A stretch of 64,000 bases of DNA from Burkholderiales bacterium. GTDB lineage: Bacteria; Pseudomonadota; Gammaproteobacteria; Burkholderiales; Thiobacteraceae. The notes below the pieces were generated by a model, which saw only the letters and a list, made by a program, of their open reading frames with translations, was not told the origin of the DNA and did not search any database. A program made the position numbers and the translations under genes. Position 1 is the stretch's first letter, and each line of letters starts with the position of its first letter. Positions 1-64,000 of the stretch are shown one piece after another. The stretch covers positions 1 through 64,000 of the forward strand of contig JAIMAL010000001.1 of NCBI GenBank assembly GCA_023511995.1, read 5' to 3'.

Positions 1-454
1 CTGTTCGCCATTTAAAGAGGTACGTGAGCTGGGTTTAAAACGTCGTGAGACAGTTTGGTCCCTATCTGCCGTGGGCGTTGGAGATTTGACGGGGGCTGCT
101 CCTAGTACGAGAGGACCGGAGTGGACGCACCTCTGGTGTACCGGTTATCACGCCAGTGGTATCGCCGGGTAGCTAAGTGCGGAAGAGATAACCGCTGAAA
201 GCATCTAAGCGGGAAACTCGCCCGAAGATGAGATCTCCCTGGGGGCTGGCTTTATGCCTCTTGTCGGTGATGACAGGCTTGCCGCAGCGAAAACCGCGCA
301 AGGCAAAGCCTCCTCATGACCGCCCAAGAGCCAGGGGGCATAAAGCCAGACCCCCCTGAAGGGTCGTCGAAGACCACGACGTTGATAGGCTGGGTGTGGA
401 AGCGCAGCAATGCGTTAAGCTAACCAGTACTAATTGCCCGTGAGGCTTGACCCT
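1..454 (+). rRNA. rrl: 23S ribosomal RNA, 3' end (partial)
   Basis: This is the last part of a 23S rRNA gene; its 5' portion lies outside the window. The universally conserved sarcin-ricin loop (AGTACGAGAGGACC, about 105-118) is visible, as is the usual betaproteobacterial 3' end (GCGTTAAGCTAACC, then TACTAATTGCCCG). The only departure from the family pattern is near 241-356: the normally very short helix 98 loop is replaced by a hairpin about 105 nt longer than usual (see separate entry). The exact 3' end is estimated from the conserved terminal GAGGCTTGACC. Confidence 0.97.
241..356 (+). other. Expanded helix-98 hairpin inside 23S rRNA
   Basis: Between the conserved flanks GATGAGATCTCCCT (left) and GAAGGGTCGTCGAAGACC (right), the typical short GGGGC/GCCCC stem is replaced by a long hairpin. 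Positions 246-258 (CTGGCTTTATGCC) are perfectly complementary to 337-349. The flanking G run (241-245) pairs with the C run (351-356). Further in, 258-263 pairs with 325-330, and 275-280 pairs with 306-311. The structure resembles an rRNA expansion segment or an intervening sequence of the kind RNase III can remove. Whether it is excised cannot be told from sequence. Confidence 0.85.
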
Positions 455-585
455 ATCACCCCAAATGGCTTGCATTCAGGGAACAGAAGACAGGGAACAG
501 TCAAGGCGTGTCAGTTCCCCGTCTGTCCATCCCTCAACCCCACCGACTCCTTCCCCTTCAGGGACATCATCCCTGACCAAGTTTC
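455..585 (+). other. 23S-5S intergenic spacer
   Basis: This transcribed spacer of about 130 nt holds no tRNA-like cloverleaf. It contains a short degenerate repeat in which GGGAACAG occurs twice (about 479-500). A reading frame that crosses this spacer and the 5S gene into birA is open only by chance. Confidence 0.8.
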
Positions 586-703
586 CGCCTGGCGGCCATA
601 GCAGCCTGGACCCACCCCTTCCCATCCCGAACAGGACCGTGAAACGGGCTCGCGCCGATGATAGTGGAGATCCCCTCCGCGAAAGTAGGTCACCGCCAGG
701 CAC
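586..703 (+). rRNA. rrf: 5S ribosomal RNA
   Basis: The sequence carries the conserved bacterial 5S features: CCCATCCCGAACAGG in the loop B/C region, GCGCCGATGATAGTG in the middle, and GAAAGTAGGTCACCGCCAGGC at the 3' end. The 3' end pairs with the 5' GCCTGGCGGCC to form the terminal helix. It lies about 130 nt after the 23S gene, as in a standard rRNA operon, and is followed by a strong terminator. Ends are estimated from the terminal helix and may be off by one or two bases. Confidence 0.96.
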
Positions 704-711
704 CCCCACCC

Positions 712-745
712 CACAAAGCCCTCGAAAAGAGGGCTTTGTCTTTTG
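712..745 (+). terminator. Rho-independent terminator of the rRNA operon
   Basis: A perfect 11-bp stem (713-723 with 729-739) has a GAAAA loop and is followed by CTTTT. It lies 10 nt after the 5S gene and separates rRNA transcription from birA. Confidence 0.93.
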
Positions 746-812
746 CACGAGGTACACCCGCCAGGTGCTGTGCTACCATCCAGCCGGCCTTCCCTTCGTT
801 CACCCCCGGCCC

Positions 813-1790
813 ATGACGCCTCTGGCTTTTTCCCTGTTGCGACGCCTGTCCCCCAGCGAATTCCGCTCGGGCGAGGTGCTGGCGGCGGAACTCGGGGTCT
901 CCCGCGCCACCATCTGCAACGTGGTGGCACAGTTATCACGCCAGGGCATTGGGATTTACCGACTGCCGGGCCGCGGCTACCGGCTGGCGCGACCCCTGGA
1001 TTGGCTTGATGCGCCGCGGCTTGCGGCGCAGCTGGGCGATCGCTTCCTCCTCCACGTGCTGGAGGTGACGGACTCGACCAACACGACGCTCATGCGCTGG
1101 GCCGCGGAAGGGGCGCCGCACCGGAGCTGTCTGGTGGCGGAATTGCAGACGGCGGGGAGAGGCCGGCGGGGACGCCGCTGGGAGAGCGTGCTGGGGGGCA
1201 GCCTCACCTTCTCCGTGTTGTGGCGCTTCCAGCAGGGGGTTGCCCAACTTTCCGGTTTGAGCCTCGCCGTGGGGCTGGCGCTTTATCGCGCGATGGTGGC
1301 GCTGGGGGTGCGGGAGGCGGCCCTGAAATGGCCCAACGATCTTCTGCACCGGCACCGCAAGATGGGGGGCATCCTGGTGGAGTTGCAGGGCGATGCCCTG
1401 GGGCCGGCCGCCGCCATCATCGGTGTGGGCATCAATGTGTGGCTCGGGGAAGCGCGCGCGCGCATCGACCAGGCGGTGACGGATCTGGCCACCGTGCTGG
1501 GTGAGGCCCCTTCCCGCAACGAGGCGCTGGCCACCGTGCTTCGCCATCTCGATGAGGTGCTGTCCCTGTTCGAGGCGCAGGGGTTTGCCCCCTTGCGGGC
1601 CGAATGGGAAGCCGTCCACGCCTACCACGGCCGCCATGTCGCCCTTTCCCTCCCCTCCGGCCAGGTGGTGCAGGGGGTGGTGGCGGGCGTGGGGGAGGAG
1701 GGGGCGCTCCTCGTGCAAACCATGCGCGGCGTGGAACGCTTCGGCAGCGGCGAAATCAGCCTGCGGCCGGCGAAATTCGCTCCGGCCTGA
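813..1790 (+). CDS. birA: Bifunctional biotin-[acetyl-CoA-carboxylase] ligase / biotin operon repressor
   Basis: BirA joins biotin to AMP and transfers it to the carrier protein of acetyl-CoA carboxylase; in species with an N-terminal DNA-binding domain it can also repress biotin genes. The 325-residue product matches the usual length of about 320. Residues 1-60 look like a winged helix-turn-helix (SGEVLAAELGVSRATICNVV). The catalytic domain has the biotinyl-AMP loop GRGRRGRRW, the KWPNDLL motif and GILVEL, followed by a small SH3-like C-terminal domain. I chose ATG 813 because the frame extending upstream crosses the 5S gene, and MTPLAFSLL is a typical BirA start. coaX follows after 10 nt, so the two are probably co-transcribed. 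Confidence 0.95.
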   Translation: MTPLAFSLLRRLSPSEFRSGEVLAAELGVSRATICNVVAQLSRQGIGIYRLPGRGYRLARPLDWLDAPRLAAQLGDRFLLHVLEVTDSTNTTLMRWAAEGAPHRSCLVAELQTAGRGRRGRRWESVLGGSLTFSVLWRFQQGVAQLSGLSLAVGLALYRAMVALGVREAALKWPNDLLHRHRKMGGILVELQGDALGPAAAIIGVGINVWLGEARARIDQAVTDLATVLGEAPSRNEALATVLRHLDEVLSLFEAQGFAPLRAEWEAVHAYHGRHVALSLPSGQVVQGVVAGVGEEGALLVQTMRGVERFGSGEISLRPAKFAPA

Positions 1791-1800
1791 GGGGAAATTC

Positions 1801-2526
1801 ATGCTCCTTGCTGTCGATGCGGGAAACAGCTTCGTCAAGCTGGGCTGGTACGACGGGGCGTGGCGGGAGGTGGAGCGCGTGCCCCTCGCCGCTTTTGGCA
1901 GTTGGGTGGAAGAAACCGTGGCCCAGCCCATGCCCCGGGCGGTGGTGATCGCCAATGTGGCCGGCGAGCGCTTCCGCGCGCCCATGGAAAGGCTTTTGGC
2001 GGGCTGGCGCTGTCGCGTGCTGTGGGTGCGCCCGGCCGCCCAAGGCTATGGCATCGTCAACCGTTACCGGCGGCCGGACCAGTTGGGTGCCGACCGCTGG
2101 TGTGCCCTGGTGGCCGCCCAAAAGGCGGGGCGGGCGAAACTGGTGGTGGATGTGGGCACGGCAGTGACGGTGGATGCCCTTACTGCCGCGGGCGTGTTCG
2201 AGGGCGGCGTCATCCTGCCCGGCCCGGCGCTCATTCACACGAGTCTTGCCGCCAACACGGTGCAGCTTGCGGGTGAGCCGGGGGAGTACGAGATGTTTCC
2301 GCGGGAGACGGCCAATGCCATCATGACCGGCGCTCTGCTCGCCATTGCGGGCACGGTGGACCGCATGGCGGAGACCCTGGCGCAGCAGGCGGGCGAAGTG
2401 GAAGTCTGGCTTACCGGCGGCGGTGCCCCACCCCTTCTGCCCCTGCTGCGACCCCCCGTGCGCCATGTGCCCCATCTGGTGCTGGAGGGTTTGCTGGCCA
2501 TTGCCCGTGCGGAGGGTTTGACGTGA
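1801..2526 (+). CDS. coaX: Type III pantothenate kinase
   Basis: CoaX phosphorylates pantothenate, the first step of coenzyme A synthesis, in the cytoplasm. The 241-residue protein begins with the ATP-binding phosphate loop DAGNSFVKLGW. It also shows GADRW (substrate pocket), VVDVGTAVTVD and GGVILPG, all hallmarks of the CoaX/Baf family and unlike type I CoaA. The start follows birA by 10 nt, and the stop overlaps the GTG start of the SPOR-domain gene. birA-coaX-SPOR is a common betaproteobacterial order. Confidence 0.96.
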   Translation: MLLAVDAGNSFVKLGWYDGAWREVERVPLAAFGSWVEETVAQPMPRAVVIANVAGERFRAPMERLLAGWRCRVLWVRPAAQGYGIVNRYRRPDQLGADRWCALVAAQKAGRAKLVVDVGTAVTVDALTAAGVFEGGVILPGPALIHTSLAANTVQLAGEPGEYEMFPRETANAIMTGALLAIAGTVDRMAETLAQQAGEVEVWLTGGGAPPLLPLLRPPVRHVPHLVLEGLLAIARAEGLT

Positions 2527-3125
2527 GGGTCGTGTTTTTCATTCTGCTTCTGGCCAACGCGGCGGCGCTGGCCTATTTCCTTTTGCAGCCTCACGCCTCT
2601 GGCGGGGAGGCCCATCCGCCCCTGCGCCCCGAGGCCGTCCGCATCGTCGCCGCAGCGCCTGCCGCGGCGAAGGCGGCCCCCCAATGTGTGGCGTGGCGGG
2701 GCCTTGCCCCCGCGGATGTGCCGCGCGCCCGGGCGGCGCTCACGGAACTTGGGTTGGGCAGCCGCACGACGGTGATCGAGGAGCCGGAATACTGGCTAAA
2801 CATCCCGTCCCTGAAAAACCGCGCCGAGGCCGAGCAGAAGCTGGGCGAGCTCAAGGCGCTGGGCGTGGGTGAGGCAACCGTGGTGGAGGAGGGCCCTGGC
2901 CTCTTTGCCCTTTCTTTGGGCAGCTTCGCCACGCGGGAGGAGGCGGAGGCGGCGTTGAAACGGCTGCAGGAAAGGGGCGTCAAATCCGCGCGGGTGGCGG
3001 AACGCCCGGTGCCCCGGGGCCTGCTGGTAACGGAGGTGAGTGAAGCCCTCATGGACCGCCTGCAACAGCTTGCCGCCGAATACGGCGAGTCGGCCCTCAA
3101 GCCGGTGCCCTGCCCCACGTCTTGA
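2523..3125 (+). CDS. SPOR-domain membrane protein
   Basis: This 200-residue protein has one N-terminal membrane segment (about residues 3-20, VVFFILLLANAAALAYFLL), an Ala/Pro-rich linker, and a C-terminal SPOR-type fold at roughly 70-150 (YWLNIPSLKNRAEAEQKLGEL, then LFALSLGSFATREEAEAAL). SPOR domains bind denuded peptidoglycan glycans and often localise proteins to the division septum; a septal role here is inferred. Translation starts at GTG 2523, overlapping the coaX stop. Its 3' end overlaps the convergent GlcD-like gene by 29 bp. Confidence 0.85.
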   Translation: MRVVFFILLLANAAALAYFLLQPHASGGEAHPPLRPEAVRIVAAAPAAAKAAPQCVAWRGLAPADVPRARAALTELGLGSRTTVIEEPEYWLNIPSLKNRAEAEQKLGELKALGVGEATVVEEGPGLFALSLGSFATREEAEAALKRLQERGVKSARVAERPVPRGLLVTEVSEALMDRLQQLAAEYGESALKPVPCPTS

Positions 3126-4503
3126 GCTCTTCTTCCGTGGGGAAGAGCTTGCCCGGGTTGAGGATGCCGTTGGGGTCGAAAACCCCCTTGACTTCCTGCA
3201 TCAGGCGCAGGGTCACCGGGTCGATCTCCCGTCCCACGAAGGGGCGCTTTTCCCGCCCCACTCCATGCTCGCCGGAGAGGGTGCCGCGCAGCCGGATCAC
3301 CAGATCGAAAATGCGGGTAAGGCACGCCTGCGCCCGCTGCATCTCCTCCTCGTCCTCCGGATGCACGAGGAGATTTACATGGATGTTGCCATTGCCGGCG
3401 TGACCGAAATTCACATTGGCCACGCGGTATTCCCTGGCCAGTTCGGCCACCCCGGCGAGGAACTCCGGCAAATGGGAAACGGGCACCGCCACGTCCTCGT
3501 TGATCTTCTTCGGCGCGATGTCCCGCAGCAGGGGGGAGAGCGCCTTGCGTGCCGCCCACAGGGTGCCCGTGTCGGGCAAGGGTTCGGCCTTGATCAGGGC
3601 AGGGTCGGCGCAGGCGGCAAGGATCGCCGCCTGGCTGGTTGCGATTTCGCTGGCACTGCCATCCACCTCGATCATGAGCATGGCGCGGCTTTCCTCCGGC
3701 ACCAGGCCTGGATAATGGGCGCGGATGAGATCCAGGGCACCGGCATCGAGAAACTCCAAAGCCGCGGGCAGGCGGGGCTGCGCCATGATGCGCGTGATGG
3801 CATGGGTGCAGGCGACGAGGTCCCGGTAGTGGGCCGTCACGCCCGCGGCCGCTTCCGGCAGTGGGGTGAGCTTGAGCACCGCCTCGGTGATGACGGCGAG
3901 GGTTCCCTCGGAGCCGATCAAAAGACGCGTGAGGTCATAGCCCACCACGCCCTTGGTGGTGTAGGTTCCGGTATGGATGATCTCCCCCTTGCCGGTGACG
4001 GCGGTGAGGGCCAGCACATGATCGCGGGTGACGCCGTATTTCACCGCGTGGGGGCCGCCGGCGCAGGTGGCCAGGTTGCCCCCCACGGAGCAATAAGCGG
4101 CGCTGGAGGGATCGGGGGGCCAGAAGAAGCCGTGTGGCCGGGCCGCCTCCTGCACTTCCTGGTTGAGCACGCCGGGTTCCACCACCATGAGGCGATTGGC
4201 GGGATCGATGGAAAGAATGCGGCGCATGCGCTCCAGGGAGAGCACCAGGCCGCCCCGCTCCGGCACGCTGCCGCCGGCGGTGCCCGTGCCCCGTCCCCGC
4301 GGGGTGACCGGCACCTGGTAACGGTTGCAGATTTCCAGAATGGCCTGCACCTCCGCCGTGCTCAAAGGGAAGGCCACGGCATCGGGCGCAGTGAGCCTGC
4401 GGCTGTTGTCGTAGCCGTAGGCCAGACAATCCGCGGCACTGACGAGGAAGCGGTCCGCGCCCAACAGGCGCAGCAGACTGGAGTGGCAATCGGGGTCGAG
4501 CAC
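3097..4503 (-). CDS. FAD-binding oxidase, GlcD-like (glycolate / D-lactate dehydrogenase family)
   Basis: A 468-residue flavoprotein of the FAD_binding_4 plus FAD-oxidase_C type. The PP-loop region PRGRGTGTAGGSVP and SVGGNLATCAGGPHAVKYG bind FAD. The C-terminal half carries NVNFGHAGNGNIHVN and the GTLSGEHGVG-KR signature of glycolate and D-lactate dehydrogenases. No glcE or glcF lies beside it, so the substrate could be glycolate, D-lactate or another 2-hydroxy acid. The only suitable start is GTG at 4503 (protein MLDPDCHSS). It is a lone leftward gene, convergent with the SPOR gene, 80 nt downstream of the PP2C regulator gene on the same strand. Confidence 0.88.
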   Translation of the reverse strand: MLDPDCHSSLLRLLGADRFLVSAADCLAYGYDNSRRLTAPDAVAFPLSTAEVQAILEICNRYQVPVTPRGRGTGTAGGSVPERGGLVLSLERMRRILSIDPANRLMVVEPGVLNQEVQEAARPHGFFWPPDPSSAAYCSVGGNLATCAGGPHAVKYGVTRDHVLALTAVTGKGEIIHTGTYTTKGVVGYDLTRLLIGSEGTLAVITEAVLKLTPLPEAAAGVTAHYRDLVACTHAITRIMAQPRLPAALEFLDAGALDLIRAHYPGLVPEESRAMLMIEVDGSASEIATSQAAILAACADPALIKAEPLPDTGTLWAARKALSPLLRDIAPKKINEDVAVPVSHLPEFLAGVAELAREYRVANVNFGHAGNGNIHVNLLVHPEDEEEMQRAQACLTRIFDLVIRLRGTLSGEHGVGREKRPFVGREIDPVTLRLMQEVKGVFDPNGILNPGKLFPTEEELKTWGRAPA

Positions 4504-4583
4504 GGTGGACCTGGTGCGGGTGGCTGAAGAATAGTGATCATACCCACGCCCTTGCCCCTTGCGCCACAGGGAAACGCCGCGCT

Positions 4584-6173
4584 TCAGGGCAGGTGGATCA
4601 CGGCAAGGGAAATGTCATCGTGGGGGGTGTGCCCCGCCAGGTGCTTTTCCAGGGCCGCGAGGATGGCGGGGAAAGGACTTTGGCCGCGGGCGGCTTGCGC
4701 CGCCTCACGCAGGCGCTGAAAGCCGAAAGCCTCGCCGCTCACCCCGGTGGCCTCCAGGAGCCCATCGGAATAGGCGATGAGGAAGCTTTCCGGCTGCCAG
4801 GTGAAAATTTCCGTGGTGGCGTCGAACTGCTCCGGCTCGAGAATGCCCAGGGCCACGTGCCGGCTGTGCAGGATGTGGCTTGCACCATCGGCGGCGAGGA
4901 TGAGGGGGCTTGGCATGCCGCCATTCCAGACTTCCAGGGTACGCCTTACCGGGTCCACGGCGAACAGGGCCGCAGCGACGAAACGGCCCCGGGGCAGGGC
5001 GGTGCCCAGGCGGGCATTCATTTCCGTGACGATCTTTGCCGGGGGAAAGGCTTTGTTCACCATGGCGTAGAAGATATCCACCACCGGCAGCAGGCTCACC
5101 GCGGCGGCAAGTCCATGGCCCATGGCATCGGCGACGAAGACGAAAAGCCGCTCATCCGGGCTGCGTGCACTCAGCACCACATCGCCGCTGAAGGCTTCCG
5201 CCGGCTGGAGTTTCCACTCCAGGAGGGGATCATCCGGCCGACCCCGCTTGATCATGCAATCGACGAGCGCCCGGGTGGTCTCATGCGCCTCTTCCACCCG
5301 CTTCTGGTAGGCCTCGAGTTCCTTCACCGTGCGGGCAAGGAGGTGTTCCTGCCGCTTGCGTTCGGAAATGTCCTCCACCACGGCGACGAAGTGCTTGCGC
5401 CCCAGCCATTCCATCTCGGTGAGGGAGATGAAGAGGGGCACCAGGGTGCCATCCTTGCGCTTGCCGTAGATGTCGCGGCCGCGGCCCATCACCGTCGGCT
5501 CCCCAGTGGCCTGGTAGCGGCCCATGTAGGCGTCGTGGCGGTGCGCATCCGGGAGGGGCATCAGCATGGACACGTTGCGCCCCACCACTTCATCCGCACG
5601 GTAGCCGAAAATTCTCTCTGCGGCGGGGTTGAAGCTTTCGACGATGCCCTGGGTGTCGGTGGCGATGATGCCTTCCAGCACGTGGTCGAAGAGGGTCTGG
5701 AAGCGGTGCACTTCCAGCAGGCGCCGCTGCAGGGCAAGGCCCACCCCCAGAAGATTCATGCGGGCAAGAAGCTGCCGCGGCTCGATGGGTTTGGCCAGCC
5801 AATCGTCGATGCCCCATTCCACACAGTGGGCGGGCTCCGGTGGGGTGGTGGCCATGAGCAGCGCGGGCACCCAGCGGCTTGCGCGCAGGCTTTCCCGCAG
5901 GCGGCGGGGAAGCTCAGGTTTTTCGGCGGGGCAGACCGCCTCATCGATGAGGACGACGTCGGGGCGGGATTTTTGCAGGGCGGCGATGGCCTCTGCGCTG
6001 CTCCCGGTGATGACGAGATCATGGCCCCGCACCGCGAGCAGATGTTGCAGGCTGCGCGCGATCTCGTCGCTGTCGGTGGCGACCAGAAGCCGCAGGCTTT
6101 CCGGACACTCTAGGACCTCGCCGCCGACCCCGAACACGGGCCCGGCCGGTGGGTGCCATCCCCAGGCATTCAT
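4584..6173 (-). CDS. Receiver-PAS-PP2C (SpoIIE-type) phosphatase, response regulator
   Basis: The 529-residue protein has three modules: a receiver-like domain (about 27-145, with RPDVVLID and likely phospho-acceptor Asp77); a PAS domain (about 160-275, ending in the PAC-type VAVVEDISERKRQ); and, after a short coiled segment, a SpoIIE/PPM serine phosphatase domain (about 310-529). The phosphatase keeps the metal-binding pattern FSGDVV, VADAMGHGLAAAV and the terminal PHDDISLAVI. Such proteins usually dephosphorylate an anti-sigma-factor antagonist; no partner gene is adjacent, so the output is unknown. A well-spaced promoter lies upstream (6251-6279) with a dyad over its -35 box. Confidence 0.88.
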   Translation of the reverse strand: MNAWGWHPPAGPVFGVGGEVLECPESLRLLVATDSDEIARSLQHLLAVRGHDLVITGSSAEAIAALQKSRPDVVLIDEAVCPAEKPELPRRLRESLRASRWVPALLMATTPPEPAHCVEWGIDDWLAKPIEPRQLLARMNLLGVGLALQRRLLEVHRFQTLFDHVLEGIIATDTQGIVESFNPAAERIFGYRADEVVGRNVSMLMPLPDAHRHDAYMGRYQATGEPTVMGRGRDIYGKRKDGTLVPLFISLTEMEWLGRKHFVAVVEDISERKRQEHLLARTVKELEAYQKRVEEAHETTRALVDCMIKRGRPDDPLLEWKLQPAEAFSGDVVLSARSPDERLFVFVADAMGHGLAAAVSLLPVVDIFYAMVNKAFPPAKIVTEMNARLGTALPRGRFVAAALFAVDPVRRTLEVWNGGMPSPLILAADGASHILHSRHVALGILEPEQFDATTEIFTWQPESFLIAYSDGLLEATGVSGEAFGFQRLREAAQAARGQSPFPAILAALEKHLAGHTPHDDISLAVIHLP

Positions 6174-6250
6174 GCCATCCTCCGCGTGGACTCAATGGGC
6201 CGAGGGGCCCGTCGCGTCTTTCTTGCGCGATTGACCATTCGATGATGTCA

Positions 6251-6279
6251 ACTATAGCCGGCTGTCATTTTTCTGACAA
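6251..6279 (-). promoter_or_regulatory. Sigma70 promoter of the PP2C regulator with overlapping dyad
   Basis: Reading leftward, the -35 box is TTGTCA (6279-6274), the spacer is exactly 17 nt, and the -10 box is TATAGT (6256-6251). The start codon is 78 nt further on. A dyad TGTCA-N6-TGACA (6263-6278) covers the -35 box and upstream part of the spacer, a good place for a repressor or activator. I do not recognise the regulator. Confidence 0.75.
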
Positions 6280-6288
6280 CCGTGGACT

Positions 6289-6782
6289 TTAGCTCCTGCC
6301 GCGGATGCGCGCGATGAGGTGGGTGGTGGATTGGGGATGGAGGAAAGGGATGCTGTGCACCTGGCCACCCCAGGCGAGCACTTCAGTGGCGCCGACGATG
6401 CGCTCCACGGGCCAGTCGCCGCCTTTGACCAGCACCTCCGGGCGGACGGCGAGGATGAGCTCGAGGGGCGTGTCGGCATCGAAGAGCGTCACCAGGGACA
6501 CACTCTCCAGGGCGGCGAGCACGGCGGCGCGGTCGGCTTCGGGGTTGATGGGGCGGTCTTCCCCCTTGCCCTGCCGCCGCACCGATTGATCGCTGTTGAC
6601 GGCCACGAGGAGGCTTGCACCCAGGGCGCGGGCTTGGGCGAGATAGGTGACATGGCCCCGATGCAGGATGTCGAAGCAGCCGTTGGTGAAGACCAGGGGG
6701 CGGGGCAGGCGCGCCACCCGTGTGTGGAGTTCCTGCGGCGGGCAGATCTTCTGCTCAAAGGCGGGTGGCGGATAGTCGCGCA

Positions 6783-6786
<4 letters not shown>
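6289..6786 (-). CDS. rfaE2: D-glycero-beta-D-manno-heptose 1-phosphate adenylyltransferase
   Basis: This enzyme makes ADP-heptose for the lipopolysaccharide inner core. The 165-residue protein corresponds only to the C-terminal nucleotidyltransferase half of E. coli HldE. It has the signature [16 protein letters not shown] (HxGH motif) and the LVKGGDW segment. The kinase half must be encoded elsewhere. It overlaps the upstream dolP gene by 4 nt and lies in the same leftward block as a DiaA/GmhA-like sugar isomerase homologue. It is the last gene of that block before the next promoter. Confidence 0.95.
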
Positions 6787-8311
<1,525 letters not shown>

Positions 8312-8315
<4 letters not shown>

Positions 8316-9373
8316 GGGCGCGCTCCGGGCGCGGGTTCCACCACCACCACGGTATCCTGCACGAATTCGGCGGCCACCGCGCGCCGGCTGACGATTCCCT
8401 CCGCACCCAGGGTGAGTCGGCCGGTGACGCCATCGAGCTCGACTTCGCCCACCCCCTGCCGCCAGAAGATCGCGGCCAGACGTGCCGCATCAATGCCCAG
8501 GGCATAGAGGCGTTCCAGCTCCACCGGCAGCGACTGCGGCCGGGGAAGAAGCATCACCGCCGGATGATCCGGCTCCAGCAGCCAGGGGATGTCCACGAAA
8601 CGCACGCCGGCGAGGTCCACGTTGCGGGGGTCGCTCAGCCGGCCGCCAAAGGCCTGGGAGGTGGCATAGACGGGTAGGGTGGCGGCGAGATAGGGGCGGA
8701 CGGCGCGTGCTTCGCCTGCACCGGCGGCGAGGAAGACCATGTCCGCCCCGCCGGCGGCCACCCCTTTGACGGCGGCCTCCCGTCCCGGCGTGAAACGCAC
8801 GCTGGCGGCAAGCCGTCCCCCCAGCGCCAGCCATTGCTCGGCGAAGGCCGACTGCATGCGCCGCGCAAGGGCGGTGTCGGCGACGACGACCAGGGCGTGG
8901 CGGTGCCCATCGGCAAAGGCGAGCGTTGCCACCTGGCGGGCTTCCTCCTCGGCGGAAAGGCCGAAACCCACCAGATTGGGCGGAAGCAACAGCTCCCGTT
9001 CCGGTAGGCTCAGGGTGAGGGTGGGTACAGGCACCCGGCCGCTTTTTGCCAGCGCGGTGACAGCGTTGCGGGTGAGCGGCCCCACCACCACCCGCGCGCC
9101 ATTCGCCACCGCCGCCTCGTAGGCGGTGAGGATCTGTGCCACCTCCGCCCCCGTGGCCTCGATGCGCACCGGGATGCCTTCCCCCTTGGCTGCGGCGAGG
9201 AAGCCATCGCGCACCGCCTGGGCGGGCGCCTTGAGCGCCGGCTCGTTGAGGGGCAGCAGAAGAGCGATGTGGGGCGGCTGCCCCTTCTCTGCTAGGCTGT
9301 CGTCTGCGGCGCGCGCGGCTTCGCCGCGGACCAAGGCAAGACAGAGGAGCAGCAGGACATGGAAGAGGCGCAT
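8312..9373 (-). CDS. lpoA: Short LpoA-like penicillin-binding protein activator
   Basis: The 353-residue protein matches the C-terminal, periplasmic-binding-protein-like LppC domain of LpoA, which in E. coli stimulates PBP1A (HIALLLPLNEP, VVVGPLTRNAV, YATSQAFGG, GVRFVDIPWLL). It is about half the length of E. coli LpoA (678 residues) because the N-terminal TPR-like domain is missing. The N-terminus MRLFHVLLLLCLALV looks like a plain cleavable signal (ARA before ADDS); I see no canonical lipobox. Its start codon region overlaps the divergent rsmI start by 15 bp. Identification rests on domain pattern and gene order. Confidence 0.82.
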
Positions 9374-10225
9374 GGGGGCGAAGCAGCCGGGGGATGCGGG
9401 GCATTATATGTCGTCGCCACCCCCATCGGTAACCTGAAGGACATCACCCGGCGCGCCATCGAGGTGCTAGCCAGGGTGGAGCGGGTGGCCGCGGAGGACA
9501 CGCGGGTGGCGGGCCAGCTCCTCGCCCATCTGGGCATCTCCAAACCGCTTGTCGCGGTGCATGAACACAACGAGGAGGCCGGCGCGGAAAAAATCCTTGC
9601 CGCATTGGCGCGGGGGGAATCCGTGGCCCTCGTCACCGATGCCGGCACCCCCGGCGTGAGCGATCCCGGGGCGCGGGTGGTGAGACGGGTGCGCGCCGCC
9701 GGCTTCCGCGTGGTGCCCATCCCCGGCCCCAGCGCCCTGACGGCGGCGCTGTCGGTGGCGGGGCTCAATCAGCCCCAGGTGCTCTTCTACGGCTTCCTGC
9801 CGGCAAAAGCGGCGGAACGGCGGGCCGTGCTGGAAAGCCTGAAGCACCTGCCCTATGCCCTGGCCTTCTACGAGTCACCCCATCGCATCCGCGACACGGT
9901 CGAGGATCTCGCCGCCATTCTCGGTGAGGGGCGCAGTGTGGTCATCGCCCGCGAGCTCACCAAGCGCTTCGAGGAAATCCACGCGGGCCCCTTGAGCGAG
10001 GCCGCCCGGTGGCTTGCCGCCGACCCCCACCGCAGCCGCGGCGAATTCGTGCTCATCGTCTCCGGCGCGGAAGAAGAGGCGGCGGAGGAGGCCGAAGCGC
10101 AGCGGGTGCTCAACATCCTCCTTGCGGAATTGCCCGCAAGCCAGGCCGCACGGCTTGCCGCCGCCATCACCGGCCACAAACGGAGGAGGCTCTATGAGCT
10201 CGCGCTGAAGCAGCGCGGGGACTGA
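9359..10225 (+). CDS. rsmI: 16S rRNA (cytidine(1402)-2'-O)-methyltransferase
   Basis: RsmI 2'-O-methylates C1402 in the decoding centre of 16S rRNA using S-adenosylmethionine. The 288-residue product has the tetrapyrrole-methylase fold signature LYVVATPIGNLKDIT, then EDTR, VALVTDAGTPGVSDPG and PGPSALTAALSVAGL. ATG 9359 is the first in-frame start before the conserved YVVATPIGN; it adds about 15 non-conserved residues. The gene is divergent from lpoA and their 5' ends overlap. Confidence 0.96.
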   Translation: MEEAHGGEAAGGCGALYVVATPIGNLKDITRRAIEVLARVERVAAEDTRVAGQLLAHLGISKPLVAVHEHNEEAGAEKILAALARGESVALVTDAGTPGVSDPGARVVRRVRAAGFRVVPIPGPSALTAALSVAGLNQPQVLFYGFLPAKAAERRAVLESLKHLPYALAFYESPHRIRDTVEDLAAILGEGRSVVIARELTKRFEEIHAGPLSEAARWLAADPHRSRGEFVLIVSGAEEEAAEEAEAQRVLNILLAELPASQAARLAAAITGHKRRRLYELALKQRGD

Positions 10226-10287
10226 AAGGGGGAAATCACAGCGTATGCAGAGGAACGCGCAGTTTTTTCTGATCCCTGATCCCTGCC

Positions 10288-10734
10288 CTATCGCGTCGTG
10301 CGCACTTCGTCGAAGATTTCCCCCAGGTCCTTTTCCCAGCGCTCGAAGATGGGTGCCAGCTCCGGCTGGGGGAAGAATTCCTTGAGCACGGTGGGGCGGG
10401 CGGTGGTGAGCAGGGTCTGGCCCTCCTCGGCAAAGATGGCCACGTTGAGGGGCAGGTAGGGGATGAGCTCGGGGTGTTCCGCGGCGAGTTTTTCCACCTC
10501 GCCGGGGCGCCCGAAAAAGACCACGCGGTAGCGGTCGGTCTTGTAGCCCTTCGCTTCCAGCCCCACGTCCACCCGTTGCACCTTGGCCACTTTGTAGCCG
10601 CGGGCGGCGATGGCCGCCTGCAGGGTGGACATGGCCTCTTCGAAATTCTGTGCCGAGCGGACGAGCAAAAGCTGGTCGGCCCATGCAGCGCAGGCGAAAA
10701 AAAGCAGGATGAGGCAGGCACCCAGGCGTTTCAT
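10288..10734 (-). CDS. Exported DUF302-family protein
   Basis: The 148-residue protein has a clear signal peptide ([19 protein letters not shown], cleavage about residue 19) and then a single DUF302 domain (GYKVAKVQRVDVGLEAKGY, RVVFFGRP, LPLNVAIFAEEGQT). DUF302 domains are of unknown biochemical role. Its ATG overlaps the stop of the cytochrome-DUF302 fusion gene, so the two are translationally coupled and presumably act together in the periplasm. A different overlapping frame here was rejected because it lacks a signal peptide and family resemblance. Confidence 0.88.
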   Translation of the reverse strand: MKRLGACLILLFFACAAWADQLLLVRSAQNFEEAMSTLQAAIAARGYKVAKVQRVDVGLEAKGYKTDRYRVVFFGRPGEVEKLAAEHPELIPYLPLNVAIFAEEGQTLLTTARPTVLKEFFPQPELAPIFERWEKDLGEIFDEVRTTR

Positions 10735-11774
10735 AACGCGGCCTCCTCCATGATGGTGCGGTAGAGTCGGGACATCTGATCACACATTTCGTTGAGCTCG
10801 CTGTTGTTGAAGATTTTCGATAGACGCTTGGGATTGATGCTCATCATGCGCACCTTGCCATTCTGCTCCACCACCGTGATGCGGCAGGGGAGGAAAAGGC
10901 CGACCCGGGGATCGATCGCCAGGGCCTGGTTCAGCATGCCGAAGTTGCAGAAATAGACGATGTGCTGCCGCGGATTCTCCTGACCTTCGGCGGCGATGCC
11001 CGAATCCAGAGTTTGTTCCCGGATGAAGACGAAGTTGTTGGAGGTGGCGGCACGCTTGACGTTTTCCACCGTGGTGGCGAGATCGTAGGGGGAATCCACC
11101 ACCAGGATGGGCTGGTCGGTCTCCAGCACCGGGGTGGCCGGCGGATGTTTTTCCAGGCTGCGCACGAAGGCGACGATGTCATTGAGATCGCGGTCGGAAA
11201 GCCCCCGCGATTTGAAGGCCACCATGGGGGTGCCTTCGCGGCCCCTGACCAGGGTGGCGCGGATCATGGCGTCCGAGGCAGCGGCGAGATAGCCCGGGTT
11301 GTTGAGGGCGGGCGGCATGATGGGTAGATCCCGGGGCCGGGAGAAGGTGACGCCGGTGCCGTGGCTGCCCTCGCCGCGGGGCCCATGGCAGCCGGCACAG
11401 TAACGGGCGAACAACTGTTCCCCCCGCGTCGCGTTGCCGCGGATGGGTTTGCGGTCGAAGACGGGTTTTTTGCCCCGGTGGAAACGACGTAGATGGGCCA
11501 CGATGGCGTCCACCTCGGCATCGGAAAGCTGGGTGAAGGCCGGCATGACCCGCCCCGGCCGGCCCAGCCGGATGGTGCGGCGCAGATATTCGTCGTCCAC
11601 CGTGGCCTGGAAGGAAGGCAGGGCCAGGGGGACACCGATGCCGCCCCGGCCATCCTCGCCATGGCAGGCGGCGCAATGACGGGAATAGAGCTCGGCGCCA
11701 TCCGCCGCCCAGAGGGGAGGCGCGGAAAAGACGGCAAGGAAGAGCAAAATGAACGAGCCAGGCAGGCGCGGCAT
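10731..11774 (-). CDS. Di-heme cytochrome c fused to a DUF302 domain
   Basis: The 347-residue exported protein starts with a signal peptide (cleavage after about LWA, residue 23). Two class-I cytochrome c domains follow, with heme sites CAACH (34-38) and CAGCH (126-130); Met77 and Met184 are likely distal ligands. A C-terminal DUF302 domain spans about 215-335 ([36 protein letters not shown]). It is probably a periplasmic electron-transfer protein; donor and acceptor are unknown. A strong ribosome site, AAAGGAGG, precedes the ATG, and a second DUF302 protein follows with a 4-nt overlap. The gene is divergent from pyrC. Confidence 0.88.
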
Positions 11775-11944
11775 GGAAGCCTCCTTTCAGGATAAGAATA
11801 TCCGCAAAAACGAATATAGCCGCAATGGCCGGTCCTGCCAAGGGCAAAAACGGAAGCCGGGATAAAACGCGAAGAACAGCGAAGCCTGCCGCAGGGGGCA
11901 GGCGCATGGGCTATACTGCCGGCCTCATTTCCCTTTTTCTTCCC
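11775..11944. promoter_or_regulatory. Divergent control region, cytochrome-DUF302 and pyrC
   Basis: This 170-bp region between two divergent genes contains the dyad GGATA-AGAA-TATCC (11790-11803) and two copies of GAATAT(C/A)(C/G)CGC 16 bp apart (about 11796 and 11812), near the cytochrome start. A TATACT at 11912-11917 could be the pyrC -10 box, but no good -35 box accompanies it. Both assignments are tentative. Confidence 0.4.
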
Positions 11945-12994
11945 ATGCAGCTCACCCTCATCCGTCCCGACGACTGGCATCTGCATCTGCGCGATGGCGC
12001 CATGATGGCCGCCGTCTTGCCGGACACCGCGCGGCGCTTCGCCCGCGCCATCGTCATGCCCAATCTGAAGCCGCCGGTGACCACCACCGAACAGGCGCGC
12101 GCCTATCGGGAGCGTATCCTCGCGGCCCTGCCGCCGGGGCTTTCCTTCACGCCCCTGATGACCCTCTACCTCACCGACAACACGCCCGCGGAGGAAATCC
12201 GCCGTGCGCGAAACTCGGGTTTCGTCCACGGGGTGAAATACTACCCGGCAGGCGCGACCACCCATTCCGATGCGGGCGTGACCGACATCCGGCGCTGTGA
12301 TGGGGTGTTGGCGGCGATGGAGGAATGGGGCATGCCGCTTTTGGTGCACGGAGAGGTCACCGACCCCGCGGTGGATGTCTTCGACCGCGAGGCGGTCTTC
12401 ATCGATCGCGTGCTTGTCCCCCTGCTTAAGCGCTTCCCGCGTCTGCGCCTCGTGCTGGAGCACATCACCACCCGCGAGGCGGTTGAGTTCGTGGAAAGTG
12501 CACCGCCCCAGGTGGCGGCCACCATCACCGTGCATCATCTGCTCTACAACCGCAATGCGATGTTCACCGGCGGCATCCGTCCCCACATGTACTGCCTGCC
12601 GGTGCTGAAGCGAGAGACCCACCGGGCCGCGTTGCTGCAGGCCGCCACCAGCGGCAACCCGAAATTCTTTCTCGGCACCGACAGCGCGCCGCATGCCCGC
12701 CCCGCAAAGGAAAGCGCCTGCGGCTGCGCCGGCATCTACACCGCCCACGCCGCCCTCGAGCTTTATGCGGAAGTGTTCGAGGCGATGGGGGCTTTAGACC
12801 GTCTGCAGGCCTTCGCCAGCTTCCACGGGGCCGATTTCTACGGTCTGCCCCGCAACCAGGACACCATCACCCTGGTGCGGGAGCCGTGGACAGTGCCCGC
12901 GGAGCTTCCCTTCGGTGAGACCACTCTGGTGCCCCTTCGCGCCGGCGAGACCGTCGCCTGGCGGCTTGCAACGGAAAAAGAACGAAACCCATGA
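11945..12994 (+). CDS. pyrC: Dihydroorotase (class II)
   Basis: PyrC closes carbamoyl-aspartate to dihydroorotate, the third step of pyrimidine synthesis. The 349-residue enzyme shows the metal site [10 protein letters not shown], the [15 protein letters not shown] segment with the carbamylated lysine, LVHGEV, LEHITT, and the catalytic-aspartate region LGTDSAPHA. Length and motifs fit class II (E. coli type). ATG 11945 ([11 protein letters not shown]) matches family starts; longer starts at 11907 or 11825 add sequence not typical of PyrC. Its stop overlaps the ATG of the Lon-like protease. Confidence 0.96.
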
Positions 12995-15405
12995 GCCTTG
13001 CGCCCCTGCCTGCGGAGCGTTTGTTCCGCCCCTGTGATCCCGCCTGTTTTCCCTTCGAGACGACGGAGGAGGTCCCCGACCTCGACCAATTCATCGGCCA
13101 GGACCGCGCCGAGGCCGCCATCCGCTTCGCCGCCGGCATGCGCCACGATGGCTACAACCTCTATGCCCTCGGCCCGGCGGGAACCGGCAAACGCTCCCTG
13201 GTGGAGCAGCTTCTGCGCAAGCGGGCGGCGCAGGAGCCGGTGCCCGATGACTGGTGTTATGTGCACAACTTCGCCGCCCCCCACCGGCCGCGTGCCCTGC
13301 GGCTTCCCGCCGGCCGCGGCGCGCGACTGCGTGGCGACATGGTGCGCCTCGTCGAGGAGCTGCGGGTGGCCATTCCGGGTGCCTTCGAGGCGGATCAGTA
13401 CCGGACGCGGGTGGAGGCCATCCACGCCGAATACGGCGAGCGTCAGGAAAAGGCGCTGCGGGAGCTGGGGGACGAGGCGGCAGCCCATGGCATTGCGCTG
13501 CTGCGCATGCCCGATGGTTTCGTCTTCGCCCCCATCCGGGAAGGCAAGGTGCTCTCCCCGGAGGAATACGAGAAGCTGCCGGATGACGAAAAACGACACA
13601 TCGACGCCCAGGTGGCGGGCTACCAGGCCCGGCTGGAGGAAATCCTGCGCGCCATCCCGAAATGGCGGCGCGAAATGCGCGAGGCCCTGCGGCGGCTCAA
13701 TGAGCAGACGGCCATGCTGGCGGTGGGGCAGATCATGGACGAGCTCTTCGACGCCTACCAGGACCTGCCGGATGTGCTCGCCTATCTGCAGGCCGTGCGT
13801 GACGACGTGCTGCAGAATACCGACCTCTTTCTCAAGGCGGGCGAGGCCGCGCCGGGTGGCGAGGGTGGCATTGGCCCCTTCAACCGCTACCAGGTGAACC
13901 TCCTCGTGGATCATGGCGATGCCAGCGGTGCGCCCATCGTCACCGAGGATCATCCCACCTACAACAATCTCATCGGGCGCGTGGAGCACCTGGCGCAGAT
14001 GGGGGCCCTCATCACCGACTTCACCCTCATCAAACCGGGCGCCCTGCATCGGGCCAACGGGGGCTATCTGCTGCTCGAGGCCCACCGCCTGCTTGCCCAG
14101 CCCTTCGCCTGGGAGGCGCTGAAGCGGGCGCTGTATGCCAAATCCCTGCGCATCGAATCGGTGGGCCAGATTCTGAGCCTGGTGCCCACCGTCTCCCTGG
14201 AGCCGGAGGCGATCCCCCTCGAGGTGAAGGTGGTGCTGCTGGGGGACCGCTTCCTCTATTACCTGCTGCAGGAACTGGACCCGGAGTTTGCGGAACTTTT
14301 CAAGGTGGCGGCCGATTTCGAGGACACCCTGCCCCGGGACGATCGCCAATCGGCGCTCTACGCCCGGCTCATCGCCACCCTCGTGCGCCGCGAGGGCCTG
14401 CTGCCCTTTCACCGCGAGGCGGTGGCGCGGGTGGTGGAGCATGCCTCGCGGCTGGCGGAGGATGCGGAAAAACTCACCGCCCACATGCGCAGTGTGGCCG
14501 ACCTGCTGCGGCAGGCCGATTACGCGGCGCGCGCGGTGCAGGCGGAACGGGTGGAGGCAGTCCATGTGGAAGAGGCCATCGCCGCCATGGAGGCGCGCAG
14601 CGACCGCCTCAAGCGCCGCCTGCAGGAAGAAATCCTGCGGGGCACCCTCCTCATCGACACCGAGGGCGCCACGGTGGGCAGCATCAACGGGCTGTCGGTG
14701 GTGGAGCTGGGCGAAGCCCGCTTCGCCCACCCCACCCGCATCACCGCCACCACCCGGATCGGCGATGGGGACGTCATCAACATCGAGCGCGAGGTGGAAC
14801 TGTCGGGCGCCATCCATTCCAAGGGCGTGATGATCCTCGCCTCCTTCCTCGCCGCCCGTTACGCCCGCAACCGGCCGCTTTCGCTGACCGCGAGTCTCGC
14901 CTTCGAACAGTCCTATGGTTTCGTCGAGGGCGATTCCGCTTCGCTAGCCGAGCTTTGCGCCCTGCTTTCCGATCTCGCCCAGGTGCCCATCCGCCAGGGG
15001 CTCGCGGTGACGGGTTCGGTCAACCAGTTCGGCCAGGTGCAGGCCATCGGTGCGGTGAACGAGAAAATCGAGGGATTCTTCGACATCTGCGCCGCGCGTG
15101 GTCTTACCGGGGAGCAGGGGGTGCTGATCCCTGCTGCCAACGTCAAGCATCTGATGCTCGCGCGGCGGGTGCGGGAGGCCTGCGCCGCGGGTCGATTCCA
15201 CATCTACGCGGTGGAGACGGTGGACGAGGCGATGGAAATCCTCACCGGCGTGCCCGCCGGGCTGCCCGACGAAGAGGGCAACCTGCCGGAGGGCAGCATC
15301 AACTGGCGGGTGGCGGCCCAGCTCTACGAACTCTCCCTCATCCGTCAGGAATTCGCCGGCGCCGGCCGCAAGAGGGGCAGGAAATCAGGGAGCAGGGATC
15401 AGTAA
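12991..15405 (+). CDS. Lon-like ATP-dependent protease (AAA_32 / Lon_C family)
   Basis: The 804-residue protein has an AAA ATPase region with Walker A GPAGTGKR (61-68), a long middle region, and a C-terminal Lon-type serine-lysine protease domain. The catalytic pair is visible: Ser649 in EGDSAS and Lys692 in NEKIEG, 43 residues apart as in E. coli Lon. It lacks the N-terminal substrate domain of classic Lon and resembles the LonB-like group related to E. coli YcbZ. Substrates are unknown. The ATGA overlap with pyrC suggests coupled translation, although the functions are unrelated. Confidence 0.9.
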
Positions 15406-15415
15406 TCGGGGATGA
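15380..15415. repeat. Degenerate GGGATCAG-type short repeat
   Basis: The sequence around the stop of the Lon-like gene reads as overlapping variants of an AATCAGGG / GCAGGGATCAG unit. Similar units occur at 10268-10286 (opposite strand) and, more diverged, at 479-500. Confidence 0.35.
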
Positions 15416-15486
15416 GCGGGCAGGGGGCGCAGCACGCCGTCTCTCCCGTGGTCTTCCCAGCCTTTGCCCCCTGCTTCTTCCGTGGT

Positions 15487-15524
15487 GAAAGAAAAAGGGG
15501 AAGCAAAACCTTGCCCTTCCCCTT
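15487..15524 (-). terminator. Rho-independent terminator of the chemoreceptor gene
   Basis: Reading leftward, a 9-bp inverted repeat (AAGGGGAAG, 15524-15516, with CTTCCCCTT, 15503-15495) has a 12-nt loop and is followed by a T-rich tract. It lies 10 nt after the stop of the chemoreceptor gene and in the convergent gap with the Lon-like gene. Confidence 0.75.
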
Positions 15525-15533
15525 GCGGGAGGC

Positions 15534-17117
15534 TTACCCCCGGAAGCGCTGCACGCTGCGGCCCAGGTGTTCCGCCGCCTCCCCCAGGCGCTGGGCGAGG
15601 GCGCAGGCTTCCTGCATGGTGGCCACGGTGCGGTCGCCGTTTTCGGCAATGCGGGCGATCTGGTTGGAGATATCCTGGATGGCCCGTGCCTGTTCCTGGG
15701 TGGCACCCCCCACCTCGTCCATGCGGCCGGCGGCCTGGCGCACCGCATGGCCCGATGCCGCCATCAGTTCCGCGAAGGTTTCCATGGCCTCCTGCATGGC
15801 CGAAAGTTCCGACAGCCCTTCCTTGACGGTCTTGTCCACGGCCTGGCTGTCGGCCTCGATGGTGTGGGTGACCTGATCGATTTCGTGGGCGGCGAGGGCC
15901 GATTTCTCGGCAAGCTTCCTCACTTCGTCCGCCACCACGGCAAAACCTCTCCCCTGCTCGCCCGCCCGCGCCGCCTCGATGGCCGCGTTCAGGGCCAGCA
16001 GATTGGTCTGGTCGGCGATTTCCTTGACCTGGCGGGTCATGCGGCTGATCTTCGCCGCTTTCGCCACGAATTCCTGCACGGCGCCGGCCATGGTCTGCAC
16101 CAGGTTCTCCACGGTGAAGATTTGCCCCGCCATGCTGGAAATACCCTCGTTGGCCCGCTCGGTCTGCTCCAGGCTGTGGTGGGCGTCTTCCCGTACCTGC
16201 TGGCCCAGCTCGGCGACACTCTCGACGCTGGCGGAGAGTTGCTCCACCGCCGCCGCGCTTTCCTGGGCCGCCGCGCTTTGCGCCTCGACGGCGCTGCGCA
16301 CACCATCGGCATGGGCGAGGAGCTCCCGGGAAACGGTGTCCAGGGTACGGGTGGCGGCGGCGACTTCATGGCTGATGCCGCGGATCATGAGCAGCAGCGC
16401 ATTGTAGGCCTTGGCCACCTGTCCGATCTCGTCGTCACTGGGAACCGGCGCCCGCCGCGACAGATCGCCATCCCCCTGGGTGGCCAGCATGGTGTCCCGC
16501 AGCGCCTCCAGCGGACGTACGATGCGGGCAATGGCCAGGGGGGCAAGGCCAAGGGTGAGCAGGAGGCTTGCCCCCGCGGTGAAGGCGGCGGGCACACCGG
16601 CAAGCCAGCCGGCCACGGGAACCAGGCCGATGACCGCCGTGAGCGTCCAGATTTTGCTGCGCAGGCCGAAGTTTTTCAGGCGTTGGCCGATGCCGTTAAG
16701 CTGCGCCCGGCCGGCGTTGAGGTCGGCGTAGAGTTTTTCCGCCGCGGCAATCTGGGCCCGGCTTGCCTTGGTGCGCACGGAAACATAGCCGGTGATGCGG
16801 CCGTTTTCCTTGATGGGGGCGACGTTGGCCTCCACCCAGTAATGGTCGCCGTTCTTGCGCCGGTTCTTGACGATGCCATTCCACAGCCTGCCCTTGCGGA
16901 TGGTGGCCCACAGATCGGCGAAGGCGGCGGCGGGCATGTCCGGATGGCGAAGGATGTTGTGGGGCTGGCCGATGAGCTCCTCGCGGCTAAAGCCCGAGAC
17001 TTCGACGAAATCGTCGTTGGCCTCGGTGATGATGCCCTTGGGGTCGGTCTTGGAAATGATGATGGCGCTATCGCGAAAGTCGTATTCGTGCTGGGTGACG
17101 GGCAGATTCCGCCGCAT
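15534..17117 (-). CDS. Aer-type PAS methyl-accepting chemotaxis protein
   Basis: The 527-residue receptor has an N-terminal PAS domain of the Aer (redox/oxygen taxis) type, with [20 protein letters not shown] and [13 protein letters not shown]. One hydrophobic hairpin follows (about 160-200), then a HAMP-like segment and a long signalling domain with the conserved hairpin tip [20 protein letters not shown]. There is no periplasmic sensor domain, so it probably reads cytoplasmic redox state and signals to CheA. ATG 17117 is preceded by AGAGGAG at good spacing and gives the family start [12 protein letters not shown]. No che genes are nearby. Confidence 0.92.
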
Positions 17118-17236
17118 GATGTTCTCCTCTTTCCTCTGCAAAGGGCCCGGGGCCTGGGTCTGTATCGGCAGGGGGGAGGGGAACTTGAGGGCGCAGGGCG
17201 CGGCGGACCGGAGTCCACTCCGGAGGGGCAGGCTTT

Positions 17237-17686
17237 TTAGCGGCGGATGGCCGCCTCCACTTCCTGTTCGCGCCGGGTGATGCGGGCGAGCGCCATCATT
17301 TCCTCCGCCAGCAGGGCCAGCAGGTCGTCGAGGGAAACGATGCCCACCAGGGCCCCTTCCCCATCCACCACCGGCATGCGGCGCACCCCGTGCAGGCGCA
17401 TGCGCTGGATGGTCTCATAGACGCCGTCCTGCTCCCGGGCGGTGGCGAGCTCCCGGGTGATGAGGTCCCCCATGCGGAAGAGGGAGGGGTCCACCTCCTT
17501 GGCCATGACCTCGATGACCAGGTCGCGGTCGGTGACGATGCCCACGGGCACGCGCCTGCCCTCGCGCTCCTCGACGATCACCACGTCCCCCACGTGGTAC
17601 TGGCGCATGAGTTTGGCTGCTTCCACGGCACTTTCCCGGGCAAAGGCGATGACGACTTCGCGGTTGCAGATTTCTCCGATGGGCAT
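17237..17686 (-). CDS. Tandem CBS-domain protein
   Basis: The 149-residue protein consists almost entirely of two CBS motifs (about 5-60 with [13 protein letters not shown], and 70-125 with [23 protein letters not shown]) plus a short helical tail. Stand-alone CBS pairs bind adenosine nucleotides and act as energy or ligand sensors; no partner enzyme is adjacent. I chose ATG 17686 ([11 protein letters not shown]) because the frame upstream crosses a strong terminator and is low in family resemblance. GAGGAAAA precedes it at somewhat long spacing. Confidence 0.88.
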
Positions 17687-17761
17687 GGTAGGTTTTCCTC
17701 GTTCAGGTTCAGGGGGTGCATGGTAAAGCCTTTTGCCGGTCGGCGAGAAGGGGCGCGGGGC

Positions 17762-17806
17762 AAAAAAAACGGCCCCACGGGGGCCGCAGCCGAAGGGGTA
17801 CGGCTG
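17762..17806 (-). terminator. Rho-independent terminator, double hairpin
   Basis: Reading leftward from the stop of the membrane-protein gene, a hairpin CAGCCG/CGGCTG (17806-17787) is followed at once by a perfect 7-bp stem CGGCCCC-CGT-GGGGCCG (17786-17770) and eight T residues (17769-17762). It should end transcription before the CBS gene. Confidence 0.93.
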
Positions 17807-17807
17807 A

Positions 17808-18320
17808 TCAGGGGAAGGCGGGAATGGTGGGTTCCTGGCCGCCGCTCGCCGCTTCCGGATGACGGCGGCTGATGAGTTCCCGGATTTCCCGCACCCGCCC
17901 CGCTGGGACGTCCACCATGAGCAGGATGCGCCCCTCGGCAATGGCTTTCTCGAAAGCCTTGAGGCGGGAGTTGGGCACTGAGCTTGCGATCATGCTGGAC
18001 ACCCAGGCGCCAAAGGCCGCCCCCAGCATGGTGGTGAGTAGCAACGTCACCAGATGCAGGGGCGTGTCGGTGGGCGGAAACAGGAGCACCGTCAGACCGG
18101 CGACGATGCCGGCCACGGCACCCACCACCAGGCCCGTTTCGGCGCCGTGGACGATGTCGGATTTCTGCAGGATGGACGCCTCGTGCAGTCCGGTGAGGGG
18201 GATGTCGTCCCGCGCCAGGAAGTGCATGTGGCGTTCCTCGATCCGGGCCAGCAGGAGGTCATCGGCCACCTGCCGGGCGCTGGCGGGGTCCGGCAGGAGG
18301 AAATAGAGTCTGCGTCGCAT
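17808..18320 (-). CDS. DUF1269-like membrane protein
   Basis: The 170-residue protein has a short cytoplasmic N-terminal domain of about 55 residues, then two Gly/Ala-rich hydrophobic helices (about 63-84, GLVVGAVAGIVAGLTVLLF, and 92-113, LLLTTMLGAAFGAWVSSMIA), and a C-terminal part with ILLMVDVPAGRVREIRELI. This layout resembles DUF1269/TIGR00341-like proteins of unknown role. AAGGAG at good spacing supports ATG 18320. It is monocistronic, divergent from ppc, and ends at a strong terminator. Confidence 0.75.
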   Translation of the reverse strand: MRRRLYFLLPDPASARQVADDLLLARIEERHMHFLARDDIPLTGLHEASILQKSDIVHGAETGLVVGAVAGIVAGLTVLLFPPTDTPLHLVTLLLTTMLGAAFGAWVSSMIASSVPNSRLKAFEKAIAEGRILLMVDVPAGRVREIRELISRRHPEAASGGQEPTIPAFP

Positions 18321-18496
18321 GGCACACTCCTTGGAAGGAAGGGCGGGCAGGGCGCCCGCACCCGGTTTGGGCAGAAGGGGGAAGCCCCGTTCTTTGTATA
18401 GTAAATTGCTCGGGAATCGCCAAGGGCTTCCCGCCCCGCGGGGGGATGCAGGAAGCCGTGATTTTTGGCAGGATTCCGCTTTTTGTCCGCGCCCCC

Positions 18497-21286
18497 ATGG
18501 ATGCCGCCAGCCGTCGCCAGGAACTCAAGCGCCGCGAACGGCAGCTTTCGCTGCTGTTGTCCAAGATCCTCAAGCGGCAACTGCCCCCCGCCGTCTATGG
18601 GGCGCTGGGTGCGCTGCGCACGGGCTTTGCCGCCTTGCGGGGGGCCGAGAACAGCCGCTTGAGCCAAGCCCTCATGGAGATGATCGAGGGCTTCGATGCC
18701 CAGGCCCTGACCCAGATCGTGCGTGCCGCCGGGGTGTATTTCAGCCTGCTCAACATCGCGGAGGAATCCATTGCTCTGAAGGAGCGGCGCCAGGCCATCC
18801 GCGCCACCGCTCACATGTGGCCCGGTTCCTTCCACGACACCCTGCTGGGCTTGCGAAAGGCGGGCTTTTCCGCAGCGCAGGTGGAAACCCTGGTCAGCCG
18901 CCTCTGCTTCATGCCGGTGATCACCGCCCATCCTTCGGAAGCCAAGCGGCGCACCATCAAGGGGGCTCTGCGCAATATCTTCCTCACCATGGAGAGCCTG
19001 AACGAGGGACGGCTGCTGCCCTTTCAGCGCGCGGAGCTCATCCAGCGCTTGACCAACCAGATCCAGATCCTGTGGAAGACGGACGAGGTGCGTGCCACGC
19101 GGCTCGACGTGCGGGATGAAATCCGCGCCGGCCTGTCGTATTTTCCCCTGTCGCTTTTCGAGGCGACGGTGCAGGTGCACCGCAACCTGCGCCGCGCCAT
19201 GGGGGATGTCTATGGCGAGGCGGCCGCCGCCCGGCTGGATACGCGGCGGCTTTTGCGCTTCGGTTCCTGGATCGGCGGCGACCGGGACGGGCATCCCGGT
19301 GTCACCGCGGAGGTGACCCATCTGGCCTGGCTCATGCAGGCGCGCACTGCGCTGGAGGAGTATTCGGCGCGGCTTGCCGCCCTCTCCGAGCAGCTTTCCT
19401 ACTCCCTGCGCCTGTGCCAGCCCTCGGCGGCCTTCCTCGAAAGCCTGAAGGAGGATGCCCACTATGCGGCGCTGCGCTTTGCCGCCCAGCCCAACCGCTA
19501 CCAGCAGGAGCCCTACCGGCGCAAGCTGGAAATCATGCGCTACCGGGTGCGGCGCAATCTGGCCCTGGTGCAGGCCGCCATCGACGGCGAGGCGGTGGAG
19601 GGCGAGGAGCCGGGTTATGCCAGCGCCGACGGGCTTTTGCGCGATCTCTACCTCATCCGGGATTCCCTCATCCAGCACGGTGACGAAGCGGTGGCGGCGG
19701 CGGAGCTCACCGATCTCATCCGCCTCGTGGAAACCTTTGGCTTTCACCTGCTGCAACTGGACGTGCGGCAGGAGTCGGCGGTGCACACCCGGGCGGTGGC
19801 GGAAATCCTCAAGGCGGCCCTCGACGTCGATTACCTGGCGCTGGAAGAAGGGGCGAGGCTTGAACTTCTCGCCGACCTGGTGGGCCGGCCGGAGGTACTG
19901 GAGTTCGACGTGGAGAAGCTGAGCGGCGAGACCCAGGAAGCGCTGCGGGTCTTCCGCGTCATCGCCCATCACCGGCGCACGCTGGGGCCGGCCTGTTTCG
20001 GCCGTTATGTGATTTCCATGACCCACCACGCCAGCCACGTCATGGAGGTGATGTTCCTCGCTGCCCTCGCCGGGCTGGCGGGACGGGTGGCGGGCAACTG
20101 GTTCTGCCATCTGGGGGCAAGCCCCCTCTTCGAGACCATCGACGATCTCGCGCGGGTGGGGCAGGTGCTGGAACAGCTCTACGCCCTGCCCGCCTACCGG
20201 CAGCTCCTGGAGGCGTTTGGTGAAGGGCAGGAGGTGATGCTGGGCTATTCCGATTCCTGCAAGGATGGCGGCATCCTCGCCTCGGCCTGGTCCCTCTATC
20301 AGGCGCAGAAGAAGATTCTCGCCCTCTCCGACCGCTATGGCATTCCCTGTCGCCTCTTCCACGGCCGCGGCGGCACCCTGGGGCGCGGCGGCGGCCCCAC
20401 CCACGAGGCCATCCTCGCCCAGCCGCCGGGCACGGTGCGCGGTGAACTCAAGCTCACCGAACAGGGCGAGGTGTTGTTCTACAAGTACAACAACATGGAA
20501 ACGGCGGTCTATGAGCTCACGCTGGCGCTCACCGGCGTGCTCAAGGCGAGCACCCATCTCGTGGGCGAGGTGAGGGAGGATCGCGAGGACTATGCCCGGG
20601 TGATGGACGACATCGCCCGCGCCGGGGAGATCGCCTACCGGGCGCTCACGGAGCAGACGCCGCACTTTATGGATTACTTCTACGAGGCCACACCGGTGCA
20701 GGAAATCGGCCTGCTCAACATCGGTTCCCGCCCTTCCCACCGCCGCCAGGGCGACCGTTCCCGCGGTTCGGTGAGGGCCATCTCCTGGGTGTTCGCCTGG
20801 GCGCAGTCACGTCATGCGCTGCCGGCCTGGTATGGCATCGGCGCCGCCCTCGAAGCCTGGTGTGGTGGGGATGCGGCGCGCCTTGCCCTGCTCAAGCAGA
20901 TGTACCGGGACTGGCCCTTCTTCCGCACCCTGCTTTCCAACGCCCAGATGGCGCTGGCCAAGGCCGATTTCCGCATCGCCCATGAATACGCGCGCCTGTG
21001 CAGCGACCCGGCTTACGGGGAAGGGGTGTATGGCATCATCGCCGCGGAATATGCCCGCTCGGTGCGGGAGATTCTCCGTGTGGCGCAGGCGGACACCCTG
21101 CTCGCGGATAACCCCGTCCTCGCCCTCTCCTGGGATCACCGGCGTTTCTACCTCGACCCCCTCAACTATCTGCAGACCGTGGTGTTGCGCAAATTCCGCG
21201 CTGACGGCCGCGAGGACAGTCCCTGGCTCGAGCCCCTGCTGCGCTCCATCAACGCCATCGCCGCCGGCATGCGCAACACCGGCTGA
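18497..21286 (+). CDS. ppc: Phosphoenolpyruvate carboxylase
   Basis: Ppc carboxylates PEP to oxaloacetate to refill the TCA cycle. The 929-residue protein carries the catalytic histidine motif VITAHPSEAKRRT (His145), GGDRDGHPGVT, YSDSCKDGG, the glycine-rich loop FHGRGGTLGRGGGP, RPSHRR, and the canonical C-terminus ending GMRNTG. ATG 18497 (MDAASRRQELKRRE) is preferred; an in-frame start at 18446 would add 17 residues not typical of the family. The stop is 4 nt from the stop of the convergent cyclase gene. TATAGT at 18397-18402 may be a -10 box, but no -35 match was seen. Confidence 0.96.
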   Translation: MDAASRRQELKRRERQLSLLLSKILKRQLPPAVYGALGALRTGFAALRGAENSRLSQALMEMIEGFDAQALTQIVRAAGVYFSLLNIAEESIALKERRQAIRATAHMWPGSFHDTLLGLRKAGFSAAQVETLVSRLCFMPVITAHPSEAKRRTIKGALRNIFLTMESLNEGRLLPFQRAELIQRLTNQIQILWKTDEVRATRLDVRDEIRAGLSYFPLSLFEATVQVHRNLRRAMGDVYGEAAAARLDTRRLLRFGSWIGGDRDGHPGVTAEVTHLAWLMQARTALEEYSARLAALSEQLSYSLRLCQPSAAFLESLKEDAHYAALRFAAQPNRYQQEPYRRKLEIMRYRVRRNLALVQAAIDGEAVEGEEPGYASADGLLRDLYLIRDSLIQHGDEAVAAAELTDLIRLVETFGFHLLQLDVRQESAVHTRAVAEILKAALDVDYLALEEGARLELLADLVGRPEVLEFDVEKLSGETQEALRVFRVIAHHRRTLGPACFGRYVISMTHHASHVMEVMFLAALAGLAGRVAGNWFCHLGASPLFETIDDLARVGQVLEQLYALPAYRQLLEAFGEGQEVMLGYSDSCKDGGILASAWSLYQAQKKILALSDRYGIPCRLFHGRGGTLGRGGGPTHEAILAQPPGTVRGELKLTEQGEVLFYKYNNMETAVYELTLALTGVLKASTHLVGEVREDREDYARVMDDIARAGEIAYRALTEQTPHFMDYFYEATPVQEIGLLNIGSRPSHRRQGDRSRGSVRAISWVFAWAQSRHALPAWYGIGAALEAWCGGDAARLALLKQMYRDWPFFRTLLSNAQMALAKADFRIAHEYARLCSDPAYGEGVYGIIAAEYARSVREILRVAQADTLLADNPVLALSWDHRRFYLDPLNYLQTVVLRKFRADGREDSPWLEPLLRSINAIAAGMRNTG

Positions 21287-21290
21287 GCCC

Positions 21291-23222
21291 TCACTGGGAG
21301 GGATTGCGCCAGGTGTGGCGGCCGGCGCTCTTGGCCCGATACATGGCGGTATCGGCACGGGCGATCAGCGACTGGGCCTCGGTGGCGTCGTCCGGGAAAA
21401 GGGCGATGCCGATACTGACGCCGATGTGGAGCACATGGCCTGCCACCTGGAAGGGCGCGCCGATTGCCTCCAGGATTTTCTCGGCCACCCGCACGGCATC
21501 GTTACGGTGGCCGATGCCGGGGAGGATCACCGTGAATTCGTCGCCGGCGAAGCGGGCCACGGTGTCGGCTTCCCGCACACAGGAAAGAAGCCGCTCCGCC
21601 ACCACCCTGAGCAGGGCATCGCCCACTTCGTGGCCGTGGATGTCGTTCACCGGTTTGAAACGGTCCAGGTCGAGGAAGAGGAGCGCCACTCTGCTGCCAT
21701 TGCGACGGGCAAGCGCGAGCGCCTGCTCCAGGCGGTCGAAGAAGAGGCTGCGGTTGGGCAGTCCGGTGACGGTGTCGAAGTAGGCCAGGCGCTCGATGCG
21801 GGCCTGGGCGGCGAGGGCATCGGTGATGTCCTCGTGGGTGGCGATGAAATGCTGGATTTCGCCCCGGGCATCCCGCACCGGGGTGATGATCTGATGCACG
21901 GTGTAGAGACTGCCGTCCTTGCGCCGGTCAGTGGTTTGGCTGACGAAGGTCTGGCCGGCGAGGATGGTGGACCAGAGATTCTGGTAATAAGCCGCGTCGT
22001 GGACACCGGACTTGAAGAGGCGCGGTGTGTGGCCCAGGATTTCTTCCGGCGCATAGCCGCTCAAACGGCTGAAGGCCTCGTTCGCCCACTCAATGCGGCC
22101 CTCCCGGTCGGTGATGAAAATGGCATTGGCCGCCGTGGCAAGCGCCGTCTGCAAAAGACGCAATTGCGCCTGCTCGAAGGCGGCCGCGAGCGCCGCGGCC
22201 AGATGGGTCACCCCCCTCTGCAGCAGGTGCAAAAGCTCCGCATCGGCGAAGGCTTCGCGCGCCCTCCCATAGGCGGACAAGGCCCCCCAGATTCTGCCCC
22301 GTACCACGATGGGCAGGCTGTAGACGGCGGCCACCCCCTCCTGCCGCGCCGCCTCGCACCAAGGGGCGGGCGCGGCATCGTCGAGGTATAAAAGCTGTGC
22401 CTCGCCAAGCTCCACGGCGCGGGCGGCGGGACTTTCCTCCCCCGGCCTTTGGCCCAGGGCCTCGCGTAAGCGGGCGGCGGGCCCATTAGCGGCCATCAGG
22501 CATAGTGTGCCCTCCTGCTCCCGGCGCACGACCGCGACGAGGGCAAGCCGCAAGGTTCGGGCCACCGCCTCGCAGAAAAACTCGAGCAGGGCTTCCGGGT
22601 AGCGCCCTGCCAGGAGCTGCTCGTCCATTTCCCGCAGCAGGCATTCCATGGCAAGCCGGCGGTGGGCTTCCGTGATGTCCCGGGCATAGACGGCCACAAG
22701 ACGCACACCGCCACCGTCCACGATGGGTTGCATGCGGATGAGGTAGTCGCGGCCATCGAGCGTGTCCTCAAACTGCAGCGGCTGTCCGGAGCGGGTGACT
22801 TCCGCCAGCTTGAGCTTGCGGCTTTCCGCCACCTCCGGGGGCAAAAAATCCCACAGGGGCCGGCCCACCATGGCCTGGGGCGTCTGCTTGAGGCGCTGTG
22901 CGCCGGTCCCGTTGATGGCCAGCACCTGGCCCTCGGGGCTGATGAGGAGCGCCGACTCGTTGATGGCATCGAGCAGGGCCTCGAGATCGGCCCTGCTTCG
23001 CGCCTCCGCCCGCCTTCCCTCGGCCTCCAAGGGACGTAGCACGAGCCAGCGGAGGAGCGGCAGCCCCGCCGGTAGCAGGGCCATTGCGGCGACGAGGTCA
23101 AGCCACAGGGGCGCGCCTTGTGCCGGCAGTAGCCGGTGTAGCAAAGCCAGAACCAGGAATTCCGTGAAGGCCAGGGCGAGCAGGGCCGCAGTGACGCGGA
23201 AAGCGGGGCGCGGATGAGGCAT
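21291..23222 (-). CDS. Membrane diguanylate cyclase with PAS-GAF-PAS-GGDEF
   Basis: The 643-residue protein has two N-terminal membrane helices (about 10-30 and 40-65), a PAS domain (about 80-190), a GAF-like domain (about 200-345), a second PAS with PAC (about 350-470, ending FIATHEDITD), and a C-terminal GGDEF domain (about 475-640). The active-site loop reads AGDEF, a variant compatible with activity. An RxxD feedback-inhibition site (READ) lies five residues upstream. It probably makes cyclic di-GMP in response to a cytoplasmic signal. No EAL domain is present. The gene is divergent from rnpB. Confidence 0.9.
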   Translation of the reverse strand: MPHPRPAFRVTAALLALAFTEFLVLALLHRLLPAQGAPLWLDLVAAMALLPAGLPLLRWLVLRPLEAEGRRAEARSRADLEALLDAINESALLISPEGQVLAINGTGAQRLKQTPQAMVGRPLWDFLPPEVAESRKLKLAEVTRSGQPLQFEDTLDGRDYLIRMQPIVDGGGVRLVAVYARDITEAHRRLAMECLLREMDEQLLAGRYPEALLEFFCEAVARTLRLALVAVVRREQEGTLCLMAANGPAARLREALGQRPGEESPAARAVELGEAQLLYLDDAAPAPWCEAARQEGVAAVYSLPIVVRGRIWGALSAYGRAREAFADAELLHLLQRGVTHLAAALAAAFEQAQLRLLQTALATAANAIFITDREGRIEWANEAFSRLSGYAPEEILGHTPRLFKSGVHDAAYYQNLWSTILAGQTFVSQTTDRRKDGSLYTVHQIITPVRDARGEIQHFIATHEDITDALAAQARIERLAYFDTVTGLPNRSLFFDRLEQALALARRNGSRVALLFLDLDRFKPVNDIHGHEVGDALLRVVAERLLSCVREADTVARFAGDEFTVILPGIGHRNDAVRVAEKILEAIGAPFQVAGHVLHIGVSIGIALFPDDATEAQSLIARADTAMYRAKSAGRHTWRNPSQ

Positions 23223-23296
23223 GGGGTCTCCAAATCGTCAGCAGACAATAGCGTATGCCCTGCGCTTTTCTTGAGACGGGGAACCTGGGGGCGGGT

Positions 23297-23305
23297 TGTT
23301 ATACT
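23297..23305 (+). promoter_or_regulatory. rnpB extended -10 promoter element
   Basis: TGTTATACT (TGn plus TATACT) lies 7 nt before the predicted RNase P RNA 5' end. TTGAGA at 23271-23276 is 23 nt upstream of the hexamer, too far for a standard -35 box, so the promoter may rely on the extended -10. Confidence 0.65.
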
Positions 23306-23312
23306 AAGCACC

Positions 23313-23690
23313 GGAAGCAGGCCAGACAGTCGCCGGCGCCAAGGCGCCGGAGGAAAGTCCGGGCTCCACAGAGCAGGGTGCCGGCTAACGGCCGGACGCC
23401 GTGAGGCGATGGAAAGTGGCACAGAAAACAGACTGCCCAAGCCCCTTTGCGGGCCGGCGATGGTGAAAAGGTGCCCTCCGCAAGGAGGGGGCGGTGAACC
23501 CGCCGGGTAAGAGCCCACCGCGGACGTGGTAACACGGACGGCACGCCAAACCCCACCCGGAGCAAGACCAAATAGGGGAACCATGACGTGGCTCGCGTCG
23601 TTCCCGGGTAGGTCGCTCGAGCGCGGCGGCAACGTCGCGCCCAGATAGATGACTGTCCTCGACAGAACCCGGCTTATCGGCCCGCTTCCC
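23313..23690 (+). ncRNA. rnpB: RNase P RNA, bacterial type A
   Basis: This is the catalytic RNA of RNase P, which trims tRNA 5' leaders. The 5' conserved element CAGGCCAGACAGTCGCC, the GGAGGAAAGTCCGGGCTCC core, CAGAAAACAGACTGCC, GGTAAGAGCCCACCGC, and the 3' element AGATAGATGACTGTCC are all present. The ends pair to form helix P1 (GGAAGC-GGCC with GGCCCGCTTCC). Length is about 378 nt, as expected. No protein frame should be annotated here. Confidence 0.97.
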
Positions 23691-23870
23691 CCCCTTTCCT
23701 CTGCCCAAGCGGTTTCCATAGGTATCAATGCCTTGCGGCTTAAACCGAACAAGCCGTCTCAGCATATTGTCCTAGCCATTTATTTTTCTTGCATTTCCGT
23801 AATCACCGGTCAGACCGCGTAAGTCTTTGTCACGCCGGGCAAATTCGTCCGTTGGCCGCCGGATTTCGGC
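23691..23870. other. Gap between rnpB and the dcw promoter
   Basis: About 180 nt without a plausible gene. A CGGCTT/AAGCCG hairpin (23736-23756) lacks a T run, so I do not call it a terminator. The region is more AT-rich near 23775-23800. Confidence 0.5.
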
Positions 23871-23899
23871 TTGACCCCCCTGTTTTTTTCCCCTATAGT
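23871..23899 (+). promoter_or_regulatory. dcw cluster promoter Pmra
   Basis: A near-consensus sigma70 promoter: -35 TTGACC (23871-23876), a 17-nt spacer, and -10 TATAGT (23894-23899). Transcription should begin about 23906, roughly 50 nt before mraZ. The MraZ boxes overlap the -10 box and the start point, placing the promoter under MraZ autorepression. Confidence 0.88.
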
Positions 23900-23932
23900 G
23901 GGCCGAAGTGGAGAAAAGTGGGGGATAGTGGG
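23897..23932 (+). promoter_or_regulatory. MraZ operator: four AGTGG(G/A) boxes, 10-bp period
   Basis: AGTGG followed by G or A occurs at 23897, 23907, 23917 and 23927, exactly one helical turn apart. MraZ is known to bind direct TGGGN-type repeats with this periodicity upstream of its own gene. The first box overlaps the -10 element. Confidence 0.88.
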
Positions 23933-23954
23933 AGATGGCGCCAAAGGGGGGTCG

Positions 23955-24401
23955 ATGTTTCGCGGCGCGACGGCGCTGAGCCTGGATGCCAAGGGGCGGC
24001 TCGCCGTCCCCGCCCGGCACCGGGAAGCCCTTCAAGTGCAGGGCGGGGGCCGGCTCGTGCTCACCGCTCATCCCCATCGTTGTCTCCTTCTCTATCCCCA
24101 GCCCGAGTGGGAACCCATCCAAGAGAAGATCATGGCCCTGCCCAGCCTGGATAAGCAGGCGAGCCTCCTGCAGCGCCTGCTCGTGGGTTTTGCCGAGGAC
24201 GTGGAAATGGATGGCGCCGGCCGGGTGCTCATCTCGCCGGTGCTGCGGGAATTCGCCGGACTGGAAAAACAGGTGATGCTGGTGGGGCAGGGCAGCCATT
24301 TCGAAGTATGGAGCGAGGCGTCATGGCGCGCCCAGTTGGAGGAGGCCCTCGCCCAGGGCGACCGCGTGTTGCCGCCGGAGCTGGGGAATCTTGCCCTGTG
24401 A
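23955..24401 (+). CDS. mraZ: Transcriptional regulator MraZ
   Basis: MraZ is a ring-forming AbrB-like regulator that represses the dcw cluster, including its own gene. The 148-residue protein has the two tandem MraZ/AbrB-type repeats: [24 protein letters not shown] at the N-terminus and [21 protein letters not shown] in the second half, both with the DxKGR / DxxGR DNA-binding signature. The four 10-bp-spaced boxes just upstream are its predicted operator. ATG 23955 gives the conserved start. Its stop overlaps the GTG start of rsmH. Confidence 0.97.
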
Positions 24402-25342
24402 GGAAACCGGGCGAGCACCTGCCGGTGCTCCTTGCGGAGGCGGTGGAGGCGTTGCGGGTGAGAGAGGACGGCGTGTACGTGGATGCCACCTTTGGCCGCG
24501 GCGGTCACAGCCGGGAAATCCTGCGCCGGCTGGGTCCGCAGGGACGCCTGATCGTCTTCGACCGCGATCCGGAAGCCATTGCCGCAGCGCGAAGCCTTGC
24601 GGATCCCCGCCTGGTGGCCATCCACGCGCCCTTTTCGCAACTCAAAGCGTGCCTGCGTGAGGAGCGGGTGGAAAAGGTGGACGGGGTGTTACTGGACCTG
24701 GGGCTTTCCTCGCCGCAGCTTGACGAGGCGGGACGCGGTTTCAGCTTTCGCATGGCGGGTCCCTTGGACATGCGCATGGACCCCACCCGGGGGAGGACAG
24801 CCGCAGATTGGCTGGCCGAAGTCGATGAACGCGAATTGACAGAGGTGTTGGCCGATTATGGTGAAGAGCGGTTTGCTAAACAGGTTGCAAGAGCGATTGT
24901 TGCGGCGCGCGCGCGAGGGCCGATTGTTGACACCCGACAGCTTGCCCAGATCGTGGCTCAAGCCGTGCCCACGCGTGAGCCAGGCCAGGATCCGGCGACG
25001 CGCACCTTTCAGGCTATACGGATTTACATCAATCGGGAGCTCGAGGAGCTCTCGCTAGTGTTGCCCCAGTGTGTGGACGTGCTCCGTCCGGGTGGCCGTC
25101 TGGTGGTGATCAGCTTTCACTCCCTGGAAGACCGTATCGTCAAGCGCTTCCTGCGCACTGAAGCGCGTCCCGACACGCTGCCGCCGCGGCTTCCCCTGCG
25201 CGCCGAGGAACTGCCCAAACCGCGGCTCGTCCTGGTGGGCAAACCGGTGCGTCCTGCTCCCGCGGAAATCCAGGCCAACCCCCGCGCGCGCAGCGCCGTG
25301 ATGCGGGTTGCGGAACGTACACCCTGGAGGCTTGCCGCATGA
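24398..25342 (+). CDS. rsmH: 16S rRNA (cytosine(1402)-N(4))-methyltransferase
   Basis: RsmH N4-methylates C1402 of 16S rRNA, the same base that RsmI (9359-10225) modifies on the ribose. The 314-residue protein has [14 protein letters not shown], the SAM-binding [35 protein letters not shown], and [16 protein letters not shown] 24398 overlaps the mraZ stop and gives the family-typical start; an upstream in-frame ATG at 24308 lies inside mraZ and would add 30 non-conserved residues. Confidence 0.95.
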
Positions 25343-25617
25343 TCCGCCTCAACCTGGTGCTCCTTGGCATCGTCGTCGCCTGTGCGCTCGGCGTGGTCAC
25401 CTCCCAGCACAAGGCCCGGCAACTCTACGCCGAGCTGCAGCACGCCGAGGAGCAGGCCAAGAACATGAACACAGAATACGGTCAGTTGCAACTGGAACAG
25501 AGCACCTGGTCGATGCATGCGCGCATCGAGAAAATCGCCAGTGAGCGGTTGCAGATGAAGGTGCCCGAGCCTTCGCGCATCCACGTGCTTCTGCCCGCGG
25601 ATGGGACGAACCCATGA
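25339..25617 (+). CDS. ftsL: Cell division protein FtsL
   Basis: A 92-residue bitopic membrane protein: one N-terminal transmembrane helix (about 3-20, [19 protein letters not shown]) and a periplasmic coiled coil (about 25-70) ending near [15 protein letters not shown]. FtsL forms the FtsQLB complex that activates septal peptidoglycan synthesis by FtsW-FtsI. Sequence conservation in this family is low; identity follows from size, topology and position between rsmH and ftsI, with 4-nt overlaps on both sides. Confidence 0.93.
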
Positions 25618-27341
25618 TGGCGCCGGCTGCCGCCCTGCCGGTGAAGCTGCCCGTGTGGCGGGCGCGGCTCCTCCTCGTCGTCCTGCTTGCCACCTTCGTC
25701 GTGCTGGCCGGACGCGCCTTCTACCTGCAGGGGGTGAACAAGGATTTTCTGCGGCAGAAAGGCGAGGCCCGCTACAGCCGCGTCATCACCCTGAAGGCCA
25801 ACCGCGGCAACATCCTCGACCGCAACGGGGAACCGCTTGCCATCAGCACCCCGGTGGAATCGGTGGCGGCAAGCCCCCGCGATGTGGAAATCACGCCCCA
25901 GCAGTTGGCGCGGCTTGCGCAACTCCTCAATATGCCCGCCGCCGATCTGAAGCGCCGCCTTGCCGATGACAAACGCGACTTCGTCTATCTCAAACGCCAG
26001 TTGCCGCCGGATGTGGCGGAACGGGTGCTGAGCCTCAACATTCCCGGCATCTTCCTGCAGCGGGAGTACCGGCGCTTTTACCCCTACGGCGACCAGACGG
26101 CGCATCTCATCGGCTTCACCGATGTGGATGACCGCGGCCAGGAGGGAGTGGAGCTTGCCTTCGATGCGCGTCTTTCCGGCATCAACGGCAGCCGCCGCGT
26201 GCTCAAGGATCGCCTGGGGAACATCATCGAAGGCGTGGAAAGCATCCGCGCGCCCCAGGATGGCCAGCCGGTGACCCTTTCCATCGACCGCAACATCCAG
26301 TACCTCGCCTATCGGGAACTGGTGGCCGCGGTGGTGCAGCATCGCGCCCGGGCGGGTGCGGTGGTGGTGCTGGATGCGCGCACGGGCGAGGTGCTGGCGC
26401 TCGTCAACCAGCCCAGCTACAACCCCAACCGGCGGAGCAAGGACGTGCCGCCCGCCTACATGCGCAACCGGGCGGTGACCGATGTCTTCGAGCCGGGCTC
26501 CACCCTCAAGCCCTTCACCGCCGCCATGGCGCTGGAGGCGGATCGGGTGCGTCCGGATACCGTCATCCAGACCGCACCGGGCATCCTGACCATCGGCCCG
26601 GCCACCATCCGCGACGTGCATTCGGCGGGGGCGATCACCGTGGCCCAGGTGATCCAGAAATCCTCCAACGTGGGCGCGGCGAAGATGGCCCTCATGCTGC
26701 CCGCCGAATACATGTACGACCGTTTTCAGAAACTGGGCTTTGGCCGGCCGCCCGGCATGGGCTTTCCCGGGGAGGCGGCGGGCAGGCTGCGGCCGGCGAA
26801 GCTCTGGCGGCCCATCGAGCAGGCCACCATGTCCTACGGGCATGGCATTTCGGTGAGCCTCCTGCAGCTTGCGCGGGCCTACACCGTGTTCGCCAACGAT
26901 GGGGAACTGCGGGAGCTTTCCCTGTTGCGCCTCGATCATCCCGCACCCAGCCACCGGGTGTTCTCCGCCGCCACCGCGCGGGCGGTGCGCGCCATGCTGG
27001 AGCTGGTGGTGCAGGCGGGGGGCACGGCGCCGCGGGCGCAGGTGGTGGGCTATCGGGTGGCGGGCAAGACCGGCACCGCCCACAAACTCAATGCCAATGG
27101 CACCTATGCGGAGGACCGCTACGTGGCGAGCTTCGTCGGCATGGCGCCGGCTTCCGATCCCCGCCTCATCGTCGCCGTGATGATCGACGAGCCCGGCAAC
27201 GGCCAGTATTACGGCGGGCAGGTGGCCGCCCCCGTCTTCTCCCGCATCATGGCCGGAGCGCTGCGCATGCTGTCGGTACCCCCGGACAATCCGGGGGCCA
27301 ACGTCTTCCCCGACTTCCCGGAAATTCAGGAGAGCACATGA
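25614..27341 (+). CDS. ftsI: Septal peptidoglycan transpeptidase FtsI (PBP3)
   Basis: FtsI cross-links septal peptidoglycan. The 575-residue protein has a single N-terminal membrane helix (about 18-38), a pedestal domain (with RGNILDRNGEPLA), and a class B transpeptidase domain with the three penicillin-binding motifs: STLK (in EPGSTLKPF), SSN (in QKSSNVG) and KTGT (in AGKTGTAHK). Length is close to the E. coli protein (588). Overlaps of 4 nt with ftsL and murE show tight coupling in the dcw operon. Confidence 0.97.
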   Translation: MMAPAAALPVKLPVWRARLLLVVLLATFVVLAGRAFYLQGVNKDFLRQKGEARYSRVITLKANRGNILDRNGEPLAISTPVESVAASPRDVEITPQQLARLAQLLNMPAADLKRRLADDKRDFVYLKRQLPPDVAERVLSLNIPGIFLQREYRRFYPYGDQTAHLIGFTDVDDRGQEGVELAFDARLSGINGSRRVLKDRLGNIIEGVESIRAPQDGQPVTLSIDRNIQYLAYRELVAAVVQHRARAGAVVVLDARTGEVLALVNQPSYNPNRRSKDVPPAYMRNRAVTDVFEPGSTLKPFTAAMALEADRVRPDTVIQTAPGILTIGPATIRDVHSAGAITVAQVIQKSSNVGAAKMALMLPAEYMYDRFQKLGFGRPPGMGFPGEAAGRLRPAKLWRPIEQATMSYGHGISVSLLQLARAYTVFANDGELRELSLLRLDHPAPSHRVFSAATARAVRAMLELVVQAGGTAPRAQVVGYRVAGKTGTAHKLNANGTYAEDRYVASFVGMAPASDPRLIVAVMIDEPGNGQYYGGQVAAPVFSRIMAGALRMLSVPPDNPGANVFPDFPEIQEST

Positions 27342-28849
27342 GGGCGGTGGCGCGCATGGCGGAGACGGGGCGGGGCGGTGGCGGCCAGCTCGCCTTCGAT
27401 TTCAAGGTGCTGGATGCCCTGGGCATTCCCGTGCACGCTGTGGCCATCGACAGCCGGCAGGTTCAGCCCGGGGATGTCTTCCTCGCCTATCCCGGGGAGA
27501 CCGCCGATGGCCGGCAATTCATTCCCCAGGCCATCGCCAACGGCGCCGCGGCGGTGTTGTGGGAGCCGGAGGGGTTCACCTGGGATCCGGCCTGGCGCGT
27601 GCCCCATCTGCCCGTGGCGGGCCTGCGGCAGAAGGTGGGCTTCATCGCCGCGGAGGTCTACGGACATCCTTCCCGCGCCCTGTGGACGGTGGGCATCACC
27701 GGCACCAATGGCAAGACCTCCTGCTGCCACTGGATCGCCCAGGCCGCGACCTTCTGCGGCCGGCCCACGGCCATCATCGGCACCCTGGGCAATGGCCTGC
27801 CGGGGGCATTGAGCCCGGCCACCCACACCACGCCGGACCCGGTGACGCTGCAGAAACTTTTGCGGCAGTTCCACGATGCAGGCGTTCAGGGCGTCGCCAT
27901 GGAGGTGTCCTCCCACGCCCTCGACCAGGGGCGGGTGAATGGCGTGGCCTTTGACCTGGCTGTCCTCACCAACCTCTCCCGCGATCACCTGGATTACCAC
28001 GGCACCATGGAACGCTATGCGGCGGCGAAGGGTCAACTCTTCCACTGGCCGGAACTTTCCACGGCGGTGGTCAATTACGACGATGCCTGGGGGCGGGAAC
28101 TTGCCGCCGACTGTCGCCGCCGGGGCACGCCGGTGGTGGACTATGGCTTCGAAGGCGGCGAGGTGCGGGGTCATCACCTGGAGGTGTCGCCGGCGGGGCT
28201 TGCCTTCGAGGTCACCACGCCCTGGGGCGAGGGCCGCGTGGAAAGCGGCATCCTCGGGCGCTTCAACGCAGCCAACCTGCTGGCGGTGGTGGCCGCCCTG
28301 GGCGCCGGGGGATTGCCCTTCGACCGCATCATCGCCGGCGTCTGTCGCCTTAAGCCGGTGCCGGGGCGCATGCAAACCCTTCGCCTGCCGGGCAAACCCC
28401 TGGTGGTGGTGGACTATGCCCACACGCCGGATGCGCTGGAAAAAGTCCTCACCACGCTGCGGGAGCTTTTGGCCGAATCCCGCGCCGCTGCGGCGGGTGC
28501 GCGGCTCATCGTCGTTTTCGGTTGTGGCGGCAACCGCGACCGCGGCAAGCGTCCCATGATGGGGGAGGTGGCCTCCCGCCTTGCCGACAGTGTGGTGGTG
28601 ACCAGCGACAACCCCCGCAACGAAGACCCCGCCGCCATCATCGAGGCCATCGTCGCCGGCATGGGCGCCAATTATCACGTCATCGAGGACCGCGCCGCCG
28701 CCATCGACTACGCCATCCGCGAGGCAAGGCCGCAGGACGTGGTGCTGATCGCCGGCAAGGGCCACGAAACCTATCAGGAAATCCGCGGCACCCGGCTGCC
28801 CTTTTCCGATGTGGAAGTGGCCATGCGTGCGTTGGAGAACTGGAAATGA
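27338..28849 (+). CDS. murE: UDP-MurNAc-tripeptide synthetase (meso-diaminopimelate adding)
   Basis: MurE adds the third stem-peptide residue. The 503-residue ligase has the ATP-binding loop GITGTNGKTS, THTTPDP, MEVSSHAL and the DNPRNEDP motif, which marks meso-diaminopimelate specificity. The start overlaps ftsI and the stop overlaps murF. Seven extra residues precede the first alternative Met (MRAVARMAETG), so a slightly shorter start is possible. Confidence 0.96.
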   Translation: MRAVARMAETGRGGGGQLAFDFKVLDALGIPVHAVAIDSRQVQPGDVFLAYPGETADGRQFIPQAIANGAAAVLWEPEGFTWDPAWRVPHLPVAGLRQKVGFIAAEVYGHPSRALWTVGITGTNGKTSCCHWIAQAATFCGRPTAIIGTLGNGLPGALSPATHTTPDPVTLQKLLRQFHDAGVQGVAMEVSSHALDQGRVNGVAFDLAVLTNLSRDHLDYHGTMERYAAAKGQLFHWPELSTAVVNYDDAWGRELAADCRRRGTPVVDYGFEGGEVRGHHLEVSPAGLAFEVTTPWGEGRVESGILGRFNAANLLAVVAALGAGGLPFDRIIAGVCRLKPVPGRMQTLRLPGKPLVVVDYAHTPDALEKVLTTLRELLAESRAAAAGARLIVVFGCGGNRDRGKRPMMGEVASRLADSVVVTSDNPRNEDPAAIIEAIVAGMGANYHVIEDRAAAIDYAIREARPQDVVLIAGKGHETYQEIRGTRLPFSDVEVAMRALENWK

Positions 28850-30204
28850 TGAGTCTTGCGGAAGCCGCGGCAGCCCTCGATGCGGAGCGCGGTGGCGAAG
28901 ACGTGACCTTCACCTCGGTGAGCACCGACAGCCGCACCCTCAAGCCGGGTGCCCTGTTCGTGGCGCTGCGGGGGCCGCGTTTCGATGGCCATGCCTTCCT
29001 CGAGGCGGCGCGCCAGGCCGGTGCGGTGGCGGCCATGGTGGACGCGCATTTCCCGCAAAGCCGGGCAGTGCTGCCTCTGCTGCGCGTGTCGGACACCCGC
29101 CTGGCTCTGGGACGGCTGGCCGCCTGGTGGCGCCGCCGTTTCGAGCTGCCCCTGGTGGCGGTGACCGGCAGCAACGGCAAGACGACGGTGAAGGAAATGA
29201 TCGCCGCCATTTTGCGCACCCATTGCGGGGCCGATGAAGCGGTGCTCGCCACCGAGGGCAATCTCAACAACGACATCGGCGTGCCCCTGATGCTGTTGCG
29301 CCTGACGGCGGCGCATCGCTATGCGGTGCTGGAAATGGGCATGAACCATTTCGGCGAAATCGACTATCTGAGCCGGCTGGCGGCGCCCACGGTGGCGCTG
29401 GCGAACAACGCCCAGGCCGCGCATCTGGCCGGGGTGGGCAGCATCGAGGGTGTGGCGCGCGCCAAGGGGGAAATCTACGGTGGCCTGACCGGGACGGGGA
29501 TTGCCGTCATCAATGCCGACGATGCCTTCGCCCCCCTGTGGCGCACGGCGGCCGGTGAGCGGCCACGCATCGAGTTCGGATTGGAACGGCCGGCGGCGGT
29601 CAGCGGCCGCTTCGAGGTGACGGCGGAAGGTACGCTGCTTGCACTGACCCTGCCCGCAGGCCAGGTGACCACGCGGCTTGCCGCAATGGGGGTGCACAAC
29701 GTGCGCAACGCGCTGGCGGCGGCGGCGGTGGCAACCGCGCTTGGCATTCCGCCGGAGACCATCGCGGCGGGGCTTGCCCGCTTTACGCCGGTGGCGGGGC
29801 GCCTGAAGCGCAAGCGCGCGATCCTGGGCGCGACGCTGATCGATGACACCTATAACGCCAATCCCGATTCCATGCGCGCGGCCATCGACGTGCTGGCGGC
29901 GTTGCCAGGCAAACGCATCCTGGTTCTCGGCGATATGGGGGAATTGGGGGACGAGGCCTGGCGTCTGCACGGCGAGGTGGGGGCATACGCGCGCGACAAG
30001 GGGATCGATGTCCTCTTCTGCCTGGGTGAGAACGCCCGCAACATGGCGGCGCAGTTTGGCCGCCATGCCCGGCATTTCGAGCGCATCGAGGAACTGCTGG
30101 CGGACCTGGAAAACCTGCTCGGGCCCGATGTGACGGTGTTGGTCAAGGGTTCCCGCTTCATGGAGATGGAGCGGGTGGTGAAAAGCTTCGAGGTGGCCGA
30201 ATAG
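28846..30204 (+). CDS. murF: UDP-MurNAc-tripeptide-D-Ala-D-Ala ligase
   Basis: MurF attaches D-Ala-D-Ala to complete the UDP-MurNAc-pentapeptide. The 452-residue protein has [37 protein letters not shown], and [11 protein letters not shown], all MurF hallmarks. ATG 28846 overlaps the murE stop; a second ATG follows at once ([11 protein letters not shown]). Longer upstream frames lie within murE and were not used. Confidence 0.96.
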
Positions 30205-30205
30205 C

Positions 30206-31297
30206 ATGCTCCTTCTCCTTACCCAGTGGCTGGCCAGTGAGTGGCAGATCCGCGCCTTCAACGTGTTCAGCTACATCACGTTGCGGGCGGTGCTGGCCAC
30301 CCTGACGGCGCTTGTCATCTCCTTCCTCATCGGGCCCCTGATGATCCGCAAGCTCACCGCCTACAAAATCGGGCAGGCGGTGCGCGACGACGGGCCGCAA
30401 AGCCACCTCGCCAAGGCGGGCACGCCCACCATGGGCGGGGCGCTGATCCTGGTGGCTATCCTCGTCTCCACCCTGCTGTGGGCGGACTTGAGCAATGCCC
30501 ATGTCTGGGTCGTGTTGCTGGTCACCGCCGGCTTCGGTGCGGTCGGCTGGGTGGACGACTATCGCAAGGTGGTGCACCGCAATCCAAAGGGACTGTCGGC
30601 AAGGGCCAAGTTTTTCTGGCAGTCGGTGATTGCCCTCATCGCCGCAGCCTATCTCGCCTTCACCGCGACGCTGCCGGCACAGACGGAACTCATCGTGCCC
30701 TTCTTCAAGAACGTGGCCATCCCCCTGGGGATCACCGGCTTCATCGTGCTCGCCTATTTCGTCATCGTCGGCACCAGCAACGCGGTGAATCTCACCGATG
30801 GTCTGGATGGTCTGGCCATCATGCCCACGGTGATGGTGGCGAGCGCCCTGGCCATCTTTGCCTACGTGGCGGGCCATGCGGTCTTCGCCAGATACCTTGG
30901 CCTGCCCCATATCCCGGGGGCCGGCGAGCTCGCCGTGTTCTGCGCCGCTTTGGCGGGGGCGGGCCTTGCCTTCCTCTGGTTCAACGCTTACCCGGCGGAA
31001 GTGTTCATGGGGGATGTGGGTGCCCTCGCCCTCGGCGCTGCTCTGGGTATGGTGGCGGTGATCGTGCGCCAGGAAATCGTGCTCTTCATCATGGGCGGCG
31101 TGTTCGTGGTGGAAACCCTGTCGGTGATGCTGCAGGTGGCCTCCTACAAGCTTACCGGCAGGCGGGTGTTCCGCATGGCGCCGCTGCACCACCACTACGA
31201 ACTCAAGGGTTGGAAGGAAACCCAGGTGGTGGTGCGCTTCTGGATCATCACCATGATCCTGGTCTTGATCGGGTTGTCCACGCTGAAACTGCGCTAG
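30206..31297 (+). CDS. mraY: Phospho-N-acetylmuramoyl-pentapeptide-transferase
   Basis: MraY transfers phospho-MurNAc-pentapeptide to undecaprenyl phosphate, making lipid I in the inner membrane. The 363-residue protein has about ten hydrophobic segments and the conserved aspartate motifs: [19 protein letters not shown] and [11 protein letters not shown], plus the cytoplasmic [13 protein letters not shown] loop. The start is 1 nt after the murF stop. Confidence 0.97.
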
Positions 31298-31335
31298 TCA
31301 GGGAAAGCGGCTTTTGAGGGGTTGAAAGTTAGGCG

Positions 31336-32709
31336 ATGAATGTATCGGGCAAGAAAGTCCTGGTGCTGGGACTGGGCGAGACCGGCCGCGCCACCGCGCG
31401 CTGGCTGGCGCGCCATGGCGCCCGGCTGCGTCTTGCCGACAGCCGGCCGGATGCCCCCTATGCGGGAGCGCTCGCGCAGGAATGGCCCGCCGCGGAAGTG
31501 GTGCTCGGGCCCTTCACCGATGCGCTCTTTGCCGGTGTGGATCTGCTGGCCATCAGCCCCGGCGTGCCCCTCGCCGAGCCCCATGTGGCGCGCGCCGTGG
31601 CCGCCGGCCTGCCGGTGGTGGGCGATGTGGAACTCTTCGCAAAGGCAAGGCGCCAGGTAAGCCCCGCCGCCCGCCTGATCGCCATCACCGGCTCCAATGG
31701 CAAGACCACCGTCACCGCCATGGTGGGGGCGATGTGCCGCAAGGCGGGACTGGCCACCGTGGTGGCGGGCAACATCGGCCTGCCGGTGCTGGAAGCCCTC
31801 GGCGCCATCGAAACGGGCGCGGCCGCCCCGGACGTGTTCGTGCTGGAACTGTCCAGCTTCCAGTTGGAGACCACCGCGAGTCTCGACGCCGACGCTGCGA
31901 CCGTGCTCAACGTGAGCCAGGATCACCTCGACCGCTACCGGAGCATGGCGGAGTATGCGGCGGCCAAGGCGCGCATCTTCCAGGGACGCGGCGTGCAGGT
32001 TTTGAACCGCGACGATGCACAAAGCCTTGCCATGGCCCTGCCCGGGCGGCGGGTGGTGACCTTCGGCCGCGGCCCCCATGCCACCGACTGGGGGCTTTTG
32101 CAGGCGCAAAACCGCCTCTGGCTCGCCCAGGGCGGAAAGCGGCTGCTCGCAGTGGACGAGCTCCCCCTGGCGGGCTTGCACAACGCGCTCAATGCGCTTG
32201 CCGCCCTGGCCCTGTGCCGGGCCATCGGTTGCCCTCTGCCGCCCCTCCTCGATGCGCTGCGGGAATTCGAGGGGCTGCCCCATCGCGTGCAGCGGGTGGC
32301 GGAAATCGACGGCGTGCTCTTCTACGACGATTCCAAGGGCACCAACGTGGGCGCCACCGAGGCGGCCTTGAGCGGCATGGGACGCAAGGTGGTGCTCATC
32401 GCCGGCGGCGATGGCAAGGGTCAGGATTTCTCGCCGCTGGCGGAACCCGTGGCGCGCCATGCGCGCGCAGTGGTGTTGATCGGCCGCGATGCAGGGCGGC
32501 TCGCGTCTGCGCTCGCGGACACCGGGGTGCCCCTCCTTTACGCCCGGGACATGGAAGAGGCAGTGCGGCGGGCCGCCGCGGCCGCGCGCCCGGGGGATGC
32601 GGTGTTGCTTTCGCCCGCCTGCGCCAGCTTCGACATGTTCCGCAACTATGAGCACCGCGCGGAAGTCTTCGTCGCCGCCGTGCGTGCCTTGGCGGAGGGG
32701 AGGCGGTGA
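31336..32709 (+). CDS. murD: UDP-MurNAc-L-alanine--D-glutamate ligase
   Basis: MurD adds D-glutamate to UDP-MurNAc-L-Ala. The 457-residue ligase shows the N-terminal Rossmann loop [12 protein letters not shown], the ATP loop [23 protein letters not shown], and [16 protein letters not shown]. The gap of 38 nt after mraY is among the longer ones in the cluster. The stop overlaps ftsW by 4 nt. Confidence 0.96.
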
Positions 32710-33872
32710 TGCTCTATTCCACCCCCTTCAAGGCCCAGCATGCCAAACCCGAGTACGACCAGGGGCTGCTGTGGGTGAGTCTGCTGCTGCTTGCCTTTGG
32801 CGTGGTCATGGTCTATTCCGCCTCCATTGCCATCGCCGATGCCGCCGCCTACACGGGGCACCGGGAGACCTATTTCCTGCTGCGCCACGTGCTGTATGTC
32901 CTGGTGGGGCTGGTTTTGGGTTTCATCGCCTTCCAGTTTCCCACACGGGCTTTGCAGAAACTCGCCCCCTGGCTGTTTGTTGCCGGTATCTGCCTCCTGG
33001 TGCTGGTGCTGGTGCCCGGCATCGGCCGCGAGGTGAACGGCTCGCGCCGCTGGATTTCCCTCGTTTTCTTCAACCTGCAGCCCTCCGAGCTGATGAAACT
33101 GTTCGTCGTGCTCTACGCGGCGGACTACACCGTGCGCAAAGCCGGGCACATCGAAAGTTTCACCAAGGGTTTTCTGCCCATGCTGGTGGTGATGCTCTTC
33201 ATCGGTGGCCTTCTGCTGCGGGAACCCGATTTCGGCGCCTTCGCCGTGATCCTCACCATCGCCATGGGCATCCTCTTTCTTGGCGGGGTGAATGGCCGCC
33301 AGTTCGGCGCCCTCATGCTCATGCTGCTGGTGGGCTTCGTCATCGTCATCTGGAGCTCGCCCTACCGCATGCAGCGCATCATCGGCTTCATGGACCCCTG
33401 GGCCGATCCCTATGGCAAGGGCTATCAGCTCTCCCACGCCCTTATCGCCTTTGGTCGCGGCGAATGGTTCGGTGTGGGGCTGGGCGCCAGCGTGGAAAAG
33501 CTCCTCTACCTGCCTGAGGCCCACACCGACTTCCTGCTGGCGGTGGTGGCGGAGGAACTGGGCTTCGTTGGTGTCCTCGTGGTGGCGCTCGCCTTTGCCT
33601 ACATCGTCCTGCGCGCCTTCGCCATCGCCCGCCAGGCGGAGCGTCTCGAGCGGCCCTTCCCGGCGCTGGTGGCCTACGGCATCGGCATCTGGATCGGGGT
33701 GCAGGTGGTCATCAACATGGGGGTGAACATGGGGCTTCTGCCCACCAAGGGGCTCACCCTGCCTCTGCTCTCCTATGGCGGTTCGGGTATCGCCGCCAAC
33801 TGCGCCGCATTGGCCATCCTGCTGCGCATCGACTGGGAGTCGCGGCAGGTCCTCAAGGGGTACGCGGTATGA
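32706..33872 (+). CDS. ftsW: Septal peptidoglycan glycosyltransferase FtsW
   Basis: FtsW polymerises lipid II at the septum together with FtsI. The 388-residue SEDS-family protein has about ten membrane helices, the SRRWISL segment, [18 protein letters not shown], and the C-terminal signature [20 protein letters not shown]. Overlaps of 4 nt join it to murD and murG. Confidence 0.97.
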
Positions 33873-34975
33873 GCCAGGCGGCGCGCACCCTGCTGGTGAT
33901 GGCCGGCGGCACCGGCGGGCATGTCTATCCCGCCCTCGCTGTGGTGGAGGTGCTGGCAGCGGAGGGCTGGCGCATCGTCTGGCTCGGCACCCGCACGGGC
34001 CTCGAGGCGCGTGTGGTGCCGGCGCGGGGCATCCCCCTTTTCCCCCTTGCCATCGGTGGCGTGCGCGGCAAGGGAGGGATGGCGCGCCTCCTCTTGCCCT
34101 TTTTCCTGCTGGTTGCCTTTTTCCAGAGTGCGCGCGTGCTCTTCAGCCAGCGCCCAGACGTGGTGCTGGGCATGGGGGGCTATGCCTCCTTCCCCGGCGG
34201 GCTCATGGCCGCCCTCTTCGCCCGTCCCCTCGTCATCCACGAGCAGAATGCCGTCGCCGGACTGGCTAACCGCATCCTCGCCTGTCTGGCTGATCGCGTG
34301 CTGGTGGGGTTCCCCCAGGCCTTCCGGGGCAGGCACGACGCGCCTATCGGCTGCGGCCGGGTGGAGACCACCTGGACGGGGAATCCGGTGCGGCAGGCCA
34401 TCGCCGATCTGCCTCCCCCCGCAGCGCGCTATAGCGAACGCAGTGGTCCCCTGCGGCTCCTCGTGGTGGGGGGAAGCCTTGGCGCCAAGGCGCTCAACGA
34501 CACCGTTCCCCAGGCGCTGGCCTGTCTCGATCCCCCGGCGCGGCCCGTGGTGGTGCACCAGGCGGGGGAAAAACACGTGGAGACCGTGCGCGCCACCTAT
34601 GCCCGGCTGGGGGTGGCGGCGGAAGTGCTGCCCTTCATCGAGGACATGGCGGCGCGTCTTGCTGAGGCCGATCTCGTCATCTGCCGCGCCGGCGCCCTCA
34701 CCATCGCCGAGCTGGCCGCGGCCGGGGTGGCAGCCGTGTTGGTGCCCTACCCCCATGCGGTGGACGACCATCAGACGGCGAATGCGGCATTCCTCGCCGA
34801 GGCGGGGGCAGCCGTGCTCCTGCCCCAGTCGGCACTCACGGTCGAGGGGCTGGCCAAGTTCATCCGGAAGGCAAGCCGCGAGCGCCTCGCCGCCATGGCG
34901 GAAAAGGCGCGCGCTGTGCATCGGGCGGATGCCGCGCAAAGGGTGGCGGCGGTGTGCCGGGAGCTTGCGCCATGA
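33869..34975 (+). CDS. murG: Lipid II synthase MurG
   Basis: MurG adds GlcNAc to lipid I on the inner face of the membrane. The 368-residue GT28-family enzyme has the N-terminal glycine loop [45 protein letters not shown] and the UDP-GlcNAc site [14 protein letters not shown]. It starts 4 nt inside ftsW; murC begins 55 nt after its stop. Confidence 0.96.
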
Positions 34976-35030
34976 GGGCGCTTCACCCCAGGAGCATGAG
35001 GCGGGGGCTCACCGCCGGGAAGACAACGGG

Positions 35031-36439
35031 ATGAGACACAAGGTCAAGCACATCCATTTCGTCGGTATCGGCGGCGCGGGCATGAGCGGCATCGCGGAAG
35101 TGCTGCTCAACCTGGGCTTCCGGGTGAGCGGGTCGGATCTGGCCGACACGGCCACCACCCGCCGCCTCGCACGCCAGGGGGCGAAGGTGTGCCGCGGCCA
35201 CGCGCCAGAAAACGTGGGCAAGGCGGACGTGGTGGTGGTCTCCAGCGCGGTGCCGGCGGACAACCCGGAAGTGGCGGCGGCGCGCAGCCGTGGGATTCCC
35301 GTGGTGCCGCGGGCGCTGATGCTGGCCGAATTGATGCGTTTCAAGCAGGGCATTGCGGTGGCGGGCACCCATGGCAAGACCACCACCACCAGCCTGGTGG
35401 CGAGCGTCCTTGCCGAAGGGGGGCTCGATCCCACCTTCGTCATCGGCGGCCGGCTGGAGGCGGCCGGTGCCCATGCGCGTCTTGGCTCCGGTGAGTTTCT
35501 GGTGGCGGAGGCCGACGAGTCCGACGCCTCTTTTCTCCACCTGATGCCGGTGATTGCCGTGGTCACCAACATCGATGCGGATCACATGGAAACCTACGGC
35601 CACGATTTCGAGAAGCTGAAACAGGCTTTCGTCGATTTCGTGCAGCGTCTGCCCTTCTACGGGGTAGCCGTGCTCTGCGCCGATGACGCCAACGTGCGCA
35701 GCATCCTGGCGCGCATCACCAAGCCCATCGTCACCTATGGCACGGTGGAGGATGCCGACGTGCGCGCCACGGACATCCGTGCCGTGGGCGGGCAGATGCA
35801 TTTCCGCCTCGTGCGGCGGGGACGACGGGAGCTGGCCATCCGCCTCAACTGTGCCGGCCGCCACAACGTGCTCAATGCCCTGGCGGCCATTACCGTCGCC
35901 CAGGAGGTGGGGGTAGCCGATGCCGCCATCAAAAAGGCGCTGCTGGAGTTCCGCGGTGTGGGCCGGCGCTTCCAGCGCTATGGGGAGATTCCGCTGGCAG
36001 GCGGGGAGAGCTTCACCCTCATCGACGACTATGGTCATCACCCGGCGGAAATGGCCGCCACCCTGGAGGCGGTGCGCGGGGCTTTCCCCGGTCGGCGGCT
36101 GGTGCTCGCCTTCCAGCCCCATCGCTATACCCGTACCCGCGATCTCTTCGAGGATTTCGTGCAGGTGCTGTCCACGGTGGATGTGCTGCTGCTGACGGAG
36201 GTCTATCCGGCCGGCGAGACCCCCATCGTCGCTGCCGACGGACGGGCACTCGCCCGCGCGGTGCGGGTGCTGGGCAAGGTGGAGCCCATCTTCGTCGAGG
36301 ACGTGAAAGCGCTGGCGCAAGCCATCTGCACGGTGGTGCGTCCCAATGACGTGGTGCTCACCATGGGGGCGGGTTCCATCGGTCAGGTGCCGGCGGTGGT
36401 TGCGCTGGGTTGTGGTGTGCAGGACGTGCGGGGGGAGCT

Positions 36440-36443
<4 letters not shown>
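35031..36443 (+). CDS. murC: UDP-N-acetylmuramate--L-alanine ligase
   Basis: MurC adds the first amino acid to UDP-MurNAc. The 470-residue ligase starts with [19 protein letters not shown], then has the ATP loop [32 protein letters not shown] and [13 protein letters not shown] 35031 gives the family start; the frame is open upstream through murG, so a start about 20 residues earlier cannot be fully excluded. The stop overlaps the murB start. Confidence 0.95.
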
Positions 36444-39145
<2,702 letters not shown>

Positions 39146-39147
39146 GG

Positions 39148-40383
39148 ATGGCCAAGGGCAAGGAACAGAAAAATCTCATCGTCGGACTGGACATCGGCAC
39201 CTCCAAGGTGGTGGCGCTGGTGGCGGAAGTGCTGCCGGAAGGCCGCCTGGAGGTGGTGGGGCTGGGCGAGGCCCCGGCGCGGGGACTGAAAAAGGGGGTC
39301 GTGGTCAACATCGAATCCACGGTGAGCTCCATCCAGCGTGCGCTGGAGGATGCGGAGCTCATGGCCGACTGCAAGATTCGCGAGGTCTATACGGGGATCG
39401 CCGGCAGCCATATCAAAAGCCTCAATTCCCACGGCATGGTGGCCATCAAGGACAAGGAGGTGACGCAGGCGGACGTGGACCGGGTGATGGAAACCGCCCG
39501 GGCAGTGAACATCCCCATGGACCAGCAGATCCTGCACATCCTCACCCAGGAATTCATCATCGACGGCCAGGATGGCGTGCGGGAACCCCTGGGCATGAGC
39601 GGGGTGCGTCTGGAAGCCAAGGTGCACATCGTCACCGGCGCCGTGTCGGCGGCGCAGAACATCATCAAATGCGTCAAGCGCACCGGGCTCGAGGTGCGTG
39701 ACCTCATCCTGCAGCCGCTCGCCTCCAGCATGGCGGTGCTTTCGGAAGACGAAAAAGACCTGGGGGTTTGCCTGGTGGATATCGGCGGTGGCACCAGCGA
39801 CATCGCCGTCTTCACCAATGGCGCCATCCGCCACACGGCGGTGATTCCCATCGCCGGTGACCAGATCACCAACGACATCGCCATGGCACTGCGCACACCC
39901 ACCAAGGAGGCGGAAGACATCAAACGCATGCATGGCTGTGCGCTGCGGCAACTGGCCAGCCCCAACGACATGATCGACGTGCCCAGTGTCGGCGAACGCG
40001 GCCCGCGGCAATTGTCGCGGCAGACGCTCGCGGAGGTGATCGAGCCCCGCGTCGAGGAACTCTTTTCCCTGGTCCAGGCGGAGCTCAGGCGCAGCGGTTT
40101 CGAGGACCTCATCTCCTCCGGCATCGTGCTCACCGGCGGCTCCAGTCTCATGCAGGGCATGGTGGAGCTGGGCGAAGAGGTTTTCCACATGCCGGTGCGG
40201 GTGGGCGTGCCCCAGTACGTGGGGGGGCTGCAGGAGGTCATCCGCAATCCGCGGTATGCCACCGGGGTGGGGCTTCTGCTCGCCGGGCTGGAACAGTACC
40301 AGCGGCACCAACTGGCGCGGCTGACGAGCTCTTCCTGGCAGCAGATTCTGGAGCGGATGAAGGCATGGTTTCAGGGGTTCTGA
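39148..40383 (+). CDS. ftsA: Cell division protein FtsA
   Basis: FtsA is the actin-like protein that anchors FtsZ to the membrane. The 411-residue protein has the ATP-binding motifs VGLDIGTSKV, LVDIGGGTSDIAVF and GIVLTGGSSLMQG, the 1C subdomain after the first motif, and a C-terminal amphipathic membrane-targeting helix (WQQILERMKAWFQGF). ATG 39148 (MAKGKEQKNLIVGLDIG) is the natural start, 2 nt after ftsQ. Confidence 0.97.
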   Translation: MAKGKEQKNLIVGLDIGTSKVVALVAEVLPEGRLEVVGLGEAPARGLKKGVVVNIESTVSSIQRALEDAELMADCKIREVYTGIAGSHIKSLNSHGMVAIKDKEVTQADVDRVMETARAVNIPMDQQILHILTQEFIIDGQDGVREPLGMSGVRLEAKVHIVTGAVSAAQNIIKCVKRTGLEVRDLILQPLASSMAVLSEDEKDLGVCLVDIGGGTSDIAVFTNGAIRHTAVIPIAGDQITNDIAMALRTPTKEAEDIKRMHGCALRQLASPNDMIDVPSVGERGPRQLSRQTLAEVIEPRVEELFSLVQAELRRSGFEDLISSGIVLTGGSSLMQGMVELGEEVFHMPVRVGVPQYVGGLQEVIRNPRYATGVGLLLAGLEQYQRHQLARLTSSSWQQILERMKAWFQGF

Positions 40384-40472
40384 GGAGGGAAGGGTGATGG
40401 CGACACAGGCGCGACCGCCCTGAGGGCGCACGATTCTCTGTGGCAATGGGTTTCTTTGACTGGCTTGATGAT

Positions 40473-40487
40473 GAGGAGGTGAACATG
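40473..40487 (+). promoter_or_regulatory. Strong ribosome-binding site deciding the ftsZ start
   Basis: GAGGAGGTGAAC directly precedes ATG 40485. This favours MFEILDNASQEA over an in-frame GTG at 40440 and fits the high FtsZ level needed relative to FtsA. Confidence 0.85.
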
Positions 40488-41648
40488 TTTGAAATTCTCG
40501 ACAATGCATCCCAGGAGGCGGTGATCAAGGTGATCGGTGTGGGGGGCTGCGGCGGCAATGCCGTCGACCACATGATCGAAAGCGGGCTTTCCGGCGTGGA
40601 ATTCATCGCTGCCAACACCGATGCCCAGGCTCTCGCCAAGAGCCGCGCGAGCCGCAAGTTGCAGATCGGTGCCTCCATCACCAAGGGACTCGGTGCGGGC
40701 GCCAATCCGGAAATCGGCCGCGAGGCGGCGCTGGAGGACCGCGAGGCGATCGCCGAGGCCATCGATGGCGCGGACATGCTCTTCATCACCGCCGGCATGG
40801 GAGGGGGTACCGGCACCGGTGCCGCTCCGGTGGTGGCCGAGGTGGCCAAGGAACTAGGCATTCTCACCGTTGCCGTGGTGACCAAGCCCTTCCAGTTCGA
40901 GGGGCGGCGGCTGAAGATCGCCCAGGCCGGCATCGAGTCCCTCTCCCACAACGTCGATTCCCTCATCATCATTCCCAACGAAAAGCTGATGCAGGTGCTG
41001 GGCGATGATGTTTCGGTGCTGGACGCCTTCCGCTCCGCCAACGATGTCCTCTACGGGGCGGTGGCCGGCATCGCGGAGGTGATCAGCTCGCCGGGTCTGG
41101 TCAACGTGGACTTCGCCGACGTGCGCACGGTGATGAGCGAGATGGGCATGGCCATGATGGGTTCGGCACGCGCCCAGGGGGCGCAGCGGGCGCGCCTTGC
41201 CGCAGAGCAGGCGGTGAAAAGTCCGCTCCTCGAGGATGTCAACCTGCACGGGGCGCGCGGCGTTCTGGTCAACATCACCGCCAACCAGTCGCTGAAGATG
41301 AAGGAGATTCACGAGGTGATGAACACCATCCGCGAGTTCACGGCGGAGGATGCAACGGTAATCTTCGGCGCGGTGTTCGACGACAGCATGAACGAGGATT
41401 TGCGCGTGACCGTGGTGGCCACGGGTCTTGGCATGCCCGCCGTGGTCAAGCAGCCCCGGCCGCAGATGCAGGTGATCCGCACCGGCACCGATCCCATGCC
41501 CTCACCCATGGCCGATGCGGTGGACTACGGTGCGCTGGAACAGCCGGCCGTCATGCGTCGCCGGCGGGATGCCACGGTGGAGGCGATGAAGGCCAACGGC
41601 GTCGATCTTCTCGACATCCCGGCCTTTCTGCGCAAGCAGGCGGACTGA
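40485..41648 (+). CDS. ftsZ: Cell division GTPase FtsZ
   Basis: FtsZ polymerises into the Z ring. The 387-residue tubulin homologue has IGVGGCGGNAVDHM, the G-box GMGGGTGTGAAPVVA, the T7-loop segment NVDFADVRTVMSEMGMAMMG, and the conserved C-terminal peptide LLDIPAFLRKQ that binds FtsA and ZipA. The 101-nt gap after ftsA is the longest in the cluster and may hold an extra promoter, though I see no clear -10/-35 pair. It is the last dcw gene before lpxC. Confidence 0.97.
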   Translation: MFEILDNASQEAVIKVIGVGGCGGNAVDHMIESGLSGVEFIAANTDAQALAKSRASRKLQIGASITKGLGAGANPEIGREAALEDREAIAEAIDGADMLFITAGMGGGTGTGAAPVVAEVAKELGILTVAVVTKPFQFEGRRLKIAQAGIESLSHNVDSLIIIPNEKLMQVLGDDVSVLDAFRSANDVLYGAVAGIAEVISSPGLVNVDFADVRTVMSEMGMAMMGSARAQGAQRARLAAEQAVKSPLLEDVNLHGARGVLVNITANQSLKMKEIHEVMNTIREFTAEDATVIFGAVFDDSMNEDLRVTVVATGLGMPAVVKQPRPQMQVIRTGTDPMPSPMADAVDYGALEQPAVMRRRRDATVEAMKANGVDLLDIPAFLRKQAD

Positions 41649-41695
41649 AAAAGGCGGCGCGGCGGCCCCCGCCCACCGGGCGCGGCAGGCGCCCG

Positions 41696-41704
41696 TGCTA
41701 GAAT
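41696..41704 (+). promoter_or_regulatory. Possible lpxC extended -10 box
   Basis: TGCTAGAAT (TGn plus TAGAAT) lies 95 nt before the lpxC GTG in the GC-rich ftsZ-lpxC gap. No convincing -35 box accompanies it. Confidence 0.45.
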
Positions 41705-41798
41705 GCGCCTCTCATTCTGCGGGGGCTTGTGTTCCTGGCCGGGAGAGGGGCGCGCGAAGCCATGCCGGCCGCGCAGTTGCCTCACAGGGGAAGGTTTT

Positions 41799-42710
41799 GT
41801 GCTTAGACAACGGACACTGAAGAATGCCATCCACGCCACCGGGGTGGGGCTGCACACCGGACGCAAGGTGACCCTCACCCTGCGCCCGGCGGCGCCTGAC
41901 ACCGGCGTGGTGTTTCGCCGCGTCGATCTGCCGGGTCTGCCGGAGATCCCGGCGGATGCGCGCCTGGTGAGCGATACCCGGCTTTGCTCCGCCATCGAGG
42001 CGGCGGGGGCCAGGGTGATGACTGTCGAGCACCTCATGGCGGCTCTCTTTGGCCTGGGGATCGACAATGTCTATGTGGAGCTCAACGGGCCGGAGGTGCC
42101 CATCATGGACGGTTCCGCCGGCCCCTTCGTCTTCCTCATCCAGTCGGCGGGGATCGAGGAACAGAACGCGCCGAAGACTTTCCTGCGTGTGCGGAAGACG
42201 GTAGAGGTGACCGAGGGGGACAAATGGGTGCGCCTTTCCCCCTACAACGGCTTCCGCGTTACCCTGAGCGTGGATTTTGCCCATCCGGTGTTCGCCGAGG
42301 GGCAGACGGTGAGCGTGGATTTCGCCGACACTTCCTTCGTGCGGGAAATCAGCCGCGCCCGCACTTTCGGCTTCATGCACGAGGTGGAGGCTTTGCGCAG
42401 CAATGGCCTGGCTTTGGGGGGCAGTCTCGACAACGCCGTGGTGATGGATGAGTTCCGCGTCCTCAACGCCGAGGGCCTGCGCTACGACGACGAGCTGGTC
42501 AAGCACAAGGCGCTGGATGCCATTGGCGATCTCTATCTTCTGGGCCATCCCCTCATCGGCGCCTTTACCGGCCACAAATCCGGCCATGCGCTCAACAACC
42601 GCCTTTGCCGGGCGTTGCTTGCCGATGAAAGTGCCTGGGAGCCCGTGCGCTTTTTGCGCGAGGAGGAGGCACCGGACGCCTTCGTCCGCCTCGCCGCGCA
42701 ACCGGCGTAA
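41799..42710 (+). CDS. lpxC: UDP-3-O-acyl-N-acetylglucosamine deacetylase
   Basis: LpxC catalyses the committed step of lipid A synthesis and is a zinc enzyme. The 303-residue protein has the start [20 protein letters not shown], the first zinc-site region [27 protein letters not shown], and the C-terminal zinc-site helix [18 protein letters not shown] with [13 protein letters not shown] 41799, preceded by GGGGAAGG, gives the family start; the longer ATG at 41703 adds 32 non-conserved residues. It follows ftsZ as in E. coli. Confidence 0.96.
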
Positions 42711-42725
42711 GGTGCCGCCGGTGCA

Positions 42726-42908
42726 ATGCCCCTCCTGCGCCTCTATCTGATCCTCGCGGGCCTTGCCGTGGCGGGTGCCCTGCTGCTGGGCCTTCTGCTG
42801 CGGGACCGGCGCTGGTTCCGCTTTGCCTGGCAGGTCTTCAAGTTTTCCCTGGTCCTCCTCATCCTGGTCCTGGGCGCCGCCGCCCTGACGCGGGTTTTCC
42901 TGCGCTAA
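42726..42908 (+). CDS. Small two-helix membrane protein
   Basis: A 60-residue protein made almost entirely of two hydrophobic helices (about 5-25 and 37-56) joined by a basic loop (RDRRWFRFAW). ATG 42726 is 15 nt after the lpxC stop, so it is likely co-transcribed. Its stop overlaps the end of the convergent dciA gene by 4 nt. Function unknown; I do not recognise the family. Confidence 0.65.
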   Translation: MPLLRLYLILAGLAVAGALLLGLLLRDRRWFRFAWQVFKFSLVLLILVLGAAALTRVFLR

Positions 42909-43360
42909 CGTTCCTCCCCCTTTTGTGACCGCCTTTGCCGCCGGATCAGGTTGGTGAGCGCTTCCTTCAACGGGGAGGCGTGCAGTTCCGTGGCAAGCTT
43001 TTCCAGCTGGGCAAGGGCCTGGGGCGGCAGCGGCGGCCGCGCCGGGGGCCGGGGCGCGGATGGCGTCACGTTCACTTGCACTTCGACCCTGATTGCAGTA
43101 ATGTCGTGGCCCCGCTGACGAAAACTCGACAAAAGGCGGGGCAGCTGCGCCTTGAGTTTCGCCGCGGCTGCGCCGTTATCGGCATAGAGGGTGAGTGTCC
43201 CATCCTTCACCGGGCCCACCCGTGAAAACCGCGCCAGCCCCGGCGGCGCGATCGCTTCCCACACATGATTGAGGTCGGCAAGCCGCTTTGCCTCGCGGGC
43301 AAGGCGGCCAAGACCCGAAGTCGGCTCGCTCAGGAAGCCAGAGAGTTTCCGGGCCGTCAT
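42905..43360 (-). CDS. dciA: DciA-type replicative helicase loader (DUF721)
   Basis: A 151-residue DUF721 protein. DciA loads or stimulates the replicative helicase DnaB in bacteria that lack DnaC. An N-terminal KH-like domain spans about 20-105 (VWEAIAPPGLARFSRVGPVKDGTLTLYADNGAAAAKL, seen in parts), followed by a Pro/Arg-rich linker and a short helical C-terminus. DUF721 genes beside secA and an M23 peptidase gene are common in beta- and gammaproteobacteria. It is divergent from the M23 gene with a 68-nt gap. Confidence 0.85.
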   Translation of the reverse strand: MTARKLSGFLSEPTSGLGRLAREAKRLADLNHVWEAIAPPGLARFSRVGPVKDGTLTLYADNGAAAAKLKAQLPRLLSSFRQRGHDITAIRVEVQVNVTPSAPRPPARPPLPPQALAQLEKLATELHASPLKEALTNLIRRQRRSQKGEER

Positions 43361-43428
43361 CTTGCTGTGACCGGTGCCAGGCGGGCGCAGGGCGATGCGC
43401 CGGCGGGCACGCCAGCGGAGGATGCGTC

Positions 43429-44346
43429 ATGAATATCATCATCGTGCCCGACCGGCTCAAGCCCAGCCGCACCATCTGCCTGGGACGCTGTGGCACGGCG
43501 CTGTTGCTGGCTGGCTTCGGCGCCGTGGTGGTCCTCCTGGCGGCGCTGCTCTCTTATGTGGTGCTGTTCCATCTCGACGACGTTCCCCTGCCCTTCGCCA
43601 GAAAACTCATCCTCTCCCACCAGCTCGCGGAAACGGAAAAGAACCGTCTCCTCCTCCAGGAGAGCCTCAATGCCATGGCGGTCAAGGTGGGCGAAATGCA
43701 GGCGCAGATGATGCGTCTGGACGCCCTCGGTGAGCGGCTTGCGCGGCTTGCCGGCCTGCGCGCCGAGGAATTCCAGTTCGAGCGCAAACCCGGTCAGGGC
43801 GGCAACGTCTCCCGCACCCCCGCCCAGCCCCTCTCCGTCGATGAGTTTGCCACGGAAATCGACCGGCTGGCGCGCCACATGGACGAGCGCGCGGAACGCC
43901 TGGCGGTGATGGAATCCCTGCTCACCCGGGAGCGCGTGCGCCAGCATGCCCTGCCCAGCGCGCCGCCCGTGCCGGGTGGTTTCTTCACCTCCAATTTCGG
44001 CTGGCGCATCGATCCCTTCACCGGGCTCAGGGCCATGCATGAGGGTGTGGATTTCATGGCCCCGGTGGGCACGCCCATCCTGGCGGCGGCGGGCGGCATC
44101 GTGGTGTATTCGGATTACCATCCCGGCTATGGTAATATGATCGAAATCGACCACGGCAACGGGCTGATCAGCCGGTACGCCCATGCCGAGCGGCGTTTCG
44201 TCAGGGAAGGCGACGTGGTGCTGCGGGGGCAGAAGATCGGCGAGGTCGGCAGCACGGGCCGCTCTACCGGACCCCATCTCCACTTTGAAGTCCTCAATCG
44301 CGGCGTTCCGCAGAATCCAACCCGTTATCTGCAGCCTGCAGGCTGA
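43429..44346 (+). CDS. M23-family metallopeptidase, membrane-anchored
   Basis: The 305-residue protein has an N-terminal membrane helix (about 22-46), a coiled-coil region (about 60-180), and a C-terminal LytM/peptidase_M23 domain (about 185-300). The zinc-binding residues are present: HEGVDFMAP supplies His and Asp, and GPHLHFEV supplies the HxH motif, so it may be an active peptidoglycan endopeptidase. GGAGG at good spacing favours ATG 43429; the frame is open further upstream but lacks a site. It sits between dciA and secA. Confidence 0.9.
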   Translation: MNIIIVPDRLKPSRTICLGRCGTALLLAGFGAVVVLLAALLSYVVLFHLDDVPLPFARKLILSHQLAETEKNRLLLQESLNAMAVKVGEMQAQMMRLDALGERLARLAGLRAEEFQFERKPGQGGNVSRTPAQPLSVDEFATEIDRLARHMDERAERLAVMESLLTRERVRQHALPSAPPVPGGFFTSNFGWRIDPFTGLRAMHEGVDFMAPVGTPILAAAGGIVVYSDYHPGYGNMIEIDHGNGLISRYAHAERRFVREGDVVLRGQKIGEVGSTGRSTGPHLHFEVLNRGVPQNPTRYLQPAG

Positions 44347-44395
44347 TTCAGTCCTTCGGCCGGGTTTTGCCGGGGTGCAGGCGGCTGCCTGCACC
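44333..44395 (+). other. Palindrome and perfect hairpin before secA
   Basis: AGCCTGCAGGCT (44333-44344) is a 12-bp palindrome covering the stop of the M23 gene. A perfect 9-bp stem (44374-44382 with 44387-44395, loop GGCT) follows 32 nt before secA. No T run follows, so it is not a classic terminator; it may protect RNA or influence secA expression. Confidence 0.5.
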
Positions 44396-44427
44396 TCGTT
44401 TCCCATTCCGTCACAAGAATACACCCC

Positions 44428-47142
44428 ATGATCGCTGGTTTGCTGAAAAAAATCTTCGGCAGCCGCAACGAGCGGCTGATTCGGCAGTACTCCGAGGTGG
44501 TGCGCGTTATCAACGGCCTGGAGCCGACGGTCGCGGCGCTGTCCGACCAGGAGCTCGCGGGCAAGACCGTGGAATTCAAACAGCGTCTGGCCAACGGCCA
44601 GTCCCTGGACGATCTGCTGCCGGAGGCCTTCGCCGTGGTGCGGGAGGCGGCCCGGCGTGTCCTCAACATGCGCCATTTCGATGTGCAGTTGATCGGCGGC
44701 ATGGTGCTGCACCAGAGGAAGATCGCCGAGATGCGCACCGGCGAGGGCAAGACCCTGGTCGCGACGCTGCCGGCCTACCTCAATGCTCTCACCGGCAAGG
44801 GCGTGCACATCGTCACCGTCAATGACTATCTCGCCCAACGGGACGCGGAATGGATGGGGCGCATCTACCGTTTCCTGGGGCTCACCGTGGGCTGCAACCT
44901 GTCGCAGATGGACCATGCGGCAAAGCAGGCGGCCTATGCGGCGGACATCACCTACGGCACGAACAACGAATTCGGTTTCGATTATCTGCGCGACAACATG
45001 GTCTTCAGCCCTCAGGAGCGGGTGCAGCGGGGCCTCCATTACGCCATCGTTGACGAGGTGGATTCCATCCTCATTGATGAAGCGCGCACGCCCCTCATCA
45101 TCTCCGGGCAGGCGGAGGACAACACCGAACTCTACATCCGCGTCAATGCCCTGGTGCCGAAGCTCGTCAAGCAGGAAGAGGAAAACGGTCCCGGAGATTA
45201 CAGCGTTGATCTCAAGGCGCACCAGGTGATCCTCACCGAGGCGGGTCACGAGAAGGCGGAACGGTTGCTCGTCGAGGCCGGGCTGCTGCCGCCCGGCAGC
45301 AGCCTGTACGAGCCGGCCAACATCGCCCTCATGCATCACCTCTATGCCGCCCTGCGTGCCCATGCCCTCTATCACCGGGACCAGCACTACGTGGTGCAGA
45401 ACAACGAGGTGATCATTGTCGATGAATTCACCGGTCGCCTCATGCCGGGGCGCCGCTGGTCCGACGGCCTGCACCAGGCGGTGGAGGCGAAGGAAGGGGT
45501 GCCCATCCAGAAAGAGAATCAGACTCTCGCCTCCATCACTTTCCAGAACTATTTCCGCATGTACGAGAAGCTTGCCGGCATGACCGGGACCGCGGAAACG
45601 GAGGCCTACGAGTTCGAGCAGATTTATGGCCTGGAAACGGTGGTGATCCCCACCCACCGGCCCATGATCCGCAAGGATTATCTCGATCTCGTCTATCGCA
45701 CGGCGGCGGAAAAATACAAGGCGGTGATCGCAGACATCCGCGATTGCCACAGCCGTGGCCAACCGGTGCTGGTGGGCACCACCTCCATCGAGATCAACGA
45801 GTATCTGTCGGGCCTCCTGAAAAAAGAAAAACTGCCGCACCAGGTGCTCAATGCCAAACACCATGCGCGGGAGGCGCAGATCGTCGCCCAGGCGGGCAAG
45901 CCGGGCATGATCACCATCGCCACCAACATGGCGGGCCGCGGCACCGACATCGTCCTCGGCGGCAACCCGCAGCCGGAGATCGATGCCGTGCTCAACGACG
46001 ATACCCTGAGCGAGGCGCAGAAGGAGGAACGCATCAATGCCATTCGCGCCGAATGGCAGAAGGCCCACGATTTCGTCATCGCCCAGGGCGGGCTGCACAT
46101 CATCGGCACCGAACGCCACGAATCGCGCCGGGTGGACAACCAGCTACGGGGCCGGGCCGGCCGCCAGGGCGATCCCGGTTCCAGCCGATTCTATCTTTCC
46201 CTGGAGGATCCCCTGCTCAAGATCTTCGCTTCCGACCGCGTCGCGGCCATCATGCAGCGGCTCAACATGCCGGAAGGGGAGGCCATTGAACATCCCTGGG
46301 TCACCCGCGCCATCGAGAATGCCCAGCGCAAGGTGGAGGCGCGCAACTTCGATATCCGCAAGCAGTTGCTGGAATACGACGATGTCGCCAACGACCAGCG
46401 CAAGGTGATCTACGAACAACGCAATGCCATTCTGGAAGCCGAGGACATCTCGGACACCATCGCCGCCATGCGCGAGGATGTGATCCGCAGTCTCTTCTAC
46501 CAGCACCTGCCGCCGGAGAGCGTGGAGGAACAATGGGACGTGGCAGGACTGGAAAAGGTGTTGAAGGCGGAATTCACCCTCGACGTGCCTGCGCGCCGCT
46601 GGCTGGAGGAGGACAGCAAACTGGATGCGGAAGGGCTGCTTGGCCGCATCCTGGAGGCGGCCGCCGCCCACTACCAGGCCAAGGTGGATGCCGTGGGGGC
46701 CGAGGCCATGCGGCATTTCGAGCGCGGCATCCTGCTGCAGAGTCTGGATACCCATTGGCGCGAACATCTGGCCGCCCTCGATCATCTGCGCCAGGGCATC
46801 CACCTGCGTTCCTATGCGCAGAAACAGCCCAAGCAGGAATACAAGCGGGAAGCCTTCGAGCTCTTCTCCCTCATGTTGGATACGATCAAGCACGAGGTCA
46901 CGCGCATCACCATGTCGGTGCAGATCCGCAGCCCCGAAGAGGTGCAGGTGGTGGACAGCCGCCCGGCGCCGGCCAATGTGCAGTACCACCACGCCGATTA
47001 CGACGAAGTGCTCGCCCAGCCGGAGCAGACCGCGAGCGGCCAGACGCCCTTCGTCCGTGCCGGGCAGAAGATCGGCCGCAACGATCCCTGTCCCTGCGGC
47101 TCGGGCAGGAAATACAAGCATTGCCACGGCAGGCTCGTTTGA
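44428..47142 (+). CDS. secA: Preprotein translocase ATPase SecA
   Basis: SecA drives Sec-dependent export through SecYEG. The 904-residue protein has Walker [12 protein letters not shown], the DEAD-like [16 protein letters not shown], preprotein cross-linking and scaffold domains, [12 protein letters not shown], and the C-terminal zinc-binding, SecB-interacting tail [17 protein letters not shown] 44428 gives the canonical start [12 protein letters not shown]. The ribosome site before it is weak. No secM-like gene precedes it, unlike in E. coli. Confidence 0.97.
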
Positions 47143-47198
47143 AAAACGCACTCCCCCGGGTAGAATGACCCGGTGGCAAAAAGAACCATCAGCCCGCC

Positions 47199-47393
47199 GT
47201 GTCCACCACCACGCTCAAAGCCTTGATTGCCTTCCTCGCCTGGATTGCCCTGGCCCTGATCACCGGCTTTGCCGCCCGGGAGCCCCTCACGCGGCTGCTC
47301 GGCCCCGATGTGTGGCTGTGGGCTGCGCTGTGGGCGGGCTCCATCCTGGGGCTCATCAATGTCCTGGTGGTGCGGCTTCTCGCCCGCCGCTGA
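47199..47393 (+). CDS. Small two-helix membrane protein
   Basis: A 64-residue product with two hydrophobic helices (about 8-26 and 39-60). It begins at GTG 47199, 56 nt after secA, and its 3' end overlaps the convergent clsB gene by 38 bp. TAGAAT at 47161-47166, inside the dyad CCGGGT-N6-ACCCGG, could be a -10 box. No family was recognised, and the call rests on length, hydrophobic pattern and position only. Confidence 0.5.
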   Translation: MSTTTLKALIAFLAWIALALITGFAAREPLTRLLGPDVWLWAALWAGSILGLINVLVVRLLARR

Positions 47394-48555
47394 GGGGCGG
47401 CGGGTCGTCCGTGGGATAGTTCACCAGCCCCATCATCAGACGTGCCACACCGTAACTCACCCAGATGAGCATGCGGCGCCAGAGGGGCACCTGGCGCCAG
47501 CTTTGCGCCGTAACCGGATTAGCGTGGGTCTCCATCTCCTGCAGCATGTCCTCCCGCAGCGCGGCCGCAAATTCCCGGTCGTGGACCAACACGTTCGCCT
47601 CCCGGGACAAAAGCAGGCTGAAGGGGTCGATGTTGGAGGAGCCGACAGTGGCCACGCGGCCATCCACCACCATGGCCTTGGCATGGAGCAGGCTCCTCTG
47701 GTAGGCGTGGATTTCCACGCCAGCGGCGAGCAGCCGGCCGTAAAGGGCCTGGGCGGCGTATTGGACGAAGGGGTGATCGGTCTCCCCCTGCACCAGAAGC
47801 CGCACCCGTACCCCCCGCGCCGCTGCCCGCAACAGGGCATGACGGAAACGCGTGCCGGGCAGGAAATAGGCGTTGGCGAGGAGGATCTCCCGGCGTGCCT
47901 TGCCGATGGCGCGCAGGTAGGCGCGTTCGATGTCGCGCCGGTGGCGCAGATTGTCCCGCAGCAGGAAACGCGCCCGCACGTTGCCCGCCGGCGGTGGCAC
48001 GGCGATGGGTTCCAGCGCCCGGCGGCGCACGCCCGAGAACTGGGTGAAGGCCACCAGATTCCACAGCCTGCGCATGGCGATGAGGATTTCCGCCACCAGC
48101 GGTCCCTGCACGGCCACCGCGTAGTCGTACTGCGGGGGCCCGTCTTTCGGGTCGGCGTCATCGAGGATGTTGATGCCACCGACGAAGCCCACCGTCGTGT
48201 CCACCACCGCCAGTTTGCGGTGCAGACGTCTCAGGCGGTGTCGCCGCAGTCGCCAGAGGGCGGTTTCCGGCCGGTAGATCAACACCTGCACGCCGCCGCT
48301 GGCCAGCTCCTGGAGGAGGGCAGTGGGCAGGGGCTTGGAGCCGAAGCCGTCGAGCATGAGGTGAGTGGCCACGCCGCGGCCTGCCGCGCGCAGCAGCGCC
48401 GCGCCGATGCGGCGGCCGGCGGTATCGTCGCGGAAGATGTAGGTTTCCAGGTAAACATGGTGGCGTGCCGCATCGATGGCGGCCTCCAGTGCCGGGAAAT
48501 ACTGGGTGCCGTTCTTGAGCAGGGTGAGGCGGTTGCCGGGAACGAACCCCTTCAT
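47356..48555 (-). CDS. clsB: Cardiolipin synthase B-like phospholipase-D family protein
   Basis: The 399-residue protein has the two HKD catalytic motifs of phospholipase-D enzymes: HRKLAVVD in the first half (with GFVGGINI) and HAKAMVVD in the second (with GSSNIDP). It resembles E. coli ClsB (YbhO), which makes cardiolipin at the inner membrane. It lacks the N-terminal membrane helices of ClsA but has a hydrophobic C-terminal stretch (MLIWVSYGVARLMMG). The neighbour is a YbhP-like gene, as in E. coli. It is the last gene of the leftward operon. Confidence 0.9.
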   Translation of the reverse strand: MKGFVPGNRLTLLKNGTQYFPALEAAIDAARHHVYLETYIFRDDTAGRRIGAALLRAAGRGVATHLMLDGFGSKPLPTALLQELASGGVQVLIYRPETALWRLRRHRLRRLHRKLAVVDTTVGFVGGINILDDADPKDGPPQYDYAVAVQGPLVAEILIAMRRLWNLVAFTQFSGVRRRALEPIAVPPPAGNVRARFLLRDNLRHRRDIERAYLRAIGKARREILLANAYFLPGTRFRHALLRAAARGVRVRLLVQGETDHPFVQYAAQALYGRLLAAGVEIHAYQRSLLHAKAMVVDGRVATVGSSNIDPFSLLLSREANVLVHDREFAAALREDMLQEMETHANPVTAQSWRQVPLWRRMLIWVSYGVARLMMGLVNYPTDDPPPLSGGREAAPPGH

Positions 48556-48565
48556 GCCGCGGCCC

Positions 48566-49315
48566 TCAGGCGCGGCTCATGGCCGCGGTGAGCACGGCGT
48601 GATCGGAGATGCGCGACCAGGGTCGGCCGTGGTAGATCTGCGCGCCTTTCACCTTGAGGCCGCGGAAATAGATGCGGTCCAGGCGCAAAAGGGGCAGTGA
48701 GGCGGGATAGGTGCGCGCCGGCGCGCCATGCACGTGCTCGAACACCTCCTGCACGCCCAGGGTGCGGGCGAGGAAGTCCCCCACCGTGCGCCGCCAGTCG
48801 TTGAAGTCACCGGCGATGATGAGGGGCGCGTGGTGGGGCACCACGCGCTCGATGCGGTCGCGGATGGCGGCCGCTTGTTTTTTCCGGCCCCGGCTGCCCA
48901 ACCCCAGATGCACGTTGATGCAATGCAGCGGTACATCCCAGCCGGGCACGGCGATCTCGCAGTGGAGCAGGCCACGGCTTTCCAGAGGATGGGCGGAGAT
49001 ATCGACGTTTTCCCAATTGAGGATGGGGAAGCGGGAGAGGATGGCATTGCCGTGGTGGCCTTCGGGATACACCGCATTCTTGCCGTAGGCGTACTCGGGC
49101 CAGATGGAATCGGCGAGGAATTCATACTGCGAGCGCGTCGGCCAGTTGTGGCGCTCGGCATGCAGCCGGTGCTCGCCCACCACTTCCTGCAGAAAGGCAA
49201 TGTCGGTGTGTACCCGCCGGAGTTCTTCTTTGAGCTCCGGCAGCACCATGCGCAGGTTGAACTGGGAAAAGCCCTTGTGGATGTTGTAGGTGGTGACGTG
49301 GATGATGTCCATCAT
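48566..49315 (-). CDS. ybhP: Endonuclease/exonuclease/phosphatase-family protein (YbhP-like)
   Basis: The 249-residue protein has the EEP fold motifs: VTTYNIHKG at the N-terminus, FLQEVVGEH, INVHLGL, IIAGDFNDW and the C-terminal SDHAVLTA. These supply the metal and catalytic residues of the family. The substrate may be a phospholipid or nucleic acid; pairing with clsB suggests a membrane-lipid role. The start ATG 49315 (followed by a second ATG) overlaps the nudB stop, so the two are coupled. Confidence 0.88.
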   Translation of the reverse strand: MMDIIHVTTYNIHKGFSQFNLRMVLPELKEELRRVHTDIAFLQEVVGEHRLHAERHNWPTRSQYEFLADSIWPEYAYGKNAVYPEGHHGNAILSRFPILNWENVDISAHPLESRGLLHCEIAVPGWDVPLHCINVHLGLGSRGRKKQAAAIRDRIERVVPHHAPLIIAGDFNDWRRTVGDFLARTLGVQEVFEHVHGAPARTYPASLPLLRLDRIYFRGLKVKGAQIYHGRPWSRISDHAVLTAAMSRA

Positions 49316-49752
49316 CTTCCAAGCAGCCGGCGAATCGCCTCCGCATTGCTGGGGGAGAAGCATTTCTCCGCCGCTTCCTGCCAGGGCAGCCACTCATAGC
49401 GCAGATGTTCCCTTTCGGCGAGGCGGATGGGTAGCGGTTCCGGCACTTCCAGTCCGAACACGTGTTCCCGGTTGTGGGTGACGCCCGGCGCATAGCGGTG
49501 CCGCCATTCGGGATAGATTTCGTACACGTTCTCCAGGTTCCAGTCGGTCAAGCGGAACCGGCTTGCATCAAGTCCCGTCTCCTCGGCGACCTCGCGCAGC
49601 GCGGCCTCACGCAGGGTCTCGTCGGGGTTGCGCGAGCCGGTCACCGACTGCCAGTAACCGGGATGATCGGCGCGTTCCAGAAGCAGCACCTGGCCATCCG
49701 GAGTGTGGATGACCACCAGCACCGATTCGGGAAGCTTGTAGGTTTTCGTCAC
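49312..49752 (-). CDS. nudB: Dihydroneopterin triphosphate diphosphatase
   Basis: NudB removes pyrophosphate from dihydroneopterin triphosphate in folate synthesis. The 146-residue Nudix hydrolase has the Nudix box GSRNPDETLREAALREVAEETGL (in two parts: GSRNPDETLREAAL and REVAEETGL) after a GYWQSVTG segment typical of NudB. It lies between gdx and ybhP in the leftward aspS-linked operon, as is common in betaproteobacteria. Confidence 0.92.
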   Translation of the reverse strand: MTKTYKLPESVLVVIHTPDGQVLLLERADHPGYWQSVTGSRNPDETLREAALREVAEETGLDASRFRLTDWNLENVYEIYPEWRHRYAPGVTHNREHVFGLEVPEPLPIRLAEREHLRYEWLPWQEAAEKCFSPSNAEAIRRLLGR

Positions 49753-49759
49753 GGCGACT

Positions 49760-50074
49760 TCAGTAGGTGAGCTTGAGCCCGATGATACCGACGAGGATGA
49801 GCGCCATGAAGGACAGCCGCAACAGGGTCACCGGCTCACCGAAGAGGAGGATGCCGAGCACGCTGGTCCCCAGGATGCCGATGCCGGTCCAGATGGCGTA
49901 GGCTGTGCCCAGATGCAGATGTTTCATCGCCAGGCCCAGCAGGACGAAGCTTGCCGTCGCGGTGACCAGGGTGATGAGGGTGGCAAGGGGCCGGGTGAAG
50001 CCCTGGGAATATTTCTGGCTGGTGGCCCACACGATCTCGAACAGGCCGGCGGCGAAGAGGTAGAGCCATTCCAT
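49760..50074 (-). CDS. gdx: Small multidrug resistance family transporter, Gdx/SugE type
   Basis: A 104-residue protein with four transmembrane helices. The conserved membrane glutamate sits in GLFEIVWATSQK, and GTAYAIWTGIGILGT matches the SugE/Gdx subgroup, whose known members export guanidinium by proton exchange as dual-topology dimers. No guanidine riboswitch is visible in the 39 nt upstream. It sits inside the aspS-nudB set, probably co-transcribed. Confidence 0.88.
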   Translation of the reverse strand: MEWLYLFAAGLFEIVWATSQKYSQGFTRPLATLITLVTATASFVLLGLAMKHLHLGTAYAIWTGIGILGTSVLGILLFGEPVTLLRLSFMALILVGIIGLKLTY

Positions 50075-50113
50075 GGTGACCGCGAAGGCGCAAAATGCCG
50101 CATCAAACCGGGT

Positions 50114-51907
50114 TCAACCTTTCTTCTGCTCCACCTGACGCAGCCGGATGTGCAGCTCGGCGAGCTGTTTTTCATCCACGGTGTTGGGGGCGTGGGTCAT
50201 GAGATCGTTGCCCTTCTGCGTCTTGGGGAAGGCGATCACGTCGCGGATGGAGTCGGCACCGGCCATGAGCGCCACCAGGCGGTCAAGGCCGAAGGCCAGG
50301 CCCCCGTGCGGCGGGGCACCGTATTGCAGGGCGTCGAGGAGAAAGCCGAACTTGTTGCGCCGCGCCTCGAGGTCGAGGCCGAGGGCGGCGAAAACCTTTT
50401 CCTGCACCTCCTCGCGGTGGATGCGGATGGAGCCGCCGCCCACCTCCCAGCCATTGATCACCATGTCGTAAGCGCGGGACAGACAGGCACCGGGATTGCT
50501 CTTTAGCCACTCCTCATGACCCGGTTTGGGCGCGGTGAAGGGATGATGCAGCGCTACCCAGCGTTTTTCCGTCTCGTCGTATTCGAAGGCGGGGAAATCC
50601 ACCACCCAAAGAGGCTTCCATTCGTCGCGGGCGTAGCCCTTCTCGTGGCCCAGTTTGGTACGCAGGGCCCCCAGCGCGTCGTTGACGATTTTCGCCTTGT
50701 CCGCACCGAAGAAGATGAGGTCGCCATCCTGGGCGCCGGTGCGCGCGAGCAGGGTGGCAATCGCTTGATCGTGCAGGTTCTTGACGATGGGCGATTGCAG
50801 TCCCTCGCGCCCCTTTGCCCTATCGTTGACCTTGATCCAGGCCAGGCCCTTGGCGCCATAGATTTTCACGAACTCGGTGGCGGCGTCGATCTCGCTGCGG
50901 GAAAGCTTCTGCCCGCCGCCGGGAAGGCACAGGGCCGCCACCCGCCCCCCCGGCGTGTTGGCGGGACCGGCGAAGACCTTGAATTCCACATCCCGCATGA
51001 CGTCGGTCAGCTCGGTGAGCTCCAGCGGCACCCGCAGGTCGGGCTTGTCGGAACCGAAGCGCTGCATGGCTTCCTGCCAGGACAGGCGGGGGAAGGGATC
51101 GGGCAGCGTCACGCCGAGGACCTTGTGGAACGTGTCGCGGATCATCCCCTCCACGAGTTGCATGACGTCCTCTTCCTCGACGAAGGACATCTCCAGGTCC
51201 ACCTGAGTGAATTCGGGCTGCCGGTCGGCGCGCAGGTCTTCGTCGCGGAAGCACTTGGTGATCTGGAAATAGCGGTCGAAGCCCGACACCATGAGGAGCT
51301 GCTTGAAAAGCTGCGGCGACTGGGGCAGGGCATAGAACATGCCCGGATGCAGCCGCGAGGGCACCAGATAGTCGCGCGCTCCTTCCGGCGTGGAGCGGGT
51401 GAGCATGGGCGTTTCGATTTCGATGAAGCCATGGCGGTCGAGATAATCCCGCATGCTCTTCGCCACCCGGTAGCGCAGGCGCAGGTTTTTCTGCATCGCC
51501 TCCCGGCGCAGGTCCAGGTAGCGGTAGGTGAGCCGCACGTTCTCCGCCGGTTCCTCGTCCAACTGGAAAGGCAGCGGAGCGGAAGCGTTGAGAATGGTCA
51601 GCCGGCTGGCCACCACCTCCACCTCACCGGTGGCAAGATGCGGATTCACCGTCCCCTCCGGGCGGCGCCGCACGCGGCCTTCCACCTGCAGCACGTACTC
51701 GTTACGGACCTTTTCCGCGGTGGCGAAGGTACCCGCCTCGGCACGGGTTTCCGCCGGGTCGCACACCACCTGCACGATGCCTTCGCGGTCGCGCAGGTCG
51801 ATGAAGATGACACCGCCGTGGTCGCGGCGGCGGTGGGCCCAGCCGCAGAGGGTGACGGTCTTGTCAAGAAGTTGAGCGGTGACGTGGCCGCAGTAGTGTG
51901 TACGCAT
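50114..51907 (-). CDS. aspS: Aspartyl-tRNA synthetase (probably non-discriminating)
   Basis: AspS charges tRNA-Asp. The 597-residue class II synthetase has the anticodon-binding domain ([19 protein letters not shown]), motif 2 [16 protein letters not shown], the bacterial GAD insertion, and motif 3 [13 protein letters not shown]. His30 and Gly85 match the two residues linked to non-discriminating activity in Pseudomonas aeruginosa AspRS, so it may also charge tRNA-Asn for later amidation. ATG 51907 gives the family start MRTHYCG. Confidence 0.96.
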
Positions 51908-51949
51908 GCTGCTATCCTGAAGGGCGCGCAAAACGGCGAAAAAACGGTA

Positions 51950-51955
51950 ATTATA
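51950..51955 (-). promoter_or_regulatory. Consensus -10 box upstream of aspS
   Basis: TATAAT reads leftward 42 nt before the aspS ATG, in the short gap after the DUF502 gene. No clear -35 box is present at 16-18 nt, so the promoter is plausible rather than certain. Confidence 0.5.
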
Positions 51956-51968
51956 CGCGCGGCGGCGT

Positions 51969-52601
51969 TCAGTCGCCGGGATAATCCAGTGCGGAGGGCC
52001 GCGTTGCGGCACCCATCACGCCCATGGAGACGATGTACTTGAGGGCGAGATCGACGCTGATGTCCACCTCCCGGGTCTCGCTCTTCTTCACGTAGAAATA
52101 AAAGCCGTTCACCGGGCTGGGGGTGGTGGGGATGAAGACCGCCACGTAATCGTCGCCCAACTCCTGGCGCACCTCGGCCGGCACGTGGGTCTGGAAGGCG
52201 AGCGACCAGGCTTCGGTGTGGGGATAGCGCACCAGCAGCACCTTGCGGAAGGCCTCCCCCTTGCCGGAAAAGAGCGTATCGCTCACCTGCTTGACGCTGC
52301 TGTAGATGGATTTCACCACCGGAATGCGCGCCAGCAGGCTTTCCCACAGGGCGAACAGTTGGCGGCCGAAATAATTGGCCGTCACCACGCCGGTGAGGAA
52401 GATGATGGTGAGTACCACCGCCGCACCCAGTCCCGGGATGTGCACGCCGAGCCAGGCGTCGGGGCGGTAGGGCGCGGGCAGCAGGTCGAGCACACCGTCC
52501 AGGGTGCCGACGAGAAAGGCGATCACCCAGACGGTGATGACCAGGGGAACCCAGATGAGCAGTCCGGTGACGAAATAGCGTTTAAGGGGCAGGGTGCGCA
52601 T
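51969..52601 (-). CDS. DUF502 inner-membrane protein
   Basis: The 210-residue protein has two N-terminal transmembrane helices (about 9-32, [21 protein letters not shown], and 56-80) followed by a soluble domain with [15 protein letters not shown], which is typical of DUF502. Function unknown. fmdB-DUF502-aspS is a conserved betaproteobacterial order. The start ATG 52601 has no visible Shine-Dalgarno site; the upstream bases are the T tract of a terminator-like hairpin. A later start is not suggested by the conserved N-terminus. Confidence 0.88.
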
Positions 52602-52607
52602 GGCAAC

Positions 52608-52640
52608 AAAAAAGGCGGAACGGGTGCGACCCGATCCGCC
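52608..52640 (-). terminator. Terminator-like hairpin abutting the DUF502 start
   Basis: Reading leftward, GGCGGATCGGG (52640-52630) pairs with CCCGTTCCGCC (52624-52614) with one mismatch and a 5-nt loop, followed by six T residues (52613-52608). It lies between fmdB and DUF502 and ends 6 nt before the DUF502 ATG. It could end fmdB transcripts or attenuate the downstream operon. Confidence 0.82.
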
Positions 52641-52655
52641 CGTCTCCTGGAAGGG

Positions 52656-52913
52656 TCAGGCCTGGCAGGCGGGGCAGGCGCCGGCCCCGCAGGTGGGTGC
52701 GGGGGTTTCCTCCTTCTTCGGCGCCTGGCTGCCGCCCTTGAAGTCGGTCGCATACCAGCCACTGCCCTTGAGCTGGAAGCCGGCCGCGGAAAGGAGCTTG
52801 GTGAAGGTTTCCTTGCCGCACTGGGGGCAGGTGGTGAGCGGCGCATCGCTCATTTTCTGGATGTATTCCTGCTGGAAGCCGCACTCGCTGCAGCGATACT
52901 CGTAGATCGGCAT
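52656..52913 (-). CDS. FmdB-family zinc-ribbon protein
   Basis: The 85-residue protein starts with the FmdB signature MPIYEYRCSECG and has the second knuckle CPQCG, forming a four-cysteine zinc ribbon. GSGWYATDFK follows, and a Cys-rich tail (CGAGACPAC) ends the protein. FmdB-like proteins are putative regulators whose role is mostly unproven. ATG 52913 follows CAGGAGCG. The longer upstream frame runs through a promoter and was not used. Confidence 0.92.
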   Translation of the reverse strand: MPIYEYRCSECGFQQEYIQKMSDAPLTTCPQCGKETFTKLLSAAGFQLKGSGWYATDFKGGSQAPKKEETPAPTCGAGACPACQA

Positions 52914-52941
52914 GATACGCTCCTGGAAAACAAACGGTTGG

Positions 52942-52947
52942 ATTATA
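52942..52947 (-). promoter_or_regulatory. fmdB -10 box
   Basis: A perfect TATAAT reads leftward 28 nt before the fmdB ATG. A matching -35 box is not evident. Confidence 0.55.
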
Positions 52948-53042
52948 CAGGCAAGGCCATACCGGCGGCGGAAATGGGGGCGGGGCGGAAAAAAACAAGG
53001 GGCCGGGGACCGGGCGGAAAACGAGTGGGGCAGCCGCCGGTC

Positions 53043-53051
53043 TGATACAAT
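53043..53051 (+). promoter_or_regulatory. Extended -10 box of the ankyrin gene
   Basis: TGATACAAT (TGn plus TACAAT) lies 60 nt before the ankyrin gene ATG. Downstream, CCCGCG/CGCGGG (53085-53104) can form a leader hairpin just before the ribosome site AGAGGAG. Confidence 0.6.
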
Positions 53052-53111
53052 GGAAACATCGATAAATCCATGATCCCGCGTGGGTTTTCGCGGGCGCGAG
53101 AGGAGCGGACC

Positions 53112-53687
53112 ATGTCTGAACTGTTTGATGCAATCGAAGCCGGCGATGTCAGCCGGGTGCAGGCGCTGATCGCGGCGGGCAGCGATGTCAACGCGGCGGG
53201 GGAAGGGGGGCTCACGCCGCTGATGGCGGCGGCGCGGCTGGGGCATTTGCAGATCGTGCGCGATCTGCTCGCCGCCGGCGCCGATGTCAAGGCGACCGAC
53301 GAGCGGGGGCTGACGCCCCTCATGCATGCCTGCTACAACCCCGATCTCGACCGTGGCTTCGCCGACGTGGTGCAGGTGCTCATCGAGGCCGGCTCCGACA
53401 TCGAGCACCAGATCTTCTACGGTGTGCGGCCCCTCATGCTGGCCGCCGGTGCCGGCGAGGCGGAGGTGGTGGACGTCCTCATCAAGGCCGGTGCCGACGT
53501 GAAGGCGCGCAACGAAGGGGGACGCACCGCCCTCATGATGGTGAAAGACAAGGACTACGTCGAGGTGATCAACCTCCTCCACGAAGCGGAATCGCTGATC
53601 GAGTGGGAGCGGGGCGAAGCGGGTTGTGGCTCCCGCAACGCGCCCAACGCCAACGTGGTGACCTTCCTCAAACCTCAGAAACGCTGA
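53112..53687 (+). CDS. Ankyrin-repeat protein
   Basis: The 191-residue protein consists of about four to five ankyrin repeats, visible as the repeated pattern GLTPLMAAARLGHLQIVRDLLAAGADV and its variants (residues about 1-150). It has a short C-terminal tail with GEAGCGSRNAPNANVV. There is no signal peptide, so it should act in the cytoplasm as a binding scaffold; the partner is unknown. AGAGGAG supports ATG 53112. It is divergent from fmdB and 31 nt before sfsA. Confidence 0.87.
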   Translation: MSELFDAIEAGDVSRVQALIAAGSDVNAAGEGGLTPLMAAARLGHLQIVRDLLAAGADVKATDERGLTPLMHACYNPDLDRGFADVVQVLIEAGSDIEHQIFYGVRPLMLAAGAGEAEVVDVLIKAGADVKARNEGGRTALMMVKDKDYVEVINLLHEAESLIEWERGEAGCGSRNAPNANVVTFLKPQKR

Positions 53688-53718
53688 TGCCGCTACCGCG
53701 TGCCTGACGCGCAGCGGC

Positions 53719-54429
53719 ATGAGGTTCGAGACCCCCCTCCTCCCCGGCACGCTGGTTGCGCGCTATCGCCGGTTCCTCGCCGACGTGAGACTTGCCGACG
53801 GCCGCATCGTCACCGCCCATTGTCCCAATACCGGTTCCCTGCTGGGCTGTGATACACCGGGCGAGCGGGTGTGGCTTTCCTGCGCAACCCACCCCCGGCG
53901 CAAGCTCGCCTATACCTGGGAGCTTGCCGAAGTGGCGCCCGGGGTGCTGGTGGGCCTCCACACAGGACGCGCCAACCGGCTGGTGGAGGAGGCCATCCGC
54001 GCCGGCCGGATCGCGGCGCTCGCGGGTTACACGGACATCCGCCGGGAGGTGCGCTGCGGGCGGGAGGCAAGCCGCATCGATCTGCTCCTTGCCGCCCCCG
54101 ACCGTAGTGCCTGTTACGTGGAGGTGAAGAGTGTCACCGCCGCGGTGGAAAACGGCATCGGTCTTTTCCCCGACGCGGTCAGCCGGCGGGCGGTGAAGCA
54201 TCTGCGGGAGCTCATGCATCTCGCAGGGGAAGGCCGGCGGGCAGTATTGTTCTTCTGCGCCCAGCGTGCCGATGTGGTGGAGGTGCGTCCCGCCGATGCC
54301 ATCGATCCCCACTATGGGCGGGTCCTGCGCGAGGCCATGCGCTGCGGGGTGGAGGCGATGGCCTGGCGCGCCGAGGTGACCCTCGACGGCATCCGCCTCA
54401 CCGAGCCGGTGCCGGTGGTGTGTCCGTAG
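53719..54429 (+). CDS. sfsA: SfsA-family protein
   Basis: The 236-residue protein matches SfsA across its length: RFETPLLPGTLVARYRRFLADV, AHCPNTGSLLGC, RREVRCGREASRIDLLL, CYVEVKSVT, and FPDAVSRRAVKHLREL. SfsA has a nuclease-like fold with an OB-type N-terminal domain; it was first described as a sugar fermentation stimulator, and its molecular role is uncertain. The 3' end overlaps the convergent hrpA gene by 32 bp. Confidence 0.94.
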   Translation: MRFETPLLPGTLVARYRRFLADVRLADGRIVTAHCPNTGSLLGCDTPGERVWLSCATHPRRKLAYTWELAEVAPGVLVGLHTGRANRLVEEAIRAGRIAALAGYTDIRREVRCGREASRIDLLLAAPDRSACYVEVKSVTAAVENGIGLFPDAVSRRAVKHLRELMHLAGEGRRAVLFFCAQRADVVEVRPADAIDPHYGRVLREAMRCGVEAMAWRAEVTLDGIRLTEPVPVVCP

Positions 54430-57400
54430 GCCCGGTGATTTCCTGCCAGGCCTTTTCCAGACGCTTCCAGGAGACGGGATAGGGGGTGCGCAGTCCCTGC
54501 GCCCAGAGGGAGACGCGCATTTCCTCCAGCATCCAGCGGAAAGCAAGGAGCCGGGGATCGACCCGCCCCGCCTTGCGTTGCGCCGCCAAACGTTCCTCGT
54601 AGCGTTGCCACCAGCTCATCAGGGCGCTGGCGTGGCGCCCATCCCGTTCCCCATTGCCCGGGTATTTGTCCAGACGCTGGCCGATCGCCTTCAGATAACG
54701 CGGCAGATGGCCCAACTGCTCCCAGGGCGTTTCCGTGAAGAGGTGTTTGTGGATGAGGTGCGCAAGCTGCATGCGCACGTCCTGCACCAGGGGTGCGGGC
54801 AGGCGCCCGCCAAGACGCTGGGTGAGGGCATGGTATTCGGCAAAGATTTCCGCAGCCAGGCGCAACAGTCCTTGGCTCACCGCAGGCAGCCGTGTCCTCG
54901 CCCGCTCCCGCTGTCTTACGAAGTCCCGTTCGTTGCGCGGCAGGGGATCTTCGCCGAGGAAGGCGCGGTCGGCGATCGCGGTGAGGAGGTCGGTGCGCAG
55001 CTCCTCGGGGCTCATCACACTGCGGGCCTGCAGGGCCAGCGCGTTGAAATGGGGCAGATTCTTTTCCAGCTGTCGCATCTGCTCCTTCAGCGCAAGCCAA
55101 AGGAGGCGTCTGATTCCCTTGCGTGTGGCTGCTTCCGCCGCCTCCTTGGTGTCCATGAGGCGCAGGGCCACCGATTCCCCTTCGTCCATGACGGCGGGAT
55201 AGGCTTCCAGCGTCTGGCCGCTGCGGCGCACGTGGATGACCTCGGGCAGGTCGCCGAAATCCCAGCGGGTGATCCCTTCCCGCTCGTATTCGGTGGTGGT
55301 GGAGCGGGCGAAACTCATGCTCGCCGCCTGGCCGAGTTTTTCCCGCAACTCGCGCAGATCGCGGCCACTGGCGAGCTCCTGGCCGGCGTCGTCGATGACG
55401 CGGAAATTCATGAAAAGATGCGCCGGCAGTTCCTTGAGCCGCCAGTCCTCCGCCGTGGGGGAAAGCCCCGTCTTTTCCCCGATGAAGGCGGCCAGCCGGT
55501 CGAGGAGCCGGCCGTCGGGCTGGGGCACCGCGGTGAGGAAGGCGGTGACGAATTCCGGCAGGGGTACGCAGGCATTGCGCAGCCGCTTGGGCAGGGTCTT
55601 CACGAGGGCGGTGATTTTTTCCCGGATCATACCCGGCACCAGCCACTCACAGCGCGCCTCGTCAACGCGGTTCAAGAGGGCAAGGGGCACGGTGAGGGTC
55701 ACCCCGTCGAGGGGATGGCCGGGTTCGAAGCGGTAGCCAAGACGGCAGGGCACGCCGGCCACTTCCAGGGTTTCCGGGAACAGGGCCTCGGTGACCGCCT
55801 CCGCGCCGTGACGCATGAGGTCCTCCCGCGCCATGAATAGAAGCTTCGGGTTGGCTTTTTCCGCTTCCCGCCGCCATTTTTCGAAGCCCTGACCGTTGAC
55901 GATGTCGGCGGGCAGGCGCGCATCGAAGAAGGCGAACATGCGCTCCTCGTCCACCAGCACGTCCTGCCGACGCGACTTGTGCTCCAGCTCGCGGATTTCC
56001 TCCACGAGCTTGCGGTTGTGCTGGAAGAAGGGGGCGCGGCTCGCGTACTCGCCCGCCACCAGCGCGGCGCGGATGAAGATCTCCCGCGCCTGTTTCGGAT
56101 CGATGCGGCCGTAATGCACGCGCCGGCGGGGGGTGAGGGTGAGACCATAGAGGGTGGTGCGCTCATAGGCCATCACCTGCGCGGTACGGCTGTCCCAGTG
56201 GGGATCGAAGTAATGGCGACGGATGAGATGGGCGCCCACCTGTTCCACCCATTCGGGTTCGATTCTTGCCACGCAGCGGGCGTAGAGTCTGCCGGTCTCC
56301 GTGAGCTCGGCTGCCATCACCCATTTGCAGCCCTTGCGGTGCAGCACCGAGGCGGGGTGGATGTGGAAGCGGACATCCCGCGCGCCCTGGTAATGCCCTT
56401 CCTCGGTCTTCACGCCCACGTTGCCAATCAATCCGGCAAGGAGCGCACGGTGGATCTGCTCGAAGCTCGCCGGTGTCGTGTTGAGGCGCATATTCATCTC
56501 CGCTACCACGGCGGCGAGCTGACCATGGAGGTCGTGCCACTCGCGAAGCCGGAGATAGGAAAGGAAATGCGCATGACACGCCTCGACGAGTTTGCGCTGG
56601 GATTTCTTGTGGGCGCGGGCTTCCTCGAAGAACTTCCAGATTTTGAGGAAGCCCAGGAAATCCGACTGCTCGTCGGCAAACTGGCGGTGGCGGTCGTCGG
56701 CGGCGCGCTCCTGGCTTAAGGGGCGCAGCCGCGGGTCCTGCACGGACAGCGCCGAGGCGATGATGAGCATTTCCGTAAGACACTGTTCCCGTTCCGCGGC
56801 CAGCAGCATGCGGCCGATTTTCGGGTCCACCGGCAGGCGGGCCAGGGCGCGGCCGATGGGTGTGAGCCGGCGGTTTGCATCCACCGCGCCCAGCTCGGTG
56901 AGTAACCCATAGCCGTCGGCGATCATGCGCCCGCTGGGTGGGTCGAGGAAGGGGAAATCCTCCACGGCGCCCAGTTGCAAAGCCTCCATGCGCAGGATGG
57001 TGCCCGCCAGCGAGGTGCGCAGGATTTCCGGATCGGTGAAACGGGGACGCGCGGCAAAATCCGCCTCGGAATAAAGGCGCACGCACACCCCTGCCGCCAC
57101 GCGCCCGCAACGTCCCGCGCGCTGGTTGGCGGAGGCCTGGGAAATGGGTTCGATCAGGAGCTGATCCACCTTGTTGCGGTAGGAATAGCGCTTCACCCGC
57201 GCCAGCCCCGGATCGATCACGTAGCGGATGCCGGGCACCGTGAGCGAGGTCTCCGCCACATTGGTGGAAAGGACGATGCGCCGCGCCGCGTGGGGCTCGA
57301 AGACGCGGTCCTGTTCCTCGCGCGACTGGCGGGCGTAAAGGGGCAGGATCTCTACCCCCGGCGGGTGATGCTTGCGCAGCATCTCCGCCGTATCCCGGAT

Positions 57401-58153
57401 TTCCCGCTCCCCCGGCAGAAAGATGAGAATGTCCCCCTCCCGGGAAAGTCGGGAGACCTCGTCCACCGCATCGACGATGGCCTGCTCCATGGCGTCTTCC
57501 CGCGTATCCTCGTCTTCCGCCTGCACCGGCCGGTAGCGGATTTCCACCGGATACAGGCGTCCGGACACCTCGATCACCGGCGCACCGCCGAAGTGGCGGG
57601 AAAAGAGCTCGGTGTTGATGGTGGCCGAGGTGATCACCAGTTTGAGATCGGGGCGGCGCGGCAGCAGGCGTTTGAGATAGCCGAGGAGGAAATCGATGTT
57701 GAGGCTGCGCTCGTGGGCCTCGTCGATGATGATGGTGTCATACTGGCGCAGCTCGCGGTCGGATTGCGTCTCGGCAAGCAGGATGCCCTCGGTCATGACG
57801 CGGATGAGATTGTCCGCTGAGGCCCGTTCCTGGAAGCGCACCTTGTAACCCACCACATCGCCCAGGGGGGTGCCCAGTTCCCGGGCGATGCGGGCGGCCA
57901 CCGAGCGGGCGGCGATGCGCCGCGGCTGGGTGCAGCCGATGAGGCCCCCAATGCCGCGCCCCGCCTCCAGACAGATTTTGGGCAGTTGTGTGGTCTTGCC
58001 GGAGCCGGTCTCGCCAGCGACGATCACCACCGGATGTTGGGCGATGGCGCGGGCGATCTCCTCCCGTCGGGTGGCGATGGGCAGTTCCTCCGCATAGGTG
58101 ATGCGCGGCACCCGCGCCGCGCGGGCACGCTGTTTTTCCGGGGGCAGGGCCAT
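54398..58153 (-). CDS. hrpA: ATP-dependent RNA helicase HrpA
   Basis: The 1251-residue DEAH-box helicase has Walker A GETGSGKTTQ, DEAHERSLN, SATINTELF and QRAGRCGR in the N-terminal half, then the helicase-associated and OB-type domains and the long C-terminal DUF3418 region characteristic of HrpA. HrpA helps resolve stalled ribosomes and process some mRNAs in E. coli. ATG 58153 (MALPPEKQRARAARV) is 1 nt from the oxyR stop, so the two are likely co-transcribed. The frame upstream runs through oxyR and was not used. Confidence 0.95.
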   Translation of the reverse strand: MALPPEKQRARAARVPRITYAEELPIATRREEIARAIAQHPVVIVAGETGSGKTTQLPKICLEAGRGIGGLIGCTQPRRIAARSVAARIARELGTPLGDVVGYKVRFQERASADNLIRVMTEGILLAETQSDRELRQYDTIIIDEAHERSLNIDFLLGYLKRLLPRRPDLKLVITSATINTELFSRHFGGAPVIEVSGRLYPVEIRYRPVQAEDEDTREDAMEQAIVDAVDEVSRLSREGDILIFLPGEREIRDTAEMLRKHHPPGVEILPLYARQSREEQDRVFEPHAARRIVLSTNVAETSLTVPGIRYVIDPGLARVKRYSYRNKVDQLLIEPISQASANQRAGRCGRVAAGVCVRLYSEADFAARPRFTDPEILRTSLAGTILRMEALQLGAVEDFPFLDPPSGRMIADGYGLLTELGAVDANRRLTPIGRALARLPVDPKIGRMLLAAEREQCLTEMLIIASALSVQDPRLRPLSQERAADDRHRQFADEQSDFLGFLKIWKFFEEARAHKKSQRKLVEACHAHFLSYLRLREWHDLHGQLAAVVAEMNMRLNTTPASFEQIHRALLAGLIGNVGVKTEEGHYQGARDVRFHIHPASVLHRKGCKWVMAAELTETGRLYARCVARIEPEWVEQVGAHLIRRHYFDPHWDSRTAQVMAYERTTLYGLTLTPRRRVHYGRIDPKQAREIFIRAALVAGEYASRAPFFQHNRKLVEEIRELEHKSRRQDVLVDEERMFAFFDARLPADIVNGQGFEKWRREAEKANPKLLFMAREDLMRHGAEAVTEALFPETLEVAGVPCRLGYRFEPGHPLDGVTLTVPLALLNRVDEARCEWLVPGMIREKITALVKTLPKRLRNACVPLPEFVTAFLTAVPQPDGRLLDRLAAFIGEKTGLSPTAEDWRLKELPAHLFMNFRVIDDAGQELASGRDLRELREKLGQAASMSFARSTTTEYEREGITRWDFGDLPEVIHVRRSGQTLEAYPAVMDEGESVALRLMDTKEAAEAATRKGIRRLLWLALKEQMRQLEKNLPHFNALALQARSVMSPEELRTDLLTAIADRAFLGEDPLPRNERDFVRQRERARTRLPAVSQGLLRLAAEIFAEYHALTQRLGGRLPAPLVQDVRMQLAHLIHKHLFTETPWEQLGHLPRYLKAIGQRLDKYPGNGERDGRHASALMSWWQRYEERLAAQRKAGRVDPRLLAFRWMLEEMRVSLWAQGLRTPYPVSWKRLEKAWQEITGPTDTPPAPAR

Positions 58154-58154
58154 G

Positions 58155-59087
58155 TCAGCGGTTCGGTTTGCGTTTCCCCGCCGGCCGCTCCACGCCCGCG
58201 GGCAGGGTTTGCGCAAGATGCTGGGCGAGACGCGCGACGGTCTCGCTGCGGGGGCTGCGCCGCCGCCAGACCAGCGCAATGGTGCGGCCGGGCACCGGCG
58301 GGGCGAAGGGACGCAGGGCGATGAGCCGCTGGCCGCCGGCGGGCCCGCTGTGCGCGGCGAGCCGGGGCAGGAGGGTGAGCCCCAGGTCCATGGCCACCAT
58401 CTGGCGCAACATTTCGAGGCTCGTGGCAGCCACCTCCTCCGACGGACGGCTGTATTCCCCGCACACCTCGAGGGCCTGCTCCCGCAGGCAATGGCCCTCC
58501 TCCAGCAAAAGTAGGGACTGGCCGGCGAGGTCGGCAAGGCGGATCGTCTCCCGGGCGGCGAGGGGATGACGGGCGGGCAGGGCGACGAGGAAGGGTTCGC
58601 GATAAAGGGGGAACACCTCCAGCCCCTCGCCCTCCACCGGCAGGGCGAGCAGCGCGGCATCGAACCGGCCTTCCTTGAGGCTTGCCAGCAGGCGCGCGGT
58701 GAGTTCCTCCCGCAAGACGAGTTTCAGCGCCGGAAAAGCCTTGTGCACCGAGACCAGGGCCTGGGGCAGGTAATAGGGACCGACGGTGGGAATGACCCCG
58801 AGGTGCAGCGTGGCCGCCATCACATCCTGCCTCACCGTGCGGGCGAGCTCGCGGATGCGGTCGGCCTCGGCGACGATCACCCGCGCGCTGTCGATGATGG
58901 CACGGCCGACGGGGGTGGGGACGATGCGCTTGAGACTACGGTCGAAGAGGGTCAGCCCCAGGTAATCCTCCAGTTTCTTCACCTGAGTGGAGAGGGTGGA
59001 CTGGGTGACGTGGCAGGCTTCCGCGGCCTGGCCGAAGTGGCCGCAATCCGCCAGGGCGATGATGTAGCGGAGCTCCTGCAGGGTCAT
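58155..59087 (-). CDS. oxyR: LysR-family peroxide sensor OxyR
   Basis: OxyR activates antioxidant genes when oxidised by hydrogen peroxide. The 310-residue protein has an N-terminal LysR winged helix (LQELRYIIALADCGHFGQAA, TQSTLSTQVKKLE) and a regulatory domain. The redox pair is present: Cys200 in EEGHCLREQ and Cys209, the same spacing as Cys199/Cys208 in E. coli. ATG 59087 gives the family start MTLQELRYI. It starts 20 nt after nasA, with a perfect 10-bp inverted repeat just upstream. Confidence 0.93.
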   Translation of the reverse strand: MTLQELRYIIALADCGHFGQAAEACHVTQSTLSTQVKKLEDYLGLTLFDRSLKRIVPTPVGRAIIDSARVIVAEADRIRELARTVRQDVMAATLHLGVIPTVGPYYLPQALVSVHKAFPALKLVLREELTARLLASLKEGRFDAALLALPVEGEGLEVFPLYREPFLVALPARHPLAARETIRLADLAGQSLLLLEEGHCLREQALEVCGEYSRPSEEVAATSLEMLRQMVAMDLGLTLLPRLAAHSGPAGGQRLIALRPFAPPVPGRTIALVWRRRSPRSETVARLAQHLAQTLPAGVERPAGKRKPNR

Positions 59088-59092
59088 GCATG

Positions 59093-59124
59093 CAATCGAT
59101 GGAAAAATCAAGATCCATCGATTG
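59093..59124. repeat. Perfect inverted repeat upstream of oxyR
   Basis: CAATCGATGG (59093-59102) and CCATCGATTG (59115-59124) flank a 12-nt AT-rich spacer. It overlaps the end of nasA and lies 5 nt before the oxyR ATG. It contains two ATCGAT palindromes 22 bp apart, a spacing compatible with a LysR-type operator, and can also form an RNA hairpin. Confidence 0.8.
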
Positions 59125-61756
59125 TATCGCACCCCTGCGGATGACAGAAGGCAGGGCTTGGGGCCGAAGGCGTTTCCGTGATGAGCCGCTTGAGTTCCGG
59201 CAGGCAGGCGCCACACCCCGTGCCGGCGTTGAGCCTCGCTTGAAGCTCGATCACCGTGGTGGCCCCGTTGCGGATCGCTTCCCGGATGCGTCCCTCGGCC
59301 ACGCCGTGGCAGGCACAGATGAGCCGCCCCTGCGGCGCCCCTTCCGGCGGCTCACCCCGTAACAGGGCCAGACGGTCGGCGGTGTCGAGCTTCTCCCGGT
59401 CGAGGAGGCTGGCAAGCCAGGTGGGATCGGGCAGGCGGCCCTGTCCGGGTTCGATGAAGAGCAGGGCTTCCAGCCGGCCTTCCACCAGCCGGGCGAGGCG
59501 CAGCCGGCCCTGGGCGGGGTCTTCCAGACGCAGCCATTCCCCTCTCCCCGCCACAAGGGGCGGCAGGGCAGCGGTCCCCTTCGCCAACCCGGCGAGCTGC
59601 AGACGGTAGCCGCCGGGAACGGGCACGCGGTGCCACAGACAGCCGGCGGGAGGGGTGACGGGGTGGCGCGTCAGCAGCAGCGCCTGCCAGGCGGGGGTAA
59701 TCGGGTCGAGCTCCACCCGGGCTGCCTTGAAAGCGGGTTGACCGGAGGTGGGGTCGCAGCAGGCGGGAATGATGGCGCCGACGCGTCCGGCAGCGGCGAA
59801 GAGATCGTTCCAGTGCATGGGCACGAAGATCTCGCCCGGCCGCTGGCCGGCGCTGATCTGCACCCGGGCGGCGATACGGCCCAGGCGGTTGGCCACCCAC
59901 GCCCAAGCCCCCTCCTTCAGCCCTGCGCGTGCCGCATCGCGTGGATGCACGCTGACGACGGGTTCGGGGGTATGGGCAAAAAGCCGGGCCACGCGGCCGG
60001 TGCGAGTCATGGTGTGCCACTGGTCGCGCACGCGACCGGTGTTGAGGCAGAGTCCCGCGGCCTCCCCGGCTGGCGCTGGCGCCACCGGCTTCATCCGCGC
60101 CCGGCCATCGTCGGTGGCGAAACGGCCGTCACCGAACAGGCGCGCCGCACCAGCGGGCCACTGGTGGGGGCCGGCGAGATCATAGGCTTCCCGCGAGGCG
60201 GCGATCGAGGGGTCAAGGCGCAGCCGGGGACCGGCAGGGGAAAGCGCGGTGAGCGCCGCGTGTTCGCGGAAAATGGTGTGGGGGCCGGGGTAGGCGAAGG
60301 CTTGGCCAAAACCCATGCGGGCGGCCACCTGGCTGATGATCCACCAATCGGGGCGCGCCTGGCCGGGCAGCGGCAGGAAAGCGCGCTGGCGGGAGATGCG
60401 CCGTTCGGAGTTGGTGACGGTGCCGTCCTTTTCTCCCCAGGCCGCGGCAGGCAGCCTGACGTGGGCCAGGCGCAGGGTGTCATTGTCGGCCACCACGTCC
60501 GATACCACCACAAACTCACAACGGGCAAGCGCCGAGCGCACCCGTTCCGCTTCGGGCAGGCTCACCGCCGGATTGGTGGCCATGATCCACAGCGCTTTGA
60601 TTTTCCCCGCATGCACGGCCTCGAACAAATCCACGGCCTTGAGCCCGGGCCTGGCGGCGATGCGGGGCGCCTGCCAGAAGGCCTGCACCTGCTGTCGGTT
60701 GGCGGCGGAAAAATCCCGGTGTGCGGCAAGCTGGGTGGCCAGTCCCCCCACCTCGCGGCCGCCCATGGCATTGGGCTGCCCGGTAATGGAGAAAGGACAG
60801 GCGCCCGGTTTGCCAATGCGTCCGGTGGCAAGGTGCACGTTCAGGATGGCAAGGCAATTGTCCACGCCGGTCACCTGCTGGTTGATGCCCTGGGAGAAAA
60901 CGGTGACGGTTCGCGGCGTGGTGGCGAAGAGACGGAAGAAGGCGGCGACATCCGCCTCCCGCAGATCACAGCGGCGTGCCACTTCGGGGATGGACAGGCC
61001 GCTCACGGCATCGAGGGTGGCGCCGAAACCACGCACGTGGTTTTCGAGGAAAGTCCAGTCGAGACGCCCCTCCCGCTTGAGATACTCCAGGAGGCCGTTG
61101 AACAGCCAGATATCGCTCCCCGGCGAAAGCTGCAGATGCAAATCGGCGAGCTCACAGGTGGCGGTGCGCCGGGGATCGATCACCACCACGCGTTTGCCCG
61201 GGTTCTTTTCCTTGGCTTCCGCCATGCGTCGGTAGAGCACGGGATGGGTGAAAGCCGCATTCCAGCCCACCAGCAGCAGGAGGTCGGCCTGTTCCAGATC
61301 CTCGTAGCATCCCGGCACCAGGTCCTCGCCGAAGGCGAACTGCTGCGCCGCAGCGGGGGAGGACATGCAAAGCCTCGAATTGGTGTCGATGTTGGCGCTG
61401 CCGATGAAGCCTTTCATCAGCTTGTTGGCCACGTAGTAATCCTCGGTGAGGAGCTGCCCGGAAACGTAGAAGGCGATGGCTTCCGGTCCGTGGCGATCCA
61501 CCACCTCGGCAAACTGCCGGGCCACCGTCGAAAGCGCCTTATCCCAGTCCACGCGCTCGCCGCGGATTTCCGGGTAAAGGAGACGGCCCTCCGGGCCGAG
61601 GGTTTCGGCAAGGGAGGCGCCCTTGGCGCACAGGCGACCGCGGTTGGCCGGATGGTCGGGGTCGCCCGTGATCTCAACCCTTTCGCCCACGCGGCGCACG
61701 AGGAGGCCGCAGCCCACCCCGCAATAGGGGCAGGTGGTGGCGATTCCGTCTTTCAT
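59108..61756 (-). CDS. nasA: Assimilatory nitrate reductase catalytic subunit with BFD-like [2Fe-2S] domain
   Basis: NasA reduces nitrate to nitrite in the cytoplasm. The 882-residue molybdopterin protein starts with a [4Fe-4S] motif (CPYCGVGCG with a later Cys in RLCAKG), has the molybdopterin oxidoreductase body (NIDTNSRLCMSS, QGINQQVTG) and the dinucleotide-binding domain. A C-terminal BFD-like [2Fe-2S] domain follows (CACHGVAEG and CGACLPEL), as in Klebsiella NasA. No twin-arginine signal is present, consistent with assimilation. ATG 61756 overlaps the nirD stop. Confidence 0.94.
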   Translation of the reverse strand: MKDGIATTCPYCGVGCGLLVRRVGERVEITGDPDHPANRGRLCAKGASLAETLGPEGRLLYPEIRGERVDWDKALSTVARQFAEVVDRHGPEAIAFYVSGQLLTEDYYVANKLMKGFIGSANIDTNSRLCMSSPAAAQQFAFGEDLVPGCYEDLEQADLLLLVGWNAAFTHPVLYRRMAEAKEKNPGKRVVVIDPRRTATCELADLHLQLSPGSDIWLFNGLLEYLKREGRLDWTFLENHVRGFGATLDAVSGLSIPEVARRCDLREADVAAFFRLFATTPRTVTVFSQGINQQVTGVDNCLAILNVHLATGRIGKPGACPFSITGQPNAMGGREVGGLATQLAAHRDFSAANRQQVQAFWQAPRIAARPGLKAVDLFEAVHAGKIKALWIMATNPAVSLPEAERVRSALARCEFVVVSDVVADNDTLRLAHVRLPAAAWGEKDGTVTNSERRISRQRAFLPLPGQARPDWWIISQVAARMGFGQAFAYPGPHTIFREHAALTALSPAGPRLRLDPSIAASREAYDLAGPHQWPAGAARLFGDGRFATDDGRARMKPVAPAPAGEAAGLCLNTGRVRDQWHTMTRTGRVARLFAHTPEPVVSVHPRDAARAGLKEGAWAWVANRLGRIAARVQISAGQRPGEIFVPMHWNDLFAAAGRVGAIIPACCDPTSGQPAFKAARVELDPITPAWQALLLTRHPVTPPAGCLWHRVPVPGGYRLQLAGLAKGTAALPPLVAGRGEWLRLEDPAQGRLRLARLVEGRLEALLFIEPGQGRLPDPTWLASLLDREKLDTADRLALLRGEPPEGAPQGRLICACHGVAEGRIREAIRNGATTVIELQARLNAGTGCGACLPELKRLITETPSAPSPAFCHPQGCDTIDGS

Positions 61757-62094
61757 GCTGCCTCGGGGGCCAAAGCCGACGCCGTGACACAGAGTTCCAC
61801 CATCCCGTCCCGGATGCGCACGGGGTAGCGCGCCACACAACCCTCATCCGGGGCGATGGCGCGGCCACTGATGAGATCGATGCGCCAATCGTGCAGAGGG
61901 CAGGTGACGCTGGTGCCATGCACGATGCCTTGGGAGAGGGGGCCTCCCCGATGGGGGCAGCGGTCGTCCAGGGCGAATACTTCATCCCCTGCGGTGCGGA
62001 AAATGGCGATGTTTCCTTCCGCACGCCTGACCACCCGCGCGCCCCGCGGCGGGATGTCGCTCAGACGGCCGATGACGATCCACTGTTCCTCCAT
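61753..62094 (-). CDS. nirD: Nitrite reductase (NADH) small subunit
   Basis: The 113-residue Rieske-type protein has the iron-sulfur motifs CPHRGG and CPLHDW and the NirD-like DIPPRGARVVRRAEG start region. It supports NirB in the six-electron reduction of nitrite to ammonium. It begins 3 nt after nirB and overlaps nasA by 4 nt. Confidence 0.94.
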   Translation of the reverse strand: MEEQWIVIGRLSDIPPRGARVVRRAEGNIAIFRTAGDEVFALDDRCPHRGGPLSQGIVHGTSVTCPLHDWRIDLISGRAIAPDEGCVARYPVRIRDGMVELCVTASALAPEAA

Positions 62095-62097
62095 GAT

Positions 62098-64000
62098 TCA
62101 CTCCATGTGGGCGAGAGGTTGAAATTCATGGGCCTCCCGGCCTTGCGCCCGTTCGGCCCAGGGGTCGCGCTGCGCATGCTGCTGGGAGGCCTGGAAGCGC
62201 TCGGCAAGCGCCCGGCGTGATGCCCCATCGTGCACCACCCGTTCCTGGATGTAGTTGAGGCCCACGCGTTCCACCCAGGGTGCGGTGCGTTCCAGGTAGC
62301 GGGCTTCCTCGCGGTAGAGCTGGATGAAAGCCGCGCAGTGTTCCAGCACCTCGGCCTCGGTGGCCACCTTGGTGAGGAGATCGGTGATGCGGACCTTGAT
62401 GCCGCCGTTGCCCCCCACGTGGAGTTCATAGCCGGATTCCACACACACCACGCCGAAGTCCTTGATGGTCGCTTCGGCGCAGTTGCGGGGACAGCCGGAC
62501 ACCGCCATCTTGAACTTGTGGGGCATCCACGAACCCCAGGTGAGTTTTTCCAGCTTAACCCCTAGCCCGGTGGAATCCTGGGTGCCGAAGCGGCACCACT
62601 GGCTGCCGACACAGGTTTTCACGGTGCGCAGCGCCTTGCCGTACGCATGACCGGAGACGAAGCCGGCAGCGGCGAGATCGCGCCAGACAGCAGGCAAATC
62701 CTCCTTGCGGATGCCGAAGAGGTCGATGCGTTGTCCGCCGGTGATTTTCATCTCCGGCACGCGGTACTTTTCCGCCACGTCGGCGATGGCGCGCAGTTCC
62801 TGTGGGGTAACCAGACCACCCCACAGGCGCGGCACCACCGAGAAAGTGCCATCCTTCTGGATATTGCCGTGGGCGCGCTCGTTGATGAAGCGTGACTGGG
62901 GATCGTCCCGATATTCCCCCGGCCACGCCGCGAGCAGGTAGTAGTTGAGGGCCGGCCGGCATTTGGCGCAGCCGTCCTCGGTCTTCCAACCCAGAGCGCG
63001 CATCACCGCCGGGATGGATTTCAGACCCTGCTCGACGATGGCGCGCCGCACCTCGTCGTGGCTCACCTCCGTGCAGGGGCAGAGGGGCTTGGCCGAGGGT
63101 TTGGCCGCGTACTCGCCACCCAGGGTGTGGGCGAGCAGGGCCTCCACCAAACCAGTGCACGAACCGCAGGAAGCGGAGGCCTTGGTGTGGGCGCGCACCT
63201 CTTCCAGGGTGTAGAGCTGTTTGTCGCGGATGGCGCGCACGATCTCGCCCTTGCACACCCCATTGCAGCCGCAGATTTCCGCGCCGTCGGGCAGCGCGGC
63301 GACCCGCGCCTTGGGATCGGTGCCGGCATCACCCACGTGGGGGCGGCCGAAGAGCAGGCTCTCTCTCAGCGCTCCGATGTCCGTGCCCTCGCGCAATAGG
63401 TCGAAATACCACGCGCCATCCACGGTGTCGCCATACAGGCAGGCGCCCACCAGCCGGTTGTCGCGCACCACCAGCTTTTTGTAAACGCCACGACCGGCAT
63501 CTTCGAAGAGCAGGGTCTCATCGCCGGCTTCCGGCAGAAAGCGGCCTGCGGAGAAAAGATCGATGCCCGTCACTTTCAGGCGGGTGGCGACAGCCGAGCC
63601 GCCATAGCGGGCGATGCCCCACTCCGCCAGGTGATTGGCGCACACCTTGGCCTGCTCGAAGAGGGGGGCCACCAGGCCATAGGTCACGCCGCGGTGGTTC
63701 ACACACTCCCCCACGGCGTAGATGCGCGGATCGGTGAGCGTCTGCATGGTGTCGTGCACGCGCACGCCCCGCTCCACCATGAGGCCGGCCGCCTGGGCAA
63801 GTTCGGTATCCGGGCGGATACCCACCGCCATCACCACCAGCGTGGCGGGCAACACCTCGCCGTTGGCCAGACGCACACCGCGCACTTCCCCATTCTCCGT
63901 TTCGATGGCCTCTGTCTGGCTGGCCAGGCGGAAGGTGATCCCACGTCCCGCAAGGTGCCGGGCGAGCAGCCCGGCCGCCGGTTCGTCCAGTTGTTTTTCC
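62098..64000 (-). CDS. nirB: Nitrite reductase (NADH) large subunit, N-terminus beyond window
   Basis: About 634 C-terminal residues of NirB lie here; the frame stays open to the window edge, so the FAD/NADH domain is only partly present (VVMAVGIRPDTELA, EKQLDEPAAGLL). Two BFD-like [2Fe-2S] segments follow (CGCNGVCKG with CGSC; CPCTEVSHDE with CAKC). The siroheme/[4Fe-4S] domain has CVGSQWCRFG and GCPRNCAEATIKD. It reduces nitrite to ammonium with NADH. A GTG at 63885 is internal and should not be taken as the start. Confidence 0.95.
   Translation of the reverse strand, partial: EKQLDEPAAGLLARHLAGRGITFRLASQTEAIETENGEVRGVRLANGEVLPATLVVMAVGIRPDTELAQAAGLMVERGVRVHDTMQTLTDPRIYAVGECVNHRGVTYGLVAPLFEQAKVCANHLAEWGIARYGGSAVATRLKVTGIDLFSAGRFLPEAGDETLLFEDAGRGVYKKLVVRDNRLVGACLYGDTVDGAWYFDLLREGTDIGALRESLLFGRPHVGDAGTDPKARVAALPDGAEICGCNGVCKGEIVRAIRDKQLYTLEEVRAHTKASASCGSCTGLVEALLAHTLGGEYAAKPSAKPLCPCTEVSHDEVRRAIVEQGLKSIPAVMRALGWKTEDGCAKCRPALNYYLLAAWPGEYRDDPQSRFINERAHGNIQKDGTFSVVPRLWGGLVTPQELRAIADVAEKYRVPEMKITGGQRIDLFGIRKEDLPAVWRDLAAAGFVSGHAYGKALRTVKTCVGSQWCRFGTQDSTGLGVKLEKLTWGSWMPHKFKMAVSGCPRNCAEATIKDFGVVCVESGYELHVGGNGGIKVRITDLLTKVATEAEVLEHCAAFIQLYREEARYLERTAPWVERVGLNYIQERVVHDGASRRALAERFQASQQHAQRDPWAERAQGREAHEFQPLAHME

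Follow-up and report, generated by a model that had tools for sequence, protein, structure and literature searches.

A diheme cytochrome c-DUF302 fusion paired with a cysteine-poor DUF302 protein, found mainly in bacteria whose Sox system lacks SoxC

Two overlapping genes, one encoding a diheme cytochrome c fused to a DUF302 domain and the other a second DUF302 protein, form an almost obligate module that is found mainly in bacteria possessing a Sox system without SoxC, usually together with dsrA. They were identified in a window of 64,000 nucleotides, i.e. the whole stretch of DNA analysed, from a Burkholderiales bacterium of the Thiobacteraceae (assembly GCA_023511995.1, contig JAIMAL010000001.1). 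As the two genes nearly always occur together and mainly in sulfur oxidisers, they are good candidates for a component of sulfur oxidation that has so far escaped notice, and a role of the pair in this process appears probable. We further propose, with a confidence slightly short of even, that they constitute a periplasmic sulfur-oxidation module in which the cysteine pair of a DUF302 domain acts on a sulfur group while the two hemes draw off the electrons.

Both genes lie on the minus strand, which the sequence-only reading of this DNA had left unspecified; their features are listed in Table 1. The larger gene (gene 1) had been described in that reading as two c-type heme domains joined to a C-terminal DUF302, and profile and structure comparisons agreed on each part. 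Besides the CAACH and CAGCH motifs, Pfam scores above the gathering thresholds were obtained with Cytochrome_CBB3 (E 4.9e-27) and Cytochrom_C (E 3.1e-23), each over two stretches, and with DUF302 (PF03625) over residues 263-315 (E 3.2e-12, 46.6 bits for a gathering cut-off of 23). In an AF2 model of gene 1 built from 56 sequences (mean pLDDT 86.9), the first cytochrome c domain matched 5mxy (Z 12.1, rmsd 1.6, 76 residues aligned) and the DUF302 domain matched 1q9u (Z 18.1, rmsd 2.2, 127 residues aligned). The signal peptide is poorly conserved, as is the linker.

Table 1. Coordinates of the two genes, their domains and individual sites within the window
Feature	Position	Strand	Basis and remarks
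Gene 1: signal peptide, two cytochrome c domains and DUF302	10731-11774	-	ORF of 347 aa; Pfam; homologues
Gene 1, putative signal peptide (residues 1-23)	11706-11774	-	Read by eye
Gene 1, cytochrome c domain 1 (residues 24-100)	11475-11705	-	Pfam stretch 23-95 and structure match
Gene 1, first heme motif CAACH (residues 34-38)	11661-11675	-	Met77 at 11544-11546
Gene 1, cytochrome c domain 2 (residues 112-212)	11139-11441	-	Pfam stretch 116-207 and structure
Gene 1, second heme motif CAGCH (residues 126-130)	11385-11399	-	Met184 at 11223-11225
Gene 1, DUF302 domain (residues 223-347)	10734-11108	-	Pfam and 1q9u match
Cys276, first cysteine of the DUF302 pair	10947-10949	-	In 62/65 sampled fusions; also in 1J3M and 1Q9U
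Cys297, second cysteine of the pair (LPC motif)	10884-10886	-	In 60/65 (one of the remaining five is cut off at a contig end); shared with 1J3M and 1Q9U
Cys331, last helix	10782-10784	-	In 56/56 closer relatives, 54/65 overall
Promoter-like site 5' of gene 1	11813-11841	-	Consensus match only, 10/12 positions; the region has 1 such site vs 0.2 expected
ATGA shared by the stop of gene 1 and the start of gene 2	10731-10734	-	Plus strand reads tcat
Gene 2: signal peptide and DUF302 without cysteine pair	10288-10734	-	ORF of 148 aa; Pfam; 1q9u match

The second gene had likewise been read correctly as a DUF302 gene with a signal peptide and an ATGA overlap. Its Pfam match to DUF302 (E 1.5e-7) reached 31.7 bits for a cut-off of 23, and its hydrophobic N-terminus looks like a signal peptide. 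The AF2 model, built from 39 sequences (mean pLDDT 93.0), superimposed on 1q9u with Z 18.1 (rmsd 2.2, 127 residues aligned), the first non-DUF302-like fold appearing only at Z 8.6. The minus-strand ATGA holds both the stop codon of gene 1 (TGA) and the start codon of gene 2 (ATG). Three solved DUF302 structures, 1Q9U (APC35924), 1J3M (TT1751) and 7TJ1 (Brucella Bab1_1389), share their fold with gene 1 (Z 18.1, 14.6 and 16.3, respectively) and with gene 2 (Z 18.1, 16.5 and 16.4). These solved chains are single domains of about 130 residues, whereas the exported DUF302 studied here is joined to two hemes and has a cysteine-poor DUF302 as its partner. Additionally, 7TJ1 has the DUF302 fold and is titled fluoride transporter CrcB; this title, or an annotated link between CrcB and DUF302, may mislead database names for DUF302.

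Full-length homologues of the fusion (62-85 % identity) were present in 10 of the 40 genomes sampled as relatives, i.e. 11 of 41 with the genome studied here, and a scan based on one genome per species confirmed 201 fusion relatives. Together with the matches of the AF2 models to DUF302, these homologues indicate that the architecture did not arise by chance. Eighty loci were retained from the scan for neighbourhood reading, and the partner was found directly 3' of the fusion on the same strand in all 80. The class sample (370 genomes) contained 65 carriers of the fusion, spanning 32 families; the partner was adjacent in 64 of them and the remaining locus ends at a contig edge. The coupling that had been drawn from a single locus is thus conserved. 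An identical -4 overlap, with starts picked by script, was found in 53 of the 80 loci. The mature part of the partner is devoid of cysteine in 79 of these loci, and 8 of 16 partners from a divergent set have a cysteine in their last 120 residues. As judged from the protein sequences, one cysteine-pair and one cysteine-less DUF302 are paired here, a feature that the sequence-only reading had missed.

Within 6 kb of the pair, the recurrent neighbours are pyrC, rsmI, an esterase gene, cyaA-like and prfB-like genes and similar housekeeping genes. In the 20 neighbour clusters that recur most often, named by eye, we recognised neither sox or dsr genes nor metal-resistance genes. Since these neighbours are housekeeping genes, the pair looks like a free-standing two-gene unit and its genomic context is uninformative, leaving co-occurrence as the only usable signal. 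In the genome studied here, the pair (10.3-11.8 kb of contig C1) stands outside the sox cluster, soxA and soxB being located at 178.6-181.0 kb of the same contig. Elsewhere in the window, large minus-strand ORFs at 59108-63885 read by eye as nitrate and nitrite reductases.

Named carriers include Thiobacillus (among them T. thioparus, L038), Sulfuriferula, Sulfuricella, Sulfurisoma, Thioalkalivibrio, Thiogranum, Thiohalobacter and Thiohalomonas, and many further carriers are MAGs named at class or order level only. One MAG record titled Rhizobium sp. (L039) has a pair with an identical layout to the Thiobacillus loci L038 and L046 and almost their score, and its title may be wrong. The genome studied here has dsrA, soxB and soxA, and gave no match for soxC. 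In the relatives sample, dsrA was found in 11 of 11 carriers (split and below the cut-off in G023) vs 2 of 30 non-carriers. Among 50 carriers, examined for 50 of the 80 loci, 46 had a strong dsrA match, 44 of them above the curated cut-off. In the class sample, where dsrA occurs in 125 genomes and soxB in 162, the fusion was present in 52 of the 114 genomes having both genes, 8 of the 48 having soxB only, 1 of the 11 having dsrA only and 4 of the 197 having neither, proportions that ignore the kinship of the genomes. Among the 48 genomes with soxB and without dsrA, soxC was found in none of the 8 carriers vs 24 of the 40 others (Fisher p 0.004, likewise ignoring kinship). Seven of the other 57 carriers had a soxC match, six of them over the cut-off, i.e. 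7 of 65 carriers overall. The sulfur link that the sequence-only reading had offered as a guess is therefore borne out by the distribution of the fusion with soxB and dsrA and by the scarcity of soxC in its carriers; binding of a sulfur compound by DUF302 and electron exchange with the hemes, suggested in the same reading, are candidate functions.

Enrichment of the fusion with dsrA (53 of 65 carriers) is a co-occurrence that is not strict. A strict Dsr component was considered and rejected, dsrA being without match in 12 carriers and the fusion missing from 72 of the 125 dsrA genomes. We also considered sHdr as a substitute in the dsrA-lacking carriers. TIGR03288 matched in 6 of these 12 vs 13 of 16 fusion-free, soxC-free controls, none of the matches being above the curated cut-off; sHdr does not separate carriers from controls.

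The pair might owe this distribution to shared ancestry only, i.e. to inheritance from the ancestors of sulfur-oxidising Beta- and Gammaproteobacteria without any sulfur function. In keeping with this, the counts are taken over related genomes and the pair is dispensable, being absent from 62 of the 114 genomes with soxB and dsrA. However, its carriers are spread over 32 sampled families and mostly have soxB or dsrA, the neighbourhoods of the pair are varied, and 8 of the 12 carriers without dsrA have soxB while one more has soxA; we regard ancestry alone as highly improbable.

Conservation of the heme sites bears on the part that each domain may play. In domain 1, C34, C37, H38 and M77 are invariant, both in the 56 closer relatives and in the 65 class-sample fusions. 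In domain 2, C126, C129, H130 and M184 are invariant in the 56 closer relatives; H130 and M184 are present in all 65 class-sample fusions and C126 and C129 in 64, the last one showing an alignment gap. Both domains combine a CxxCH motif with a downstream Met and are, by sequence, class I cytochromes c; the heme part also resembles small class I cytochromes in structure. Such tandem class I domains are shared with CcoP and diheme cytochromes c (3mk7, 8smr) and with Kuenenia Kustc0458 (6h5l), but CcoP, an oxidase subunit, and Kustc0458, part of an HAO-like complex, have no DUF302. Gene 1 scored 56.2 bits with the CcoP model (TIGR00782), far under the curated cut-off of 179.95, which places it outside this family.

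TsdA (4wq7) and SoxCD (2xts) are also c-type cytochromes of sulfur oxidation. Foldseek gave only weak matches of gene 1 to them (TsdA, E 0.015, TMq 0.20; SoxCD, E 0.041), and neither was among the 50 structural-alignment matches listed for gene 1. The catalytic heme of TsdA has His/Cys ligation. Unlike TsdA and SoxCD, the fusion has a conserved Met for each heme, and its candidate active cysteines are in the DUF302 domain and not at a heme. The presence of this Met at the usual place in both heme domains of all 65 fusions argues against a TsdA-type His/Cys heme and is more in keeping with electron transfer than with catalysis at the hemes. If the hemes serve electron transfer, the DUF302 domain would be the place where the chemistry occurs.

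The same observation weighs on another explanation, in which the pair would be a specific polythionate enzyme, i.e. a cytochrome-linked thiosulfate dehydrogenase or a trithionate-handling protein unlike TsdA, in line with a speculation on the sox-cluster DUF302 of Acidithiobacillia: no catalytic heme of the TsdA kind is suggested in the fusion. According to the available text of PMC5037610, a DUF302 gene lies between soxA and soxB in Thermithiobacillus, Acidithiobacillus and Thiohalorhabdus, and trithionate oxidation was speculated for it. Like the present pair, this DUF302 is tied to a Sox system without SoxCD; judging from its description there, it differs in being a single 191-residue protein within the cluster, while the present pair is outside the cluster and carries hemes. 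The available part of PMC5248467 reports that T. thioparus has six DUF302 genes outside the sox operon, lacks tsdA and soxCD, and is expected to possess a different thiosulfate dehydrogenase that is still to be identified, an expectation which favours the polythionate enzyme as this species has the fusion. The same source, as far as available, ties the sox-cluster DUF302 to trithionate users, to which T. thioparus does not belong in spite of carrying the fusion, and on balance we find a dedicated polythionate enzyme quite unlikely. A DUF302 gene was also noted in Sulfitobacter sox clusters (PMC11034169, available text). The heme fusion and its paired gene are not described in the available parts of PMC5037610, PMC5248467, PMC11034169, PMC5061849 and PMC6515984. 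The sequence-only reading had envisaged that the architecture might be widespread with a known function; it is indeed widespread in sulfur oxidisers, and the literature searched holds neither a description of a cytochrome c-cytochrome c-DUF302 architecture nor a function for DUF302.

The fused DUF302 domain has the cysteine pair of 1Q9U and 1J3M, Cys276 and Cys297 corresponding to the cysteines of their CN...LPC motif. Both cysteines are retained in 60 of the 64 readable fusions, the sequence of the 65th carrier being truncated. In three genomes of one genus (G278, G365 and G433), Gly and Asn replace Cys276 and Cys297; the hemes and the partner are still present despite this loss, and soxA, soxB and dsrA are all without match. 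Cys331 is gone as well in these three genomes (loci L179, L180 and L178, respectively). We had considered Cys331 as part of the site and dropped it, as it is kept throughout the closer relatives but not in the wider sample (Table 1). In G369, Cys297 is replaced by Phe, soxB and dsrA are without match and soxA is present. A reading in which cysteine loss marks each of the four carriers lacking soxB and dsrA matches (Fisher p 1.6e-6, ignoring kinship) was withdrawn because G369 has soxA. Seen in the alignments, cysteine loss thus parallels the loss of sulfur genes in one genus, with G369 as counter-example, and for these two reasons the parallel is merely suggestive.

The statement of the sequence-only reading that DUF302 usually stands alone is broadly right, and stand-alone DUF302 loci of the relatives come in two forms that it had not distinguished, with the cysteine pair (15 of 23) or without it (8 of 23). 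As the pair is common in heme-free stand-alone DUF302s, including 1J3M and 1Q9U, it cannot be taken as a mark of heme chemistry. The genome studied here has three more DUF302 genes, and the cysteine pair is present in each of them (L161:5815-6222 on contig C8, L162:5430-6089 on C22 and L163:5280-5807 on C16). The C8 copy has no signal peptide and the C22 and C16 copies are apparently exported; by eye, the C16 copy closely precedes a frame resembling an arsC-type phosphatase, with molybdopterin genes nearby.

These variants also bear on the view that the protein is an electron carrier only, the diheme part being a soluble shuttle to a terminal oxidase and the DUF302 domain and partner docking or dimerising without chemistry; the link to Sox and Dsr would then mirror the respiratory chain of these bacteria. 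The two ordinary heme domains do resemble CcoP and small diheme cytochromes, and the three genomes which keep hemes and partner without the cysteines suggest that the protein can act without them. A docking surface seemingly needs less than the observed retention of the cysteines, however, and the distribution is narrow, with the fusion in only 2 of 249 genomes of the phylum-wide sample (own genome included). We hold a pure carrier role to be rather unlikely, but it is a serious rival to the module proposed here.

Alternatively, the cysteine pair could bind copper or another thiophilic metal, with the hemes or the partner taking part in metal redox chemistry or detoxification in sulfidic habitats. 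DUF302 genes accompany arsenic-related and sqr operons in the available text of PMC5061849, and in G023 an RND efflux set and a gene for a monoheme cytochrome precede a stand-alone DUF302. At this locus (L166:4983-5900, contig C70), which is a second neighbourhood of a cytochrome with DUF302, the monoheme cytochrome c gene is followed directly by the DUF302, which has the cysteine pair; a shared frame length had suggested a monoheme cytochrome c-DUF302 fusion, which proved to be two adjacent genes. Metal handling would predict neither the absence of soxC nor the presence of dsrA, and the recurrent neighbour clusters read by eye, as given above, are free of recognisable metal-resistance genes, which makes it very unlikely.

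In the sulfur-oxidation module that we propose, Cys276 and Cys297 would accept or couple a sulfane or thiol group delivered by a preceding step, the candidate donors being SoxYZ-bound sulfane, thiosulfate, polysulfide and a low-molecular-weight persulfide. The two released electrons would pass to the two hemes, each presumed to have a normal His/Met pair and a role in electron transfer, then to a soluble cytochrome c and to a terminal oxidase or a denitrification chain. Gene 2 may provide the non-redox half of the fused DUF302 or a docking surface for a sulfur carrier. The parts of this scheme are not equally secure: direct contact between the two DUF302 proteins seems to us evenly balanced, and cysteine-based redox chemistry by DUF302, although possible, is somewhat doubtful. 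A bolder version would make the pair an unrecognised sulfur dehydrogenase of SoxCD-lacking bacteria, with a catalytic DUF302 whose cysteine pair oxidises sulfane or thiosulfate, its own hemes carrying off two electrons and gene 2 acting as docking half; we consider this unlikely as it stands.

To our knowledge, periplasmic sulfane sulfur handling in Sox bacteria without SoxCD is poorly understood. Were the sulfur dehydrogenase reading true, it would give DUF302 its first function and make the pair a candidate for the step, so far missing in Thiobacillus-type bacteria, that oxidises thiosulfate or sulfane. A conserved, exported two-gene heme module in many bacteria with Sox and without SoxCD is a concrete and testable candidate in this respect, and DUF302 gains from it a strong metabolic context together with a natural set of cysteine variants.
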